Numbered from the stretch's first letter, positions 1 through 64,000 are shown. The stretch: DNA of 64,000 nucleotides from Methanotrichaceae archaeon (GCA_013178225.1 JABLXE010000003.1:124001-188000), one strand, 5' to 3'. Numbers and translations are program-made. Notes: generated by a model not told the origin, from the sequence alone.

Positions 1-483
1 CTAAATGTCGAAGCAGCAAGCCTAACAGGTGCCTACGGTCAGGAGCTTCTCTACAACACCAACACACTTGCCGCCTGGCAAAATGCCCAATCCCAGGGAG
101 ACCAGGAGCTGGCCCAGTTTTACGAACGGCGTTTCCTGGAAGAGTACAAAGTAGCCTTCGATGCATGGGTCCAGACAGATCCTTTCAATAACAGCCAGGC
201 CCCCCTGGGGCCGATCTTCATGCCCGAATATCGCAGCTCCAAGATGGAGGAAGCAGCTAACTTGACGCGCGAGGCTTCGGCCAAATTTAAGGAGGGGACA
301 GAGGCCCGGTCCACTGCTGATGATTATATACGAGACACGGTATTTCTGGCAACCGTCCTGGTGCTGATTGCCATCAGTCAACGGTTTGAGATAAGGTCGA
401 TTCGAACCGGGCTAATCGTCCTGTCCTTCGGGCTGCTGCTGTTCGGCATATTGACGCTATTTATGCTTCCAAGATTTCAGTGA
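1..483 (+). CDS. C-terminal part of a membrane protein (5' end outside window)
   Basis: The reading frame is open from base 1 to a TGA at 481-483, so the gene starts upstream of the window. The visible ~160 residues have a polar, probably extracytoplasmic helical part rich in Gln, Glu and Asn. Two hydrophobic segments follow near the C-terminus (starting TVFLATVLVL and GLIVLSFGLL), joined by a short basic loop, and the protein ends shortly after the second. No catalytic motif is visible and the family is not recognised. An internal ATG at 220 is unlikely to be the start, because the upstream frame is clearly protein-like. Confidence 0.6.
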   Translation, partial: LNVEAASLTGAYGQELLYNTNTLAAWQNAQSQGDQELAQFYERRFLEEYKVAFDAWVQTDPFNNSQAPLGPIFMPEYRSSKMEEAANLTREASAKFKEGTEARSTADDYIRDTVFLATVLVLIAISQRFEIRSIRTGLIVLSFGLLLFGILTLFMLPRFQ

Positions 484-688
484 TATCCGGATTAATTCAT
501 TGATGTTTAAATTAAGAGTCCGGGATTTATGAGACTGGAACAGAGGCCTTCCCCCGCTTGGAGGAAAAGGCTTCGAGGGATGTTCGAAATCACCTGATCT
601 CCGGGATTGGCCAGGGAGAAGGTGGCGAAAATATCATGACTGTAACGCATGAGGTGGTGACCTGAAGATAGATGAAATAGGCAGAAGC

Positions 689-1546
689 ATGTGGCAGATC
701 TCGGGGGACCTTCCCGGCACCCGCATGGCGGTTTTGGGCGGCGTTCATGGAGACGAGGAGACTGGCATTGGCTGCATCAGATCCCTGTACGACCTGTTCG
801 CCTCCGACCAGAAAAAGCTGAAATGCGGAAAATTGACTCTGATCCTGGGAAATGTTGAAGCCATTAAGATCGGCAAGAGGGGAACATCCCCGGAGCACAA
901 CCTCAACCGCATGTTCTCTGACCGGCACCTGGCCGGCCCGGCCCTGGACTTCTACGAATCCCGCCGGGCCCACGAGCTGGCCCCGGTTCTCAGGTCTGCA
1001 GACGTATCAATCGACATTCATTCTACCTCTGTGCCCACGGTTCCCTTTTTGCCGTGTGCGTATTCCCCCCGTCATGAGAAGGTCTACAGATGGTTTGATG
1101 CCGATATTGTGCTCTCAGATCCGGATTTCATTCTGGGCGGCTTTCGGTCCACCACGGACGAGTACGTCGATCATTGTGGCGGAATCGGCATTTGCTTTGA
1201 AACAGGCTACGCAAAAGACACCAGCCGCCTTCCGGCCGTGATCGGCGGCATTCTGAACATTCTGGCGGATCAGAGGATGATCGAGGCTTCAGGGCATCTT
1301 AAGCCGCCCAGGCCAACCTACAGAGTCTATCAACTCACAAAGAAGATAATCCTCACCGATGCCGGCTTTTCTTTCGTCAAGGACTTTCCACAATCGTTTC
1401 ATAAAGTCGAGAAGGGCGAAGTGATCGGATACCACGGCCGCATTCCGGAGATAGCTTCAGAAGACGGGGTGATAGCCTTTCCCAGGGCCGCAGACCAGTG
1501 GATAAAAGGACATGACATCTTCTTCCTGGCCAGAAAAATTAAATAA
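689..1546 (+). CDS. Succinylglutamate desuccinylase/aspartoacylase family zinc hydrolase
   Basis: This looks like a zinc-dependent carboxypeptidase-fold amidohydrolase of the AstE/AspA family. Near the N-terminus is GGVHGDEETG, which carries the H-x-x-E zinc ligands. NLNR follows about 60 residues later, then DIHST, whose His would be the third zinc ligand. The 285-residue length is normal for the archaeal family. The substrate cannot be read from sequence. The start is uncertain: a good ribosome site (GGTGGTGA, 653-660) lies 28 nt before ATG 689, and the intervening in-frame codons (KIDEIGRS) look protein-like but contain no ATG/GTG/TTG, only a CTG at 662. The gene stands alone. Confidence 0.8.
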   Translation: MWQISGDLPGTRMAVLGGVHGDEETGIGCIRSLYDLFASDQKKLKCGKLTLILGNVEAIKIGKRGTSPEHNLNRMFSDRHLAGPALDFYESRRAHELAPVLRSADVSIDIHSTSVPTVPFLPCAYSPRHEKVYRWFDADIVLSDPDFILGGFRSTTDEYVDHCGGIGICFETGYAKDTSRLPAVIGGILNILADQRMIEASGHLKPPRPTYRVYQLTKKIILTDAGFSFVKDFPQSFHKVEKGEVIGYHGRIPEIASEDGVIAFPRAADQWIKGHDIFFLARKIK

Positions 1547-1722
1547 TAACGCTTCAATCTAAAATAATCCAGAATCAATCTGAAACATGGGCAGGTTCCG
1601 GGACTTTCGAAAAACACGATTGAAAGGCATGAAAGTGGTCAGAGAGAGGCGAACTTGAAAGCGCGGGCTTGAAGCTTCACCCGGGATTCAATCTTGAGTG
1701 AAGCAGCAGGTCAGGAGGCATC

Positions 1723-2484
1723 ATGTCCATCCCCGTTATTTGGATAGCGATAATTCTGATTATCATGGCAATCATCCTCAGCCTGGTGGGCATTCGCCGT
1801 GTGCCTCCCAAAGTGCTGGAGACGCGGATAGCAAAGCTGATCCTGAAGAATACCACTCTGGGCGATAGGCTGTGCGAAATCTTTTACGGAGTGGCCATGG
1901 TTACCGTCGTGAGCGGCATTGTGAATGTCGAGGCTTCCGGCTATGAGAATATAGGATTCACCTTGCTATTCGTTTCGCTGGGCGTCAACATCACCTGGGG
2001 AATAATTGATGGTGCAACCTCTGTTTACGGCAGCCTGGTGGACGAAGCGGAAGAAGACCGACTGGTACAATCGCTTCGAACGGACGGGAATAGACGAGTG
2101 GAGCGGGAACAAGCGACACAGATCCTCCAGGGCACCATTCTCAGGAGCTTGAGCGAAGAGGAGCAATCAAAAGTGGTAGACATGCTCCAGGAGGGATCGC
2201 CCCAGGAGGTCAGGGAATACAGCGCCTCTGCAGAAGACCTGAAGATGTTCCTGGCAATCTTCCTGATGGATTTCATAACCGTCTTTCCGGTGATAATTCC
2301 GTTTTATGTCCTGGACGATCCACGATCAGCGCTGTTCTGGTCGCATTTCATCGCCATTCTACTGTTCGTCGTAATCGGGATGGCCTGGGCGAAGTATCTG
2401 AATAAAAAGATGGCCAGAGCGGGCCTGGCTCTGGGACTGCTGGCAATAGGCACAATCGGCCTTACCTATTACTTCGGCTGGTGA
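1723..2484 (+). CDS. VIT1/CCC1-like integral membrane protein
   Basis: The 253-residue protein has about five hydrophobic segments: one at the extreme N-terminus, two in residues ~45-95, and a C-terminal group. A charged cytosolic insert lies between them (residues ~105-170). The motif NITWGIIDGATSVYGSL and the preceding arrangement resemble the archaeal VIT1/CCC1 (iron/manganese transporter-like) superfamily, where an NxxWGxxDA-type motif is typical. Transport activity is inferred, not shown. The start is well supported by AGGAGG at 1712-1717. It is monocistronic, and the next gene is on the opposite strand. Confidence 0.6.
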   Translation: MSIPVIWIAIILIIMAIILSLVGIRRVPPKVLETRIAKLILKNTTLGDRLCEIFYGVAMVTVVSGIVNVEASGYENIGFTLLFVSLGVNITWGIIDGATSVYGSLVDEAEEDRLVQSLRTDGNRRVEREQATQILQGTILRSLSEEEQSKVVDMLQEGSPQEVREYSASAEDLKMFLAIFLMDFITVFPVIIPFYVLDDPRSALFWSHFIAILLFVVIGMAWAKYLNKKMARAGLALGLLAIGTIGLTYYFGW

Positions 2485-2505
2485 TATTGAGAGGCGCAAG
2501 ATTTC

Positions 2506-2988
2506 TCATCCGCCGCCCCTATGTGCCTCGATGCTGGCTACAGCCTCCCGCAGGGCGGAGACGACCTCCGTCCTCTGGCTGCCGTCAACCAGGATCACCA
2601 CCGGTCCCTTCACCCAGGCGATGGCCGGGCCGATGTGCCTCCTCGAGGTCTCGAAGTTACGTACTGCAGCATCTCGCGCCTCAAGGTTACTGAACTCCAG
2701 CACCCAGACCCGCGCCTCAGGCCGGTTTGGGTCAAACGTCGAGCAGTTGGAGCTTATTTCATAGAACCGGCCATACACGAAACCTGGCGTGGCTGTCCAG
2801 TTCACGTCTCCCTGGACGCAGGTCTGCAGGCCGCTATCTTGCAGCGCCTGCTCGAAGGCGGAAATGTTCATCGGATTTTCGAACCCCGACCTGGGGCCTC
2901 CTATCAGGAAAACCGCCAGAGATACAGCAACCAGCACGGCTGCCAGAACTACGGCCATGGGGATATAGCTGCTCGAGCCCTTTGCCAT
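2506..2988 (-). CDS. Small single-pass membrane protein, function unknown
   Basis: The 160-residue protein has one N-terminal transmembrane segment (residues ~9-30, starting IPMAVVLAAVLVAV). An extracytoplasmic domain with two cysteines (in QTCVQGD and SNCSTF) follows and could form a disulfide. Its ATG overlaps the TGA of the upstream permease by one base (TGATG), so the two are probably translationally coupled. It is the third gene of the decarboxylase-permease operon. I do not recognise the family, and a role in the transport or decarboxylation system is inferred only from position. Confidence 0.7.
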   Translation of the reverse strand: MAKGSSSYIPMAVVLAAVLVAVSLAVFLIGGPRSGFENPMNISAFEQALQDSGLQTCVQGDVNWTATPGFVYGRFYEISSNCSTFDPNRPEARVWVLEFSNLEARDAAVRNFETSRRHIGPAIAWVKGPVVILVDGSQRTEVVSALREAVASIEAHRGGG

Positions 2989-4406
2989 CAGCTTTGCACC
3001 TCCTTCTTGGTCTGCAAGTTCCAGCTCGGCTTCCTGAGGCGCAGGAACACAAGCGGAGGAAGCGCGAGAATTGCCGTTCCTGCAAGCATTACTATGGCAT
3101 AGGTAAAGGTGGACACGTGTTCATAGCTTCCTGGAGGAATGAGGCTGACCACAAAGGTGATCAGGCAGGCCAGAAAGCCGACTCCGCCTGTTACCCAAAT
3201 GCCGGGAATTCCGCCGGGAATCTTGAAGGCCCGGGGGGTGTCGGGCTGAGAGTAACGGAGCTTGATCAACGCGGCAAACACAAACAGATAGACGATGCAC
3301 AAGAGCAGGACCGTCATGGCCGACAGGATCCAGTAGGCTGCACTGATGCTGGGGATGAAGAGATAGAGCATCGAGACCACTGTGCCTATGGCCGCCTGAA
3401 GTATCAGGACCCCGGTTGGTGCTCCATTCTTATTGGTGCGGGCGAAGAAGGGCGGCATGTTTCCCCGGGCTGCGACCTCTCCCAGTCCAAGCGCGGGTCC
3501 TGCTAGCCAGGATGCCAGATTGGCAAGGCCGCCCAATGTCACCAGAAGGGCTAGCGGCACCAGCAGCCAGCTCAGGTTGAAAGCCTGCAGGAACGATTGG
3601 AAGGCCTGCATCAGGCCGGCGGCCAGGCTGAGCTGATCCACCGGCACCACAATGGCAATGGCCAGCGTGCCGATCACAGTCAGCAGGAAGATTATGCTGG
3701 AAGACACGGCCATGGCTTTGGGATAATCCTTCTGGGGATTTCTCACCTCCAGGGCGTGAAAGCCCGCCATCTCCATGCCGGCGAAGAGCAGCACGACCGT
3801 GGCTATGAACGGCAGCGTGCTGATGTTAATCTCGGGCAGGGTCGCAGACCAGGAAAACGGCGGCAGAGATATCGGCTGCCCGCTGAACCAATAGGCCAGG
3901 CCGAGCACGATTATCAAAATCGCCGGGACTATCGATCCGGCAATTACGCCAAAGGATCCGAACCTGCTGGAGGTCTGTTCGCCCATCAGGCTGATGATCG
4001 TTGTGCCCCAGAAGGCCACCATCATGACCACGAACATGAACATATTGTCATTGGCAAGCTCTGGGTTGAAGAGGTAGGCAAAAGTCGAGGCGATGAAGGC
4101 CAGGACGGTTGGAAACCAGACCAGGTTGTTGGACCATTCGCAGAACACGGCAATGAAGCCGGCCTTCTCTCCGAAGGCTTCCCTTACCCAGGCATAGACG
4201 CCACCTCCCTGAGGCCAGCCGGTGGCCAGTTCCGCCCCTGCCAGGGTCAGCGGAATGAGAAAGGCAATGGTTCCGATCAGATACCATCCGATGGATGACC
4301 ATCCATAAATGGCCATGGAAGGGTAGTTTCGCAGGCTCAGCACTGCGGCCACATTTATCATGGCCAGGGCAAAAACGCCCAAAGCTTTCGATTTGCCACT
4401 GCTCAT
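2988..4406 (-). CDS. APC-family amino acid permease/antiporter (GadC/AdiC-like)
   Basis: This 472-residue protein has about twelve hydrophobic helices and the amino acid-polyamine-organocation signature. Early helices include SMAIYGWSSIGWYLIG and GGGVYAWVREAFG, and a conserved GMEMAGFHALE segment in the middle corresponds to helix 6 of the family. In AdiC/GadC-type transporters this family exchanges an amino acid for its decarboxylation product. The gene starts 20 bp after an Orn/Lys/Arg decarboxylase, which strongly suggests a substrate/product exchanger for that enzyme. It is followed by a small membrane protein with a one-base overlap. Substrate identity is inferred. Confidence 0.87.
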   Translation of the reverse strand: MSSGKSKALGVFALAMINVAAVLSLRNYPSMAIYGWSSIGWYLIGTIAFLIPLTLAGAELATGWPQGGGVYAWVREAFGEKAGFIAVFCEWSNNLVWFPTVLAFIASTFAYLFNPELANDNMFMFVVMMVAFWGTTIISLMGEQTSSRFGSFGVIAGSIVPAILIIVLGLAYWFSGQPISLPPFSWSATLPEINISTLPFIATVVLLFAGMEMAGFHALEVRNPQKDYPKAMAVSSSIIFLLTVIGTLAIAIVVPVDQLSLAAGLMQAFQSFLQAFNLSWLLVPLALLVTLGGLANLASWLAGPALGLGEVAARGNMPPFFARTNKNGAPTGVLILQAAIGTVVSMLYLFIPSISAAYWILSAMTVLLLCIVYLFVFAALIKLRYSQPDTPRAFKIPGGIPGIWVTGGVGFLACLITFVVSLIPPGSYEHVSTFTYAIVMLAGTAILALPPLVFLRLRKPSWNLQTKKEVQS

Positions 4407-4426
4407 CTAATCAGTCCGTTGGCATC

Positions 4427-6724
4427 TCACTGCTTCAAGCAGTAGACGAAGTAGCTTCCATCGAGGTTCTCCACCCCGTGGCTGTCGTGGGCAAATCCGG
4501 GAAACAGGCGGTCCCAGGCCTGGAGCGCATTGAGGTAGCCCAGATACGGTCCGCCCTCCGGGCCCACATTTTCGCCGGGCATCAGCATGGGTATTCCGGG
4601 AGGATAGGGCACGATTCCCACCGCCACCACCCGGCCGGCCATTTGGTCAAGCGGAAGAGACTCGACTTCATTGTGCACCAGCCGGCTGTAAGCCTCACTG
4701 GATGTCATTGCCGGCTGGGGAAGAGTCGAGAAGGCCTGCGAAAGAAGCTCGGTCAGCCTTGATTTCTTCATCTGCTCGAACATCTTGTCGGACAGATCGC
4801 GCAAACCCAGACTGCGGTAAGAATCCGGATGGCTGGCAACCAGATCGGGAAGCACCTCACTCAGTGGAGCGTTGGCGTCGTAGTCTTCCTTAAACCTAAG
4901 CAGAGCGTTGGCCAGCGTGCCCCACTTTCCTTTGGTGACCCCAATGGAAAACAGGAAAAGGATGGTGAAATCCGTGGTCTTCTCGACGACGATGCCGCGA
5001 TGGTCGAGATAGGCGGTGACCAGAGTGGCCGGGATCCCGGTCTTCTCCATGGACCCATCGAGGGCGACTCCAGGGGCGACCACGGAGACCTTGATGGGGT
5101 CAAGCATGCAGTAGCCATCTTCGAGATTATGGAAGCCGTGCCATAGATCACCGGGGTGCAGCACCCAGGCGTTGGGGTCCGTGATCAATAGCGACTCCGG
5201 CGCGTCTTCAAAGGGAATGCGCTTGCCCGTAACGGGATCGGTTACGTGATCCGCGTTCCAGGTGCTGAAGAACCAATCGCCGCTGGCCTGGAGCTGGCGG
5301 CGGACTCTCCGGATCGCCTGCCTGAAGGCCACCGCCTCGGCAATGGACTCTGTAGTGAGAGTTGTCCCGCCCACGCCCTGCATCATTGCGGCTGAGATCT
5401 CGTTTGAGGCGATGATCGCATACTGAGGCGAGGTCGAGGCGTGCATCATGAAAGACTCGTTGAAGCGCTCGTGCTCCACCGGATTTCTGCCGTCCCGGAC
5501 GTGAATGAAAGAGGCCTGGGAAAGGGCTGCGAGCAGCTTATGGGTTGAAGTGGTCGTAAACACCGTCGGCCCGCTGTATTCTAAAGGATCTCCGCTCATG
5601 CCGTATCGATCATGGTAAATTGGGTTGAAGCGGGCATAGCCGTACCAGGCTTCGTCGAAGTGGATGCGGTCAACGCTCTGGGCCAGCAAATCCAGAACCC
5701 TGGTAGCTTTGTAGCACAGTCCGTCATAGGTGGAGTTGGTGATGATGGAGTGCAATGGTTTGCTATTGGCCGCCGCTGCCAGCTGATTTTCGGCAATTGA
5801 TGCCTGAATGGCCTCCGGGACCAGGTGCTCTGGATAGATCGGGCCGATGAGGCCCAGATAATTGCGGGAAGGAACCATGTAAACCGGGATGGCACCGGTC
5901 ATGGTGATGGCCTGCTCGATGGATTTGTGGCAGTTGCGGTCCACCAGGGCAATGTCGTCCCTGGTGACGCAGGCCATGAAGATGACCCGGTTAGAGGTTG
6001 AGGTGCCGTTGGTCACGCTGTAGGAGCGATGAGCCCCGAAGATGCGGGCTGCGTACTTCTCGCTCTCTCCTATGGGCCCGGAATGGTCCAGCAGCGAACC
6101 CAGCTCTCCGACTGAGATGGACAGATCGGACCTGAGCAGGTTCTCTCCGAAGTAATCGAAGAAGGCCATGCCCATAGGCGACTTGAGAAATGCTGTGCCG
6201 CCGGTGTGCCCCGGCGTATGCCAGGAATATTCATAGACCTGGGCAAACTGCATCAACGCCCGGTTGAAGGGAGGCGTAATCTGATCCCGGTAGCGCAGTA
6301 TGGCCGCGATCACCCTTCCGGCGATGAAATGGACCGTATCCTCGAGCGCCCAGATGATCTCATCCGTCATGCGCATTTCCTGAGCGGAAATGGACGAAGC
6401 GTGCCCGCGTTCCACCATCAGGAAGACCGGGACGTGCACATTCCGGGAGCGAATGAGGGACAGCAGAGATTTGGCTTTGGCATGAGTCTTGGGATCGTCA
6501 TCGCCCAGGCACCAATCCAGCAATATACACTGTATCGAAGGATCGGAGATGATGATGGCCCGGGCATCGTCCGAAGACATCGACTCGACAACATCAGCAT
6601 CTCTATTGCGCAGTTCCTCGACCAGCGCACGGGCAGCACGGCCGTTGGCGGTGGGCAATTGGAGTTCGTCGTCCACCATCAGCGCTTTTAGGCCGAAAAT
6701 CCGTTCACCTTTTGCAGTCATCAT
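4427..6724 (-). CDS. Orn/Lys/Arg decarboxylase, class I PLP-dependent
   Basis: The 765-residue protein matches the bacterial inducible arginine/lysine/ornithine decarboxylases in length and domain order. A flavodoxin/receiver-like wing domain occupies residues ~10-130 (CILLDWCLGDDDPKT). The PLP fold has HTPGHTGGTAFLKSP (~169-183), NGTSTSNRVI (239-248), HFDEAWYGYARF (355-366, with PLP-contacting Asp357) and STHK (393-396), where Lys396 is the predicted Schiff-base lysine. The C-terminal domain is complete. It removes CO2 from a basic amino acid to give a polyamine precursor and consumes a proton. It heads an operon with an APC antiporter. Which amino acid is used cannot be told from sequence. 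Confidence 0.9.
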   Translation of the reverse strand: MMTAKGERIFGLKALMVDDELQLPTANGRAARALVEELRNRDADVVESMSSDDARAIIISDPSIQCILLDWCLGDDDPKTHAKAKSLLSLIRSRNVHVPVFLMVERGHASSISAQEMRMTDEIIWALEDTVHFIAGRVIAAILRYRDQITPPFNRALMQFAQVYEYSWHTPGHTGGTAFLKSPMGMAFFDYFGENLLRSDLSISVGELGSLLDHSGPIGESEKYAARIFGAHRSYSVTNGTSTSNRVIFMACVTRDDIALVDRNCHKSIEQAITMTGAIPVYMVPSRNYLGLIGPIYPEHLVPEAIQASIAENQLAAAANSKPLHSIITNSTYDGLCYKATRVLDLLAQSVDRIHFDEAWYGYARFNPIYHDRYGMSGDPLEYSGPTVFTTTSTHKLLAALSQASFIHVRDGRNPVEHERFNESFMMHASTSPQYAIIASNEISAAMMQGVGGTTLTTESIAEAVAFRQAIRRVRRQLQASGDWFFSTWNADHVTDPVTGKRIPFEDAPESLLITDPNAWVLHPGDLWHGFHNLEDGYCMLDPIKVSVVAPGVALDGSMEKTGIPATLVTAYLDHRGIVVEKTTDFTILFLFSIGVTKGKWGTLANALLRFKEDYDANAPLSEVLPDLVASHPDSYRSLGLRDLSDKMFEQMKKSRLTELLSQAFSTLPQPAMTSSEAYSRLVHNEVESLPLDQMAGRVVAVGIVPYPPGIPMLMPGENVGPEGGPYLGYLNALQAWDRLFPGFAHDSHGVENLDGSYFVYCLKQ

Positions 6725-6827
6725 CTATCAAAAATTTTATTATCTCTCGAAACTATTTAGATTTTCCTAGCCGGTTATTCTCACCTTTATTTCAACAATT
6801 GAATCGACATTTGAAGAGCCGGTTGGG

Positions 6828-6844
6828 CCGATCAGGCATCGAGA
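6828..6844. repeat. 17-bp sequence shared with the 3' end of the PhoU-like gene
   Basis: The 17-base word beginning CCGATCAGGCATC here is identical to 8629-8645, which covers the last codons of the PhoU-type gene. The flanks are only loosely alike. It lies in the 182-bp spacer upstream of the decarboxylase and may be a remnant of a local duplication. Confidence 0.5.
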
Positions 6845-6906
6845 CTTGGATGATAAAAAGATTTTTTAGGTGCAATGCGCATTTCCGGATCATCCTCAAG
6901 TCTTTG

Positions 6907-8265
6907 CTATCGTTGGAAGCTTGATAATTCCCTGCGAATCGGCGGCAGGACATAAGTGCCGTCCAGGGCTTCCGGGCGCGGCTGGTACATGCGCATCACC
7001 GGGCGGAAGTTTCCTCTGGGACAGGGCAACCAGTTTGCTTCCTTATCCGGGCCAGGGGAGTCCGCTTGGATGTAGATGTCCAGTGAACCATCATCATTGT
7101 ACTTCAAACCGGTAGTACGGTCTCCAATGGAGTAGCGGTTGATGGGATTGTCTATCAGGCGAAATCCCGGCAGGTCGTACATCGTGATCGACCAGAAAGC
7201 ACCGGCGGGCGGTAGCTCATCAAAATGGACTGCATACTTGTAGGAGCCGCTCAACTGTTGCCCCTGATGATCCTCGAATATTTGCGGGTAGTAGGCTTCG
7301 TATCCGTGCTGGCCCCATAACCCAATTCGGGCCAAAATGGCGCGGAAGAAGTAGGCAGTGGCTCGATCCGAGAATTTCCAATCAGGCAGGGTGCCAATGC
7401 CCAGATGATCCAGATTGAAGTCAAAGGCGTGGGGAAGGCCGAGCCAGCCATTGACCGACTCTCCGGGAGCCATGTTTGCCTCAATAAACGCGACACATTC
7501 AGCTTTGCCGGCCTTGAGGGTTTCAACCAGCTCCGGCTCAGGACTCACATAGGGACTTTCGGACGCCACCACACCCAGCGGCTCAAATTTCTTGATGTAC
7601 AGCTGTTCCACCTCAGGGGGAGGGAACAACTTCATCCAGGCTCGAAACTGCTCCCAGAATCTTAGCTCATCACTCACCATCTCATTGTAAGGGGCCAGCT
7701 TCCAATCGCCAAATTGGCGGCGGCTGTTATCAGCTCGATTGGGATAGAGGCTCTTTTGCGTGGCCCAAGTTTGGGCCTGGAGGGCCCGCACATTGGATAT
7801 ATCTTCTTCGCCGCTGCAGGCAAATCGGCCGGCCACCACAAAAATATTGGTTGGTGCGCGCAAGAGAGTAATCCCATCCGGCACATCTCCATCCCAGCTA
7901 GGACCGGCCAGCAGGTAGTGCCCCTCTTTTGTGCCGGTGGCACGGCGGCCAAGATAGGCAAAGTTGTTGGTCCAGGCGTCAATAAACTGCATCACGTAAT
8001 AGCGATCGTCGGTATCTGGCAGGTGCAAAACCAGCGGTTCCTGGGTGACATCGGCAAACAGAAATGAGTAAAGCGTGTCGTTGTTGGGAGTCACAATGTC
8101 GGTTTCAGGGCCTGCGAGCTTGGTGGCGTGGGCAAACATATTGACCGGGCCGGAAAAAACTGTGGCTGGGCCGGACGTATTCTTGATCATCTCCCCGATA
8201 CATTCAACCAGGGGATATCCGTAAAGATAAGCTTCTGCCGCCAGAGATAGCTTTTTATTGCTCAT
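6907..8265 (-). CDS. DUF1254/DUF1214 domain-containing protein
   Basis: This 452-residue protein starts AAEAYLYGYPLVE and continues with VTPNNDTLYSF, both typical of the DUF1254 N-terminal domain. The C-terminal DUF1214 part contains YAVHFDELPPAGAFWSITMY and a conserved NRYSIGDRT segment. The family is widespread in bacteria and its function is largely unknown. No signal peptide is evident, whereas many bacterial homologues are exported. A strong GGAGGAGAT ribosome site precedes the ATG. It is monocistronic, and a long AT-rich upstream spacer with a direct repeat may hold its control region. Acquisition from bacteria is possible but untested. Confidence 0.85.
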   Translation of the reverse strand: MSNKKLSLAAEAYLYGYPLVECIGEMIKNTSGPATVFSGPVNMFAHATKLAGPETDIVTPNNDTLYSFLFADVTQEPLVLHLPDTDDRYYVMQFIDAWTNNFAYLGRRATGTKEGHYLLAGPSWDGDVPDGITLLRAPTNIFVVAGRFACSGEEDISNVRALQAQTWATQKSLYPNRADNSRRQFGDWKLAPYNEMVSDELRFWEQFRAWMKLFPPPEVEQLYIKKFEPLGVVASESPYVSPEPELVETLKAGKAECVAFIEANMAPGESVNGWLGLPHAFDFNLDHLGIGTLPDWKFSDRATAYFFRAILARIGLWGQHGYEAYYPQIFEDHQGQQLSGSYKYAVHFDELPPAGAFWSITMYDLPGFRLIDNPINRYSIGDRTTGLKYNDDGSLDIYIQADSPGPDKEANWLPCPRGNFRPVMRMYQPRPEALDGTYVLPPIRRELSSFQR

Positions 8266-8632
8266 TTACGATCTCCTCCGAACTTTATGATTTTTCATTA
8301 ATTTTAGTTGTTGCGGACTTCTTGATCGATGCTGGTTTTTTCAGTTTCCATTGAGAATATCCTGCCCGGGCCAGTGGATGTACAAAGCCGGCACGAACGG
8401 GCCGCGCGGGTGCAAAGCTCATTTCACATTTTAATATTTTAAAATTTGTTTTCGTTTCTTCTCTTCATTTAATCTGAAAACTTCTTCGTTTGATCTGAAA
8501 ACTATTGGTAATGCTGGTATATCAAATTATTCGCGACTTTAAAAAACTCTTATGTCTGTTGAAATATCCATCGGGACGATGCGTGGCAAGGCGGTCAATC
8601 TGCGAGGTTGCAAGCCAACCCGGCCGGTCCGA
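8266..8632. promoter_or_regulatory. AT-rich spacer upstream of DUF1254 gene with a 15-bp direct repeat
   Basis: No gene is convincing in this 367-bp stretch. Two 15-bp near-identical words, TTTAATCTGAAAACT (8468-8482) and TTTGATCTGAAAACT (8489-8503), differ at one base. They are spaced 21 bp apart, about two helical turns, as expected for a protein-binding site. AT runs around 8430-8455 could act as promoter elements for the minus-strand gene. Confidence 0.35.
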
Positions 8633-9625
8633 TCAGGCATCGAGATTGGCGTTACATATGTTGATCGTCAGCTCGCCGATGTTATTGAGGTAATCAAGCA
8701 TTCGTTCAATGCTGCTTAGCACTACCAGCCTGACCATCATCTCCTCTCTGGATTTGACCTGGGATGAATTGGCCATTATCTGGGACCTGGCCCTGGCTTC
8801 CCCAACCTTATCGATCATTTCATTAGCTTTTTGGGAATCGGCATCTGTCAACACGCCTATGGCTTCATCAATCAAGAATCCCAGTGCCGATGCCAGGCTG
8901 ACGAGTTCATCTGTTATCTCATCCGGCAGTTCGCAGGTAAGCTGGCTGGAGACCTCGGCGATCCTGGAGGCATGGTCGGCCATCCTCTCCAGGTTCGATG
9001 ACGCCAGCATGTAATTTAAGGCGGTTATGGCATTTGTTTCCTTCCTGATCGACCCTGATCGAAGGATCTCCGTGAATTCACGTGCTATCAGCAGGTTCAG
9101 CCGGTCAACGTCGTTATCTCTCTGCAATACATCGCATGCAATATCCTGGTTATGATTTACCAGCGACGTTACCGAATCCTGAATCATGGACTTGACCATG
9201 GTCCGAATTCTCTTGAGCGCTCGCTCCACCTGCAGATCTTCCGAGCTCAATAGATCCTGGATTGTCACTTTATTGCGGCTCTCCTCTAAAATCTCAGGCC
9301 CTATGAGCTTGTTCACTATCTGATGAATATCTTTTTTTTGCACAGATGACATGGCAGAGGAGGTAACTTCTATGATCCTGTATCCAGCCACATAGCAAGC
9401 GATTATATCTCTGATCAGCGGATCTCCGCACCTATCCCCGATATCGATCTTCACCGTCAAGCCGGGCTCGGATTTCTCTGCTGACAGCATCAGAGCTCCA
9501 TTTTGATTTTGGGTTAAAAATAGAATAGAACCGCTATCAATAGCGTTTCTCGTGGCCCAGTTCTTGGGAAGTGAAACTATAAAAGTCGACTTTCCCGTCC
9601 TCTGCACTTTCCTCGTTTCCATTTC
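8633..9625 (-). CDS. PhoU-domain regulator with N-terminal AbrB/SpoVT-like DNA-binding domain
   Basis: This 330-residue protein begins METRKVQRTGKSTFIVSLPK, a typical AbrB/MazE-like swapped-hairpin start found fused to PhoU in archaea. Two PhoU three-helix repeats follow; the first includes LQRDNDVDRLNLLIAREFTEIL and NLERMADHASRIAE, and the second lies near the C-terminus. It is likely a phosphate-signalling regulator, which agrees with two phosphate-binding protein genes just upstream. I chose ATG 9625 rather than a TTG at 9649 because the conserved domain begins exactly there. No pstC, pstA or pstB gene is visible nearby. Confidence 0.83.
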   Translation of the reverse strand, partial: EMETRKVQRTGKSTFIVSLPKNWATRNAIDSGSILFLTQNQNGALMLSAEKSEPGLTVKIDIGDRCGDPLIRDIIACYVAGYRIIEVTSSAMSSVQKKDIHQIVNKLIGPEILEESRNKVTIQDLLSSEDLQVERALKRIRTMVKSMIQDSVTSLVNHNQDIACDVLQRDNDVDRLNLLIAREFTEILRSGSIRKETNAITALNYMLASSNLERMADHASRIAEVSSQLTCELPDEITDELVSLASALGFLIDEAIGVLTDADSQKANEMIDKVGEARARSQIMANSSQVKSREEMMVRLVVLSSIERMLDYLNNIGELTINICNANLDA

Positions 9626-10128
9626 AATCAATCTTTGATCATGTCTCAACTATGTTCGAAAACAAATCACTAATATCCAATTTTTCCGCGAACAGATGGT
9701 TTCGATGCTCAAGCCGATATCACTCCCGTTTGATAGAGATGGTAAAGGATCATTATGAAAAATAGAATGAACACAATCGTGTATATGACTATAGACACCA
9801 GGCCATCATCGTTCATTCAAATGATGGCAATGACCATCTCCCACATAAAATTTTTCACCATAAAACCTATATCAGATATTCCCTCCAGTAATCTATATAG
9901 AATATCTTGCCAATTCAGCTCCAAATTATTGGCGAAAATGAGAGGAGACCCGGGAGAAGCCTATAGGAGGGCCTCTAAGAAGGTCTATAGCAGAGTCTAT
10001 AGAAGAGCGGCTCAAAGGACGGAGGTCGACCTAGAAAATGGAGACTTCTGGCCGGTTCGAGCCTGGCCGGATTATCGAACAGCCTGATCTTCGCAAAGCA
10101 GCTTTTTGCCAAGGGCAGCTTTCAGCGG
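9626..10128. other. 503-bp spacer between the PhoU-like and phosphate-binding genes
   Basis: An open frame at 9755-10087 (+) has no recognisable features and a basic, low-complexity composition, so I do not call it a gene. The stretch holds a 7-bp inverted repeat CCATCAT/ATGATGG (9803-9809 and 9821-9827). It also has several CTATAG words near 9960-10005. It probably contains the promoter of the PhoU-like gene. Confidence 0.4.
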
Positions 10129-11124
10129 CTACAACCTCTTGTTCCTGTACCCAGCAATAATCAAGGCCGCCAGAATTGACGACAGGACCCCTGCAGCCTC
10201 GAATCCGGACTGCTTCATTGGATCGGCAGCAGAGGTCTCATTCACGAATCGGATTTCGTTTTCGGTGCTGCCGGCACCTGCATCGTCACCCACATCGGAT
10301 TTTGAAAAGGCGGGGATGAACCCATTCTCCTGGGCTATCGCCTGTCCTGTGGGGCTCTCTACGAACTCGATGAAAGACATGGCACCCGGACGAGGGCTGC
10401 CGTAGCTGTAGAGGAAAAGGCTGTTGCTGAGAGGATACGATCCGTCTTTGATATTGTGCTCTGTGGCAGTGACGCCATCTAGCGACAGAATTCCTATATC
10501 GTCTCCCTCGGCATAGCTGAAACCGAGGTAGCCGATTCCCTTATCACTACCGGCAATGGCGGTTTTCGTCTCAGCGCTCTGCATCGTCACGGTATCGATA
10601 CCCATTGCCTCAACAGTGGTATTTCCAAAAACCATTTCGTTGAAGATGTCTCTTGTGCCCGACCCCAGTTCCCTTCCTATCACGTAAATCTGACTGTCCG
10701 GACCTCCGACATCTTTCCAGTTTTCCATCTCCCCCGAATAGATCTTCCTTAACTGATCTGTGGACAGATCCCGCACCCCCGATTCGTATATTGGCGGGCT
10801 GACCGCAATCACAATGCCGTCATGAGCTATCGGGAATCGTTGAAAGTCGTCGCCGAATAGCTCAATTTCCTCGGGTTCCAGCTCTCTTGAGGCCATGGCC
10901 AGGTCATATCTGCGCTCAGTGATGCCGACGATTCCCGGACCCGTTCCACCGTCAACGACGGTTACAAAATAATCCTTCTGCAGGTCGTTATAGGCCTCAG
11001 CGCACGCCTCCACCAGGGGCATAGCGGCAGACGAGCCGGAGATGGTCACCTTCTCCTGAGCAAACGCAACGGCTGTAAACGTCAAGATCAGAGCAATCAA
11101 AAGAGCTGCAACCATTTCTTTCAT
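10129..11124 (-). CDS. Phosphate-binding protein (PstS family) with C-terminal anchor
   Basis: This 331-residue protein starts with a signal peptide (MKEMVAALLIALILTFTAVAFA). The phosphate-binding fold then shows SGSSAAMPLVEACAEAY, a G-T-G-P-G-I loop and GRELGSGTRDIF, the last matching the phosphate-contacting R-x-x-G-S-G-T-R motif. Unlike its neighbour it has an extra C-terminal tail: a charged linker, SGFEAAGV, a hydrophobic helix and a basic end (RNKRL). That resembles a PGF-CTERM archaeosortase signal with S in place of P. I moved the start to ATG 11124, where the signal peptide begins. Confidence 0.85.
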   Translation of the reverse strand: MKEMVAALLIALILTFTAVAFAQEKVTISGSSAAMPLVEACAEAYNDLQKDYFVTVVDGGTGPGIVGITERRYDLAMASRELEPEEIELFGDDFQRFPIAHDGIVIAVSPPIYESGVRDLSTDQLRKIYSGEMENWKDVGGPDSQIYVIGRELGSGTRDIFNEMVFGNTTVEAMGIDTVTMQSAETKTAIAGSDKGIGYLGFSYAEGDDIGILSLDGVTATEHNIKDGSYPLSNSLFLYSYGSPRPGAMSFIEFVESPTGQAIAQENGFIPAFSKSDVGDDAGAGSTENEIRFVNETSAADPMKQSGFEAAGVLSSILAALIIAGYRNKRL

Positions 11125-11356
11125 GATACTATCCCGTCCATTATACTGTCCGTCTCCAATAAATATTTTATTGAGAATTTGAAAATTCCCGGCCTTCAGG
11201 CAAGATTGCCGGTTTGCCCCGGATACGGCCTCTTCCTGACCCAGCCTGTTGCCCCAAGCGTGGGATAAAAAATTATGCTCAGCACTGCTCAAGACTGAAT
11301 TGTCAGCACACTAGAGCAGTTGCATGGTTCTATAAATTATTGGGCCTCGAACCGAT

Positions 11357-12178
11357 TTAGATCGGCACGAATCCGTTCTCTTCTGCGAGCGTCTGGCCTT
11401 CAGATCCGGTCACGAAGTCTATGAACGCCTGAGCGCCGCTGCTGGGCCCGCCAAAGGTGTAGAAGTACAGCTTGCGGTTCAGTTCGTAGCTCCCATCCTT
11501 AATGGTCTCTTCTGTGGGCACGGTCCCGTCCAGGGCAATTACTCCCACCTTGCCGTCTTGGGCATAGCTGAAGCCCAAATACCCTATGGCATTATCGCCG
11601 TTGGTGATGGCCGTCTTGATCTCGGCGTTGCTGCCGGCAACGGTGTTGACTCCAGGCGTCTCAGCCTTCTTGTCATCCATTATGTCCTCGTTGAACGTAT
11701 CTCTGGTTCCCGAACCCTGCTCGCGGGCAATTACCAGTATCAGTTCATCGGGGCCGCCCAGATCTTCCCAGTTATTTATCTCTCCGTTGTAGATCTGCTT
11801 TACCTGATCCTTGGTAAGCTCGGTCACTCCGGAATCGTATATCTCTTTGCTGATGACAATGACTATGCCGTCGTAGCCCACCAGGTTCTCCTGGAAATCG
11901 TCGCCGAATTGATTAATCTCATCAGAGGTTACTTCACGAGAGGCCATTCCGATATTGGACATACCCTCAGCCACGTTTTTAATGCCCACACCGGAGCCGC
12001 CTCCGGTGACGCTGACCTTGTAATCGGACTGGGCATCGTTAAAAGCCTCTGCACAGACTTCAGCCAGAGGCAAAACGGTTGTAGATCCTGCAACAGTTAC
12101 AGTCTCCGCTCCGGAGACCGCAGAGATTGATGCCACCATCAAAAATGCGGCAAATATAGCTGCCATTATATTTCTCAT
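11357..12178 (-). CDS. pstS: Phosphate ABC transporter substrate-binding protein (PstS)
   Basis: This 273-residue periplasmic-type binding protein has a signal peptide (residues 1-23, ending SAVSGA). It then shows VAGSTTVLPLAEVCAEAF, GGGSGVGIKNV and AREQGSGTRDTF, the classic phosphate-contacting loops of PstS. It lacks a lipobox and a C-terminal anchor. It lies upstream of, and in the same direction as, a longer paralogue that carries a C-terminal anchor; about 230 bp separates them. The transporter's permease and ATPase genes are not in the window. Phosphate is the likely ligand by family. Confidence 0.88.
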   Translation of the reverse strand: MRNIMAAIFAAFLMVASISAVSGAETVTVAGSTTVLPLAEVCAEAFNDAQSDYKVSVTGGGSGVGIKNVAEGMSNIGMASREVTSDEINQFGDDFQENLVGYDGIVIVISKEIYDSGVTELTKDQVKQIYNGEINNWEDLGGPDELILVIAREQGSGTRDTFNEDIMDDKKAETPGVNTVAGSNAEIKTAITNGDNAIGYLGFSYAQDGKVGVIALDGTVPTEETIKDGSYELNRKLYFYTFGGPSSGAQAFIDFVTGSEGQTLAEENGFVPI

Positions 12179-12497
12179 TGAGTCACCAGGATGCCCCAGG
12201 CTTGAATAATATGTAAATTTAATCGAAATAAAATAAATAGGTGAAAGTGATTTTCTTATTGAATTGAGTGGTATATATTGTATTTAGCTATAAAGACGGC
12301 CATGATGCGAATAGAGCAATAATTATTCCCGATGCCGGAACAATTTTCTCATTACGAGAATATAGAATATTAAAAGATTTCTGCTAATATGCGGTATTGA
12401 TGCGCCTATAGAATCCAATTTTCGCCATTTTCTATAAGGAATGCTTATTTATTTGAGTACTACCTGAGCGCTGCTATCTGTAACGGAGGATGTAGGA
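12179..12497. promoter_or_regulatory. Divergent AT-rich control region
   Basis: This 319-bp spacer separates the minus-strand pstS and the plus-strand secreted-protein gene. A TATA-like GTATATATTG lies at 12271-12280, suitably placed to serve pstS on the minus strand. GCTTATTTATTTGAG (about 12443-12457) could be the TATA element for the plus-strand gene, which also has a strong GGAGGATG ribosome site. No gene is seen here. Confidence 0.45.
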
Positions 12498-13409
12498 ATG
12501 ATTAGGAGGATCGGAGTTGCAGCGCTGCTGCTGCTTGTTTCAGCCTGTTTCTTCTCAGCAGCGGGACAGGAAGCCTTGAATCCCCACGGTTACTATCTAT
12601 GGAGCAGCCATGATTATCAGCAGGATGTCTCCGGCCAGGGCTACGCTATGGTCTATCAATACGTAAATACAAACAACCTGGGATTGAAGAACTACATGCA
12701 CGGAAGCGGCACTATTGATTCGGCAACATTGATTAATTCTAAAATGAAGGAGCTGACCAAAAAGGAATACTATACCACTGAAGATGCCTCTCAGATAGAA
12801 GAACTGAAGACCTATACGAACACGATCACCTTCACCGAGCAGAACGAGATGGTCCAATCCCCTGAAGGGTTTGCTTACGGCACAGGATATTATGCACAGC
12901 ATCCGATTGTCTATAATTCTCTGCTCAAAGAGAGAACGGATGCCAGAAGCTATCAGGCCGGCGCAAGCATGCTGCATCAGATTGAGTATGCCAGGGGATT
13001 TAGAAAGGACATAGGCGTCATTTTAAATTGCACCGACAAAGGCGTGGGAGTAGACGGAGTTGGAAAGGCTCAGATGAGACTGGATGAAGGGGTGATAGAG
13101 GGAACCGTCCAGATAAAGGAGATGCTGACCCAGATGGATGATGAGGGCAAAGGATCCAACGGAGGCGCAAAGAAGCCCCTGATCTTGATTGACGAATACT
13201 ACGTGGGCAGCTTCAAGATAAAGAAAGACATGGAAATCAACGTTCCCAAGAGCAAGGTAAAGGATAAAGCCAAGAACTGGCTTCCCTGCTGCTTTGAGGG
13301 TTACGCCGGGATGGGCGAATTTGAGCAGAGGATATTCGAGAAGGATATCTTCGATTGTACCTGCAGCAAAGCGCCAACTGTGGCTCAGTTCCCAAGGGTT
13401 TATACTTGA
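12498..13409 (+). CDS. Secreted protein of unknown function
   Basis: This 303-residue protein has a signal peptide (MIRRIGVAALLLLVSACFF, cleavage near SAAGQ). The mature region is rich in Tyr and polar beta-prone sequence. Cysteines cluster near the C-terminus (LPCCFEG and FDCTCSK). There is no C-terminal membrane anchor, so it may be released or held by the S-layer/sheath. The start is strongly supported by GGAGGATGTAGGA just before the ATG. I do not recognise the family; proteins like this are probably restricted to close relatives, which is inference. The gene is monocistronic and convergent with cofH. Confidence 0.75.
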   Translation: MIRRIGVAALLLLVSACFFSAAGQEALNPHGYYLWSSHDYQQDVSGQGYAMVYQYVNTNNLGLKNYMHGSGTIDSATLINSKMKELTKKEYYTTEDASQIEELKTYTNTITFTEQNEMVQSPEGFAYGTGYYAQHPIVYNSLLKERTDARSYQAGASMLHQIEYARGFRKDIGVILNCTDKGVGVDGVGKAQMRLDEGVIEGTVQIKEMLTQMDDEGKGSNGGAKKPLILIDEYYVGSFKIKKDMEINVPKSKVKDKAKNWLPCCFEGYAGMGEFEQRIFEKDIFDCTCSKAPTVAQFPRVYT

Positions 13410-13572
13410 ATGACCCTGGCAAGGACCTATCAATTTTTTTGCCGATGATAGTATGATCAGGTCAGTGGTGCCGGCACCGAATAGAAAAAGCCCTCCATCA
13501 AAACCCCTCGATCGCCGGCATCAACCCTTTTATACCTCTTCTGAAAGCAGACGGAAACCCACTAGCCGGATA

Positions 13573-14646
13573 TCAGACCCGCGAGTAGAGGGTGGTCCTC
13601 TGGACCGGCCGTTTGCCGGATCTCTCGATCAGCTCGCAGATCTCCTCTGCAGAAAGGTACTGGGCCTCCTTGGAGCCTGCACTGCGCGAGATGTTCTCCT
13701 CCATCAATGTTCCTCCCAGGTCGTTTACTCCCCAGTGAAGAGTCGCTGCTGCATGATCTCGTCCGAGCTTGGTCCAGCTGGCCTGGATGTTGGTGATCAG
13801 AGGGAAAAGGGCCACTCTGGCCAGTGCGTGCATCTTCAAATGCTCCAGCAGATCGCAGCCCCGGCTGTACGGACCTAAAGGAGTGTTTCCAGGAATGAAG
13901 GGCAGCAGCACGAACTCTGTGAATCCTTTCGTCCTGGACTGGATCTCCCGCAGGACCTCCAGGTGACTCAAGCGGTCTTCGAAGGTCTCTACGTGGCCGT
14001 AGAGCATGGTCGAGGTGGTGGGAATGCCCAGCAGGTGGGCCTCGGACACGATCTCCCGCCACTGGTTGGTGGTGAGCTTTTGCGGACAGATGTCCTGCCG
14101 GACCCTGTCCACCAGGATCTCGGCCGCGGTTCCGGGCATGGAGCCCAGACCGCTCTGCTTCAGCTGCCGCAGGGCATCTTCAACGGATATTCCGGAATTC
14201 CGGGACATGTGCAGGACTTCCATAGGAGAATAGGCGTGCAGATGCATGCGGGGATGGCTGTCCTTTATGGATTCCAAAATCTCGCAGTAGTCCTCGACGG
14301 CCATTCCTGGAGCCAGACCTCCTTGAAGGCAGATCTCGGTTGCGCCCAGCTCTTCACCGGCCGCCGCCCGCTGCAGGATCTCTTCGGTGCTGAGCGTGTA
14401 TCCGGCGTGGTCCTTGAAGGCACAGAACTTGCAGCACCCAACGCAGCGGTCGGTGAAGTTGATGTTCCTGTTCACCACAAAGGAGACAAAGTCGCCGCAG
14501 CTCTTTTCTCGCAGGTGGTTGGCCAGACGAAAGAGCCGGAGGGGCTGATGCCAGAGCATCTTGAGCTGACCCTCATCCAGGCAATGTTGAGACCGGCACG
14601 AATCAACTGAACCGTCTGCTGCCCCCCGCACGGAAGTTCCTGCCAT
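13573..14646 (-). CDS. cofH: CofH, 5-amino-6-(D-ribitylamino)uracil-L-tyrosine 4-hydroxyphenyl transferase
   Basis: This radical SAM enzyme of coenzyme F420 synthesis joins the tyrosine-derived hydroxybenzyl group to a ribitylaminouracil; with CofG the product becomes F0. The 357-residue protein has the CxxxCxxC cluster motif at residues 68-75 (CVGCCKFC), preceded by NINFTDR. EICLQGGL, HLHAYSPMEV, GSMPGTAAEILVDRVR and TTSTMLYGHVET are typical of CofH rather than CofG, which has a CRNRCGYC-type cluster. Its ATG overlaps the TGA of the upstream COG3270-like gene (TGATG). cofG is not in the window. Confidence 0.93.
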   Translation of the reverse strand: MAGTSVRGAADGSVDSCRSQHCLDEGQLKMLWHQPLRLFRLANHLREKSCGDFVSFVVNRNINFTDRCVGCCKFCAFKDHAGYTLSTEEILQRAAAGEELGATEICLQGGLAPGMAVEDYCEILESIKDSHPRMHLHAYSPMEVLHMSRNSGISVEDALRQLKQSGLGSMPGTAAEILVDRVRQDICPQKLTTNQWREIVSEAHLLGIPTTSTMLYGHVETFEDRLSHLEVLREIQSRTKGFTEFVLLPFIPGNTPLGPYSRGCDLLEHLKMHALARVALFPLITNIQASWTKLGRDHAAATLHWGVNDLGGTLMEENISRSAGSKEAQYLSAEEICELIERSGKRPVQRTTLYSRV

Positions 14647-15128
14647 CAAGTATCACCATCTCCGTCTTCACAGCTTGCCATGCGCCGTTCCTTGGGAAGC
14701 TGCGATATGAGTTTGCCGTGAGAATACAGACCGCATCCTAGGACCTCGCCGCTATAAAATACCACCACATAGCCGGGCTCACAATCGCAGGGCAGATGCT
14801 GCGATTCTCCGGCCAGGAACCTGGAGGCCTGGACGGAATCGAGATGGACGGTGTTCCGGGTTGCGTATTTTCCGAATACCTGCAGGGCACAGGTGGTGGG
14901 CTTCCAGGGCCGGTCTTTCAGCGACATCATGCGCAGCCCTAGGGTCTCATAGCTTATGCGGGGAAGCTTTTCGTCTCTCAACACCCAGATGCTCTGGGCG
15001 CGCCGGAAGAACCGGTATCCCGAGAAGACGCCGTCCGGGAGGCCGAAACGGGCCCGCCAAAGCTCGAAGATATCGGACGGGTCCACCACCTCGTAGGACC
15101 TCCTATTCCTTGATGAGCCTGGCGACAA
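14646..15128 (-). CDS. PUA-like RNA-binding protein, NOL1/NOP2/fmu-associated (COG3270-like)
   Basis: This ~160-residue protein is of the type found next to archaeal NOL1/NOP2/sun methylases and is probably an RNA-binding accessory module. Visible blocks are DIFELWRARFGLPDGVF, GLRMMSLKDRPWKPTT and PGYVVVFYSGEVLGCGLY, consistent with a PUA-like barrel. The start is uncertain: I prefer TTG 15128, with GGGAGG five bases upstream, giving a 26-nt overlap with the methylase. A GTG at 15170 would add 14 residues inside the methylase frame. It is followed by cofH with a one-base overlap. Confidence 0.65.
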   Translation of the reverse strand: MSPGSSRNRRSYEVVDPSDIFELWRARFGLPDGVFSGYRFFRRAQSIWVLRDEKLPRISYETLGLRMMSLKDRPWKPTTCALQVFGKYATRNTVHLDSVQASRFLAGESQHLPCDCEPGYVVVFYSGEVLGCGLYSHGKLISQLPKERRMASCEDGDGDT

Positions 15129-15990
15129 AGAATCCTCCCGTATCGTTCTGATGAGGGTAGTAGCGGGCACACAGCTTCAACTCATCGCTCAGAATCCGGC
15201 CCTGCCACTCTGTCAAGCCCGGGCACTCCTTGAGACCGGGAAGGGCCACCTGCTCCAGCCTGGCAGAGTCAAGAACGCTCTGTACCACCAGCTCGTTTTC
15301 CTCCGGAGCATAGGTACAGGTGGAATAGACGATCACGCCCCCGGGCTTTGCCAGCTTGACCGCCCTCTTCAAAAGGCCGGTCTGAAGCGCGGCCAGGTCC
15401 TGGGATCTCTTGGGGCTGCACCTGCTCCAGATCCCGGGGTCCCTCCTGGCCCGGCCCTCGCTGGAGCAGGGAGCATCCACCAGCACCCGGTCAACGTCAA
15501 TTTCAGGAAACTGCCTGCCGTCGTACCTGGTGATGACCACGTTTAGCGCCCCCAGCCGCTCGCAGTTGGACCGCAGGGCTGAGATCCTGGAAAGCGACGG
15601 CTCGTTGGCCACCACCAGTCCCTGATTTTTCATCATCTGTGAGATCTGGGTGGTCTTTCCTCCGGGAGAGGCACAGAGGTCCAGGACCCGTTCGCCGGGA
15701 AGGGGTCCGAGGATTAGCGGAGGCACCATTGAGACCTCCTCCTGGATATGGATGAAGCCGAGCATGTAGTCCAGCAGTTTTCCCGGCTTCTCCGAGGAGA
15801 GCCTGATCCCGTGAGAGTACCAGCCCAATTGCTCAAATGATATCCCGCCCACCCTCAGCCTCTCAAGGAGACGAGATCTATCGATCTTCAGTTCGTTGAT
15901 CCGGGCAGTGGCCGCCAGCGGACAGGACTGGATCTCCTGGAAACGATCGAACTCGGGTATGATCTCCCGGTACCTCTCAGCATAGTCCAT
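15103..15990 (-). CDS. RNA (cytosine-5) methyltransferase, NOL1/NOP2/sun family
   Basis: This 295-residue class I methyltransferase methylates cytosine C5 in tRNA or rRNA. It has LDLCASPGGKTTQI as the AdoMet-binding loop, DAPCSSEGRARRDP with the conserved PC cysteine, and YSTCTYAPEENE with the catalytic TCT cysteine. QLGWYSHGIRLS precedes the catalytic domain. It heads a three-gene minus-strand operon with the PUA-like partner and cofH. The substrate RNA position cannot be assigned from sequence. Confidence 0.92.
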   Translation of the reverse strand: MDYAERYREIIPEFDRFQEIQSCPLAATARINELKIDRSRLLERLRVGGISFEQLGWYSHGIRLSSEKPGKLLDYMLGFIHIQEEVSMVPPLILGPLPGERVLDLCASPGGKTTQISQMMKNQGLVVANEPSLSRISALRSNCERLGALNVVITRYDGRQFPEIDVDRVLVDAPCSSEGRARRDPGIWSRCSPKRSQDLAALQTGLLKRAVKLAKPGGVIVYSTCTYAPEENELVVQSVLDSARLEQVALPGLKECPGLTEWQGRILSDELKLCARYYPHQNDTGGFFVARLIKE

Positions 15991-16132
15991 GCTTTAGAGA
16001 TTGTGCCTCCGTAGCTGAAATATATTGGCCTAAATTGGCCTTGGAAAGAGCAAAAGGATTTAATAGTCGAATGGCAGGTCACTAAGACTAGCGCAAATCT
16101 ATTTTGAGATTTTCGCGAAGGACGGTGAAGAA

Positions 16133-16360
16133 TTGCTCAGAGGCGAGGTTGGATCTTATGAAGATGGATCCGCTCCAACCGCTCCCGTTGAGGTTGGAAG
16201 TGAGTACGATGTCACGATTGAAGATATCTCCCAGAAGGGCGATGGCATCGCAAGGATCAAAGGGTTTGTGATCTTCGTGCCGGATACAAAGGCTGGCGAT
16301 CAAACCAAGATTCAGGTTGATAAGGTCCTGCGGCGTTTTGCAATTGCTCACAAGGTATGA
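16133..16360 (+). CDS. TRAM-domain small RNA-binding protein (copy 1)
   Basis: This 75-residue protein is mostly one TRAM domain (YDVTIEDISQKGDGIARIKG then DTKAGDQTKIQVDKV). In archaea such single-TRAM proteins behave as RNA-binding, cold-shock-like chaperones. The start is a TTG with GGTGA four bases upstream. The next gene is a close paralogue starting 22 bp after the stop, so the pair is a tandem duplication. A TATA-like GATTTAATAG near 16058 may drive both. Confidence 0.75.
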   Translation: MLRGEVGSYEDGSAPTAPVEVGSEYDVTIEDISQKGDGIARIKGFVIFVPDTKAGDQTKIQVDKVLRRFAIAHKV

Positions 16361-16382
16361 GATATCGCGTTCTTCATGAGGA

Positions 16383-16613
16383 ATGGTGATTTTAGTGAGG
16401 TATGAATCGGGCGAGTCCTCTATGGGAAAGCCTGCACCGGTCGAGGAAGGCAAAGAGTACGATGTCAAGATCGAAGACATCGCTCGTGAAGGGGACGGCA
16501 TTGCCAGGGTTGAAGGGTTTGTGATCTTTGTATCGGATACCAAAGTTGGGGATCAGGTCAAGATCCAGATCGACAAGGTCAAGCAGCGCTTTGCCATCGG
16601 CCATAAGATTTGA
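16383..16613 (+). CDS. TRAM-domain small RNA-binding protein (copy 2)
   Basis: This 76-residue TRAM protein is highly similar to copy 1 (YDVKIEDIAREGDGIARVEG and DTKVGDQVKIQIDKVKQRF). The N-terminal 13 residues before an internal ATG at 16422 are not conserved with copy 1, so translation may start at 16422 instead of 16383. It is followed by a hairpin with a pyrimidine-rich tail, so both genes probably form one transcript. Confidence 0.75.
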   Translation: MVILVRYESGESSMGKPAPVEEGKEYDVKIEDIAREGDGIARVEGFVIFVSDTKVGDQVKIQIDKVKQRFAIGHKI

Positions 16614-16658
16614 AGAGGTTTACAAATTTATCACAGGGTCGCCGGCTAGGTGATCCTG

Positions 16659-16696
16659 GACAATGATTGTTTTTCCGGGTCATTGTCTTCTTTTCC
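16659..16696 (+). terminator. Hairpin terminator after the TRAM gene pair
   Basis: A perfect 8-bp stem, GACAATGA (16659-16666) with TCATTGTC (16680-16687), has a 13-base loop and is followed by a pyrimidine-rich TTCTTTTCC. It lies 45 bp after the second TRAM stop. The rest of the spacer up to 16938 is AT-rich with a TATA-like AAATATAATAGG near 16874 for the next gene. Confidence 0.5.
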
Positions 16697-16938
16697 GTTT
16701 ATTTGCCGTCTATTTCATGCGATATCGCTGCATCAGGTCATGCCGTCGTTGATTTGACGGCCTGAATATACGTCCTGAATATATTGCAATGAAATCCAAG
16801 TTTCCAACTGTTTGTCAACTGTACGATCACCTGCTGCAGATCAGCCCTGGCTGAGAAAAATTTAACTAACATGAAATATAATAGGACCATTAAAACTTTA
16901 GCATCTCGATTTGAAGGGGGTTGTGAATTACGAAAAAG

Positions 16939-17811
16939 ATGAGCATATTGCCACTGACAGCGTTAGCCTTTTTTGTCATTTTTTCTTTAGCGCTGACATG
17001 CACTTCCCAGAACCTCTCCACCAGGGACCTCCTGGTAGCGCCACAGGATCTAATAGCCGCCAGGGAAGAATCTCAATCGACAGATTTTGAGCCGCAGGCA
17101 GCCACCATGGCCTCCGGTCAGCGGCCCGCTGCGGCAAGCGTCTCCAACCAGCCGCCATCGGTCAAGGACCTGTTTCCGGACAAAGCCGGTCCGCAAAAGG
17201 CGGGAACAACAGTCACCTGGACTGCAACGGCATCCGATCCTGAGGCAGACTCGCTGCTCTTCCAGTTCTGGCTCTCCGGGCCGTCCACCGGAAACGCCTG
17301 GAAGGCCATGACCGATTGGAGCGCATCCCAAACCTGGAACTGGACCACCAATGAGATCGATACCGGGAACAACATCATCGATGTGAGGATAATAGACGGG
17401 CACAATGCCGGTCCCGACAAATGGGACAGCCATTTGAGTGCCGAGTACTTCATCGAGAGCGGCAGCATCTTTGATCCCGGATCCAGGCCCTCCCTGCTGA
17501 GCCTCAAGTCAGACCGGCAAAGCCCGCAGGACAGCGGGGCCAGGGTCACCTGGACGGCCTCTGCTGTTGACCCCGAGGGAGACACCGTGCTCTATCAGTA
17601 CTGGCTCAAGGGCCCGTCCACCGAGGAGCAGTGGACTCCGGTGACCTCCTGGACTACCAACAACCGCTGGATCTGGAATACCGCTCAGGCCAAGGCCGGA
17701 ATTTATACCGTTGAGGTCAAAATAAGAGACGGCTACCACGCGGGCCCGGAGAGCGCCGACGACTTCACCCGCATGCCCTATGTCCTCAGGCAGTCGGGAA
17801 TAATCAAGTGA
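16939..17811 (+). CDS. Secreted protein with two Ig-like/beta-sandwich repeats
   Basis: This 290-residue protein has a signal peptide (residues ~1-22), then two homologous domains. Domain 1 (~residues 72-175) contains TVTWTATASDPEADSLLFQF and SGPSTGNAW. Domain 2 (~residues 180-275) contains RVTWTASAVDPEGDTVLYQY and KGPSTEEQW. The shared pattern of W-T-A, DPE, GPST and alternating W-x-W suggests a surface beta-sandwich used for adhesion or structure. There is no membrane anchor. Function is unknown. Confidence 0.75.
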   Translation: MSILPLTALAFFVIFSLALTCTSQNLSTRDLLVAPQDLIAAREESQSTDFEPQAATMASGQRPAAASVSNQPPSVKDLFPDKAGPQKAGTTVTWTATASDPEADSLLFQFWLSGPSTGNAWKAMTDWSASQTWNWTTNEIDTGNNIIDVRIIDGHNAGPDKWDSHLSAEYFIESGSIFDPGSRPSLLSLKSDRQSPQDSGARVTWTASAVDPEGDTVLYQYWLKGPSTEEQWTPVTSWTTNNRWIWNTAQAKAGIYTVEVKIRDGYHAGPESADDFTRMPYVLRQSGIIK

Positions 17812-17939
17812 TTAACGAAGGCCGGCAAAAGCTGAAGAGCAGCTATCTAAAAATATTTTTATGAATTTTATAAAAATATGATCGGTCAGCTATCGATTTT
17901 ATTATTCTTCTGCTACGGCAATCGGTGATACAGCCGGAG

Positions 17940-19070
17940 CTATCTGCTGAGCACCTCGTCCAGATCCCGCAGGAACAGATCTATGCTCTCGTAGGTCACG
18001 TGGGGCATCAGTATCAGCCGCAGCGCTCGTCTCGGCTCCCGGGTCATGGAGACATGCCACCCACGCCTGGTCAGCTCCTCCCTGGTCTCGACCGGCGATT
18101 CGACCTGCAGGGCCACCACGTTCATGACCGGATCAATAACCGGCTCAACCCCGATGTCCTCGGCCCCTTCCAGCAAATAGCGGGTCAGGTCCATGCAGTG
18201 GCCAACCATTTCCGTGAAGCCCTTCCGTCCCAGGTGCAGCATCACCGCATAGGTAGCTGCTGCCGCTGCCCCGCTCCTGGTCCCGGTGAGAGATGCCTGC
18301 CGGGCTTTGGTGAGGTAGTGAGTCTCAGTCTCCAGGGAGTTCAGATCTTTCCGGCTTCGAAACAGCAATCCTCCGGCGGGAATGGTTGACAGCCCCATCT
18401 TGTGCGGATCGATGGTGATGGATGAGACACCCTGAACCTGGAAGTCCCACTTCCAGTCGCCCTCCAGGAAAGGCAGGACGAAGCCGCCGAAGGCCGCGTC
18501 CACGTGGAGGTGAATTCCGCGCTCCCGGGCGATCTCGGCCAGGCCGTCGATTGGGTCCACCTGCCCGAACTCGGTGGTGCCGGCAATGCCTACCAGGGCC
18601 ACGGTTCGCTCATCCACCAGATCCTCAACCGACGATAGGTCGACTTTGAGATCTGAATCCAGCTCGGCCTTGCGAACCTCCAGACAGATCAGGTTCCCGA
18701 TCTTGTCGAAGGAGAAATGGGCGGACTCCGGGACCACGATGTTTCCCCTCTTCACCGGAGAGATGTTTCTGGCGGCACGAATGGCCTGAATGTTCGACTC
18801 CGTTCCGCCAGTGGATACATAGCCCTCAACGTCTGGGCAGCCCAGAAGCTCGCCCATCATCTTGACCACCCTCTGCTCGATCTCAGTTACTCCCGGAAAG
18901 AGGCCCGGATCGCCCAGGTTGGTCTCCAAAAAAAGGTTGTGTGCCCTCACCGCAATCGGATGGGGCTGAGTGCACATGGTAGAGAAGAACCGGTCGTAGC
19001 AGTAGTCACGGCCCCTCATCTCGTTTAGTATCGCCAGCACCTCATCTTCGGAAAGGGCTTTATCTCTCAT
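17940..19070 (-). CDS. mfnA: MfnA, L-tyrosine/L-aspartate decarboxylase
   Basis: This group II PLP decarboxylase makes tyramine for methanofuran, and in related archaea beta-alanine for coenzyme A. The 376-residue protein shows STGGTESNIQAI (~86-97), HVDAAFGGFVLP (189-200) and ITIDPHKMG, with Lys224 as the Schiff-base lysine. Length and order match archaeal MfnA. Its ATG overlaps the ppsA stop by four bases (ATGA), so it is coupled to PEP synthase. Whether tyrosine or aspartate is preferred cannot be told from the sequence. Confidence 0.93.
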   Translation of the reverse strand: MRDKALSEDEVLAILNEMRGRDYCYDRFFSTMCTQPHPIAVRAHNLFLETNLGDPGLFPGVTEIEQRVVKMMGELLGCPDVEGYVSTGGTESNIQAIRAARNISPVKRGNIVVPESAHFSFDKIGNLICLEVRKAELDSDLKVDLSSVEDLVDERTVALVGIAGTTEFGQVDPIDGLAEIARERGIHLHVDAAFGGFVLPFLEGDWKWDFQVQGVSSITIDPHKMGLSTIPAGGLLFRSRKDLNSLETETHYLTKARQASLTGTRSGAAAAATYAVMLHLGRKGFTEMVGHCMDLTRYLLEGAEDIGVEPVIDPVMNVVALQVESPVETREELTRRGWHVSMTREPRRALRLILMPHVTYESIDLFLRDLDEVLSR

Positions 19071-21340
19071 CTCTGTTCCCTTGCTGCCCTGAGCAATATT
19101 ATCTTTTCTGCCCTGGCCACAGTCTCCCTCACCGTGGCCACGGCATCGATGTTGGCCGAGATCGAGGTGATGCCGATCTCAACCAGCCTCTTGGCCATCT
19201 CCGGATAAGACCCGGCCTGGCCGCAGATGGAGGTTGTGACTCCGGCCTCGTTGCAGCGTTCGACCACGTACTCGATCAGCTTAAGAATCGCGGGGTGAAG
19301 CTCGCTGTAGAGCCCGGCCACGTTTTCGTTGTTCCTGTCTACAGCCAGGGTGTACTGGGTCAGATCGTTGGTCCCGAAGGAGACGAAATCCAGGCCCTCC
19401 TCAATGAAGTCCTCGATGGTCAGAGCCGCGCCCGGCGTCTCCACCATTATTCCCACGTCGATCTTCTCCAGGTCCAGGCCTTCCTCCCACATGATGGCCT
19501 TGGCGGCACGAAGCTCCCGCACATGCTGCACCAGGGGCAGCATAATTCCCACATTGGTCGCGCCCATCTCATGCAGCTTCTTGAAGGCCTGCATCTCCAG
19601 CCGGAAATGATCGGTATCGGTCAGGTCCCTGCGTATCCCCCTCCATCCGAGCATGGGGTTGTGCTCGTGAGGCTCGTTCTCGCCGCCCTCCATGGCCCGG
19701 AACTCGTCGGTGGGAGCATCCAAGGTCCGCACCCAGACCGGCCGGGGATAAAAGGCATCGGCGACGGCCTTCACGCCCTTTACCAGCTCGTCGATGTACT
19801 CGTCGGTCTTGCCGTTCTTGATGTAGTAGTTGGGGGTCTTGCCCAGCCCGAGGATCATGTGTTCGATTCGCAGAAGGCCCACCCCATCGGCCAGAGTGGC
19901 TGCTGCGGCCTGGGCCCGGGTAGGCTCGCTGATATTGACCTTGATCTCGGTCGCGGTCACAGGCTTGGAGACGGTCACTGCGGCGGCAGATGCTGCAGCA
20001 GGCCTGGCCTGGACGGCCACACGGCCCTCGTAGACGATTCCCTTGCTGCCGTCAACGGTCACCAGCATGCCCTCTTTAAGGATCTTGGTGGCCTTCTTGG
20101 TGCCAACTACCGCCGGGCAGCCCAGCTCGCGGCTGACGATGGCTGCATGACAGGCCATGCCTCCCTCATCGGTGATTATTGCACCCGCGCGCCTCATTCC
20201 CGGAACCATGTCCGGCATGGTCATGACTGTGACCATGATATCGCCCTGCTTGACCCTCTCCAGATCCCTGGAGCCGGAAATTATTCGCACCGCTCCGGTG
20301 GCGGTTCCAGGAGATGCGCCAAGGCCGTTCAAGAGCACCTTTCCTGTGCCTGAGGACTCCTCCTTTTTGACGGGTTTGGACGAATTTATGGTGGTGATCG
20401 GCCGGGACTGCAGGATGTAGATCTTGCCCTTCTCGACTCCCCACTCGATGTCCTGGGGAATTCCGTAGTGTTTTTCCAGGATCTCGGCGTACTTGGAGAG
20501 CTCCAGGATCTCGCTGTCGGACAGCACTACGGCTTCCCTCTTATCCGGTGAGACGTCGATTGTGACCGTTTTATTGGTCTTTGAGTCTCTGGTAATCATT
20601 ATCTCTTTGGCCGCGATGAACCGGCTGATTATTTTCTTGCTGGATCGTTCGACCACATAATTATCGGGGGAGACGCTCCCGCTGACCACCGACTCGCCCA
20701 GGCCCCAGGCGCCCTCAATTACCACCTGAGGCTCGCCGGTGCTGGGCTGAGAGGAGAACATGACTCCAGACTTCTCGGAGTCCACCATCTTCTGCACTAT
20801 GGCCGAGAGGTTGACCTTTTCGTGATCGAATCCCTGCTCAACCCGGTAGAATATGGCTCTGGCACCGTAAAGGGAAGCCCAGCACCTTCTGACCGAGTCG
20901 AAGACATCCTCAGCGCCGCGAACGTTTAAGTAGGTCTCCTGCTGTCCGGCAAAGCTCGCGTCGGGAAGGTCTTCGGCAGTGGCGCTGGACCGCACTGCCA
21001 CAAAGACCTGTTCACCCTCGCGCTCGCACAGCTCCTCGTAGCGGGATTTGATGGCCTGCTCGATATCCTCAGGAACCCTGGCCCCCATTATCAGCCCTTT
21101 AGCCGCTTCTGCCGCCGCCTCGAGCTTTGCCTGGTCGTTCACATCAACCTTCAGAACCGAAAATAGATTGTCGGCTATGCCAGATCTCTCAATAAAATCT
21201 CTGAAAGCCTGAGCGGTTACGGCGAATCCTCCAGGAACCGGAACGCCGATATTTATCATCTCGCCCAGGCTCGCGCCCTTTCCTCCTACGGTGGACAGGT
21301 CTCCCTTTCCCACCTCTTCCAGCCAAACGACTGCGTCCAT
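19067..21340 (-). CDS. ppsA: Phosphoenolpyruvate synthase (pyruvate, water dikinase)
   Basis: This enzyme converts pyruvate and ATP to PEP, the entry to gluconeogenesis in methanogens that grow from acetyl-CoA. The domains are in the usual order: ATP-grasp-like N-terminus (LSTVGGKGASLGEM), a phospho-histidine swivelling domain (GGMACHAAIVSRELGCPAVV, active-site His), and a C-terminal PEP/pyruvate TIM barrel with GTNDLTQYTLAVDRN and the catalytic CGQAG cysteine. About 757 residues is normal. I prefer ATG 21340, since GTG 21352 lies within the GGTGG ribosome site. It is divergent from moeA and overlaps mfnA by four bases. Confidence 0.95.
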   Translation of the reverse strand: MDAVVWLEEVGKGDLSTVGGKGASLGEMINIGVPVPGGFAVTAQAFRDFIERSGIADNLFSVLKVDVNDQAKLEAAAEAAKGLIMGARVPEDIEQAIKSRYEELCEREGEQVFVAVRSSATAEDLPDASFAGQQETYLNVRGAEDVFDSVRRCWASLYGARAIFYRVEQGFDHEKVNLSAIVQKMVDSEKSGVMFSSQPSTGEPQVVIEGAWGLGESVVSGSVSPDNYVVERSSKKIISRFIAAKEIMITRDSKTNKTVTIDVSPDKREAVVLSDSEILELSKYAEILEKHYGIPQDIEWGVEKGKIYILQSRPITTINSSKPVKKEESSGTGKVLLNGLGASPGTATGAVRIISGSRDLERVKQGDIMVTVMTMPDMVPGMRRAGAIITDEGGMACHAAIVSRELGCPAVVGTKKATKILKEGMLVTVDGSKGIVYEGRVAVQARPAAASAAAVTVSKPVTATEIKVNISEPTRAQAAAATLADGVGLLRIEHMILGLGKTPNYYIKNGKTDEYIDELVKGVKAVADAFYPRPVWVRTLDAPTDEFRAMEGGENEPHEHNPMLGWRGIRRDLTDTDHFRLEMQAFKKLHEMGATNVGIMLPLVQHVRELRAAKAIMWEEGLDLEKIDVGIMVETPGAALTIEDFIEEGLDFVSFGTNDLTQYTLAVDRNNENVAGLYSELHPAILKLIEYVVERCNEAGVTTSICGQAGSYPEMAKRLVEIGITSISANIDAVATVRETVARAEKIILLRAAREQR

Positions 21341-21389
21341 TGATTCATCCACCTAGCGACGTTGTTCTGGCCCATCCATCATTTTTGCA

Positions 21390-21426
21390 TTATATCAAGC
21401 TTTCACACGCTATATAGAATATATAC
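21390..21426. promoter_or_regulatory. Divergent TATA elements between ppsA and moeA
   Basis: CTATATAGAATATATAC (21410-21426) is a good archaeal TATA region for the plus-strand moeA, with the ATG about 40 bp downstream. Reading the minus strand, GATATAATG at about 21398-21390 fits a TATA element for ppsA. The 124-bp spacer holds no other feature. Confidence 0.45.
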
Positions 21427-21464
21427 AGAAGGATATTTGTGGGAGGCCCCTCGACCTTCATGAC

Positions 21465-22616
21465 ATGTTCAAGCGCCTTGTGAGTGCAAAGGAGGCGGAA
21501 AAGGCCCTTTTGGGGATTTGCGGCCCGATCTTGCGCACCGAATCTCTGAATCTCTCCAGCTGCCGGGATCGCGTCCTCTCCTCGGACATAATTTCACCAG
21601 CCGATCTCCCGCCCTTCTGTCGCGCCGCCATGGACGGATATGCAGTGGTGGCCGCCAGGACCAGAGGCGCTAGCAGCAATTCGCCGATTTATCTCGATGA
21701 TGCCAGGAGGATCAGGACCGGCCAGGCGGTAGAAGAGCCGCATGATGCCGTGGTCATGCTGGAGGATGCCGTTTTACGAGCAGGCCTGCTGGAAGTCTCG
21801 GCAGAGGCCCACCGGTTCAAGAACGTCTCGCAGGTCGGAGAGGACATCAAAAAGGGCGAGGTGGTGCTGTCCCGAGGCCACAGGCTCAGGCCGCCGGATA
21901 TCGCCCTTCTGACGGCTCTCGGCCTGCAGTCGGTCCAGGTTTACGAGCGCCCCAGGGTGGCGGTGATCCCCACCGGAGGAGAGCTGGTAAAGCCGGGATC
22001 AAGGCCGCTTTTGCCCGGCGAGGCCTATGAGATCAACAGCATCATGGCCAGGCTGTACCTGGAGCTGTGGGGGGCATCAGCCGATCGTGACGAGATCGTG
22101 CCCGACGATCCGGAATCGATTCGCAGGGCCATCGAAGGCCGCCGGGACGCGGACCTGATCCTGTTAATAGGCGGGACTTCAGTTGGAGAGAGGGACTTCG
22201 CGCCTCAAGTGCTGGCGGACGCAGGAGAGCTGCTGGTTCACGGGGTGAGGATTCAGCCCGGAAAGCCCACCGCAGTTGGAACGGTGGGGAAGCGGCCTGT
22301 GGTGTGCCTTCCCGGCTATCCGGTGGCTGCTCTCGCCGCCCTGTATCTCCTGGTACGCCCGGCGGTGAAGATTATGGCCCATCTGGACGGCAGGCCGCCG
22401 GTGACCTCGGCCAGGCTTTCGCAGAAAGTGGCCTCGCGGCCGGGCTACCTGAGCATCGTGCGGGTGGCCTTAAATCACGGCCAGGCGGCGCCCATCATGA
22501 CCACAGGAGCAGGAATTCTCAGCTCTGTGGCCAGAGCAGACGGATTTGTGGCCGTCCCGGAAGAAATCGAGGGGCTGGAGGCAGGAGAAGTGGTGGAGGT
22601 AAATCTGTTTGAGTGA
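21465..22616 (+). CDS. moeA: Molybdopterin molybdenumtransferase MoeA
   Basis: This enzyme inserts molybdate or tungstate into adenylated molybdopterin, needed for enzymes such as formylmethanofuran dehydrogenase. The 383-residue protein shows FCRAAMDGYAVVAA, VMLEDAV, VIPTGGELVKPG, LIGGTSVGERDF and VCLPGYPVAA, all MoeA landmarks in the right order, and a short C-terminal barrel domain. It is at the short end for the family, which usually has about 400 residues. No close ribosome site is visible before the ATG. It is monocistronic. Confidence 0.93.
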   Translation: MFKRLVSAKEAEKALLGICGPILRTESLNLSSCRDRVLSSDIISPADLPPFCRAAMDGYAVVAARTRGASSNSPIYLDDARRIRTGQAVEEPHDAVVMLEDAVLRAGLLEVSAEAHRFKNVSQVGEDIKKGEVVLSRGHRLRPPDIALLTALGLQSVQVYERPRVAVIPTGGELVKPGSRPLLPGEAYEINSIMARLYLELWGASADRDEIVPDDPESIRRAIEGRRDADLILLIGGTSVGERDFAPQVLADAGELLVHGVRIQPGKPTAVGTVGKRPVVCLPGYPVAALAALYLLVRPAVKIMAHLDGRPPVTSARLSQKVASRPGYLSIVRVALNHGQAAPIMTTGAGILSSVARADGFVAVPEEIEGLEAGEVVEVNLFE

Positions 22617-22742
22617 TCCCTGCAAACTTCTCAGCAGCTCTATTTTGATCTCCAGCACCAGCTTAGATTTGCGGAAAAACTAAAAATTTTCTACAAATTA
22701 TTAAGGCATGTACTCAATTTGCGGCCAAGATAGGTGGACAAA

Positions 22743-23447
22743 ATGTCTAAAAAAAGTGGCAATTACGATATAATTTTCGTCAAAGAAAACATGATGGGAC
22801 CGAACTCGATGAAGATCATGGAGGAACTGTGCGAGTCCCTGGAGCTAAGGAAGGGCATGCGAGTGCTCGACCTGGGATGCGGGATGGGCCTTACCTCCAT
22901 ATTCCTGGCAAAAGAGTACGGGGTTACCGTTTTTGCAGCCGACCTTTGGATCAGTGCAACAGATAATTATGAGAGGTTCAAATTTATGGGCCTCGAGGAC
23001 AGGATAATTCCAATACACGCAGAGGCCCATGATCTGCCGTTTGCGCAAGAGTACTTCGACCTAGCCGTATGCGTAGATGCTTATCACTACTTCGGAGCTG
23101 AGAGAGATTATCTGTCAAAACATCTTGCCCCGCTCGTGAAGAGGGGAGGACAAATAGCGGTCGCAGTTCCCGGGCTGAAGGAGGATTTTGAGGATGGTGT
23201 TCCAGAAGAATTGGTGCCGTTCTGGTACGACGACATGAACCTTTACTCCTGCAAATGGTGGCAAAATTTGTGGAAGGCTTCCGATCTGGTCAGCATAAGA
23301 GAGTGCCGGGAACTGAGATGCCATGATGAGGCCTGGGCCGACTGGCTGACGTGCGACAACGAGTATGCCCGGCAAGACATCAGGATGATGGAAGCAGAAG
23401 CGGGCAATTATTTCAACTTCGTATCTATCATTGCCACCAGATCTTGA
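22743..23447 (+). CDS. SAM-dependent methyltransferase, substrate unknown
   Basis: This ~234-residue class I methyltransferase has VLDLGCGMGLTSIFLAKEYG as the AdoMet-binding motif. VFAADLW is the acidic loop after beta 2, HAEAHDLPFAQEYFD is motif II, and KRGGQIAVAVPG is a late strand. The C-terminal half is rich in Trp and Tyr. It resembles the UbiE/small-molecule methylase group, but no specific substrate motif is visible. I chose ATG 22743, with GGTGG five bases upstream, over the GTG at 22734. It stands alone. Confidence 0.82.
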   Translation: MSKKSGNYDIIFVKENMMGPNSMKIMEELCESLELRKGMRVLDLGCGMGLTSIFLAKEYGVTVFAADLWISATDNYERFKFMGLEDRIIPIHAEAHDLPFAQEYFDLAVCVDAYHYFGAERDYLSKHLAPLVKRGGQIAVAVPGLKEDFEDGVPEELVPFWYDDMNLYSCKWWQNLWKASDLVSIRECRELRCHDEAWADWLTCDNEYARQDIRMMEAEAGNYFNFVSIIATRS

Positions 23448-23666
23448 ATCCGGGAAAGACCTGAATTATGGCCGTGCGGCCGGCCTGATTTTTCAATCTT
23501 TCCTAACCGTCCCAATATCTCCCGATGAACCTTAGATCATTAAAGTTAAAGGCCTACGGACCCATAGATCCCAGGCCCCGGACAACCTGTGCCACAAAAC
23601 CCAGAATCGTCTCCGAAAGAGGCACAAGCACCAAATCCATATACCAGCAAGCTCTAAATTGACTTA

Positions 23667-24449
23667 ATGCTTCGCCTTACCGCATACATCTCCGGCACCG
23701 TGCAGAAGGTCGGCTACAGGGCCCAGGTGGTCTTGCTGGCCAACGCCTTTGGGCTGAGGGGCTACGTGCAGAACCTCCCTGAGGGCGTGGTCAAGGTGGT
23801 GGCGGAAGGCTCCGAAGAGGACCTGGAGCGTTTCTTAAAGGCCCTCAGGATTCAAGACGCTCTGATCGACGTGCAGAACATTGAAGCTCAATACGGGCCG
23901 GCCAGCTACGAGTTCATCGGATTCGAGAAGATGGTGGCCAGAGGCGAGACTGACCAGCGCCTGGATAAGGCCGCAGGCCTGCTGAAGGAATTGATAGTGG
24001 TCAACAAGGATGTGGTGAAGGAGCTGAGAGCCACCCGGGAAGGGCTTCAGGGCGAGATCAAGGCTACTCGGGAAGGACTGCAGCAGGAGATCAGGGCCAC
24101 CCGCAAGGAGCTGAAGGACGAGATCAAAGCCACTAGGATAGGACTGCAGCAGGAGATAAAGGCCACCCGTGAAGAGCTGCGAGAGGAGATCAGGGCGACC
24201 CGTGAAGGACTGGGGGCTGAGATCAAAGCCACTCGTCTAGAGCTGCGAGATGAGATAAAGGCCACCCGCCAAGAAGTCAAGTGCGTCTGCAGCGAGGTAA
24301 GAGCCACCGGCTTAATGCTTGCCGGAAGAATAGAGGGCGCCAAAGAAGAGATAGTGGAGCTGCGGTCTGAGCTGCGCAACGATCTTAAGGTGAAGGTCTC
24401 CAGAATGGAGACTGACATCACCCAGATTAAAGCCCGGGTGGGGCTGTAA
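23667..24449 (+). CDS. Acylphosphatase domain fused to an 11-residue-repeat coiled coil
   Basis: Residues 1-90 form an acylphosphatase domain with SGTVQKVGYRAQ (catalytic Arg) and GLRGYVQNLPEGVVKVVAEG (catalytic Asn). Acylphosphatases normally end at about 90 residues. Here a helical C-terminal region follows, with at least seven consecutive 11-residue repeats of the type IKATREGLQQE (about residues 118-200), then more coiled coil. Eleven-residue periodicity favours a slightly right-handed coiled coil. A TATA-like CCATATACC at 23638-23646 sits about 25 bp before the ATG and no ribosome site is seen, so the mRNA may be leaderless. Function is unknown. Confidence 0.82.
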   Translation: MLRLTAYISGTVQKVGYRAQVVLLANAFGLRGYVQNLPEGVVKVVAEGSEEDLERFLKALRIQDALIDVQNIEAQYGPASYEFIGFEKMVARGETDQRLDKAAGLLKELIVVNKDVVKELRATREGLQGEIKATREGLQQEIRATRKELKDEIKATRIGLQQEIKATREELREEIRATREGLGAEIKATRLELRDEIKATRQEVKCVCSEVRATGLMLAGRIEGAKEEIVELRSELRNDLKVKVSRMETDITQIKARVGL

Positions 24450-24513
24450 TTGATTATCGAGTCTGCCAATTAGCCATCTTTTTCGATCTCTGCTATCTTG
24501 AGTTTTATGGATG

Positions 24514-24797
24514 ATAAATTATTGTAGTATAAATTATTGTAGTATAAATTATTGTAGTATAAATTATTGTAGTATAAATTATTGTAGTATAAATTATTGT
24601 AGTATAAATTATTGTAGTATAAATTATTGTAGTATAAATATTGTAGTATAAATTATTGTAGTATAAATTATTGTAGTATAAATTATTGTAGTATAAATTA
24701 TTGTAGTATAAATTATTGTAGTATAAATTATTGTAGTATAAATTATTGTAGTATAAATTATTGTATAATAAACTATTGTAGTATAAATTATTATAGT
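24514..24797. repeat. 15-bp tandem repeat array, about 19 units
   Basis: The unit ATAAATTATTGTAGT is repeated head to tail from 24514. Sixteen units are near perfect, with one 14-base unit at 24634-24647. The last three (24753-24797) are degenerate. Each unit includes a TATAAATTA word resembling an archaeal TATA box. It lies 65 bp after the acylphosphatase-coiled-coil gene, followed by about 330 bp of AT-rich spacer. Confidence 0.97.
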
Positions 24798-25113
24798 TTA
24801 CTCATTTAGGAAGACGATCGGTCGGTGTAGACCGGAAGTTCTCAATATTCAAAAAATTTTAACTCTGTTAAGCCGATTAAGATAGGTTACTACAACATAT
24901 ATCCATTTTAAGGCATATTTGTCGGCTAAAGATACTTGCCGAATATCTTTCAATGATTTGTTTATATAAAAATATGCTACAAGCTATATTCTGAGGTTGC
25001 CGGTCGGCAGATACTTTCATAGGATGTTAATATTTTTGTAGCATCTTTGCTACATAGTCTGCTAATAGAGATAATTTTACTCTTTCATGAAATTCCTGAA
25101 GCCGTATAGAGTA
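24798..25113. other. AT-rich spacer with inverted repeats
   Basis: No gene is visible. ATGCTACAA (24974-24982) and TTGTAGCAT (25036-25044) form a 9-bp inverted repeat. The second arm also forms a tight hairpin with the next bases: TGTAGC, loop ATCTTT, GCTACA (25037-25054). The GTAG core is shared with the neighbouring 15-bp tandem repeat. Confidence 0.5.
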
Positions 25114-25127
25114 AAATTTATATATGA
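25114..25127 (+). promoter_or_regulatory. TATA element for the yjbQ transcript
   Basis: AAATTTATATATGA is a strong archaeal TATA-like sequence. Transcription would begin near 25145-25155, leaving a leader of about 180 nt before yjbQ. That leader contains perfect inverted repeats. Confidence 0.5.
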
Positions 25128-25147
25128 TAGGTGATAAGATTGCAATT

Positions 25148-25216
25148 GGATCCGGGGGTTATTCTGACGACTTTTTCAAAGTCATCCATCCCCTCAAGAC
25201 GAATAGACCCGGATCC
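25148..25216 (+). other. Predicted structured 5' leader of yjbQ mRNA
   Basis: GGATCCGGG (25148-25156) pairs perfectly with CCCGGATCC (25208-25216). It encloses a smaller hairpin, GACTTT-TTC-AAAGTC (25169-25183). A GTG-initiated frame at 25131-25325 (64 codons) spans the same bases and stops 6 bp before yjbQ; it has no recognisable family. I cannot decide between a leader RNA and a small gene. Confidence 0.4.
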
Positions 25217-25331
25217 TCCCCTCGAAAGAGCCCTGAGGACTTTTCTGGCCGATTGGCGGCTTTCAAATCCCGTTCGGTTTAAATCCAATGCATCAATTAT
25301 TGAAATGAGAAGATTGAAAAGGTGAGAAGAC

Positions 25332-25724
25332 GTGATCGAGATAAACACTGCCAAACGGGTTGAAGTAATCGATATCACTCTGCCTATCGAAAAAGCCCTG
25401 GAAAAAAACGATCGGGAAGATGGACTGTGCCTGGTGTTCTCCCTTCACACCACCACTGCCGTTATCATCAACGAGGCCGAGTCTGGAGTGATGCAGGACA
25501 TCACCAATCTGCTCTCCGAACTGGCACCGGCAGGGAAAGGCTATCTCCACGACCGAACGGATGGAAACGCCCATGCTCACCTGCAGGCGGCTCTCCTCGG
25601 AAACAGCTTGGTAATACCGGTCAAGGCCAAGAAACCGGTCCTTGGAACCTGGCAAAGGATTCTGTTCCTGGAGCTTGACGGTCCCAGGAGGCGCAGGATA
25701 GAGGTGGAGATGATCTCCGCCTAA
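25332..25724 (+). CDS. YjbQ/UPF0047 family protein
   Basis: The 130-residue protein covers the whole UPF0047 fold. FSLHTTTAVIINE, LHDRTDGNAHAHLQAALLG and LGTWQRILFLELDGPR hold the conserved His/Asp/Glu positions and the G-x-W-Q motif. The family is annotated as a secondary thiamine-phosphate synthase from complementation in bacteria; its physiological role is unsettled. A GGTGAGAAG ribosome site precedes the GTG or ATC-adjacent start. It is convergent with ilvE. Confidence 0.88.
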   Translation: MIEINTAKRVEVIDITLPIEKALEKNDREDGLCLVFSLHTTTAVIINEAESGVMQDITNLLSELAPAGKGYLHDRTDGNAHAHLQAALLGNSLVIPVKAKKPVLGTWQRILFLELDGPRRRRIEVEMISA

Positions 25725-25742
25725 ATCTGGGGCCCGGCTCCC

Positions 25743-25767
25743 CAAAAAAGAGATCCCGGAAGGGATC
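25743..25767 (-). terminator. Terminator between convergent yjbQ and ilvE
   Basis: A 6-bp perfect stem, GATCCC-GGAA-GGGATC (25752-25767), is followed on the minus strand by TCTTTTTT. This is a typical hairpin plus U-run for the minus-strand aminotransferase. Confidence 0.55.
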
Positions 25768-25778
25768 CTCTCCGAAAT

Positions 25779-26648
25779 CTAGTAGATGGGCGTTCCCGAA
25801 GTCCGGGTCATCTCGTGGAAAGCCACCATCAACTCTTTGGTGATGGGACCGGGCTTTCCGCTGCCAACTATCCTGCCATCGACTTTGGTCACAGGGGCCA
25901 CCTCAGCGGCTGTGCCGGTGACGAAGACTTCATCAGCGGTGTATAGATCGAAGATTCCGACGTCCCGCTCCGCAATTGAAATTCCCCTAGCCTGGGCCAG
26001 CTCCATGACCGCATCGCGGGTTATGCCCTTGAGGTTGTTTATGGTATAGGGAGTGGTGATCCTGCCGTCCTTGATTATGAATATGTTATCTCCTGAGCCT
26101 TCAGAGACCCGGCCGTTGGAATCCAGTATTATAGCCTCGTTTCCTCCTTTTATATTGGACTCTATCTTAGCCATGATATTATTCAGATAGTTGAGGCTCT
26201 TGGTGTTGGGCGGAACCGAGTCGGGATTGTTCCTGCGAACGGTAACCGTAATTGCAGTAAGACCCACTTCGTAGAGGTTGCCGTACATGGCCCCCCACTC
26301 TATTGCTATGACTATTATGGTCGGGACCGGGCACTTGAGCGGGTCCAGCCCCAGATCGCCCCGCCCTCTGGTGACGAGGGGACGGATATAGGCGTCCTTC
26401 AGGTTATTCCTGCGTATGGTTTCCAGAATGACCTCTGCCATCTCCTCCTGGCTGATGGGAATGGAGAGCATTATGGCCTTGGCTGAATCGTAAAGGCGTG
26501 AAACGTGCTCCTTGAGCCGAAAGACCCGTCCATTGTAGGCTCTGACACCCTCAAAGACCCCATCGCCATAAAGGAGACCGTGATCGAAGACCGAAACGGA
26601 GGCTTCCTCGGCGGGAACAAACCTGCCATCAATATAAATAAGGCTCAT
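25779..26648 (-). CDS. ilvE: Branched-chain amino acid aminotransferase
   Basis: This fold-type IV PLP aminotransferase transfers the amino group in the last step of Leu, Ile and Val synthesis. The 289-residue protein begins [16 protein letters not shown], and [14 protein letters not shown] is the family start motif. [16 protein letters not shown] contains the PLP lysine (TK), and [10 protein letters not shown] and TGTAAEV follow. I placed the start at ATG 26648 because the 17 upstream codons of the longer frame are not conserved-looking. It is divergent from ribH with a ~130-bp spacer. Confidence 0.92.
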
Positions 26649-26781
26649 ATATGATCTTCTACTGGCAACAATTACCAAGGATAAATGCGTTTTGATCACC
26701 GCGCTGGAATTGGCCTCAGATCGATGGGTTTATAATGAAGGCAAAGAAGGTTGATGCCTACTCTTCGCGGGGTTTCAAGCT

Positions 26782-27186
26782 ATGGCTAAACTTGGATTCG
26801 TTGTCTCTGAGTTCAATCGAGACATTACTTATCAAATGGAGCTACTTGGCAGAGAGCATGCCCAGTTCTTGGGAGCCGAGGTCTCTGAGGTCGTTTACGT
26901 CCCTGGCGTCTTTGATATGCCGATCGCGGCCAAGAGGATGCTTTCTCGCGACGGAATTGATGCCGTAGTGGCCATCGGGTGCGTAATTCAAGGAGAGACC
27001 GCGCACGACGAGATCGTGGCCCAGCATGCGGCGAGAAAGCTGATGGACCTCTCGCTGGAGTTCGACAAGCCGGTGACCCTGGGAATAACCGGTCCCAAGA
27101 TGTCCCGTCCCGATGCACACCGGCGCGTGGAATATGCCAAGCGGGCTGTGGAAGCTGCAGTCAAGCTGATTGCGAGACTCAAATAG
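26782..27186 (+). CDS. ribH: 6,7-dimethyl-8-ribityllumazine synthase
   Basis: This enzyme joins ribitylaminouracil and dihydroxybutanone phosphate in riboflavin synthesis; the same uracil precursor feeds CofH for F420. The 134-residue archaeal-length protein shows VSEFNRDITYQM, VPGVFDMPIAAKRM and AIGCVIQGETAHDEIV, with the catalytic His in TAHDE, then VTLGITGPKMS. The next gene starts almost directly after its stop, so ribH and the aminotransferase are probably co-transcribed. Confidence 0.94.
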   Translation: MAKLGFVVSEFNRDITYQMELLGREHAQFLGAEVSEVVYVPGVFDMPIAAKRMLSRDGIDAVVAIGCVIQGETAHDEIVAQHAARKLMDLSLEFDKPVTLGITGPKMSRPDAHRRVEYAKRAVEAAVKLIARLK

Positions 27187-27195
27187 GTGAGTGAA

Positions 27196-28335
27196 ATGGT
27201 ATCTCAACGGCTGGCTTCTATTCATGAATCGACCACCATGAAGATATCGGCCTTGGCCAAGAAGCTCAATTCAAGCGGTCTGGATGTTATCGATCTGGGA
27301 GTGGGCGAGCCGGATTTCGATACTCCGCTGCATATCCGGGAGGCAGGCTGCGCTGCCATAATGAGAGGCGAGACGCATTATGCGCCGCTGGGCGGAATCC
27401 CTGATTTGAGGCAGGCCATAGCCGAGAAGCTCAACAACGAGAATTTGCTTGAAGTAGCAGCGGATGATATCATTGTCACGCCGGGAGCCAAGATGGCGGT
27501 CTTTGCCGCCATTCAGGCACTCATTCGCGAGGGGGAGGACTGTCTGCTCATCGGTCCGTCGTGGGTAAGCTATGAGCCTTCGGTGGCCTTTGCCGGTGGC
27601 CGGGTGGTATGGGGAAAGGTGGATGACAAATTCATGCCCCAGGATCTGGCCGAGTCGATCACTCCGAAGACCAGGCTGATAGTTCTGAATTCGCCTTCCA
27701 ATCCCACCGGAGCGGTATTTGACCGCGGGGTCCTGGAAGAGATTCGAGACCTGGCCTGCGACCGAGACATCTCGGTCATATCGGACGAGATATATGAGAA
27801 GATAATTTACGATCACGAGCACATCAGCATCGGATCTCTCCCTGGAATGGAGGACCGGACGATCACCATAAACGGATTTTCCAAGGTCTATGCCATGACC
27901 GGCTGGAGGCTCGGATACCTCGCCGGGCCCAAGGATACCATGAAATGGGTGGCCCGGCTGCTCTCTCATTCGGTATCGCAAGCTGTCACCTTTGTGCAGC
28001 ACGCCGGAGTAGCAGCGCTGAGAGGTCCCCAGGATGACGTTCAGGCTATGGTAACCGAGTTCCAGGCACGGAGAGAGCTGCTGGTATGCGGGCTGCGAAA
28101 GCTCGGAATCACCTGCGCCATGCCGGGCGGAGCATTCTATGTGTTTCCGGATGTATCCGAGTTCGGAGGCGGGGACGCCTTCACCGAGAAGCTCTTGAAG
28201 GATGCCCTGATTGCAGCCACGCCGGGATCGGCCTTCGGTCCGGGCGGAAACGACTACGTGCGCATCTCCTATGCCGCGTCTCAGGCCAGGCTGAAGGAGG
28301 CGCTGGAGAGGATTGAGAAAATTATAGCTGCCTGA
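27196..28335 (+). CDS. Aspartate aminotransferase-like enzyme (class I/II)
   Basis: This ~379-residue fold-type I PLP enzyme transfers amino groups between aspartate or a similar amino acid and 2-oxoglutarate. Landmarks are DLGVGEPDFDTP, HYAPLGGIPDLR, VLNSPSNPTGAVF, VISDEIYEKIIYD and NGFSKVYAMTGWRLGY, which contains the PLP lysine in S-K, and then the C-terminal arginine region (YVRISYA). GGTGA at 27186-27190 favours ATG 27196 over GTG 27187. It follows ribH and is closed by a clear terminator. Confidence 0.9.
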   Translation: MVSQRLASIHESTTMKISALAKKLNSSGLDVIDLGVGEPDFDTPLHIREAGCAAIMRGETHYAPLGGIPDLRQAIAEKLNNENLLEVAADDIIVTPGAKMAVFAAIQALIREGEDCLLIGPSWVSYEPSVAFAGGRVVWGKVDDKFMPQDLAESITPKTRLIVLNSPSNPTGAVFDRGVLEEIRDLACDRDISVISDEIYEKIIYDHEHISIGSLPGMEDRTITINGFSKVYAMTGWRLGYLAGPKDTMKWVARLLSHSVSQAVTFVQHAGVAALRGPQDDVQAMVTEFQARRELLVCGLRKLGITCAMPGGAFYVFPDVSEFGGGDAFTEKLLKDALIAATPGSAFGPGGNDYVRISYAASQARLKEALERIEKIIAA

Positions 28336-28364
28336 AAACGGATGCTTGGGGCAGCATTAGAAAC

Positions 28365-28394
28365 GCCTGCAGGGCAGGCAAGACAGCTTTTTTT
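28365..28394 (+). terminator. Hairpin terminator after the aspartate aminotransferase gene
   Basis: A perfect 6-bp stem, GCCTGC-AGG-GCAGGC (28365-28379), is followed by AAGACAGC and seven T residues (28388-28394), about 30 bp after the stop. Confidence 0.6.
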
Positions 28395-28597
28395 AAGAGA
28401 CCACATCGTGGTTTCTGATGCCGGTTGTTGTAGGTTGCTTATATAATTTTAAGGAAGGATCTCTTCTGGGCTCGGGCCAGCCGGCCGCGCCAACCTCGGA
28501 TAGCATTTCGATGCCATCTCTTGCTGGTGCGGCATGTGCCGGCCAAACATGCTCGTCCTGCAATTGCTCCACGCCGCTGGGTATTAATACACAGAAT

Positions 28598-28984
28598 TTA
28601 GCCCAACTGAGTCATCTGTATTAGATTACCGCAGGTATCTTCAAAAACGGCAATCCTTGAGCCCGGAGTTTTCGTCGGAGGCATCGTAAAAGCCACTCCG
28701 AGCTTTTTCAACCTCTCGAATTCTTTCTCGATATCATCGACAGAGAACATCGCCGCAGGGATACCCTGCTTGTATATGGATTCCTGATAAGCCTTGGCGG
28801 CCGGGTTGTCGTTGGGCCCCAGCTGCAACTGAGTACCTTCCGGCTCCTCAGGCGAGACGACCGTTAGCCATCTGAATTTCCCTTGTGTTATGTCAGATCT
28901 CTTAACAAAGCCCAAGACCTCGGTATAAAACTTGAGAGCCTTGCTTTGATCGTCCACAAATATGCTGGTCAGCTTGATCTTCAT
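28598..28984 (-). CDS. VOC-family protein (glyoxalase/bleomycin-resistance-like)
   Basis: This ~128-residue single VOC domain starts KLTSIFVDDQSKALKFYTEVLGF. VDDIEKEFERLKKLGV follows in the second half, and the protein ends with AVFEDTCGNLIQMTQ, where the Glu/Asp-rich strand usually supplies a metal ligand. Function could be a glyoxalase-like lyase or a binding protein. I placed the start at ATG 28984, because the domain begins there and the 74 upstream codons of the longer frame look non-coding. Confidence 0.85.
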   Translation of the reverse strand: MKIKLTSIFVDDQSKALKFYTEVLGFVKRSDITQGKFRWLTVVSPEEPEGTQLQLGPNDNPAAKAYQESIYKQGIPAAMFSVDDIEKEFERLKKLGVAFTMPPTKTPGSRIAVFEDTCGNLIQMTQLG

Positions 28985-29355
28985 AATAATATATTCTCTA
29001 ATGATAATCTTAAAGCTTGCGAGAATCATATTCCAATTTCTACAAAACGTCTGGGCTATCATGTGGTGTGATTCGAACGGAAAATAGCCGCTACGGGCTA
29101 TGGCGGGACCCGTGCTATTGCCTGACCTCAACTGGACGCGAATCAACTGGGCGCAAATACCATTCTTTTTATCCTCTGGCACTTTTGCCCCGCCGTGAAT
29201 GCTCAAGATGACCGCTGCAGCTCAATAGCCTGGTGCCAAGAACCGCAGAATACAGCTTAAAAATAATAGAATGGTGCCGGGATTGATCCATCCAAGAACT
29301 ATAAATATTATTAAATACACTATTTGTTTATATTGTCAAGAGGTGTTCGAATTTG

Positions 29356-29580
29356 ATGAATCCCGGATCGGAAATGGGGCCCGAACATACATGGGGCCAC
29401 CACCCACCATTTGGTGCCAGGATAGGCATGTGGAGACATCTGACAGATGAGCAGCAGAAGACGCTGGCTCTCCGCAGAATGGATATAGAGATCGAGCATG
29501 TGGAATCCCACATCCACCTACTGCAGGAGGAGCTTGAAATTCTGAAATCTGTCCGAGACATGTTGAAGGGCGGTCGTTGA
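29356..29580 (+). CDS. Small protein with C-terminal coiled-coil helix, unknown
   Basis: This ~74-residue protein has an N-terminus rich in Gly, Pro, His and Trp (GPEHTWGHHPPFGARIGMW). A helical C-terminus follows (EIEHVESHIHLLQEELEIL) that looks coiled-coil. AGAGGTG at 29339-29345 serves either ATG 29356 or the adjacent TTG 29353. It lies 52 bp upstream of a CooT-family gene on the same strand, so a link with metal handling is possible, but this is inference. The three His in the N-terminus are suggestive only. Confidence 0.6.
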   Translation: MNPGSEMGPEHTWGHHPPFGARIGMWRHLTDEQQKTLALRRMDIEIEHVESHIHLLQEELEILKSVRDMLKGGR

Positions 29581-29631
29581 TTCAGAGCAAGCCTCTCGTT
29601 GCTGCAAGAGAACGAAATGAAATGAGGGTCT

Positions 29632-29820
29632 ATGTGCGAACTCACAATCTATTCATTGAAAGGAGAACGGCGCGAGAAGATCATGGAAGGGGTAGTCGTA
29701 CTTGCTCCCCAAAATGGCAATGTGTTGATAAAAAGCATCTTCGGAGAGTCCAGGGTAGTTGAGGGCAAGCTGGGTGAGGTTAATATTACCGCCCAAAAGG
29801 CAGACATCATCGCACCGTAG
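29632..29820 (+). CDS. CooT-family nickel-binding protein
   Basis: This 62-residue protein begins MCELTIYSLKGERRE and continues MEGVVVLAPQNGNVLIKSIFGE, matching the small CooT family. CooT binds nickel through its N-terminal Cys2 and assists CO dehydrogenase maturation in Rhodospirillum. Methanogens carry nickel CODH/acetyl-CoA synthase, so a similar role is plausible but inferred. GAGGGT precedes the ATG. A CCCTTTTTT run at about 29828-29837 may terminate the transcript. Confidence 0.8.
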   Translation: MCELTIYSLKGERREKIMEGVVVLAPQNGNVLIKSIFGESRVVEGKLGEVNITAQKADIIAP

Positions 29821-30300
29821 GCAAATAGCCCTTTTTTAGTGCCCTAATAGCTCAATTAGTGCTCTTTAGAGCGCGGAGTATGATGCCAATCCCGGTCCTA
29901 ACGGTATCCTGACACCAGCTCTCCCAATCGAAGCAACTGGACCGGAGGTAATGTCCGACACCTCCGGCCCGTCGGCCGCCTGGCCTCGATCTCGAACAGG
30001 CGCGAAAGGCATTGCGGCCGCTTGGCTACTTGGGGCAGGCATTCAATCATCCTGTCCAGGCTGCGAGATTGTCTTTGCATACTGCCAGGAATATACCACA
30101 TTCTTAATATCACATTCTTAATATCACATTCTTAATACCACATCCTTATATACGTTGAATGTCGAAGACCTGCTGGCAAAGGTTCAGCAAAATCTCGAGA
30201 CGTCCCGGAAGGATTCTTCACCTCTTTGGCGCTTGGATTTGGGTCTATTCGCCGGGGTGGGATCAAGTTTCAGGCGATGAGGTGAGTGGAGGAATAAAAG
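29821..30300. other. 480-bp spacer before the lamin-tail gene
   Basis: A T-run follows the CooT gene. A minus-strand frame at 29898-30113 has no recognisable family and I do not call it. Four 14-bp tandem repeats lie at 30093-30148. Weak AT-rich signals precede the next gene, whose start follows AGTGGAGGAATAAAAG. Confidence 0.4.
30093..30148. repeat. Four 14-bp tandem repeats
   Basis: Units are ATACCACATTCTTA, ATATCACATTCTTA (twice) and ATACCACATCCTTA. They run head to tail in the spacer about 150 bp upstream of the lamin-tail gene. Confidence 0.9.
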
Positions 30301-30945
30301 ATGGAAAGTTCGGGTGGATGCCTGCACAGGCTGGCTATTTTATTGTTCGTGTTTGCGGTTTTCCTTTCGCTGGGAGCGGCTGCTGCTGCAGACGCCTCAG
30401 CTGCTGCAGCCAGCATTGGTACAGATATTGCTAAGATCATTAGCGTAAACTACCAGGGAGCGGACCAGTGGGCCGAGATAGCCAATCAGGGAACCGGTTC
30501 AATGGATCTCACAGGCTGGACGCTCATGAATACGGAGAACCAAACCTACTCCTTCCCGGCGAGTTTCGTCCTGAAGGCCGGCACAACAGTCAGGGTTCAC
30601 ACAGCAACGGGCGACAATACAGCTTCGGATCTATTCAACAGCAGCTTGCTCTGGAACGGGGAGGGAGATACTGCAACTCTCAAGGATGCGACTGGAAGGA
30701 CCATCTCCGAGTACAAATATCCAGTAACGGTTTCAGCTCCGGAAAGTGCGACCGAGGGGGAGCCGCTCATGCTTCAGGACACGTCTTCCATCGTCGGGCC
30801 GCTTCAACCCTTCCAGCCGGCCTACAGATCGAATTACGGTGCTGAAGTGGACAGCTTGAAGTCCAGACCTCCAGTGAACTTGACCGGCCGTCCTTTCATC
30901 TGTCACGGCGGTCCGCTCAACTGGGCGTGGACCAGCGGGCTGTGA
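30301..30945 (+). CDS. Secreted lamin-tail-domain (LTD) protein
   Basis: This 214-residue protein has a signal peptide (residues ~10-35, LFVFAVFLSLGAAAAA). The lamin-tail beta-sandwich follows: QWAEIANQGTGSMDLTGWTL, SFPASFVLKAGTTVRVHTA and LLWNGEGDTATLKDATGRTI. In prokaryotes this domain occurs in exported nucleases and surface proteins; here it is the only recognisable domain. The tail holds a lone cysteine near the end. A ribosome site (GGAGGAATAAAAG) precedes the ATG. The stop codon lies inside a perfect 9-bp hairpin. Confidence 0.82.
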   Translation: MESSGGCLHRLAILLFVFAVFLSLGAAAAADASAAAASIGTDIAKIISVNYQGADQWAEIANQGTGSMDLTGWTLMNTENQTYSFPASFVLKAGTTVRVHTATGDNTASDLFNSSLLWNGEGDTATLKDATGRTISEYKYPVTVSAPESATEGEPLMLQDTSSIVGPLQPFQPAYRSNYGAEVDSLKSRPPVNLTGRPFICHGGPLNWAWTSGL

Positions 30946-30960
30946 TATGTGACAGCCCGC
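30935..30960 (+). terminator. Perfect 9-bp hairpin spanning the LTD stop codon
   Basis: GCGGGCTGT (30935-30943) pairs with ACAGCCCGC (30952-30960) around an 8-base loop that includes part of the TGA stop. No T-run follows, so it may be an mRNA 3'-end stabiliser rather than a terminator. The next ~270 bp holds no gene. Confidence 0.4.
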
Positions 30961-31333
30961 GGAGGGTGCTAGGTTCAACCGGGTCTCACTTGCAGGATGC
31001 TTGTGAATTGCATTGCTAGGTGCCGGACATGTCAGGCCGACGCTTCCCCGTGCCTTGCAGACCAATAGCCTGCAATTCAAGCCCCTGGGCCAAAGATATT
31101 CCGATAGAAGCGGCCATGCCCAGCAGACCAGGAGGACTGAAATGATCAAGGAGCCCTGGGCATTTCATTAGGGCCTTGACCTCCGCCGGGATCCGCCCTG
31201 CCGTGCACGCAAATCCCGGTTGGCCATCTTTACTCAGGCCCTGATCTCTTCCAGAATTGCATCAGCAGTTTTTCGCAACTGGGTCAATGCCGCCTTTGAT
31301 CTCCTTCTTTGCCCAACCATCATTTCCTTCAGA

Positions 31334-31672
31334 TCATCTATCAGATCTAAGGGCAGAGATGAGCTTGTTCAACTGGGCTGCGAAGCAGAACTGTGCGTAT
31401 TCTCCTATCCTCATGACCTCCCCATCGAAGTCATCGAAGATTATGTTAGATACTTCCGATCGGTCAGGCCGTTCGGTTTTGATCATAGTACGAAAGGCAT
31501 CGATTCCCTCTTTATCGCCATCGACAAGAACCAGAACCTTTTCGCCTTCGGGGCCGTTCGTATTGTGGGCCTCAAACCTCCGGATTCCGCTGTTCATGGC
31601 CATGCTCATAAGGAAGCACCTGTAGCCCACATCGTGGACTTTGGGGCCGGTGATCTTAACCTTAAGCTTCAT
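31334..31672 (-). CDS. Acylphosphatase-like protein, probably frameshifted at its 3' end
   Basis: The 112-residue frame begins KLKVKITGPKVHDVGYRCFL with the acylphosphatase Arg, then AHNTNG and VLVLVDGDKEGIDAF. The loop is longer than in true acylphosphatases, so activity is doubtful. The frame stops after QLNKLISALR-SDR. Shifted by one base, the same strand continues for about 36 codons of convincing coiled coil (DLIDDLKEMMVGQRRRSKAA) to a stop at 31234. The intact gene therefore probably covered 31234-31672 with an acylphosphatase-plus-helix layout like the gene at 23667. Confidence 0.65.
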   Translation of the reverse strand: MKLKVKITGPKVHDVGYRCFLMSMAMNSGIRRFEAHNTNGPEGEKVLVLVDGDKEGIDAFRTMIKTERPDRSEVSNIIFDDFDGEVMRIGEYAQFCFAAQLNKLISALRSDR

Positions 31673-32016
31673 CTCGCTGATAACAAGTATTTCATGGGCT
31701 TATTTATTTCTCTGGTGAAGAGAACTCTGCTTCATTGACAATGTCAAGTGATGATACAGGTTATAGGTCCATATTCATGCTTTTCGAATATCGCAGGCGA
31801 TAGACCCAACCCAAGATTCCAATACCATGCGCACCTGCGGAATCCAGCAGAGCCAGATTTGGCTTATTGCTGAATTATGTATGAAGCCCGGCAGAAATTT
31901 ATTGCCGCTCTGCGTCTCTATGATTAGGCTAAGCATAGCCGTTCACCACAGGCACGGAGACTGGAGGGAAATGTGCAATTCAAGCTCATCCATGCCAAAT
32001 GGCGAAGATCTTTCCG
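31673..32016. other. 344-bp spacer, nothing recognised
   Basis: The spacer lies between the start of the acylphosphatase-like gene and the end of the flavoprotein gene. Open frames here run antisense into the flavoprotein and look like shadows. I see no repeat, RNA gene or strong promoter. Confidence 0.4.
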
Positions 32017-32898
32017 CTAAGACCCGCTCTTCTGTCCCGCCAGTGGGGCCACCAGCTTCTCCATGTTGCACTTGTGGACCAGGCCGTGGGCCTCCACGCT
32101 CTTTATCTCCTCCGTCCGGCAGGACTGCAGCCGCTGCATCAGCTGATCGAAATCCACCTTATGTCCGTCAAACTCGGGGCCGTCCACGCAGGCGAACCTG
32201 GTCTTGCCGTCCACCACCACCCGGCAGCTTCCGCACATCCCGGTCCCGTCGATCATGATGGGATTTAAGCTGACACGGGTCTTGATGCCGAAAGCAAGGG
32301 TGATATCGCAGATCCGCTTCATCATGGGAACCGGGCCGATGGCCACCACCAGATCCGGCTTCTCCCTGGCCAGGACCTCCACCAGCAGGTCGGTTACCAG
32401 TCCTTTTCGGCCGTAGGAGCCGTCATCGGTGCAGACCAGAAATTCGTCGGAGACGGCCTTCATCTCCGGTTCCAGAATCAAACGCTCGGCGGTGCGCGCA
32501 CCCAGAATGGTGATCACCCGGTTGCCCATCTCCTTCAGGCCTCTGGCTATGGGGTAAATCACGGCCACGCCCGCTCCTCCTCCGATGCAGAGCGCAGTTC
32601 CCACCTTCTCCAGCTCGGAAGGAGTTCCCAAGGGACCCACTACATCGCGATAAGAATCTCCGACCAAGAGTTCGGAAAAGAGAGCAGTGGACCTGCCCAC
32701 CACCGAGTAGATCACGGTAATGGTTCCACGGACCGGATCGAAGTCGGCCAGGGTCAGAGGTATGCGCTCTCCGGTCTCATTGGCCATGAGAATCACAAAC
32801 TGTCCGGGCCTAGCCTTTCTGGCAATTTGGGGGGCTTCTATCTCGTTTGTAATGATGCTCCCGTTCGCCTTCTCCTCGCGTCTTATTATCCTGAACAT
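32017..32898 (-). CDS. SudB/NfnA-type FAD/NAD(P)-binding iron-sulfur oxidoreductase subunit
   Basis: This 293-residue protein matches the small subunit of sulfide dehydrogenase and NADH-dependent ferredoxin:NADP oxidoreductase. RPGQFVILMANETGERIPLT is the FAD-binding barrel, CIGGGAGVAVIYPIARGL the nucleotide-binding loop, and VAIGPVPMMKRICD follows. A C-terminal [2Fe-2S] site is formed by GTGMCGSCRVVVDG and FACVDGPEFDGH (Asp plus three Cys, as in dihydroorotate dehydrogenase K-type subunits). In most genomes the large SudA/NfnB subunit gene lies next to it. Here none is seen within the window, so its electron partner is unclear. Confidence 0.88.
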   Translation of the reverse strand: MFRIIRREEKANGSIITNEIEAPQIARKARPGQFVILMANETGERIPLTLADFDPVRGTITVIYSVVGRSTALFSELLVGDSYRDVVGPLGTPSELEKVGTALCIGGGAGVAVIYPIARGLKEMGNRVITILGARTAERLILEPEMKAVSDEFLVCTDDGSYGRKGLVTDLLVEVLAREKPDLVVAIGPVPMMKRICDITLAFGIKTRVSLNPIMIDGTGMCGSCRVVVDGKTRFACVDGPEFDGHKVDFDQLMQRLQSCRTEEIKSVEAHGLVHKCNMEKLVAPLAGQKSGS

Positions 32899-33416
32899 GG
32901 TTGACCTTTCTCACATGAAAACAGCGTTTCCCATTTGACACCTCAGATGGTGAGCTGTCCCTGCGCGTATGCCTATTAGAAGACCGAAGACTCTTATCAA
33001 GTTTTGCCTTCTCTGACGCCGGAAAAAGAACTTCTGGCGGCAGCATAATCTCTAAAATTTTCTATGCAGTTTCGCTATGAAGCTTATCATACATCCATTC
33101 ATCATACATCCTGCTCATCCTGCATCAATGCAAGTTCAATCCGCTCAGAGCTTTTTTCCGGTCCAATGGCAAGATCGATTGTAAGGATCGATGTTGGATC
33201 GACGCTAGATCGACGTCAGATCGATGTTGGATCGACGTTGCATCGATTGCAAAATATGTGCGAGATGCGGGGCGTGGGCGCGTGCAGGCGAGTTTTCTGT
33301 CTGCCGGAAGGCTCCGGCTCGAACTCCTGAACCCAGGAGCTGTTGGCCGCCATGACGGCACCATACCCCACATCTTCTGCTGCCTTAGAACACCTTCTGC
33401 CGCACCTTCTTTCCGG
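32899..33416. other. 518-bp spacer containing an 11-bp repeat array
   Basis: No gene is convincing. Short direct repeats of ATCATACATCC occur near 33087-33112. An 11-bp tandem array lies at 33173-33251. The GC-rich remainder up to 33416 carries only shadow frames. Confidence 0.4.
33173..33251. repeat. 11-bp tandem repeat array (GATCGAYGTTG)
   Basis: After a 13-base variant unit (33173-33185), 11-bp units run to 33251: GATCGATGTTG, GATCGACGCTA, GATCGACGTCA, GATCGATGTTG, GATCGACGTTG and CATCGATTGCA. The period is close to one helical turn, so GATCGA words recur on one DNA face. Confidence 0.9.
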
Positions 33417-34142
33417 TCACACCATCTGCTGCAATGCCTGCAGGCTCTCATGCAACGCGTCCTCGGTCTTGTGCTCCAGAACCGCGGAAATATCCATTTT
33501 CCCGATCGCCTCCAGGACAGGCGAAAAATCTATCCCGCCCTGGCCCAGCGGCAAATGGTCGTCGCTTTTTCCGGAGTTATCGTGCAGGTGAACGTGCGCC
33601 AGCTCCTCGCAGTTCAGGAACTCCGGCAGCGTGCCGCAGGTGTGAGCGTGCCCTACATCCAGAACCAGCCCCATCCCCTGCAGATCCAGATCCGGACGGT
33701 GGAAGAAGAGCCAGTCGCTCCGGGGCATATTCTCCACCGCCAGGCGAATTCCCAGCTCCTCCTGCATCAGGGAAAGCTCGGCAATCGAGGTCTTCAGGGC
33801 CTCCAAAGCCTGGCTGCGATAATGGCCCCAGCTGGTGAATCCCGGATGGATGACGTAAAGGCCCGCGCCAATGGAGACGCTGGCCTCGATGGCCTGGCGG
33901 TGAAGCGCCACCGATTCCCTGCGAAGCCCCGGGTAAATGCTGGCGATGTTGACGTCCGTTACCAATCCGTGAACCGTGTAATTCAGGTCGAACGACTCAG
34001 CAGCATCCCGGTTTTCCCGGTCCAGAAGGCTGTGCCCGGCCTCACACAGGATCTCAGCATGGCTCGAGAGCTCCGAGATCCTCCTCAGCGCTTCGTTGAG
34101 CGGCTGATCCTGATAGGCCCAGGTGGATATGCCGATGTTCAT
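33417..34142 (-). CDS. Sugar phosphate isomerase/epimerase-like TIM barrel
   Basis: This 241-residue protein belongs to the xylose-isomerase-like/AP-endonuclease-2 TIM-barrel superfamily. VHGLVTDVNIASI, LYVIHPGFTSWG, RLAVENMPRSDW, LVLDVGHAHTCG and LAHVHLHDNSGKSDDHLPLG carry the His, Glu and Asp metal ligands in the usual order. A second member is at 46508. Substrate is unknown. It is divergent from enolase, with an 83-bp spacer. Confidence 0.82.
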   Translation of the reverse strand: MNIGISTWAYQDQPLNEALRRISELSSHAEILCEAGHSLLDRENRDAAESFDLNYTVHGLVTDVNIASIYPGLRRESVALHRQAIEASVSIGAGLYVIHPGFTSWGHYRSQALEALKTSIAELSLMQEELGIRLAVENMPRSDWLFFHRPDLDLQGMGLVLDVGHAHTCGTLPEFLNCEELAHVHLHDNSGKSDDHLPLGQGGIDFSPVLEAIGKMDISAVLEHKTEDALHESLQALQQMV

Positions 34143-34225
34143 GATATTTCCAGGTCCCCTACGTCAGATATGGGCTCTCGCCACAGTTAAATAAAACGGT
34201 CTTGAAGGGATTTTCAGTGGTTAAC

Positions 34226-35476
34226 ATGTCCTTCGAGATAGAGAAGATTCACGCCCGCGAGATCCTGGACTCGCGTGGAAATCCCACCGTAGAGGTGGAC
34301 GTCTGGACCTGCTGCGGTTTCGGCCGGGCAGCTATTCCCTCCGGTGCCTCTACCGGAACTCACGAAGCCCTGGAACTGCGAGATGGCGGAGATCGCTATG
34401 GTGGAAAGGGCGTACTGAAGGCTGTAAAGAACATAAACGAGATCATCGCTCCGGAGCTCCTTGGCATGAACGCCTCGTTACAGCGCGATGTCGACCGGTT
34501 CATGATCGATCTGGACGGGACCCCCAACAAGTCGAACTTCGGAGCCAACGCCATTTTGGGCGTATCCCTGGCCGTGGCCAAGGCCGCTGCCTCTTCATCC
34601 GGAATGCACCTCTACCAGTACCTGGGCGGAGTGAACACCAGCAGGCTCCCCATTCCAGCCTTCAACGTTCTGAACGGCGGTCAGCATGCCGGAAACGACC
34701 TGGCCATTCAGGAGTTCATGATCCTTCCCACAGGAGCCCGGACTTTCAGTGATGGTCTGCGGATGGCGGTTGAGACGTATCATGCCCTTGCAAAGATACT
34801 CAAAGGAAAATACGGCGTTGGAGCCACCAACGTGGGCTACGAGGGCGGATACGCTCCACCTCTGGACAACACCCGAGCAGCTCTCGATGCCATCATGAGC
34901 GCCCTGGATGTGAGCGGCTACAGCGAGGAGATCAAGATCGGCCTGGATGCTGCAGCCTCCAGCTTCTACCTGGACGGCGGCTATTCGGTGGACGGAAACA
35001 GGCTGTCTCCCGGCGAGCTATCCGATTTCTATGCTGAGCTGGTGGCCACCTATCCCATAGTCTCCATCGAGGACCCCTTCGAGGAGGAGGCCTTCGACGA
35101 CTTTGCCCGCCTGACCGCACGGCTTCCCAATACCATCATCGTGGGCGATGACATCTACGTGACCAACCCCAAGAGGCTGGAGAAGGGCATCAAGATGTGC
35201 GCCACCAACGCCCTGCTGCTTAAATTGAACCAGATCGGGTCGGTCTCCGAGGCCTTCGATGCCGCGCGCATGTCCTTCCGCGCCGGCTGGAAAGTGATGG
35301 CCTCCCACCGCTCGGCAGAGACAGAGGATTCGGCTCTGGCTGACGTGGCCGTGGCCCTGGGCTGCGAGCTTCTCAAGACCGGTGCCCCCGCCCGCTCCGA
35401 GAGGACCTCCAAGTACAACCAGCTGCTCAGGATCCAGGAAGGGCTGGGAGAAGCAGCCAGCTACGCCCGCATTTGA
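34226..35476 (+). CDS. eno: Enolase (phosphopyruvate hydratase)
   Basis: This enzyme interconverts 2-phosphoglycerate and PEP in glycolysis and gluconeogenesis, downstream of PpsA. The ~416-residue protein begins FEIEKIHAREILDSRGNPTV. It has GASTGTHEALELRDG, NGGQHAGNDLAIQEFM, SIEDPFEEE, VGDDIYVTNP and LLKLNQIGSVSE with the catalytic lysine. The usual SHRSGETED reads SHRSAETED here, and AASEFY reads AASSFY, so it is a diverged copy with the main catalytic residues kept. I placed the start at ATG 34226, where the conserved N-terminus begins. Confidence 0.93.
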   Translation: MSFEIEKIHAREILDSRGNPTVEVDVWTCCGFGRAAIPSGASTGTHEALELRDGGDRYGGKGVLKAVKNINEIIAPELLGMNASLQRDVDRFMIDLDGTPNKSNFGANAILGVSLAVAKAAASSSGMHLYQYLGGVNTSRLPIPAFNVLNGGQHAGNDLAIQEFMILPTGARTFSDGLRMAVETYHALAKILKGKYGVGATNVGYEGGYAPPLDNTRAALDAIMSALDVSGYSEEIKIGLDAAASSFYLDGGYSVDGNRLSPGELSDFYAELVATYPIVSIEDPFEEEAFDDFARLTARLPNTIIVGDDIYVTNPKRLEKGIKMCATNALLLKLNQIGSVSEAFDAARMSFRAGWKVMASHRSAETEDSALADVAVALGCELLKTGAPARSERTSKYNQLLRIQEGLGEAASYARI

Positions 35477-35532
35477 AGGCTGCGCCCGGAAGGCTCGAAA
35501 GATCTATAGTCCAATAGGATGCTGGTCGCTTC

Positions 35533-35838
35533 ATGGATTATCAGTTCAAGAGAGGCTGCAAGCCCGACATGGAGAGGATCAGAAAAGTGCTGGAAGAGGA
35601 GTTTCCCGCAGAGATTCAGGAGAAAGAGGGGAAGCTCCTCCTGGACTACGGCGCTCTGAAGAGCATCGAGGTTTGGATCGAGAACAAGAGACTGTTCGTC
35701 GTCACCGAGTCGACCGCAGATTCCCCGGACCAGGTGGTTCTGGACACCAACAAGCGCTTCCGGAACTTCCTGGAGAAGGCCACCGGCTATACAGCCAAAC
35801 AACGTCTGCAGATGGCCAAAAAAGAGGTCTCCAAGTGA
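35533..35838 (+). CDS. DUF5611-like small protein
   Basis: This 101-residue protein starts MDYQFKRGCKPDMERIRKVL and continues with an alternating beta/alpha pattern (KLLLDYGALKSIEVWIENK, RLFVVTEST). The C-terminus is basic and helical. It resembles the methanogen-specific family DUF5611, whose function is unknown. It lies 56 bp after enolase on the same strand and is convergent with the AdoMet synthetase gene, which ends 10 bp away. Confidence 0.75.
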   Translation: MDYQFKRGCKPDMERIRKVLEEEFPAEIQEKEGKLLLDYGALKSIEVWIENKRLFVVTESTADSPDQVVLDTNKRFRNFLEKATGYTAKQRLQMAKKEVSK

Positions 35839-35847
35839 AGTCTGACC

Positions 35848-36966
35848 TCAGAACAGGGTCAGCTCACCTTTTACGAACTCTTGCACCAGGTCTTCGCTCT
35901 GGTTCAGCCAGTAGTCCAGGACAGAGTCGACCGCAGACTGCAGCACAGAATCCAGCTTCAGGTCTCCTGAGATCCTCACACCTCTGAGCAGCGGCTGGTT
36001 TATCGGCGAGCCAATCTTGCTCACCAGAGTGACATAGGCCTCATCTACACCGTCCATCTCCGCGATCTCGGCAGCGGCCTTCTGGGCCATCACGTTGTAG
36101 ATCTTTCCCACATGGCTCACCGGATTCTTGCCGGCGATGGCCTCCATGGTCATGGGCCTCATGGGAGTGATCAGGCCGTTTCCGCGGTTCCCGCGCCCCG
36201 TGGCACCATCGTCGCCCATCTCCAGAGAGGTGCCGGTAACAGTCAGGTAAATGCGGTCTCCGGAATCTGCCGAGTTCACGTAAACCCGCTTTACGGAGAG
36301 GTCGCCCCCTTTTCCGAGAACTACTTCCCTCACCTTTTCCCGGGATTCCTCGTAGTCTTCCCTTGAAGAGATGTATCTGGAGACCATGGCCGCAGCCACC
36401 ACCAGTTCCAGGTCGTCTCCCCGTCTCACCGCCATGATCTTGGTGTCCTCGCCTACACCCCTGACCGAGCGCACCGCTCCCTCCAGCTCCAGGACCAGGC
36501 TCTCCACCGGGCTTAGAGGAGCATAGCCGACGCCAATTGAGGTATCGTTGGCACCACGGCCGATCAGGCTCTTCAGCTCCGGCGCTCCCTCATCCACCCG
36601 GGGCTCCACCTCGAACCGGACCAGATTCTTGACCGCCTTTCGGAACACTGAGGAGACCGCCTCCCGGCAGATCTCATCCAGGCCCTTCTTCGAGGGCCGG
36701 GTGGCCCTTCCCCCAACAACGACTGCAGGCGGCTTCAATATGGATCCGCCGCTAAAACGGGGATCGCTCTGGCCAGCGATAATCAGCACCTTGTCCACGT
36801 TGTGGTGCAGAATCTGGCCGTATTCATCCAGATAAGACCTGGACAGAGATCTGGACAGGGATTCCGAAACCGCGTCAGCCAGAGTGTCGGGATGCCCGAT
36901 TCCCTTTCGCTCAACTACTTCGAAAGGAGGGACGGTGTGCTTTTCAAGGATTATCGTGGCTATCAC
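35848..36966 (-). CDS. S-adenosylmethionine synthetase, archaeal type
   Basis: This enzyme makes S-adenosylmethionine from methionine and ATP. The protein contains [60 protein letters not shown] and [16 protein letters not shown], all landmarks of the archaeal COG1812 family, which is unrelated in detail to bacterial MetK. At 372 residues it is about 30 shorter than most archaeal members, mainly at the N-terminus. The start is a GTG and no ATG lies near. It is likely essential for the many AdoMet-dependent enzymes in the window. Confidence 0.92.
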
Positions 36967-37333
36967 CGTTGATTAACTGAGCTTTTTGAGAGTTTAATGC
37001 TTATGGATAACGCTTGAAACTGTTAAAAAAAGAATATCACCAAACCTCTAAAAAGAGCAATAGAAGTTGCTACTTTTTATCTTTTTTAACCTTTTCAATG
37101 TTCCAGCACCACATATTAGCACATCCCCGGAGCAGAACCGGTCGAATCCAAATAAAACATCACGAAAGAGAATTATGAAAGAATAATTCTGATTTCTCAT
37201 CAGAATTTAATGTTCTTGATGCAACCGCTTGGGAGAAGACCCGCAGGAGCGCACCTGGAACAGGAATGGGCTTTTTTTTCAAAAAGGCAAAGATATTTCA
37301 AAACAGAACGCATAATCTCCTAAGCCCTCAAAT
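36967..37333. promoter_or_regulatory. Divergent spacer with two mutually exclusive hairpins
   Basis: This 367-bp AT-rich stretch lies between the AdoMet synthetase and PrsW-like genes. AGAATTAT (37169-37176) pairs with ATAATTCT (37183-37190). AATTCTGAT (37185-37193) pairs with ATCAGAATT (37199-37207). The arms share bases, so only one hairpin can form at a time. A pyrimidine-rich tract lies near 37072-37096. Confidence 0.45.
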
Positions 37334-38617
37334 ATGACCTGGAACGATACTAATCTTCAGCGTGCGCTTTACCGCTCACCCTTACGCCATCCGTTGACCG
37401 GCCGTTTGATGGTCGTGGTTCTGGGCACATTGATCGTATTCGGCACCCTGATCTCGACCTTAAACCTGTTCGTGAACGTGATACAGGGATACCGTGTCTA
37501 TCTGATGGCCCAGGCGCTGGCTGTCCTGGTATCCGTTCCGGCCCTGCTCATCCTCTGGTATCTGGACCGAAGGGAACGAGAAAGCCCCTGGATCTTCGTA
37601 GGCCTCATTTTATGGGGCGCAGTGATCGCTGCCGCCTACGCGCTGCTCATCAACACCGCGGGCGGAATGGCCCTGATGATGGCCATATCCGATGATTCGG
37701 CCCTGCAGGCGGAGATCGAGAGCGCCGGCTCCGACATAGAGTCTGTAGGAAGCATCTTCGTGGCCTTGCTGATCGCCCCGCCGGTTGAAGAGCTGGCCAA
37801 GGGACTGGCTCTGCTGTTGATCTTCTGGTTCCTGCGCTCAGAGTTCGACGGAGTTCGCGACGGCATCATCTACGGGGCTCTGGTGGGCCTCGGATTCAAT
37901 ATGCTGGAGACGGCACAGTACATCGTCAATATCTACGCCCTCACCGGGTCCGCACCATACCTGCAGCAGATCGCGGCTCGATTTGTTTTTCTGGGGCTGG
38001 ACGGTCATGCCCTCTACAGCGCTCTCTTCGGCGCTGGCCTGGGGCTGGCCCTTCAGACCTCCCGCCGGTGGCTCAAGGTCCTGGCCCCGGTCGGAGGCTT
38101 TTCCCTGGCCGTTTTAGCTCATCTGGTAAACAACTCCCTGACCGCGGTGGTCTTTGTGGTTACGCTGCAGGCGTTTGGGCTGGAGTACGGAACCGATGCC
38201 GGCCTGGCGGAAGCAGCGGTCATGCCGATATGGTTTACTTATGCAGTGGCAACAGTCCTCACTCAGTTTCCCTTTTATTTCCTGATCGCCATCTCCATCT
38301 ACTTCAGCGGCCTGTGGGAGCAGAAGACCATCAGAGACGAACTGTCAGGCGAGATCGGATCAAGCATCACCCCACAGGAGTATGAACTGCTCTTGAGGGA
38401 ACCGCTGTGCGGGCTTCGCACGGTTCCCGGATATCCGGACGGGGTCGCCCGTGAAATCGTCAACGCCCAGAACGAGCTGGCCTTCCGGAAGTGGCGGGTG
38501 AAAAACGAGGGGAATGACCCGGAAAAAGATTCACTGGTGAGGGCCTGGCGAAGAGATATCGAACTCTTGAGGGGCCGTCAAATCCCTTTGCCGCCGGAAA
38601 CGGCAGGGTTAGCCTAA
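37334..38617 (+). CDS. PrsW-family intramembrane protease-like protein
   Basis: This 427-residue membrane protein has about eight to nine hydrophobic helices and a cytosolic C-terminal tail. The PrsW/CAAX-like protease motifs are visible: IAPPVEELAKGLALL with the paired glutamates, DGIIYGALVGLGFNMLETAQY, GLDGHALYSALFG and VLAHLVNNSLTAV with candidate metal-binding histidines. In Bacillus, PrsW cleaves an anti-sigma factor; the archaeal substrate is unknown. It is monocistronic. Confidence 0.87.
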   Translation: MTWNDTNLQRALYRSPLRHPLTGRLMVVVLGTLIVFGTLISTLNLFVNVIQGYRVYLMAQALAVLVSVPALLILWYLDRRERESPWIFVGLILWGAVIAAAYALLINTAGGMALMMAISDDSALQAEIESAGSDIESVGSIFVALLIAPPVEELAKGLALLLIFWFLRSEFDGVRDGIIYGALVGLGFNMLETAQYIVNIYALTGSAPYLQQIAARFVFLGLDGHALYSALFGAGLGLALQTSRRWLKVLAPVGGFSLAVLAHLVNNSLTAVVFVVTLQAFGLEYGTDAGLAEAAVMPIWFTYAVATVLTQFPFYFLIAISIYFSGLWEQKTIRDELSGEIGSSITPQEYELLLREPLCGLRTVPGYPDGVAREIVNAQNELAFRKWRVKNEGNDPEKDSLVRAWRRDIELLRGRQIPLPPETAGLA

Positions 38618-38865
38618 GATCCCAGAGCCGCTGTTTGACCGGCAGCCGGGCCAATGCCAGCCGACCAATGATCCTGCTCAATTGGCCGTTTGCATATTAT
38701 TTTATTTGGGCATTTTGGAGTTATATTTCTTAGCTAAGATTCTTAAAAATTCACCGTAATTTGAATCTTCAACTGCAATTATTAAAAATGGTTAGATGGT
38801 GAGATTCGCAGGCGTTTATGCTGCAACAGGAATACATACTAACTAAAAAATAATAGGAGGAGCAG

Positions 38866-39663
38866 ATGAAGAAAATCCTGGCCTTGCTGGGAATGCTTGC
38901 ATTTCTGGTCTTGACTTACGGCGCTCTTGCCACCGGGGACGGATATCGATGGGGTTTAGGGACCGGCTGTTTTGTCAATTGCAACCCGCCCGATGTATGT
39001 GGCGATTACGACGGCTGCGGACCACAATATGGCTGCGGCTCGACTCAATGCTGTGCCCGTGAAACCGGGTGCAACGTTCCGACCGGACATGTCTATCCTA
39101 CCTGCAACAATTTCCCGTCAGATGCCAACTGTCCGACCTGTGACGCATGCCCTACCGGCACCTCATGTCCAACCTGCACGCTGTGCCCCACCGGCAGTGA
39201 CTGCCCGACCTCTATCGGCTGCCCGACGGGTGGAGACTGCCTCACCAGCTGCGGCTGTCCGACCGGAAGCGGTTGCCCCACAGGCTCGTGCTGTCCAACA
39301 GGTAGCGATTGCACAACCGGCTCCAGCTGTCCGTCCGGTGCGGGCTGTGCCACTTCTGCCGGATGCACCACGAACTACGCTTGCTCCACGTCCTCAGTCT
39401 GTCCGACTGGTGGCTCATGTCCTACCGGAGCCGCATGTCCGACCGGCAAGGTTTGCGTGACCGGCCATAAGTGCATAACCATGAGCGGCTCGCCAACTGG
39501 AACCAGATGTCCGACATCCAGCGTCTATCCAACACACATTTGCACAACCGGCAGCTATCCCACTGGCAGCATGTATCCGACCTCTGGACGGTGTCCCACC
39601 TACAGCTCGGCCATGACAAGAACGACGAGCTACGTAACAGTCGCCCTGGGAAGCAGCCGCTAA
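38866..39663 (+). CDS. Secreted cysteine-hexapeptide (CPTGxx) repeat protein
   Basis: This 265-residue protein has a clear signal peptide (residues 1-22, ending GALA) and about 36 cysteines. After an irregular Cys-rich part (residues 23-88), 23 consecutive hexads of the type C-P-T-G-x-x run from residue 89 to 226 (39130-39543). Three more follow after a 4-residue break. Toward the C-terminus Cys is replaced by Tyr in the same register (YPTGSM, YPTSGR). There is no membrane anchor. A beta-solenoid with stacked cysteines, possibly metal-binding or disulfide-linked in the cell envelope, is inferred. A strong ribosome site (TAGGAGGAG) precedes the ATG. Confidence 0.85.
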   Translation: MKKILALLGMLAFLVLTYGALATGDGYRWGLGTGCFVNCNPPDVCGDYDGCGPQYGCGSTQCCARETGCNVPTGHVYPTCNNFPSDANCPTCDACPTGTSCPTCTLCPTGSDCPTSIGCPTGGDCLTSCGCPTGSGCPTGSCCPTGSDCTTGSSCPSGAGCATSAGCTTNYACSTSSVCPTGGSCPTGAACPTGKVCVTGHKCITMSGSPTGTRCPTSSVYPTHICTTGSYPTGSMYPTSGRCPTYSSAMTRTTSYVTVALGSSR

Positions 39664-39682
39664 ATTTTTTGTATTTTTTAAA

Positions 39683-40675
39683 TTATTTTGCATCTACCCG
39701 GAACACGCCATCCTCGGCAACGTAGATCCGCCTATCCAGAAAATGACCTGCGGTCCAGATATTGGTCCTGGCATGCATGGTGATCTCTCTGACCGTGAAG
39801 CTTCCTCCGGCCAGGGCCAGGTAGGGGATCAGCTGGTCTGCCAGGTGAACGTCCACCGCACAGGGCGACCTCAGCTCGGCTACGATCTCCTCGGCTGCTG
39901 CCCTGCCCACCTTTTCGGCAGGCAGTCCTCTCTTGCCGAGGGCGCTTGCTCCCTTGTGCCCCTGCCAGAGAGAGATGCCGCTTCCCATCGAGGGAAGGGA
40001 TAGAACCTCTCTGTCCACCAGGGCCTCGTATCCGGCTTCTAGTAAACAGGAAGCGGCCGCTTCGGCCTGCCTCAACGCCACATGCTCCGGAAGGTTGGAA
40101 CAGTGGGAGACGCCGGAGACTGTTCCCGGACCCTCCGGCCCGAGATCGGCCGGCTTCAAGACGCCCGGCTCGACCTGCAAGAGCACTGAGCCCTGGCCCT
40201 GTGGGTAGTAGCCTCGCCGTCTCAGGGTCAGATTGGCCCGGGCCCCAAACCTGGCCAGGGCGGCAAGAAACACCTGGTTGAAGTAATCGATAGTCGGTGA
40301 CCAGGCGACGTCGGTTCCGCCGCTAACCTGCAGGGAGACGGGACCTTCTGCCCTGAGCATGGCCGGAAGCAGGCACTGCATGAGAAGGGTAACGCTTCCG
40401 GCAGTTCCGATGTCCACCTGAAAGTCTCCAGAGCAGATGTCTCCCGGAATAAAAGAAATCTCGCTCGACCTCGGAGTCACGCCCGAGGTCTTGGCACTGC
40501 AGAGCCTGGCCAGGGCCGATATGGCCTGGACGTGCTGAGGAGCAAGTCCGGGCCGGGGCCTTCCCTGGCGAATGCGGGTTATGCGAACCGGCTTGCCCGT
40601 TACCGCAGACAGAGCAACGGACGTCCTGACGATCTGCCCCCCGCCTTCGCCGTAGGAACCGTCGATCTCAATCAT
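39683..40675 (-). CDS. rtcA: RNA 3'-terminal phosphate cyclase
   Basis: This enzyme uses ATP to convert an RNA 3'-phosphate to a 2',3'-cyclic phosphate through an adenylated histidine. The 330-residue protein shows [55 protein letters not shown] and, near the C-terminus, MHARTNIW with the conserved H-x-x-T-N histidine that is the likely adenylation site. Its ATG overlaps the rpoL stop by four bases. It is the last gene of an information-processing operon and converges with the Cys-repeat gene. Confidence 0.94.
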
Positions 40676-40947
40676 TTCACGGCTTCGGCATATAGAGCGC
40701 TGAACTCCTCATACTGACTGCTGATGCGTGATGCCGCCTCCCTCATCACGGCAATGGGATCTGCACCCTTGGTCTTCAGCCGAAAGACGGGGTTGTCCAT
40801 TATCGGGAACTTGGTGTCGTAGGTGACGATCGCCACTCGATCGTCCGCCAGGAGTTCGGTTCGCAGCAGGTTCAGAATGGTGTGGCTTTCCCCTTCGAAC
40901 TCCACCCGGACCTCGTCGGCGGTCTTCTCGATGATGGTGAGCTTCAA
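40672..40947 (-). CDS. rpoL: DNA-directed RNA polymerase subunit L
   Basis: This 91-residue archaeal homologue of Rpb11/AC19 pairs with subunit D in the polymerase assembly platform. [32 protein letters not shown], and a [10 protein letters not shown] block are typical, followed by a long C-terminal helix. It begins directly after csl4 and overlaps rtcA by four bases. Confidence 0.95.
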
Positions 40948-41505
40948 TCAGATCACTCCTGTTCCGTAATCGGAGCTGAGCTTCCGGTTTTCGCTGCTGC
41001 CGCAGCTGGGACAGACCAGCCTTCCGTCTCTCTTTTGCAGCGAAGCCATACAGCGATTGCAGTAGGCTTTGATGACGCCCAGATCCTCCTCGCTGGTGGA
41101 AAGCCTCATCTGCCGCTCATCGACTATCTTGGCCTTGACGATGTCCCGGAGGGAGAACATATGCCGCAGATCTTTGACATAGGAGTTCTTTACATTTGAG
41201 ATATGAATCGTGGCCTCTTCATCCGATAACGGCCGTCCCTCGTATCCCTTCTTGAAGGCCAGGGATAAAACGACCAGGCTATCCTTTAAATCTATCACTT
41301 CGCCGACAACTATGTCGCCCCTGCATAGCCTCGGGGGCGCGTTGGTCTTGGGCTCGACGTAAGCGGACCGGACCTTCGAATTGATCCTGACGTGTCCGGC
41401 CGTTGAAGCATAAATCACTCCTCCCCTGGCATAGGTGCATTCTCCGGGAACGAACTCCTCGGCAGATCCCACCTCATCTCCTGGGAGCACAAAGCTGCCT
41501 TCCAT
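40948..41505 (-). CDS. csl4: Exosome RNA-binding subunit Csl4
   Basis: This ~185-residue cap protein of the archaeal RNA-degrading exosome has three parts. The N-terminal domain begins FVLPGDEVGSAEEFVPGECT. The S1 domain has GDIVVGEVIDLKDSLVVLSL and ATIHISNVKNSYV. The C-terminal zinc ribbon has CNRCMAS and CPSCGSSE. The start is ATG 41505 or the GTG just before it. It is packed between the METTL5-like gene and rpoL with almost no spacers. Confidence 0.93.
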   Translation of the reverse strand: MEGSFVLPGDEVGSAEEFVPGECTYARGGVIYASTAGHVRINSKVRSAYVEPKTNAPPRLCRGDIVVGEVIDLKDSLVVLSLAFKKGYEGRPLSDEEATIHISNVKNSYVKDLRHMFSLRDIVKAKIVDERQMRLSTSEEDLGVIKAYCNRCMASLQKRDGRLVCPSCGSSENRKLSSDYGTGVI

Positions 41506-41509
41506 CACT

Positions 41510-42136
41510 TTATTCCTCTAATGTATCTTTTTTTCCGCATATTATTCGGTACAGCTCGACATCGATGTTCTTCACTTCTTGACGGTGAAACTCAAAGCAT
41601 CTCTTCAAGGGAAATGGAATACGGTAAATCTCTTCGACCCTACAGGGTTTAACAAAGCTTCTAATGAAACCTTCGCTCCCCTGGTTGTGCAGGGAGTACA
41701 CGACTTTGGCCATCTCCGTCGCTTTCCTGAGGAACGCCCGGTCCCCAAGGCTGGCTTTCTGAGCGCCGAAGGGCGGATTCATGATCACGGCATCAATTCC
41801 TCTCAAAGCAATGGTGTTCACATCTCCCCGAACGAAATCCACGGTCACGTTCAGCCGGTCCGCGTTGGCCCTGGCAATGGAGAGGGCCTGTGAGTCGTTT
41901 TCCACCGCGACCGCTCTTGCGCCCAAGAGGGCTGCTCCTATGGCCAGGATGCCCGTCCCGCAGCCCAGATCGCAGACGGTATTCAGGTCTTCGCGAAGGT
42001 AGGCCAGATAGAGCATATCTGCCGCAACCGATGCCGGTGTAGCATACTGCTCCTTTTCAGGTGAGGGCTGGGAAAAGCCTTCCACCTTTTCCAGCATGAT
42101 CTCAAGCTGCTTCTTCTTCATCTCCGCAAGGGACAA
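41510..42136 (-). CDS. METTL5-type RNA N6-adenine methyltransferase (COG2263)
   Basis: This ~208-residue methylase has VCDLGCGTGILAIGAALLGA as the AdoMet loop, VENDSQAL after it, and MNPPFGAQK as the NPPF catalytic motif of N6-adenine methylases. Eukaryotic METTL5 methylates an adenine of small-subunit rRNA, and the archaeal form likely acts on rRNA. Translation may start at TTG 42136 or at ATG 42121, where the family's usual MKKKQLE start lies. The TATA element at 42151-42165 is so close that the message may be nearly leaderless. Confidence 0.88.
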   Translation of the reverse strand: MSLAEMKKKQLEIMLEKVEGFSQPSPEKEQYATPASVAADMLYLAYLREDLNTVCDLGCGTGILAIGAALLGARAVAVENDSQALSIARANADRLNVTVDFVRGDVNTIALRGIDAVIMNPPFGAQKASLGDRAFLRKATEMAKVVYSLHNQGSEGFIRSFVKPCRVEEIYRIPFPLKRCFEFHRQEVKNIDVELYRIICGKKDTLEE

Positions 42137-42150
42137 CTTCCCTTCTACGG

Positions 42151-42165
42151 CTATATTAAATATAG
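42151..42165 (-). promoter_or_regulatory. Palindromic TATA element of the METTL5-csl4-rpoL-rtcA operon
   Basis: CTATATTAAATATAG is a perfect 7-bp inverted repeat around one base. It overlaps the last codons and stop of the upstream TPR gene. Its distance to the METTL5 start fits an archaeal TATA box for the operon, while the TPR gene reads through the same bases. Confidence 0.5.
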
Positions 42166-44589
42166 TATTATCTCAATTGCCACCAGCACCACTACTACTG
42201 CGGCCAGAGCCCTCACCAGTCTGATTCCGGTCTCGGTGTAAGGCATCCCTCTGTGGCCCAGATCGGACAGGTTGATGTAGTACCTGCCCTCCTCGGCACC
42301 GGCAGAAGGCCCTTCGCGATCCCCCTCGATATCTCGAGGAGGTTCGTGGGAGAGGTTGATCTGCTCAGGCTCCTGATAAAAAGTCCTGTCCTCGTCTCCT
42401 GCGATGCTCGCTTTCTCCTGCGGCCTGCCCACAGGATTCAGAATCTCTGTTGAGGCGATGGCCCTTCTCTCAGGGTACATGAGAAGCTGGGACGTCTGCT
42501 GGGAATAGACCAGGCCGGAGCCTGCCGGCACCGGATAGTCAGCTCTTTCAGGAACCTCTTCTACGGTTATTTCGGGATAGGTCGAAGCGGCAACAGTATC
42601 AGCCGTTTCTTCGGGGACGGCATCGGCCTTCTCCTCAACCTCCTCCACCGCCTCCCCGATCTCCTCAGGGACGGGCAGCGGACCGGGACACGGCTCCTCC
42701 TTGGTCACCACGATATCGGGAATCAGCTCCTCGATCTCCAGGTCGTCTTCTTCAGCGGACCTTTCCGGTTCATCCTGCAGGCCCGGCGCAGCACTGGCCT
42801 TTAGCCCGCCCTCCTCCCGGCAGCCGTCAGTGCTGGTTATCAGCTGAAATCGATCGTCCCAGGCGTGAACCTGTGCCGTCTTGTCAACTGAGGGGGAAAG
42901 GATCTCGATCAGCGCCCAGCCAATCGACAGCAGGGAACTTCTGTATGCCCCGTAGTCAAGAGCCCCGGCCAGAGCGCTCTCCCCGGAGTCCTCCGTACCG
43001 CCCAGAGCATCCAGAGAGTTCGCGGCCTCGGCCAAAAGGAGCGCGCCCTTCTTTCCGCCTTCCGTTCCGGCAGATGAAAGCCGCCTTTCAGCCTCGTGAA
43101 GCCTTGATGCCGCCAGGTTCAGCTTCTCGGAGGGGTCCTTTCTGTTTCTTTCTTCCTCGACGGCCGCGCGGATGTTCTTCAGAGCATCGCACAGCGACCG
43201 GTCGCCCTCTTGCATGCTGCACGCGGCCCCCATCAGATACTCGACGGCATTGGCGACAGAGCCGGCCAGGGTCCAGGGCTCGTTGTTCAGAAGATCCAGC
43301 TTCCATATCTCCTTCATGCCGCAGATGACCCTCTGCAGGTTCTGGATATCGATCCTCTCCTGGCCCTCCGAGAAGGCTGCGGCGTTCTCAAGAACCGAGA
43401 CTGCCCTCTCGGCTACAGCCGTGGTCTCCTCAGAGGAGAGGGGAATTCTGAGTTTGCAGAGGTACGATCGGAAGAGGGCCACCGCTGCTGCAACTTTTAT
43501 CTCGGATCGACCGGTCTTAGGAGAAGAAGACAGCTCCTGATACTGGTCAGAGCACCGGCCGTAGTACTGCGAGGCCGCACGCAGCGCCTCTTCCGCCTTT
43601 CGGTCGGACAGGGGGCACGGGAAGCCGGCTTCCTGGCAGCAGCCTCTGGCCAGAGCGCTGTAGGCAGATGCCAGGGCGGATACCGTGTTCTGGTAATCGG
43701 GCTGCCGCTCCCGGCGAAGCGATTTTAGGGCCTGCTCCAGCGCTTCCCTGGCCCGCTCAGCCTCACCGCTCTTAAGATAGGTATTCCCGAGACCCGCCAG
43801 CGACAGCCCGGCGTTCTGTTTCTGCCCCAAATCCTCAAAGACGGACCGGCTCTTCTGGTAATATTCGGCGGCAGAGTCCCAGTCCCTCTTCTCGCAGTTC
43901 ATCTGTCCCAGACGGTGCAGGATTCCAGCTGCACGTCTGCTATCGCCGAGCTTCTGAAACTCTTTCAAGCTTTTTTCCAGATACCGTCCGGCAAGATCGA
44001 TCTCTCCCATGTCTGCATAGATCCGCCCCAGATTGCCGGTCATCTGAGCCGCGCCTGATAAGTCGCCCTGCTCCTCAAACATTTTCAGGCTGCGATAGCA
44101 ATGCTCGATCGCCCGGTTCCAGTCCCTCGACCTCCGGTAGGCCAGAGCCATGTTGCCAGTGACATGGGCAATTCCCTTCTGATCGCCCGCTGAACGGAAG
44201 TCATCGATGGCCTTCTTGAAAAAAACCGCCGCACGGGCCGGATCGCCCTGCCGGGAATAAACCTGGGCCAGGCTATTGTTGAGAGCCGGACTCACATTCT
44301 GGTCGCCGCATAAAGCGAGCGCCCTATTGTAGGCCCTAACGGCTGTGGCATAGAGTCCCGACCGGGTGCAGATATCCCCCAGCCTCTTCATCTCGTAAAC
44401 GTCGGAGAGCTCTTCTGACAGCTGGGTGCACAGATCTTCTGGTATCGTTCCTTTTTGGGCAGACTCCACCAGCCTGCCGACGGCCTTTGAACAGCTTCCT
44501 TCGATATGCCTGGGATCGAGCGCCGATAGGGCGTCATCCCCTTTGGAGAATGATTCGTAAATTTCTTGGAGGGCGACCAACTGGTTCAT
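42151..44589 (-). CDS. Large TPR-repeat protein with C-terminal membrane anchor
   Basis: The 812-residue protein has a long series of tetratricopeptide repeats in residues ~80-320 (AYNRALALCGDQNVSPALNN, AAVFFKKAIDDFRSAGD and so on). A helical middle part follows, then an acidic, probably disordered stretch (~600-770, rich in Glu, Pro and Val). One C-terminal hydrophobic helix (RALAAVVVVLVAIEIILYLI) ends the protein. The layout suggests a tail-anchored scaffold facing the cytoplasm, with unknown partners. It has its own AT-rich upstream region, divergent from prf1. Confidence 0.85.
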   Translation of the reverse strand: MNQLVALQEIYESFSKGDDALSALDPRHIEGSCSKAVGRLVESAQKGTIPEDLCTQLSEELSDVYEMKRLGDICTRSGLYATAVRAYNRALALCGDQNVSPALNNSLAQVYSRQGDPARAAVFFKKAIDDFRSAGDQKGIAHVTGNMALAYRRSRDWNRAIEHCYRSLKMFEEQGDLSGAAQMTGNLGRIYADMGEIDLAGRYLEKSLKEFQKLGDSRRAAGILHRLGQMNCEKRDWDSAAEYYQKSRSVFEDLGQKQNAGLSLAGLGNTYLKSGEAERAREALEQALKSLRRERQPDYQNTVSALASAYSALARGCCQEAGFPCPLSDRKAEEALRAASQYYGRCSDQYQELSSSPKTGRSEIKVAAAVALFRSYLCKLRIPLSSEETTAVAERAVSVLENAAAFSEGQERIDIQNLQRVICGMKEIWKLDLLNNEPWTLAGSVANAVEYLMGAACSMQEGDRSLCDALKNIRAAVEEERNRKDPSEKLNLAASRLHEAERRLSSAGTEGGKKGALLLAEAANSLDALGGTEDSGESALAGALDYGAYRSSLLSIGWALIEILSPSVDKTAQVHAWDDRFQLITSTDGCREEGGLKASAAPGLQDEPERSAEEDDLEIEELIPDIVVTKEEPCPGPLPVPEEIGEAVEEVEEKADAVPEETADTVAASTYPEITVEEVPERADYPVPAGSGLVYSQQTSQLLMYPERRAIASTEILNPVGRPQEKASIAGDEDRTFYQEPEQINLSHEPPRDIEGDREGPSAGAEEGRYYINLSDLGHRGMPYTETGIRLVRALAAVVVVLVAIEIILYLI

Positions 44590-44804
44590 GGATTATAAGA
44601 CGAGTTATATCTTTATAAAGTTTTTGAATATACTGACAGATGGACCCAATCATCCTGTGAGCTTTAGATTAGCGTTTTGAAGCATATCAAACCGTTCTCC
44701 CTCGAATAAAAATTCTAAACTTGCTCATAATATAAATAATAGTGATGGCCGCATCACTTCCCCGTTCATAGGCGGAAGCCCTGAGGATGCCCTTTTGAAG
44801 AAAC

Positions 44805-44815
44805 CTTTTATATCT
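44805..44815 (+). promoter_or_regulatory. TATA element of the prf1 operon
   Basis: CTTTTATATCT lies about 30 bp before the prf1 ATG (44844), and AGGAG at 44833-44837 serves as ribosome site. The leader should be very short. Confidence 0.55.
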
Positions 44816-44843
44816 TAGCCGCAACCATGCTCAGGAGATCTCG

Positions 44844-46085
44844 ATGGAGTTCACCGCGCAGGAAAAATACGAGTTTAAACGTCTCCTTGACGACCTGAGG
44901 AGCAAAACTGGCAGGGGCACAGAGCTCATATCTCTTTACATTCCTCCCGACAAGCAGATCTCTGATGTCTCATCTCAGCTTCGCGAGGAGTACGGCCAGG
45001 CATCCAACATCAAATCCAGAGTCACCAGGCTCAACGTACAATCCGCTCTGGAATCGGCCATGTCCAGGCTTCGCCTGATTCCGAAGCCTCCAGATAACGG
45101 CGTGGTGATATTCATCGGCAACGTGGATGTGGGCGCCAACAAGACCGAGATGTACAGCGCGGCCCTCGAGCCTCCGGACCCAATCACCACCTATCGCTAT
45201 CACTGCGACTCCTCCTTCCTGCTGGAGCCTCTGGAGGAGATGCTGGCGGACAAAAAGACCTACGGCCTGATAGTCCTGGACCGAAGAGAGGCCACGGTCG
45301 GCATGCTGCGGGGAAAGTACGTGATCCCGCTAAAGCACCTGACCTCCACCGTTCCGGGCAAGCAGAGGAAGGGCGGACAGTCCAGCCACCGCTTCCAGCA
45401 GCTGCGGTTGATAGCCATCCACGACTTCTACAAGAGGATCGGCGAATCCGCCAACGAGGCCTTTCTGGCCGTGGACCCCAAGGACCTGCAGGGAATTTTG
45501 ATCGGCGGGCCCTCTCCCACCAAAGAGGAGTTTATGGACGGTGGTTTCCTGCACCACGAGCTGCAGCATAAGGTGGTCGACGCCCTGGATGTGTCTTATA
45601 CCGATGAGTCCGGATTAAACGAGCTGGTGGACGCGGCTCAGGACCGGCTGCTGGACCTGGAGGTCACCCAGGACAAGATACTGATGCGCCGGTTCATGAA
45701 GGAGCTGGTGAGCGATCGAGGACTGGCCTCCTATGGAGATAAAGAGGTCCGGCACAACCTGGAGCTGGGGGCGGTTGACACCCTGCTCCTTTCAGATGAC
45801 CTGAGAAAGACGCGGGCCCACATCGTTTGCAGCAACCGCAGCTGTGATTTTTCCGAAGACCAGACCCGGAGCGCGACTTCCCCTCCACCCGGCAACTGCC
45901 TCAAGTGCGGCAGCCCTCTCTCCATCGACCAGGAAGAGGATATAATCGCCGACTTCTCACGCCTGGCGGATCAGAGCGGCGCAACGGTGAAGATCATATC
46001 CTCCGAGTTCGAAGAGGGGGCCCAGCTCTACAAGGCCTTCGGCGGCATTGCCGCAATCCTCAGATACAGAACCGGTCACCAGTAA
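44844..46085 (+). CDS. prf1: Peptide chain release factor aRF1
   Basis: This factor reads all three stop codons and releases the peptide in archaea. The 413-residue protein has the stop-recognition NIKS motif (residues 55-58) and the catalytic GGQ loop (residues 177-179, RKGGQSSHRF). A C-terminal domain carries a CSNRSCDF/CLKCGSPL zinc-like motif. It heads a same-strand cluster: UPF0201, TIM barrel, translin and sepS. Confidence 0.96.
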   Translation: MEFTAQEKYEFKRLLDDLRSKTGRGTELISLYIPPDKQISDVSSQLREEYGQASNIKSRVTRLNVQSALESAMSRLRLIPKPPDNGVVIFIGNVDVGANKTEMYSAALEPPDPITTYRYHCDSSFLLEPLEEMLADKKTYGLIVLDRREATVGMLRGKYVIPLKHLTSTVPGKQRKGGQSSHRFQQLRLIAIHDFYKRIGESANEAFLAVDPKDLQGILIGGPSPTKEEFMDGGFLHHELQHKVVDALDVSYTDESGLNELVDAAQDRLLDLEVTQDKILMRRFMKELVSDRGLASYGDKEVRHNLELGAVDTLLLSDDLRKTRAHIVCSNRSCDFSEDQTRSATSPPPGNCLKCGSPLSIDQEEDIIADFSRLADQSGATVKIISSEFEEGAQLYKAFGGIAAILRYRTGHQ

Positions 46086-46089
46086 ACGG

Positions 46090-46515
46090 GTGATTAAGAC
46101 GATCGAGGTCACAGTCTATTCTCTGGCAAAACCCACCGAGCGGCTGGAAAGGGTTGTCTCTGCCATCGAAAACGTCTTTCCGGGGCTGATCATGGACATA
46201 AGATTTGACCGGATAGAGGGCTACGGCGGCCCGCAATCCCTTTTGACCCTTCACAAGCTCCTGCGGGAGCAGAGGATTCTGGATACCGCTCGATCGGTGA
46301 TCGAGAGGGGCCGTGTCGGAAACTCCTTTCAGTTTCGCCTGAACAAGCAGGCGGCCTTTATGGGACGCCTGAGCTTTCCTCCCGAAGAAGAAGCTCTCGG
46401 GTCCATTCACGTATCCATCAGCGGTCCTGAAGCCCTGCTGGACTGGCTGGCCCCACAAACCGAGAACGGAGAGCCGGTAGGAGAGATAGACCTGGAGGAT
46501 ATCGAGGATGTTTAG
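46090..46515 (+). CDS. UPF0201 family protein
   Basis: This ~141-residue protein has IEVTVYSLAKPTERLERVV, LHKLLREQRILDTARSVIE, FRLNKQAAFMGRLSF and LLDWLAPQTENGE, all typical of UPF0201 (COG1931). Function is not established; an RNA-related role is suspected. I prefer GTG 46090, five bases after the prf1 stop, to ATG 46048 inside prf1, because the added residues look non-conserved. It overlaps the next gene by eight bases. Confidence 0.82.
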   Translation: MIKTIEVTVYSLAKPTERLERVVSAIENVFPGLIMDIRFDRIEGYGGPQSLLTLHKLLREQRILDTARSVIERGRVGNSFQFRLNKQAAFMGRLSFPPEEEALGSIHVSISGPEALLDWLAPQTENGEPVGEIDLEDIEDV

Positions 46516-47278
46516 TTTTTCTTCCAGCAAAATGGTTGACCGGCCATTCGACTGGGCTTACCAGCTGGAGGACCTGGGCTACAGCGGCTGGGAGATCGTT
46601 AACGAAGGGCGGCAGAGGCTCACGCCTGAGAACGTGGCCCAGGCCAGGCAGATCGCCGAGACGACGAGGCTCACCATCACCATTCACCTGCCCTACTCCG
46701 ACCTCAACCTGGCCAGCATGAACCAGCCTATCTGGGAGGAGACGGTGCGGCAGATGAAGGCCTGTCTCACCCTGGCCCGTGAGTTCTCCCGCCTGGCGGT
46801 GGTTCACCCCGGACACCTTTCGCCCCTGGGAATGCAGATGCCGGATGCCGCCTGGACCCAGAACATAATTGGAATTCAGAGCCTCTGCGATCACGCAGCG
46901 GAGCTGGACATGAAAATTGCCGTCGAGAACATGGTTAACATGCCGGCGCTCCTGGGACGGCAGCCGGAGGAGATCGTGGGGATCCTGGAGACGGTTGACC
47001 GGGATAACGTCGGATTCATCTTCGACGTGGGCCATGCCAACACCAACGGCAATGTGGAGCGGTTCTTGGAGCTGAAGGAGCTGATGGTTCACGCCCACAT
47101 TCACGACAACCACGGACAGAGAGACGAGCACCTGCCGGTCGGAAACGGAACCGTTCCCTGGGACAGAGTCGTGGCCGCCCTGGACGGCTACCGGGGACGG
47201 ATGGTGACAGAGTCCCGGTCCTTAGAGGAAGGACAGAGATCGGTAAATCGCCTCAAAAAGTTGATGAAGATGGAGTGA
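46508..47278 (+). CDS. Sugar phosphate isomerase/epimerase-like TIM barrel
   Basis: This 256-residue TIM barrel of the xylose-isomerase-like/AP-endonuclease-2 superfamily has ITIHLPYSDLNLASM, LAVVHPGHLSPLG, KIAVENMVNMP, GFIFDVGHANTNG and VHAHIHDNHGQRDEHLPVG. The His/Glu/Asp metal ligands are all present. It is a paralogue of the gene at 33417. It starts eight bases inside the UPF0201 gene, so it is coupled to the translation-related operon, which is unexpected for a sugar enzyme. Confidence 0.83.
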   Translation: MFSFSSSKMVDRPFDWAYQLEDLGYSGWEIVNEGRQRLTPENVAQARQIAETTRLTITIHLPYSDLNLASMNQPIWEETVRQMKACLTLAREFSRLAVVHPGHLSPLGMQMPDAAWTQNIIGIQSLCDHAAELDMKIAVENMVNMPALLGRQPEEIVGILETVDRDNVGFIFDVGHANTNGNVERFLELKELMVHAHIHDNHGQRDEHLPVGNGTVPWDRVVAALDGYRGRMVTESRSLEEGQRSVNRLKKLMKME

Positions 47279-47290
47279 GATCCAAATTCT

Positions 47291-47923
47291 ATGCCATCTT
47301 TAAAGGACCTGGCAGAGGAGATGCTAAAGCATTTCGAGGCCAAGGACCGGGCGCGCGAGGAGGCCTTCAAGCTGTCGAGGGAGGTCGTGCGCATCTGCTC
47401 ATCATCCATCAGATCGGTTCACCGCCAGGACATGAAAGAGGGAGAAAGGCTGATCTCCGAGGCCTACACGCTCCTGAAAAGGATGAGGGATCTGCTCCGG
47501 GACCACCCCGACATCCGCTATGCGGGTTTCGTGGATCATGCCGAGCAGGAGTACGCCGAGGCCCGGTCCGTCTTCTCCATAATCACCGCCCGGGAGATAC
47601 TGACCCCGGCAGATGTTGACGTGGACCTGGTGAACTACCTGGCGGGTCTTGGAGACACCACCGGCGAGCTGCGGCGGCACACCCTGGACCTGATCCGAAG
47701 AGGAGAGCCGCAGGAGGGCGAGTACTTCCTGGGGATGATGGAGGAGATCTACCACCTGCTGATGATGTTCGACTATCCCGAGGCCATCAACCGGGGGCTG
47801 CGCAGGAAGAGCGACCTGGCCAGGTCCATGCTCGAGAGGACCAGGGGCGACCTGACCAATGCCATCGAGATGGCCAAGGTGGAGGCCTCGCTCCGCCGCC
47901 TGGAGGATAAACTTAAAGATTGA
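47291..47923 (+). CDS. Translin-family protein
   Basis: This 210-residue all-helical protein has REEAFKLSREVVRICSSSIR, the family's first helix, then DHAEQEYAEARSVFSIIT with acidic residues, and DYPEAINRGLRRKSDLARSM near the end. This matches archaeal translin/TRAX, which act as RNA-binding octamers or endonucleases in RNA processing. The conserved acidic positions (E-Q-E-Y-A-E) suggest TRAX-like catalytic capacity, but that is inference. It is followed by sepS after 22 bp. Confidence 0.87.
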   Translation: MPSLKDLAEEMLKHFEAKDRAREEAFKLSREVVRICSSSIRSVHRQDMKEGERLISEAYTLLKRMRDLLRDHPDIRYAGFVDHAEQEYAEARSVFSIITAREILTPADVDVDLVNYLAGLGDTTGELRRHTLDLIRRGEPQEGEYFLGMMEEIYHLLMMFDYPEAINRGLRRKSDLARSMLERTRGDLTNAIEMAKVEASLRRLEDKLKD

Positions 47924-47945
47924 AGGTTCTTGGGAGTCTAATATC

Positions 47946-49559
47946 ATGAGATTTGATCCAGCCCAGATAAGGGAGATGGCCAAGCAGGATTTCGATTCCG
48001 CCTGGCAGCAGGGAACGGACTACCTCGGAAAGCCCGGACTCAACCAGAGATACCCGCGCAACAGCTATTCATTCGGCACGCCTCACCCGATCTTCGATAC
48101 CATCCACCGGCTGCGAGATGCCTATCTGCGCCTGGGATTCTCAGAGGCCATGAATCCCTTAATCGTCGAGGCCCAGGAGGTTTACCGCCAGTTTGGGTCG
48201 GAGGCTCTGGCGGTCCTGGACCGCTGCTTCTACCTGGCCGGCCTGCCCAGGCCTGACATCGGGATCTCGGACGAGAGGGTCGAGCAGATAAAACAGATCC
48301 TGGGAAGGGACCTGTCTGTGGAGGAGGTAGAAGCCTTCCGGCAGATTCTGCACGGCTACAAGAAGGGGAAGGTGGAGGGCGACGACCTGGTGCAGGAGAT
48401 CTCCCAGGCCCTGGGCGCTTCAGATGCGGCCATCTCGGTGGTGCTGGAGAAGGTCTTTCCGGAATTCAAGGGCCTGAAGGCCGAGGCCACCACCCGCACT
48501 CTGCGAAGCCACATGACCTCGGGCTGGTTCCTGACGCTCTCCAGTCTCCACTACCGGCAGAGGCTTCCGGTGAGACTGTTCTCGGTGGACCGCTGTTTTA
48601 GACGGGAGCAGGCCGAGGATGCAGCCAGGCTCATGAGCTACCACTCGGCTAGCTGCGTGATTATGGACGAAGACCTGTCGGTCGAGGACGGAAAGGCGGT
48701 AGCTGATGGCCTGCTCAGCCAGTTCGGCTTCGAGAAGTTCCAGTTCAGGCCCGACGAAAAGCGCAGCAAGTACTACACTCCGGGAACGCAGATCGAGGTC
48801 TACGCTTACCACCCCGGCCTGATCGGCTCGGGAACCAAGTACGAGAGCGGCTGGGTGGAGGTGGCCACCTTCGGCATCTACTCGCCAACCGCCCTTTCGC
48901 AGTACGATATCCCTTATCCGGTCATGAACCTGGGGCTGGGTGTCGAGAGGATAGCCATGATCCTTCACAACGCCAAAGACCTGAGGGCGCTCTCCTATCC
49001 TCAGTTCCAGACGGACTGGAAGCTCTCGGACAAGGAGATGGCCCAGATGATCCGGGTGGATAAGTCTGCCTTCACCCCGGCCGGGCGGGCTGTCGCCGAG
49101 GGAGTGGTGAAGGTATGCGAGGAGCATGGAGACACGCCGTCGCCCTGCGAGTTCCTGGCCTGGGAGGGCGAGCTGTTCGGCCGCAAGTTCCGGGTCTTGG
49201 TGGTGGAGCCTGAGGCCGATACCAAGCTCTGCGGTCCGGCGTCTTTAAACGAGATCGTGGTCTTCAAGCAGAACGTGATGGGGATACCTCATACTTCCCG
49301 CTGGGAGGAGGCCTTCAGCCAGGGAGTCAGCACCGGCATTCGCTACATCGACGCCTTTGCCGAGCTGGCGGCCCACGAGATCGAGGCTGCGGCCATGGCC
49401 GGGACAGAAACCGAGACCAGGGCCCGGATTGTGAGGAGCCCTGGCGACATCAACATCCAGATCGCTCCGGCCCTGGAGAGGTACATCACCAGCTACAAGC
49501 ACAAGATCGATATGCGCGGGCCGGTGTTCACCACCGTGAAGAGCCAGATGGTGGACTGA
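47946..49559 (+). CDS. sepS: O-phosphoseryl-tRNA(Cys) synthetase
   Basis: This class II aminoacyl-tRNA synthetase loads phosphoserine onto tRNA(Cys). SepCysS then converts it to Cys-tRNA in methanogens. The 537-residue length is normal. Landmarks are AKQDFDSAWQQG, HMTSGWFLTLSSL, the motif 2-like LFSVDRCFRREQAEDA, and the motif 3 region GLGVERIAMILHNA. A C-terminal anticodon region with many conserved Gly/Thr follows. I placed the start at ATG 47946, giving MRFDPAQIRE; the longer frame upstream overlaps the translin gene. SepCysS is not in the window. Confidence 0.95.
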   Translation: MRFDPAQIREMAKQDFDSAWQQGTDYLGKPGLNQRYPRNSYSFGTPHPIFDTIHRLRDAYLRLGFSEAMNPLIVEAQEVYRQFGSEALAVLDRCFYLAGLPRPDIGISDERVEQIKQILGRDLSVEEVEAFRQILHGYKKGKVEGDDLVQEISQALGASDAAISVVLEKVFPEFKGLKAEATTRTLRSHMTSGWFLTLSSLHYRQRLPVRLFSVDRCFRREQAEDAARLMSYHSASCVIMDEDLSVEDGKAVADGLLSQFGFEKFQFRPDEKRSKYYTPGTQIEVYAYHPGLIGSGTKYESGWVEVATFGIYSPTALSQYDIPYPVMNLGLGVERIAMILHNAKDLRALSYPQFQTDWKLSDKEMAQMIRVDKSAFTPAGRAVAEGVVKVCEEHGDTPSPCEFLAWEGELFGRKFRVLVVEPEADTKLCGPASLNEIVVFKQNVMGIPHTSRWEEAFSQGVSTGIRYIDAFAELAAHEIEAAAMAGTETETRARIVRSPGDINIQIAPALERYITSYKHKIDMRGPVFTTVKSQMVD

Positions 49560-49661
49560 AAAACGTTTGGCTGAAACGCTGGAATATTGGAATGAAAGGT
49601 GGAATGAAACTCCCTGGCCGATAATCAGGCTGACAGTAGATTGACAGCGAGCTGAAGAGAC

Positions 49662-50357
49662 ATGAGAGACGCATCTGCCAATGCAAATGCCAAGAGGGCC
49701 GCGGGCGAGGCGGCTGCAGAGCTGGTAAAGGACGGGATGGTTGTGGGTCTGGGCACAGGGTCCACCGTGGCCTGGACCATCCGGAGGCTGGGGGAGAGAA
49801 TTCAGGAGGAGGGACTGCAGCTCCTGGGGGTTCCCACCTCCTACCAGGCCGAGAACCTGGCCATAGACTCCGGAATCCGGCTGACCACCTTGAACCAGAA
49901 CCCGGTCCTGGACCTGGCCATCGACGGGGCCGATCAGGTGGACGAGGACCTGATGGTCATCAAGGGCGGCGGGGCGGCCCACACCCGGGAGAAGGTGGTG
50001 GCCTGCTCGGCAAGGCGGTTCGTGATTGTGGCCGACGAGGGCAAGTACGTGAAACGGCTGAACCATGCGGTGCCAGTGGAGGTGCTGCCGTTTGCCGTCC
50101 GCCTGGTGGAGCAGCGGCTGATGGACATGGGCGGCGCGCCCCTGCTGCGGCTGGGCAAGATGAAGGACGGGCCGGTCATCACCGACAACGGCAACTTCTT
50201 GATAGACGTGGACTTCGAGGAGATCGCCGACCCCAGAGGCCTGGCGGCCAGGATCAGCTCTATTCCGGGAGTGGTGGAGCACGGGATATTCGATAACCTG
50301 GACGAGCTGTACCTGGCAAGAGCTGCCGGAGTGGAGATCATAAAGAAACGCGGATAG
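49662..50357 (+). CDS. rpiA: Ribose-5-phosphate isomerase A
   Basis: This enzyme interconverts ribose 5-phosphate and ribulose 5-phosphate. The 231-residue protein shows [31 protein letters not shown] and [15 protein letters not shown] with the catalytic Glu and Lys, then VEVLPFA and [11 protein letters not shown]. It is separated from sepS by about 100 bp. It supplies ribose for nucleotides and, indirectly, flavin and F420 synthesis. Confidence 0.94.
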
Positions 50358-50610
50358 GCTTTCGCACAAGATCTGCCTTGGCCAGCGGCTCAGGATTTTA
50401 TAATCCCAATAGTCTCCTATCTCAGCTAAGATCGTTTAGGCTGAACCATCCCGGTGCCGGAGCGGACCTGAGAATCTTGAATTCCATAGGCTATGACGTT
50501 ATTCTGGGACGGATTCTCAGTCCAACTCTTCAAATGCGCAAATCTTGAGCGGGCTTATTATCTGCAGTGAGCAATCATTTGAAATATCTTGCCTTATATC
50601 TACCGGTTTT

Positions 50611-51267
50611 ATGCTGCTGCTCGGCGCGGATGAGGCGGGAAAGGGCCCGGTTATAGGCTCTATGTTCGTTGCCGGACTGGTGATAGATGAAGAGACGCTC
50701 TTCGACCTGGCCGCCCTGGGAGTCAGGGACTCAAAGCAGATTTCGCCGGGCCAGCCGCAGGCCAGGAGGCAGGCAGAGAGGGATATTCTATCCCGCAAGA
50801 TCAAGGCCCTCTCGAAAGATCACTTCATCCTGGAGGTTCAGCCGCAAGTAATCGATGAGCTGCGAGGGGTGATGACCATGAACGACATCATGGTCAGATG
50901 CTTTTCGCAGGTGGTGGCAAGGCTTAACGCGGACCGGGCCATCCTGGACGCAGCCGATGTAAACCCGCAGCGGTTCGCCGAGCGGGTGAAGGATGCAAGC
51001 GCCACTTCGATGGAAATTGTTGCCGAGCATAAAGCCGATCAGCGCCACCTGGTAGTATCGGCAGCCTCTATTCTGGCCAAGTCCAGACGCGATCAGTCCA
51101 TCCGGGAACTGGAGGCTTCCATCTCTTGCAAAATAGGAAGCGGCTACCCCAGCGATCCCCAGACCATCGAATTTCTGAAGAACTGGATGAGAGAGCATAA
51201 CCAGCTGCCGCCCTTTGCCAGACACAGCTGGGCTACGGCACAGCGTATAAAAGCTAGTTTTATATAG
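50611..51267 (+). CDS. rnhB: Ribonuclease HII
   Basis: This enzyme cleaves RNA in RNA-DNA hybrids. The ~218-residue protein begins LLLGADEAGKGPVIGSM, whose DEAG holds the first catalytic acids. GVRDSKQISP, ADRAILDAADVN and VVSAASILAKSRRD follow, with the remaining acids. I placed the start at ATG 50611; the longer frame from 50545 adds 22 non-conserved residues. No ribosome site precedes this ATG and a TATATC word lies just upstream, so the mRNA may have little or no leader. Confidence 0.94.
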   Translation: MLLLGADEAGKGPVIGSMFVAGLVIDEETLFDLAALGVRDSKQISPGQPQARRQAERDILSRKIKALSKDHFILEVQPQVIDELRGVMTMNDIMVRCFSQVVARLNADRAILDAADVNPQRFAERVKDASATSMEIVAEHKADQRHLVVSAASILAKSRRDQSIRELEASISCKIGSGYPSDPQTIEFLKNWMREHNQLPPFARHSWATAQRIKASFI

Positions 51268-51313
51268 ATCTCCCTGCGGTTAAGAGTTACCAAGAAGACT
51301 CGAAGGGATTTGA

Positions 51314-52459
51314 TTGGACAACGAAGATACCTTGCTCATGATTCCGGGACCGGTCAAGGTAGCGCCGCGTGTGCTGCGTGCCATGTCTCGCCCCATGATC
51401 AGCCACAGAAGCGCAGAGTTCGGAGCCATCTACGACGACTGCCGCGCTCTTCTGGGAGAATTTTTCGAAACCCGCAACGAAGTTGTGATAATGACCGGGA
51501 GCGGCACCGTGGGAATGGATGCTGCTGTTGGAAGCGTGATCGGGCCCAGCGACAAGATAGTGACCATCTCCAACGGCAAGTTCGGAGAGAGGTTCACAGA
51601 GATCGGAGAGAGATATGGACAAGCCGTATCCGTCCCCTTTGAATGGGGAACTCCATTCGATCTGGAAAAGGTAAAGGCCGCTCTGGAAGATGGAGCCCGG
51701 GCAGTGGCCATGGTGCACAACGAAACATCAGTCGGCCTCACCAACCCGGCCAAAGAGGTAGGAAAGCTGGCCAGAAAGCACGACGCGATCTTCATCGTGG
51801 ACGGCATATCCTCCATAGGCGGAAACGAGTTCCTGACCGACGAGTGGAATATTGATATCGCCATCACCGGCTCTCAGAAGGCCCTGGCGGTCCCACCGGG
51901 CCTGGCAGTGGTGGCGGTCTCCTCCCGGGCCGAGGAGCGGTTCCGGGACAAGAGCGCCAGCTACTACGCCGACCTCAAAGGGCACATGAAGAGCGCGAGA
52001 AAAAGTCCCACCCAGACGCCTTACACTCCGGCGGTTCCGCTCTTCTTTGCCCTGCAGGAAGCGCTTCACATGGCCCATGAGGAGGGCTTTGCGGCTCGGA
52101 GGGCCAGGACAACCAGGCAGGCGGAAGCGGTTCGTGCGGCCGCGGCGGCTCTGGGAATTGAGCTCTTCCCCAGGGTGAACGAGCACTCCCATTATTCCAA
52201 CACCGTCACGGCCATGAAGATGCCGGAGGGCGTCAGCGACGATCACCTTCGCGGCGGCATGAAGAAGCAGGGAATCGTGGTCTCCGGCGGCCAGGAGAAG
52301 CTCAAGGGCAAGATCTTCAGGATCGGCACCATGGGCGTGTGCTCATCTGGAGATATTCTGCGCACCATCCAAACTCTCGAACTGGTGCTGGATAAGGAAG
52401 GAAAGCTCCTAGATCGCGGCGCAGGCGTGAAGGCGGCCGGCCAGGCGCTGGGGATTTAG
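51314..52459 (+). CDS. Class V PLP aminotransferase (alanine/serine-glyoxylate type)
   Basis: This 381-residue enzyme has MIPGPVKVAPRVLRAM at the start, then TGSGTVGMDAAVGS, MVHNETSVGLTNP, FIVDGISSIGGNEF and TGSQKALAVPPGLAV, where the lysine of SQK binds PLP. It resembles archaeal serine-pyruvate/alanine-glyoxylate aminotransferases. The substrate in this organism is not determined. The start is TTG 51314 with GGGAT upstream. It ends with a small hairpin (GCTGCC/GGCAGC, 52465-52486) followed by a T-run. Confidence 0.88.
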   Translation: MDNEDTLLMIPGPVKVAPRVLRAMSRPMISHRSAEFGAIYDDCRALLGEFFETRNEVVIMTGSGTVGMDAAVGSVIGPSDKIVTISNGKFGERFTEIGERYGQAVSVPFEWGTPFDLEKVKAALEDGARAVAMVHNETSVGLTNPAKEVGKLARKHDAIFIVDGISSIGGNEFLTDEWNIDIAITGSQKALAVPPGLAVVAVSSRAEERFRDKSASYYADLKGHMKSARKSPTQTPYTPAVPLFFALQEALHMAHEEGFAARRARTTRQAEAVRAAAAALGIELFPRVNEHSHYSNTVTAMKMPEGVSDDHLRGGMKKQGIVVSGGQEKLKGKIFRIGTMGVCSSGDILRTIQTLELVLDKEGKLLDRGAGVKAAGQALGI

Positions 52460-52464
52460 AAGCA

Positions 52465-52501
52465 GCTGCCTCTGAATAAGGGCAGCGTGCCAAAATTTTT
52501 A
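52465..52501 (+). terminator. Weak hairpin terminator after the class V aminotransferase
   Basis: GCTGCC (52465-52470) pairs with GGCAGC (52481-52486), followed nine bases later by five T residues (52496-52500). It separates this gene from the tubulin-like operon. Confidence 0.4.
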
Positions 52502-52645
52502 GGCGAGTGAGCATTTGCCTTGCTAAATAAAAATTTATTTTAAAGGGCCGACATTTCAACAGAATTTTATAGAAGCAAATTATTGAACCAAAAACTTGAT
52601 TAAGCTAACTCTCTTCAGATCTAGAGGTAAGTAGAGCGTGATAAC

Positions 52646-54595
52646 ATGAAATTCGGCCTGGCTGCGTTGCACCTCTTGGTTCTGATCTTCATTCTGATAG
52701 CTCCGGCTCTCTCGGCGGACGCTTCGGCCAGCTTCGAGCAGGCAGGCTCAAATAAAGAGCCGTTCGATGTTGACGGCACCATCGACTATAAGATCGCCAT
52801 AAATAATGACATAGGTTCCATAATGCGTTACGAGATAGAGCTCTTTGTCGGCCCCGATAAGTCCGACTTCTCAATATATAATAAATACACAGATTATTTA
52901 AATATCAACGCCCGAGCTCTTGGCAGCGCCACCTTTCCCGTGAACTTTCGCTCGCCGGAGATGGTCAGAGGGGATTTCGGGAGATGGACCGGCGATGACA
53001 ATGAGACAGGAATTTGGGACAAAGCCTGGTACCGGGTGGTGATAACTCCATTGGTTGGAAGACAGATGACGATCGAAGGCTATGGCGGCCATCCCAATCT
53101 TATTAAGAATTTCTTCGAATTCAAGGGTGCCAGTGTCAGTCCCACCGAGGGAAGCAGCGATGACCTCTACTCCTATGAGACGTCAATTATTGGAAGCTAT
53201 GAAGACGAGATAACGCTGCAGACGGCACCATCTGCCCAGGGACCCTGGACCGACGCCGGATCCAGATCGTACGACAGTCCCGGCCTGCTGCAGACCCTCA
53301 GATGGGAAAACGTCACATTGGATTTCGATTTCAGCATGGCCTATTACCGTTTCAAGGGCACGAAGCAGTCTGGGATTTATGAAGGCCCGTTCTGGCCGGT
53401 GGCCATGAATGCGAGGAACAGCCAGGTAAATCCGGTCAGAGGACTGTCCAGCCAGCGGTTTGACTATTCGCTGGAAGTCAACTCATCCAAGAAAATTGAC
53501 GCGGTTTTGAACGTTCTGGATGTGGCAAGCAAGACCTTCAAACCCATGGGCAGGGCTAGCTACAAGAACTCGTCCCAGTGGCAGACCATGACCTGGCCGG
53601 GAATCTCTCCATCCGAAGTCTCGGGAAGCGAGGGCAGTTCCAGCTATTTCTTCACCTTCTATTATCCCGGCGGAGAGACGCCCTTTAACAGGACCGAACA
53701 ATTTGCCGGGCCGGATATCGTGCTGGTCAACTTCAGGAATGCAACTGTGTCTCCGAACAACGGTTCGATTTTCCTGCCCTTCAACTACAGCGTAGAACTG
53801 GAAACCGCGCTTCCACGCTGTGATGTTGAGCTGCAGACCAGTGATCCGGGCTCAACCCTGTGGGTGTCGAGGGGAATTGTGAGCTACAACGGCTCACAAA
53901 GAACGCTCTACTGGAATAACACCAATCTGGACGGCAGCTCCGACGGCATGGCCAGATACAGGTTCCTGGCTGGAGCTTCAGCATCGGATGAGTACCAGGG
54001 CCCGAGAATTGGAACCGTCAGCATCTCAGCGACAGTTCTGCCTTACAACGGGTCGCTGTACATAACCGAACCCATCTCTGAGATCAGCGGCGTGTATTCC
54101 TACAACTATAAGGCTCAGGTGCATGACTTCCGCAGCGACCGTCCGCTGACAATAGGTCTAGAGATATTAGATCCGGTGACCAACTTCTGGATCGGAGCCG
54201 GAAGCCAGAATTACGAGCCGGGACAAAGCTGGCTCAATTTCAGCGTTAACTTCGCCCGGCTCTCATTCCAGGGGCCGTTCCTCGGGACCACAAAATACAG
54301 ATTCACTTCGGAGGGCCGGATTATAAATGAATCCTCGGGGCCCAATATCGTGGTGAATTTCAGGAACGAATCACTGGAGAGGCTCTCCGATGGCAACTAT
54401 AAATACAGAGTCGAAGTGCGCTCATCGCGCTCACCACTTCCGGTCTACATCTTCTATACCAATGACGGCAAGAACTGGCACCGCTCTGTAAACCGGCAGC
54501 AATATGACGGCAATGGGGATTGGCAGGAGCTGGAATGGGCAAAAGAGCCTCATTATCAGAAGCTGGAATTCATAGCAGACATCGGAGGGAGCTGA
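52646..54595 (+). CDS. Exported multi-domain beta-sandwich protein, first gene of tubulin-like operon
   Basis: This 649-residue protein has a signal peptide (residues 1-24, ending APALS). At least four related ~100-residue beta-rich domains follow, each with a 'sense VSP-x-x-GS ... W ... Y ... L-x-W' pattern (FKGASVSPTEGSS, NATVSPNNGSIF, SATVLPYNGSLY). There are many N-x-S/T sequons and no membrane anchor. It begins an operon whose genes overlap by one to four bases and whose last product is a tubulin/FtsZ-type GTPase. It is probably a cell-surface component. Family not recognised. Confidence 0.82.
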   Translation: MKFGLAALHLLVLIFILIAPALSADASASFEQAGSNKEPFDVDGTIDYKIAINNDIGSIMRYEIELFVGPDKSDFSIYNKYTDYLNINARALGSATFPVNFRSPEMVRGDFGRWTGDDNETGIWDKAWYRVVITPLVGRQMTIEGYGGHPNLIKNFFEFKGASVSPTEGSSDDLYSYETSIIGSYEDEITLQTAPSAQGPWTDAGSRSYDSPGLLQTLRWENVTLDFDFSMAYYRFKGTKQSGIYEGPFWPVAMNARNSQVNPVRGLSSQRFDYSLEVNSSKKIDAVLNVLDVASKTFKPMGRASYKNSSQWQTMTWPGISPSEVSGSEGSSSYFFTFYYPGGETPFNRTEQFAGPDIVLVNFRNATVSPNNGSIFLPFNYSVELETALPRCDVELQTSDPGSTLWVSRGIVSYNGSQRTLYWNNTNLDGSSDGMARYRFLAGASASDEYQGPRIGTVSISATVLPYNGSLYITEPISEISGVYSYNYKAQVHDFRSDRPLTIGLEILDPVTNFWIGAGSQNYEPGQSWLNFSVNFARLSFQGPFLGTTKYRFTSEGRIINESSGPNIVVNFRNESLERLSDGNYKYRVEVRSSRSPLPVYIFYTNDGKNWHRSVNRQQYDGNGDWQELEWAKEPHYQKLEFIADIGGS

Positions 54596-55983
54596 TGAAG
54601 CGCCTCTTCGCCCTGCTAATTATCACATCCCTGGCCCTCTCGGCCACTGCCTGGGGAGGCCTGGTCCCAGGCGAAGGCCCGGCGCAGACCGCGACCTCCA
54701 GCAGCGGAGGAGGCGGAAGCAGCCATAAGCAGATCGACCTGGACAAGATACTCAAGGCCCTGGAAGAAGGCAAGAAGAAGAAGCCGGACAAGTTCGAGCA
54801 GGTGAAGAAGCTCCTCTACATCGAGCCGTTCTCCACCCAGGAATACGACAGAAATTTCAGCCTCGGCCTATCCATATCCGGCAACGACACCATCAGCAGA
54901 AAGGAACAGGTGAAAGTCACGGCGCTGGTGAATAATCCCAATCCCATTGAGATTCGAAGAGCCCTCTTCCTTTATCTGGACGTTCTTCTGCCGGGAAATG
55001 GCGAATTTGAACAGGTCAATTCGGTGCCGCAGATAATTCAAGTAAATGAGTATGTAATCGACGACGATGGAAATAATATCACCGCCAGGGTTTTTCCTGA
55101 GCTAACCTCTTTCAGCGATCTGAAAGAAGTAGGGCCGGTGACAATGAGGCTTCGAGTAAGCGACGGCCAGTACAACTGGCACTCGTTGAACAAGACCCTT
55201 AACCTGACCAATAGCGCGCCCTATCTGGAGAACGTAACTCTGCTGGCACCTGACGATGCGAGATACAACGACGTCATAACCTACTCAGCAGATGTTCAGG
55301 ATCTGGACCAGGATATGACAAACATAACTCTGCACATTCTCGAGGATGGTGGACGGGAGACGGCCAATGTCACTCAGATTGTGCCGTCCGGAAACAGAGT
55401 TGAGTTCCTGGCCAATCAATACGGGCTGTTCTCCAAGGAGGACGCCGGCAGAAACTTCTCGTATTATTATACCTTTGGGGATGGAATTGCTGCCGGCAAT
55501 ACTTCCATCATGAAAGGACCAAGCCTCAGGAAGGCAGTGGCCATCTGGGTTGACAATCCCCGTGTCACTGCCGAAGAAGAGAATCAGTTCTGGTGGCAGA
55601 GATATAACTTCAGTCTGGATATGAAAAACCAGAATCCTGGAGAGGCCAACGTTCAGGTAACGCTATTCACAGATACCCCATCCCATCCATGGAGGGCTGT
55701 AGCCTCCAAGGAAGTCGTTCTGACGGAAGACCCCCAGGTGGTCTATTTCGATGTGGCTCCCTTCGACGTTCAGGATGCCAATCAGAGCTTCAGGTATCGA
55801 TTCGATTACTCCGAGTACGACCAGCTGCAACAGGCCAGCCGGGAAGCGAGCTGGCCAAGGCCGTTAGCTGCCAAGCTCGTCAGGTATGAGATGGTAACCG
55901 TGCCGGGCTTCGGAAATATAGTCCTGATTCTCATGCTTTCGCTTCTGGCCGGAATCATGATAGAGAGGAGGTTTTACCGGTGA
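54595..55983 (+). CDS. Exported protein with PGF-CTERM-like C-terminal anchor
   Basis: This ~462-residue protein has a signal peptide (MKRLFALLIITSLALSATAW) and a Gly/Ser-rich linker. A helical lysine-rich part follows (LDKILKALEEGKKKKPDKFE), then beta-rich domains with many N-glycosylation sequons. The tail reads VPGFGNIVLILMLSLLAGIM then ERRFYR. That is the tripartite PGF motif, hydrophobic helix and basic end of archaeosortase substrates. The start at ATG 54595 overlaps the previous stop by one base (TGATG) and GGAGGGA precedes it. It may be lipid-linked at the cell surface. Confidence 0.83.
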   Translation: MKRLFALLIITSLALSATAWGGLVPGEGPAQTATSSSGGGGSSHKQIDLDKILKALEEGKKKKPDKFEQVKKLLYIEPFSTQEYDRNFSLGLSISGNDTISRKEQVKVTALVNNPNPIEIRRALFLYLDVLLPGNGEFEQVNSVPQIIQVNEYVIDDDGNNITARVFPELTSFSDLKEVGPVTMRLRVSDGQYNWHSLNKTLNLTNSAPYLENVTLLAPDDARYNDVITYSADVQDLDQDMTNITLHILEDGGRETANVTQIVPSGNRVEFLANQYGLFSKEDAGRNFSYYYTFGDGIAAGNTSIMKGPSLRKAVAIWVDNPRVTAEEENQFWWQRYNFSLDMKNQNPGEANVQVTLFTDTPSHPWRAVASKEVVLTEDPQVVYFDVAPFDVQDANQSFRYRFDYSEYDQLQQASREASWPRPLAAKLVRYEMVTVPGFGNIVLILMLSLLAGIMIERRFYR

Positions 55984-56564
55984 GACACGAGATCATCCTT
56001 CTGGCGTTGCTCCTTTTCATCCTGGCGCTGGGACTTAGCCTGCACAGGGTTTATTTGGGCCGGATCAAAGCCAGGGTTATGGAAACGGCCGGTAGCGATT
56101 TTGGCGAAGAGGACCTGAAAAGCATCTTGCACATGCCTCAGGGCTCCAATTTCAACACCGCAATGCTCTCCTGCTGGTCTCTCTATTTTGTGGCCCTGGT
56201 CTTCCTGTATTTTCTGACTCCGCAGATATTTCCCAGCTGGAACTACTTCCGCCTGTCAACAGTTGCCTCGAGCTACTTCGGCCCCATCATCCTGGCATCA
56301 GGAACGGTGGTTATCACAGGCGCTGCAGCGTTCAATATTCCGAAGATATACAGATACTATGAAATCGGAAAGGATCAGAAGGAGATGATGGTAATCCTCG
56401 TGCCCGTATTGCTGCTGATCTCTCTGGCCTGTTCCCTTTATACCGGCATCATCTACCCCGATACGAACATTTCATTCTGGAATCTGGGGTATGCCGCCCT
56501 GTTTTTAGGTCAGATGCTCCTTTTGCTACCGGTCTTCTCAGGATTTGCTGGAGGGATGAGATGA
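55980..56564 (+). CDS. Integral membrane protein of the tubulin-like operon
   Basis: This 194-residue protein has about five hydrophobic helices (residues ~4-24, 64-86, 95-120, 130-150 and 165-190), with charged cytosolic loops including ETAGSDFGEEDLKSILHM. It starts with GTG inside a GTGA overlap with the previous gene, after AGGAGG. Its stop overlaps the next ATG by four bases. It could tie the cytosolic tubulin-like protein to the membrane, which is inference from gene order. No known family is recognised. Confidence 0.78.
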   Translation: MRHEIILLALLLFILALGLSLHRVYLGRIKARVMETAGSDFGEEDLKSILHMPQGSNFNTAMLSCWSLYFVALVFLYFLTPQIFPSWNYFRLSTVASSYFGPIILASGTVVITGAAAFNIPKIYRYYEIGKDQKEMMVILVPVLLLISLACSLYTGIIYPDTNISFWNLGYAALFLGQMLLLLPVFSGFAGGMR

Positions 56565-58261
56565 GGCCGTGCATTGTGGGAATTGGGGGAGCCGGAGGCA
56601 ATATCTTAAGGCAATTTCTGCAGTGCCGGGATGCTGAGCTGGCAGGATTCTCTTTCGGGGAACACCTGACCTTCGGGGAGGTTAAAGGCTTGTGGCTGGA
56701 GTCAGCGGCTCACGATGTGCAAGACCAGAGATTTTACGGAAAGCTGACTTCTGGACTGTACCCCGGATATGTTATCTGCCATGACTCAATAAACGCAGAC
56801 TCTCCGACCCGCAAATATGTAATGGATGTGTACGGTTTTGATCTCAAGATTCAGGGGTACGACAGGCGGGCCGAGTATCTTAAAGGGATCTTTGAGGTAT
56901 TCGATGCAGACCCCGAGCTTCAGAGGATTGCCGTAGACGAGTTTTCGGGCGAGGGAAATCCCCTGGCAGGATTCATCTGGAAGAGCGGCATCCGGCCTTA
57001 CACCACAATATCCGAATACAACCAGCATTGCGAGGCCAGGCCGCCAGATGCGGACAATCTGCTCGGAATGCTGAGATTTCCCAATTCATCTAAGGAGAAA
57101 AACGGCAAGGACAATTCCGCTAAGGGCTGTGACAGCATCCTATTCATCGCTTCGCTAGGTGGCGGAACCGGCACCGGCTTCATAAATCCGATTGCCAGCT
57201 ACGTGAGATCTGAGGAGCTGGGCTTTCCTATTTTTGCCCTGGGAGTCCTGACCGAAAAGGGAACGGACTCAAGAGGAGCACCGGAAGGCCAGAGGGATTT
57301 GGGAGCAGTGATCGCCATGAACGATCTCCTGACCCTGGGTGCCGGAAAAGGCATAGATGGCCTCATAATGATCGACAATCAGGTTCTTCTGCAAAAGTAT
57401 AAGGGCAATTTTCCGGCCATGGACAGGGAGATTTGCAGCGCCTTGCGGCCTTTGCTGGATCCCAGGGACTATCCGGGCTCTGAGCAGCAGAAAGATATGC
57501 TGGCCATGAGGAGGGTCATCTGGAAGGCAGATCGAACCAATGGAAACCACGAAAATGGAAAGACCATCCTTCTGCCGCCTTTGCTGGTCCCGTGTTACCA
57601 CTTCCGCAATGGATCAAAGGGTTCTATCGATTCCCTGGTAAAAGAAGCACTGAGCGCAAATGGCAGGTTGTTCCCCTGCGACCCTACCAGGGCCGACCGG
57701 GCTTATGTCTTCACCAGAGGTTTCTTTAAAAAAGAAGATATAAAAGCGGCTGTTGCCGGCGCGCTGCAGATGGATTCCAAGGAAGCGGAAGAGAAGGTAC
57801 ATGTGTACCGTAAGATAGGAAACGGCAGCCAGGATATTCTTATCGTGCTCAGGAATCCCTACGGAGGCACATCCAGAGGCCAGGCAGGGGATGATCTCAA
57901 ACAGAGGATATACGATGTCGTATCAAATGCAATTGGCTATCTGGACGAAAATCCTACCAACATCATGGGATCAATGGGATATAGCGAACTGACCAAAGAT
58001 CGCCTTTTCGAATATTTCTATGGCAGTAGAGGCCTTCGAGAGGAGCTTGTCCGCTGTCAGGAGCGGCTGATGAAAGGGGAGAGGCCGGCATTCGTGAGGT
58101 CAATTGAAATATTTGATGAAGTCTCCGGAGGGCAGGCGGGTAAGGGCGGCGAGATCGGGCGCATGGAGCAGAGCGAGATGGAGAAGCTGATTGAGCTGGA
58201 GCTGGAAAGGCTTTTGCATTCGGAGAAATTCAGGAAGAAGATCAGAGAGATGATGGCGTAG
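56561..58261 (+). CDS. Divergent tubulin/FtsZ-superfamily GTPase-like protein
   Basis: This 566-residue protein has GIGGAGGNI (7-15) at the N-terminus. The tubulin/FtsZ signature loop SLGGGTGTGF lies at 198-207. A following strand-helix, GIDGLIMIDNQVLLQKYKGN, resembles the FtsZ nucleotide-base region. In FtsZ the signature loop lies near residue 105, so an insertion of about 90 residues sits in the first half. This fits the tubulin-like (Tubulin_2/FtsZl1) group better than FtsZ or CetZ, but the assignment is tentative. The C-terminus ends in a charged helical tail. Last gene of the coupled operon; GGAGGG precedes the ATG. Confidence 0.75.
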   Translation: MRPCIVGIGGAGGNILRQFLQCRDAELAGFSFGEHLTFGEVKGLWLESAAHDVQDQRFYGKLTSGLYPGYVICHDSINADSPTRKYVMDVYGFDLKIQGYDRRAEYLKGIFEVFDADPELQRIAVDEFSGEGNPLAGFIWKSGIRPYTTISEYNQHCEARPPDADNLLGMLRFPNSSKEKNGKDNSAKGCDSILFIASLGGGTGTGFINPIASYVRSEELGFPIFALGVLTEKGTDSRGAPEGQRDLGAVIAMNDLLTLGAGKGIDGLIMIDNQVLLQKYKGNFPAMDREICSALRPLLDPRDYPGSEQQKDMLAMRRVIWKADRTNGNHENGKTILLPPLLVPCYHFRNGSKGSIDSLVKEALSANGRLFPCDPTRADRAYVFTRGFFKKEDIKAAVAGALQMDSKEAEEKVHVYRKIGNGSQDILIVLRNPYGGTSRGQAGDDLKQRIYDVVSNAIGYLDENPTNIMGSMGYSELTKDRLFEYFYGSRGLREELVRCQERLMKGERPAFVRSIEIFDEVSGGQAGKGGEIGRMEQSEMEKLIELELERLLHSEKFRKKIREMMA

Positions 58262-58340
58262 GAAACAGATCAAAAGCCGCATCTACCAAATGTGATATTA
58301 TAATTGGAAGCTGATATTGCTGTTCCTGAATCTGAAAAAT

Positions 58341-59642
58341 TTAAATTGATCTGCCGGAAGACAGATCTATTTTTCCTTCCGGCAGTCCAATTGAGCCATT
58401 GTATCCAGTCATCCATTGGTATCTAACCTCAGAGATAGGCGTATTGTTTGCAATAACATACTCCAGCTCTGTTCTATTGGTAGATACCTCAATTGGCAGA
58501 TTAAGCAGCAGTCTTGCAGAAATCCGGCTGGTCCAGGTTTCACTGCCGTTCATGGTGCCAATATACCATCGCAGTGTTGTTGTGTTGTCAGAGGGATTGA
58601 TTTTCACATTGACGGGAGTTCCTTCGTTGTTGCTAGAACCCAGATATCTTAGATACGGATATAGAGTGTCGGTTACTTCCACATCATAGGCAACAGGTCT
58701 GGATTTGAGCTTTTCAAGTATAGAATCTATTGCTGTGCTCAAATCTTCGATATTCTCCAACGGAATCGGATCTCTCTTGGGCTGACCTGAGATCTGCGTT
58801 GCTCTCGATATCATCGATAGGTTCTGGTATTGCCATTTAAATAAGCTGGAATTGATTCCGATCCGCACAGTATATATCTGATATCCGTTAAAGTTCGAGG
58901 TGGTGTTATAACTGCGGCTCTTGGCAGCGTTAGCTAATTGCTTCGCTAAAGTTGACTCGCCTGATGCATTCCTAGGCTCAGCTGCGAATTCGCTTAACCC
59001 TGTCAAAAATATTATAATCCTGGCAGTATTATAAGGATCGACAGGAGGATTGTCATCTAATGCCTCCACCGCCCTTTTTACGCCTATGGAGTAAATTGTA
59101 TGATCGGTTTCAAGAGATTCGTTGGACAGATTATTCAATATGCCTTCAATTTTTGTCCTATTGGTTTCTACATCAATGAAATCCGATTTTGTATCACCCA
59201 TTTCGTAATCATCATCCCAGCTAACAACCGATACCCTAGCCTCAGGGTAATGGGCGATAATTGATGATAATATCCCCCCGGCCCAATCAATATATCGTTT
59301 GCCATCGATATCTTCGCCTTGGAAGTGCTGAACCATACTGCCTGAAGTATCCATAGCCAATACAATATCTAGTTGGGCGGGCTTGGGCGGCATCTCTAGA
59401 GCAATCTGAAATTCTAGAGAATTCTCTGCGCTAGACGGACTCAGACTTTTCGTCACCCGGATACCCGTTTGATCAGTTCCACTTCCTCCAACAATTGATG
59501 AGGGGAGAACTATATAGCCATAATCAGCATGCGATTCAATAAAATTGTCTTCCGATACAATGATGCCTTCTGCGCATGCTGTCCCGCACGACAGCACCAA
59601 CTGAAATCCAAGTAAAAATATCAATGCATTGGAATTAATCAT
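58341..59642 (-). CDS. Exported von Willebrand factor A domain protein
   Basis: This 433-residue protein has a signal peptide (residues 1-24, ending GTACA). A vWA domain with a complete MIDAS start follows (AMDTSGSM, Asp98), then an acidic SWDDDYEMGD. A C-terminal beta domain contains DTLYPYLRYL and NTTTLRWYIG. The same DTLYPYLR and DTTTL blocks recur in the neighbouring 799-residue protein, so the two are paralogous over this half. No membrane anchor is seen. Its ATG overlaps the stop of the four-helix membrane protein by four bases. Confidence 0.88.
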   Translation of the reverse strand: MINSNALIFLLGFQLVLSCGTACAEGIIVSEDNFIESHADYGYIVLPSSIVGGSGTDQTGIRVTKSLSPSSAENSLEFQIALEMPPKPAQLDIVLAMDTSGSMVQHFQGEDIDGKRYIDWAGGILSSIIAHYPEARVSVVSWDDDYEMGDTKSDFIDVETNRTKIEGILNNLSNESLETDHTIYSIGVKRAVEALDDNPPVDPYNTARIIIFLTGLSEFAAEPRNASGESTLAKQLANAAKSRSYNTTSNFNGYQIYTVRIGINSSLFKWQYQNLSMISRATQISGQPKRDPIPLENIEDLSTAIDSILEKLKSRPVAYDVEVTDTLYPYLRYLGSSNNEGTPVNVKINPSDNTTTLRWYIGTMNGSETWTSRISARLLLNLPIEVSTNRTELEYVIANNTPISEVRYQWMTGYNGSIGLPEGKIDLSSGRSI

Positions 59643-60172
59643 TGGAGTTCACCACTGGAATTGCTGAAAGAGCGAAAGAAGTTTTTTATTTTTGTGACAA
59701 TCTTTCCAATGATAATCTGGAATAAATCCGTGCCAAGTAAAATATTTAACAATAAAAGAGAGGCGAGCCAAATCAATACAGTCCACCTCAGGGCTTCTGC
59801 CTCCGCTCCACGTAATGATGCTACACTGGAAAAATTGTACCAGATAAAAGCCAATATCAGACAAATTGAAAGTGTCCCAATGAGATAGAATACCAGCCTG
59901 CTATTGTACCGCCAATGAGGGAAAATATAATTAAATACAGAAAATAAAATTTTAGGTATTGTGTAAAATATAACCATAAATAAGACAATTATCAATAGTT
60001 CAATCCTGTCGAAATAAAAATTATGATCTTCGATATATCCATTTATATCGGATAGAGAAGATGCAAAGACATACGCAATCAAGAATCCAATAAGGACCAT
60101 AAAGATACTCACTAACATGTCTTTGCATGTAGGATTGCACTCGGCCAATGTTTTATCGTCTTTTTTGCTCAT
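59639..60172 (-). CDS. Four-helix integral membrane protein between vWA genes
   Basis: This 177-residue protein has four hydrophobic segments (~residues 20-40, 60-80, 92-112 and 128-150) and short charged ends. Its N-terminus has two cysteines in ECNPTCKD on the probable cytosolic side. It lies 26 bp after the 799-residue vWA gene and overlaps the 433-residue vWA gene by four bases, so all three are one operon. Function is unknown; it may anchor the exported vWA proteins. Confidence 0.8.
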   Translation of the reverse strand: MSKKDDKTLAECNPTCKDMLVSIFMVLIGFLIAYVFASSLSDINGYIEDHNFYFDRIELLIIVLFMVIFYTIPKILFSVFNYIFPHWRYNSRLVFYLIGTLSICLILAFIWYNFSSVASLRGAEAEALRWTVLIWLASLLLLNILLGTDLFQIIIGKIVTKIKNFFRSFSNSSGELQ

Positions 60173-60198
60173 GGCACATCCCTTGTAATCTTCATTCT

Positions 60199-62598
60199 CT
60201 AGAGCGTCTCAAGAACTAGGCTGCTTTCAGGCAGAGGAATGCTGTACCTTATACCATTGCCAAGCCAATCGTAGCTAACAGATGAATTAGGTGTGCTCAC
60301 GCCGAGATGATACGATTTCGATCTCCTCAAAATGGTTACATCAACCGGCAAGGATAAATCTAAATATGTATCAAATGAGATTTCTATGTAATCTGACGGT
60401 TTTAGGGCCACCTTTCCATCAATATCTACCTGCAATGTTGTTGTATCATCGGAATTGATATGCACAATTCTATTCGCAGATTTATTGTCTAATATCTGTC
60501 CATTGATCTTGGCGACAATTGATTGGTTATCAATCCTTAAATAAGGATAAAGCGTATCTACAACCAGTATATTATTGGAAATATTCTCCTTGAAAAATTG
60601 CTTTAGAGCATCATCCACTGCCGTAGAAGCAGCTGCTCTATTGAAGTTCGAGCTTCCAGGAGAATAATGATATTTGGATGCATTTCTTCCCAAGGGATTT
60701 TCTTGAGACATTACGTTCTTATCTCCCGCAATTTTATTTAGTTCATGGTACAGCATAGAATCGTTAATAACGCCAATTCCAATAGTATGAATATCACAAT
60801 GTTCGTTCTTCGCTTTAATAATCATGGATTCATCGCAGGGCTCAAATTCACTTCTGGCAGTAATGAATAGAATCAGCTTTCGAGTTCCATCAAGGTTATT
60901 CTTTTTGGTATTGTTCAATATTTCCCTAGCGGCATCAAGGCCAACGCTCAGATTTGTTGATTCGGTCTCGAGGCAAATGTAGTAATCGTCTTTTGTTGAT
61001 GCATTGTCATATACAATATTGATTCCCCCGGACTGAATCAAGTCAATAATATAACCTATTACAGTATCAATCCAATTGGGATCAGATCCAAACATTCCCA
61101 ACTGCTCTACTTCATTCCTTACCGAGGATATCGGCATCATCTTAGACGATGAGATGTCATTATTATTTACAGGAGGGTATACAAAATCGATATCGTCATC
61201 CCAACTCAAGATTGAGACATTGCTCGAACTCAAATTGGCTTCAATTTTTTCCAGGATCTTCGGAATTGATTGTCTTACGTTTTCTCCATATTCTGCCCTT
61301 CCCCCCATGCCCAGACTTCCAGAGCTATCCACAGCAATGACCACACCAGTCTTGATCTCCTCCACTGGCGGAGCAGAGAGTCGTAATGTGATATGCGGGC
61401 CCGAAGATCCTGAGGCTACTATCTTAGTAATTTTCATTTTAGTATTTATCGATTTTCGAGTTATATTGCTCCCCAATGCATAAAATTGTAAATTTTTTGC
61501 TGGAGCATACTGATGATGGACGGGTTTTATTGCATTATCTATTGGAATATCTATTGGATCTATTGGAGTGGGCTTAATAACATCTACACTCCCCATTGAG
61601 ATATTGTCCTCATATTCTCTGCCATCAGATCCAGTGTATTCAATTTTCGACTGATTGTCAGGTGTAAGATACAGCGTCTTGGCTACTTCCGAGCCGACTT
61701 TGAATGATATAGTTTTAGTCTCATTTATAGATATAGTACCTAAGTTCCAAGAGATAGTAGTCGATCCATTGCTTCTTCCGAGAGGTTCGCTCGGCCTGAC
61801 ATTAGTTACTTCTGCTTGATCAGGGACGACGTATCTTAGTCGAACGTCTTTCGCTATGATATTTGGAATATTTATGCTCAGATCTTCAAAGATCTTTTCT
61901 AGCACATCATTGTCTGCGGCATAATAGGACCCGCCTGTAGTCTCTGCCATACATTTGAGATTCTTGGTCCCATTTTCCGAATCGTTAATTCCGACTGCAA
62001 AAATGATTATTCCTAGATCCCTAGCTCGAAGGGCATCTGCACAGGGATTATCGCCTTTGCAGGTTTTGTTATTGCCGTCAGATAGAAGTATTATAGTCTT
62101 GACGGAGTCACGATCACCTGAACTCAGCATATCTATTGCTTTGTTTAAACCGAGACCTAAACAGGTTATTCCGCGGCCATCATTCTTATCAATGATCGTA
62201 GCATTGATTGTATCATTGACAAGGCTGAAATTATTTACTGGTGGCATATTAGGGCCAATTGTGCTATTGAAGCTCACAAATCCGATTCGATCTCTGGAAT
62301 CGTCCATGCCGGATACGAATTTCTTTGAGGCGCCTTTGGCAGCAGCCATGTGTGATCCAAACATGCTATTTGAGGTGTCAACTACCAGAACGGCATCAAC
62401 GTCCCTTCTTGAAATGCCATTGCCTCCAGTTATATCAAGCTTTACAGTGGCAGTATCGGGATGTTCAGATCCTATGACATTAATTTTTTGAGGAGTTATT
62501 TCATCATTGATGTCCAAAAAGCTGGATTCGCTAGTTGCATATGTAATATTAATAATTAGAGAGAAAACTATAATTATAAGAGATAAATTAGAATTCAT
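60199..62598 (-). CDS. Exported protein with two von Willebrand factor A domains
   Basis: This 799-residue protein has a signal peptide (residues 1-22). The first vWA domain (~67-240) starts VVDTSNSM (Asp74) and contains LLSDGNNKTC. A DUF11-like beta domain (~250-330) and a Pro/Ile linker follow. A second vWA domain begins AVDSSGSLGMGG (Asp424) with SWDDDIDF. The C-terminal beta domain has DTLYPYLR. Both MIDAS motifs look able to bind metal. The second half is homologous to the 433-residue vWA protein. It heads the operon, and its codons are clearly AT-richer than those of most genes in the window. Confidence 0.9.
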   Translation of the reverse strand: MNSNLSLIIIVFSLIINITYATSESSFLDINDEITPQKINVIGSEHPDTATVKLDITGGNGISRRDVDAVLVVDTSNSMFGSHMAAAKGASKKFVSGMDDSRDRIGFVSFNSTIGPNMPPVNNFSLVNDTINATIIDKNDGRGITCLGLGLNKAIDMLSSGDRDSVKTIILLSDGNNKTCKGDNPCADALRARDLGIIIFAVGINDSENGTKNLKCMAETTGGSYYAADNDVLEKIFEDLSINIPNIIAKDVRLRYVVPDQAEVTNVRPSEPLGRSNGSTTISWNLGTISINETKTISFKVGSEVAKTLYLTPDNQSKIEYTGSDGREYEDNISMGSVDVIKPTPIDPIDIPIDNAIKPVHHQYAPAKNLQFYALGSNITRKSINTKMKITKIVASGSSGPHITLRLSAPPVEEIKTGVVIAVDSSGSLGMGGRAEYGENVRQSIPKILEKIEANLSSSNVSILSWDDDIDFVYPPVNNNDISSSKMMPISSVRNEVEQLGMFGSDPNWIDTVIGYIIDLIQSGGINIVYDNASTKDDYYICLETESTNLSVGLDAAREILNNTKKNNLDGTRKLILFITARSEFEPCDESMIIKAKNEHCDIHTIGIGVINDSMLYHELNKIAGDKNVMSQENPLGRNASKYHYSPGSSNFNRAAASTAVDDALKQFFKENISNNILVVDTLYPYLRIDNQSIVAKINGQILDNKSANRIVHINSDDTTTLQVDIDGKVALKPSDYIEISFDTYLDLSLPVDVTILRRSKSYHLGVSTPNSSVSYDWLGNGIRYSIPLPESSLVLETL

Positions 62599-63443
62599 TT
62601 ATTAAGCCACTCCATTATGAATAATAAGGCAATCAGCAGGATTCAAAGAAGAATTATCTGAAATAGTCTCGTGCAAGCTGCAAGATATCTTCATCGCATC
62701 CGCTAACTGTATCGTATCATATCCCTCCTCAATCCCTCGTAGACTTCAGATTCTTCCTTATATTTTACTTATAATTTCAATTTTAAATGCCAGACAGAAA
62801 GATCTAGTATAAAATGCTTTCTAGGATACATTGAATATCTTGGAGATTTTTTATGCGTATTGATAAAAATTTCTTATAATAATTTTGGAATTAGAGCGCA
62901 TAAAGATTAAAAAATTTTGTGAATGATGAGAGTATCAATATACGAATTCTGATATGAATCCCATAAAATTTTTGTTACAACATCATGTAAAGAGAGATTC
63001 CGTTCCTTTGTATGCCAGCTAAATAATAAAATGCATCGCGAAACGCAGATCAAGAGATCATATAGAATAGAAGCGTAATTTTTCTCATCATGAGATTTCT
63101 CCGTCTTAATTAAGCTAAAAGCCAAATATGTCGAATCTTCTTATTCCCGTGCCTCTGCTATCTCACCGACAATCCGTAACATCGATGATGCGCCTCATTG
63201 CGATCCATAACATCATAAACGATCGATCGCGGGAGAATGCGCCCAATGCTCTATTTTTCTGTTCAGTACCCATAAATTTGCCCCACCAATCAATCCGATT
63301 CAACTCCTGCCCCTCTTGGCAAGGCCCTTGTGTTTTCCTTCGACGCCAGTTGGACGAGACAGACGAGTCCAAATCCCAAAAAATTGAAACACTCCGATAA
63401 ATTAAAATCACAAAAGAACCAATGAGTAAAGCCAGGTGCATAC
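62599..63443. other. AT-rich spacer with no certain gene
   Basis: This region separates the vWA operon from a microprotein. It is clearly AT-richer than the left part of the window. Minus-strand frames occur at 62907-63125 and 63163-63441. The latter begins with a possible membrane helix (LALLIGSFVILIYRSV) but has no recognisable domain or good ribosome site, so I do not call it. Confidence 0.35.
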
Positions 63444-63524
63444 ATGACCCTAAAGACTATAGCCGTAATCCTTCTTGCAATAGTGATCCTTGGCTGGATA
63501 AGCTATATGCTGCTCTTAACTTAG
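63444..63524 (+). CDS. 26-residue single-helix membrane microprotein
   Basis: ATG 63444 has AGGTG five bases upstream and opens a 26-codon frame ending TAG at 63522. The product begins MTLKTIAVILLAIVILGWIS, one complete transmembrane helix with a short polar start. This is below the usual gene-calling length. The good ribosome site and helix make it plausible, but short hydrophobic frames also arise by chance in AT-rich DNA. No partner gene is seen. Confidence 0.4.
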   Translation: MTLKTIAVILLAIVILGWISYMLLLT

Positions 63525-63872
63525 TTATGTCCAGGGAAGCGAGCTGCTCCAAGAATGACCTGCGAAAGCCCATTTGCCATGAAATCGCAATAATTGGAAG
63601 GTGAAATCAAAGATTCAATTAAGACAATCTTTTCGTCTTTCTGAATCCTGCCATCGTGATACACTTTTTCAAACTGATATCACTATTCTGGCTGTATCTC
63701 TCAAATTGCTTGATTACCGGCCGCCATCTATCTTGTATCATTATGGCATTTGCAGGAAGATCATGCGGGTGTGGCGTGCTGAGCATTCCCCGGTCCACTC
63801 TTGTTACTATCAATCAAAAAATTGGCAGGCTCAGGTTGCGAAATTGGCTTGGCGACCTGGGCCCTCTCTTCC
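63525..63872. other. 348-bp spacer, nothing recognised
   Basis: Plus-strand frames at 63601-63992 run antisense to the minus-strand gene at the window end and look like shadows. I see no repeat or RNA gene. Confidence 0.35.
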
Positions 63873-64000
63873 TCATCCGGGTATCTCAAAGGCCTTCTTG
63901 GTGCTGGGCAGCAGACAGTAGATCAATATCAGACCGTTGATAATGATTGCAAAGGACATCGCCTCCCAGCTGGACCCTCCCAAGATGTATAGGAAAGCCA
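63873..64000 (-). CDS. C-terminal end of a membrane protein (5' part outside window)
   Basis: On the minus strand the frame entering at 63998 reads AFLYILGGSSWEAMSFAIII and then NGLILIYCLLPSTKKAFEIPG, ending at TGA 63873-63875. The last ~40 residues are a membrane helix followed by a short basic tail (TKKAFEIPG). This ending is common in small multi-helix membrane proteins. The family cannot be named from the fragment. Confidence 0.6.
   Translation of the reverse strand, partial: AFLYILGGSSWEAMSFAIIINGLILIYCLLPSTKKAFEIPG

Follow-up and report, generated by a model that had tools for sequence, protein, structure and literature searches.

The window, i. e. the whole stretch of 64,000 nucleotides that was analysed, contains at positions 52646-58261 four genes on the + strand that overlap by 1, 4 and 4 bases (Table 1). 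The overlaps agree with the preliminary description of the locus, and the coupling is common across the loci of the family. The operon is preceded by a pair of genes resembling those for RNase HII and an aminotransferase. On the opposite strand, a vWA gene ends 80 bases past gene 4; it belongs to a convergent cluster (58341-62598) that was absent from the earlier gene list and that encodes, besides a small membrane protein, two vWA proteins predicted to be exported. The small membrane protein was compared with the product of gene 3, and no relation was detected. Genes 1 to 4 did not match any of the models for anti-phage defence.

Table 1. Genes of the operon and its neighbourhood in the window
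Feature	Position	Strand	Product
Flank pair	50545..52459	+	RNase HII-like gene, then aminotransferase-like gene; named by sequence resemblance alone
Gene 1	52646..54595	+	predicted secreted protein, 649 aa; five tandem repeats of ~90-100 aa each
Gene 2	54595..55983	+	bitopic membrane protein (hydropathy), 463 aa; Ig/FnIII-like beta domains
Gene 3	55980..56564	+	integral membrane protein, 194 aa; predicted to cross the membrane five times
Gene 4	56561..58261	+	divergent tubulin-superfamily protein, 566 aa
Convergent vWA gene	58341..59642	-	predicted exported vWA-domain protein, 433 aa; VWA_2, E 9.5e-9
Small membrane protein gene	59639..60172	-	177 aa; coupled to vWA genes
Second vWA gene	60199..62598	-	predicted exported protein, 799 aa; at least 2 vWA domains; VWA, E 2.2e-27, 3 stretches

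The predicted envelope proteins

The signal peptides and membrane helices of the proteins encoded by genes 1 to 3 were assigned from a simple scan of hydropathy and the positive-inside rule rather than by SignalP or another trained predictor. By this approach, the products of genes 1 and 2 both have signal-peptide-like starts, in agreement with their earlier designation as exported proteins. The gene 1 product has no C-terminal membrane anchor. Its repeats are recognised by an iterated profile, and complete relatives contain four to six homologous domains; among relatives, the protein is 537 to 1460 aa long. The size and composition of the repeats lead us to infer that they are Ig-like.

For the gene 2 product, the predicted topology consists of a signal peptide, N-terminal helices, beta domains on the outside and a single C-terminal transmembrane helix that leads into a tail in the cytoplasm. 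The structural model of this protein (pLDDT 83, pTM 0.56) matched chains of Ig-like domains in Foldseek; a sequence search of the PDB with the gene 2 profile gave no matches. Glu458, at the membrane border, is invariant in the relatives aligned, and the basic cytoplasmic tail reads ERRFYR in many relatives and is much longer in others. The C-terminus had been described as a PGF-CTERM-like tail, which implies anchoring by an archaeosortase. We rejected this assignment: the letters PGF are present at this site in one of 30 aligned relatives, the window protein alone, and gene 2 did not match any PGF-CTERM model in Pfam or NCBIfam at E values up to 1. The protein is thus more likely to be anchored permanently, as a bitopic membrane protein. 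The product of gene 3, previously recognised as an integral membrane protein, has five hydrophobic segments with a conserved QGSNF...W motif after helix 1; it matched no Pfam family and has no similarity to a known transporter.

Gene 4 and its place in the tubulin superfamily

The GGAGGN and GGGTGTG loops had led to the assignment of the gene 4 product to the tubulin/FtsZ superfamily, and the comparisons of sequence and structure support this assignment. The protein matches PF00091 above the cut-off (37.4 bits versus 33, E 4.3e-9), in residues 185-278 only. A profile of 34 relatives matched CetZ and tubulins in the PDB over both the GTPase and the C-terminal domains. The full-length AlphaFold2 model calculated from the alignment of these relatives (mean pLDDT 78.8, pTM 0.82) contains all main tubulin elements, H7 and the C-terminal domain among them, and its top PDB matches in Foldseek are tubulins and CetZ2 (E ~3e-13; TMt 0.68 for CetZ2 4b45). 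TM-scores normalised over the gene 4 query are moderate (0.4-0.5), as is expected because of the inserts. As judged from profiles and model, gene 4 encodes a true member of the tubulin/FtsZ superfamily with the whole fold. Relatives in viral contigs were searched for and none were found; a viral origin was rejected, the structural matches to viral tubulins reflecting the fold only.

The protein has the loops T1 (GIGGAGGN), T4 (GGGTGTG) and a VDN-type T6 (IDNQ here, of the VDNQ type). Across the 34 relatives, GIGG in T1 (in the pattern GIGG[ACT]G) and GGGTGTG in T4 are invariant. The spacing between T1 and T4 amounts to 193 residues in the window protein versus about 108 in the CetZ protein of the same genome, which corresponds to about 85 extra residues. 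Thus, the insertion of about 90 residues that had been noticed before GGGTGTG is present in comparison to the organism's own CetZ, where it can be described as an extra helical insert, but it is only partly a trait of the family, in which the start of GGGTGTG ranges from about residue 157 to 211. Residues 155-186 are predicted to be disordered. After H7, no acidic pair corresponding to the T7 motif (NxDxxD/E) is conserved across the 34 sequences, in a loop that is poorly modelled (pLDDT <50 at residues 305-312) and for which the exact alignment is uncertain. The usual catalytic T7 motif is thus missing from the gene 4 family; since diverged members of the superfamily can lack this motif, the membership of gene 4 stands on fold and sequence.

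Which of the known branches is closest to gene 4? In profile-profile comparisons, the family matched two CetZ groups best (E 3.6e-14 and 4.8e-14), followed by FtsZ (E 8.2e-8) and Tubulin_2 (E 2.6e-3, probability 12%, T4 region only). The ftsZ model TIGR00065 gave 17.4 bits (cut-off 295.2). In the tree, the gene 4 family forms its own clade (support 100/100) on a stem of 3.4 changes per site; this clade falls among the CetZ lineages, apart from FtsZ and Tubulin_2, with weak support for the CetZ grouping itself (49/64) and only an approximate joint. The loops give a mixed picture: T1 and T4 read FtsZ-like, and T6 and the C-terminal stretch read CetZ/tubulin-like. With CetZ (e. g. 4b45 from Haloferax, and 3zid), gene 4 shares the fold over the whole chain, the VDN-type T6 and an alignable C-terminal 'C.P..A.RA.V' stretch; however, CetZ has GxGQxG in T1 and an acidic T7, whereas the gene 4 family is set apart by its T1 pattern and unconserved T7 acids, its long-stemmed clade, the GGGTGTG form of T4, the helical insert and the operon with exported proteins. 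The T1 and T4 letters match those of FtsZ1 and FtsZ2, but FtsZ forms a separate supported clade and possesses the NxDxxD motif that gene 4 lacks. Moreover, the family genomes tested encode a separate CetZ and ordinary FtsZ besides gene 4, and the genome of the window has ordinary FtsZ genes in the plural. The sequence comparisons indicate that the gene 4 family is a separate long-branch lineage, nearest to CetZ and tubulin.

The preliminary description had regarded the operon as a possible archaeal version of FtsZl1, the family of Makarova and Koonin that was described with vWA proteins and predicted to act in membrane remodelling (PMC2875224). Gene 4 resembles FtsZl1/Tubulin_2 in the GGGTGTG loop, the long insert between T1 and T4 and the presence of vWA and membrane proteins nearby. 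In contrast, FtsZl1 proteins have a coiled coil and an alpha-helical C-terminal domain, and their T6-H7 region is unrecognisable; the gene 4 model contains T6, H7 and the tubulin C-terminal domain, which is followed by just a short terminal helix rather than a coiled-coil extension. In addition, gene 4 scores 14.6 bits against Tubulin_2 (PF13809), under the cut-off of 27, and a search of its own genome with this model picks a CetZ-type protein instead. We have therefore rejected the assignment, and membership of gene 4 in FtsZl1 can be considered largely refuted. Taken together, profiles, tree and loops define gene 4 as a member of the superfamily that is not FtsZ, CetZ or FtsZl1 as these are defined.

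In the accessible portions of two surveys of archaeal tubulins (PMC9871819, PMC9856176), the gene 4 family is not described, and those of the second mention an unnamed group of non-canonical proteins that could include it. In the openly accessible papers examined, no archaeal FtsZ, CetZ or Tubulin_2-type protein is described as belonging to a fixed operon in which transmembrane and secreted Ig-like proteins are its dedicated partners. The gene 4 family and its operon are thus not described in the literature examined.

Distribution of the operon and its association with vWA genes

Protein searches detected gene 4 in 35 of 37 Methanotrichaceae genomes, including that of the window, and in none of 24 genomes from other families of the same class. 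Similarly, a profile search of 393 genomes of the phylum gave strong matches only for Methanotrichaceae and one other genome (G092), the remaining matches being on a par with ordinary CetZ and FtsZ proteins. When 85,000 species were scanned, 47 loci were recovered, nearly all from Methanothrix, Methanosaeta or Methanocrinis; the outliers are UBA148, labelled Methanocellaceae, and two weak bacterial matches that cover the T4 region only. UBA148 has all four genes with a vWA-type protein encoded convergently behind them, a copy that may reflect either transfer or misbinning.

The operon itself is strongly conserved. Of 36 loci that were read, 34 contain the complete set in one order and on one strand; in the remaining two, the sequence is masked in part (L052) or ends with the contig (L069), and the genes are thus always adjacent in relatives where the sequence is readable. 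Genes 3 and 4 overlap by 4 bases in 33 loci and genes 2 and 3 in 24, and genes 1 and 2 lie within a few bases of each other at nearly all loci. Three genomes (G003, G020, G023) carry two copies of the operon, and in about 20 loci the RNase HII-like and aminotransferase-like pair lies upstream. Genome G015 is that of Methanothrix soehngenii GP6 (plasmid with 100% identity and identical coordinates). In this genome, no trace of the four genes was found; the flank pair is intact, and other genes follow directly behind it. Gene 2 and gene 4 are missing from G006, but this genome is just 85% complete. It seems that the four-gene module comes and goes as a unit.

The vWA link that had been suspected earlier is borne out by the gene neighbourhoods. 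The genomes contain on average about four matches to PF00092, and vWA genes are located within 10 kb of gene 4 at 13 of 38 loci, compared to 0.9 expected. In 200,000 simulations, no set had as many as 13 such loci; the resulting probability is too optimistic since the loci are related by descent. The vWA genes are arranged in different ways: convergent downstream (the window, G001, G027), co-oriented upstream (G005, G013, G019, G025 as well as G009 and G014), co-oriented downstream (G024 and the second operon copies of G020 and G023) or divergent upstream (G021). These differences favour a repeated functional association over a single inherited arrangement. As genomics, the link between vWA genes and the operon is real, even if it concerns only about a third of the loci and these are not phylogenetically independent. 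Together with the membrane-protein partners, the vWA enrichment resembles the context of FtsZl1 (PMC2875224), and one might think of an archaeal membrane-remodelling system of the FtsZl1/Tubulin_2 type that acts with vWA proteins in vesicle formation. Given that the vWA genes lie beside rather than inside the operon and that gene 4 differs from FtsZl1 as outlined above, we regard such a system as very unlikely.

A putative trans-envelope assembly

The computations reveal the tubulin fold of gene 4, a fixed operon, a pattern of predicted topologies, the joint absence of the genes as a unit and the vWA enrichment. On this basis, we tentatively propose that the operon encodes one trans-envelope assembly in which the products of genes 2 and 3 connect a membrane-bound GTP-binding scaffold with Ig-repeat and vWA proteins that are secreted. 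The tubulin-fold protein encoded by gene 4 would stay in the cytoplasm, bind guanine nucleotide and either self-assemble or form a scaffold along the inside of the membrane, where it may be held by the five helices of the gene 3 product and the cytoplasmic tail of the gene 2 product. The latter would pass the membrane once and display its Ig-like domains outside, and the secreted gene 1 protein, often also the vWA proteins encoded nearby, would attach to it there. In this way, the inner scaffold could position or cluster surface proteins for adhesion or for the organisation of the envelope along the cell or filament. As suggested before, the operon may well reach the outer surface. The coupling of the genes is evidence of co-expression, not of contact between the proteins.

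FtsZ and tubulin hydrolyse GTP across the subunit interface via the acidic T7 motif. Since this motif is not conserved, the gene 4 assembly would probably be stable or hydrolysed differently rather than a fast dynamic filament. The loss of the T7 acids could also mean that gene 4 no longer polymerises, and this argues against the scaffold, as does the observation that M. soehngenii GP6 lives without the module. A degenerate, non-polymerising tubulin homologue might instead serve as a nucleotide-dependent switch or as an assembly chaperone for the export of the co-encoded surface proteins. The unconserved T7 acids in 34 sequences, the long stem of the clade and the coupling to two predicted exported proteins and the polytopic gene 3 product, a possible export partner, would fit such a role; however, the gene 3 product does not resemble a known transporter, and the conservation of T1, T4, T6, H7 and the C-terminal domain is the whole-fold conservation expected of a polymer. 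We therefore consider the switch quite unlikely.

A function in the division and separation of cells in the Methanothrix filament, with gene 4 and FtsZ coordinating septation with the deposition of sheath and spacer plugs, appears unlikely as well. The operon is almost wholly confined to a sheathed, filamentous family, the predicted secreted Ig-like chains would suit an envelope role, and the proteins for the assembly of sheath and plugs have not been identified (PMC11576556), so that any envelope-linked, family-specific operon is a lead. However, the family genomes tested retain an ordinary FtsZ, and no strong relative of gene 4 was found in the other sheathed lineages sampled by the phylum-wide search. 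Moreover, M. concilii, for which sheath and plugs were described (work cited in PMC11576556), is presumably identical to M. soehngenii GP6, which would therefore itself have both. The clean absence of the whole module from GP6 weakens the case for an essential role in sheath or plug formation and makes a required one unlikely.

The proposed trans-envelope assembly can be compared with two other systems. The first is FtsZ-SepF membrane anchoring (PMC8178401). SepF is a cytoplasmic peripheral anchor. In both cases, a polymer with the tubulin fold would be attached to the membrane of the archaeal cell through a partner of its own, whereas the candidate anchors of the operon are predicted transmembrane proteins with large outside domains. 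In predicted secretion or surface systems of the arCOG01314 type (PMC5898192), genes for vWA proteins likewise accompany those for membrane proteins whose Ig-like domains are extracellular; these systems differ, however, in having an AAA+ ATPase, and their description mentions no tubulin-like protein. The make-up of the four-gene operon suggests that a scaffold inside the cell is connected with its surface. It is tempting to speculate that gene 4 represents a third archaeal tubulin lineage, devoted to the envelope, whose internal filament has a direct and specific connection, by way of the gene 2 and gene 3 products, with the Ig-repeat and vWA proteins secreted by the cell and works without conventional GTP hydrolysis. 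We regard this extended idea as doubtful; if true, it would be a prokaryotic cytoskeleton-to-surface linkage with a logic comparable to that of adhesion complexes.

The missing T7 motif makes the gene 4 family a test of how far the tubulin fold can drift from GTP-driven dynamics. The operon is present in genomes resembling those of M. thermoacetophila PT and M. harundinacea and absent from GP6, and these organisms thus provide a natural experiment. If the complex is real, a cytoskeletal element would be joined to the cell surface in a methanogen that lives on acetate and is of global importance.

Occurrence of the operon

In three genomes (G003, G020 and G023) the four-gene operon is present twice, and the two copies have diverged from each other. 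In G020 and G023, a vWA gene lies directly 3' of the second copy on the same strand. The operon is also found in UBA148, a genome labelled Methanocellaceae and assigned to another family: here, the complete operon (L110) is accompanied by a convergent vWA-type protein gene, and its presence reflects either horizontal transfer or a misbinned contig. In M. soehngenii GP6, the pair of RNase HII-like and aminotransferase-like genes (rnhB-aminotransferase) that precedes the operon in about 20 loci is intact, but what comes after it is a set of unrelated genes and an ATPase operon; nothing is left of the four-gene module at this site (L225).

Location of the operon copies and neighbouring features
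Feature	Location	Strand	Arrangement
vWA cluster: two exported vWA proteins, one membrane protein	window, 58341-62598	(-)	adjoins the operon, convergent
rnhB-aminotransferase site without the four-gene module	L225, M. soehngenii GP6, 2143000-2160000
Paired operon copies	G003, L044/L068; G020, L050/L065; G023, L063/L064
Cluster 10 gene	L040, L045, L046, L050, L053, L056	same as tubulin-like gene
Cluster 6 secreted proteins	L041, L042, L045, L046, L048, L050, L054, L056

Genes downstream of the operon

The vWA proteins of the window cluster comprise 433 and 799 amino acids; a search of other loci for homologues of the membrane protein (177 amino acids) gave none. Six loci carry a further gene after the tubulin-like gene (cluster 10). 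Its product has mostly 186-194 amino acids, with 345 and 472 in two loci, and a papain-fold Pfam model gave a sub-threshold match in a single copy.

Secreted proteins

The secreted repeat protein encoded by gene 1 reaches 1200-1460 amino acids in some lineages (e.g. L047, L056, L064 and L066), and the repeats of these longer relatives are more numerous or more diverged. Among surface proteins, such length variation is typical of adhesins. In eight loci, secreted proteins of about 220-300 amino acids (cluster 6), in many cases in tandem, are encoded upstream of the block formed by the rnhB-aminotransferase pair and the operon. These proteins, for which Pfam and PDB searches gave no match, are candidates for amyloid-like sheath (SH) proteins.
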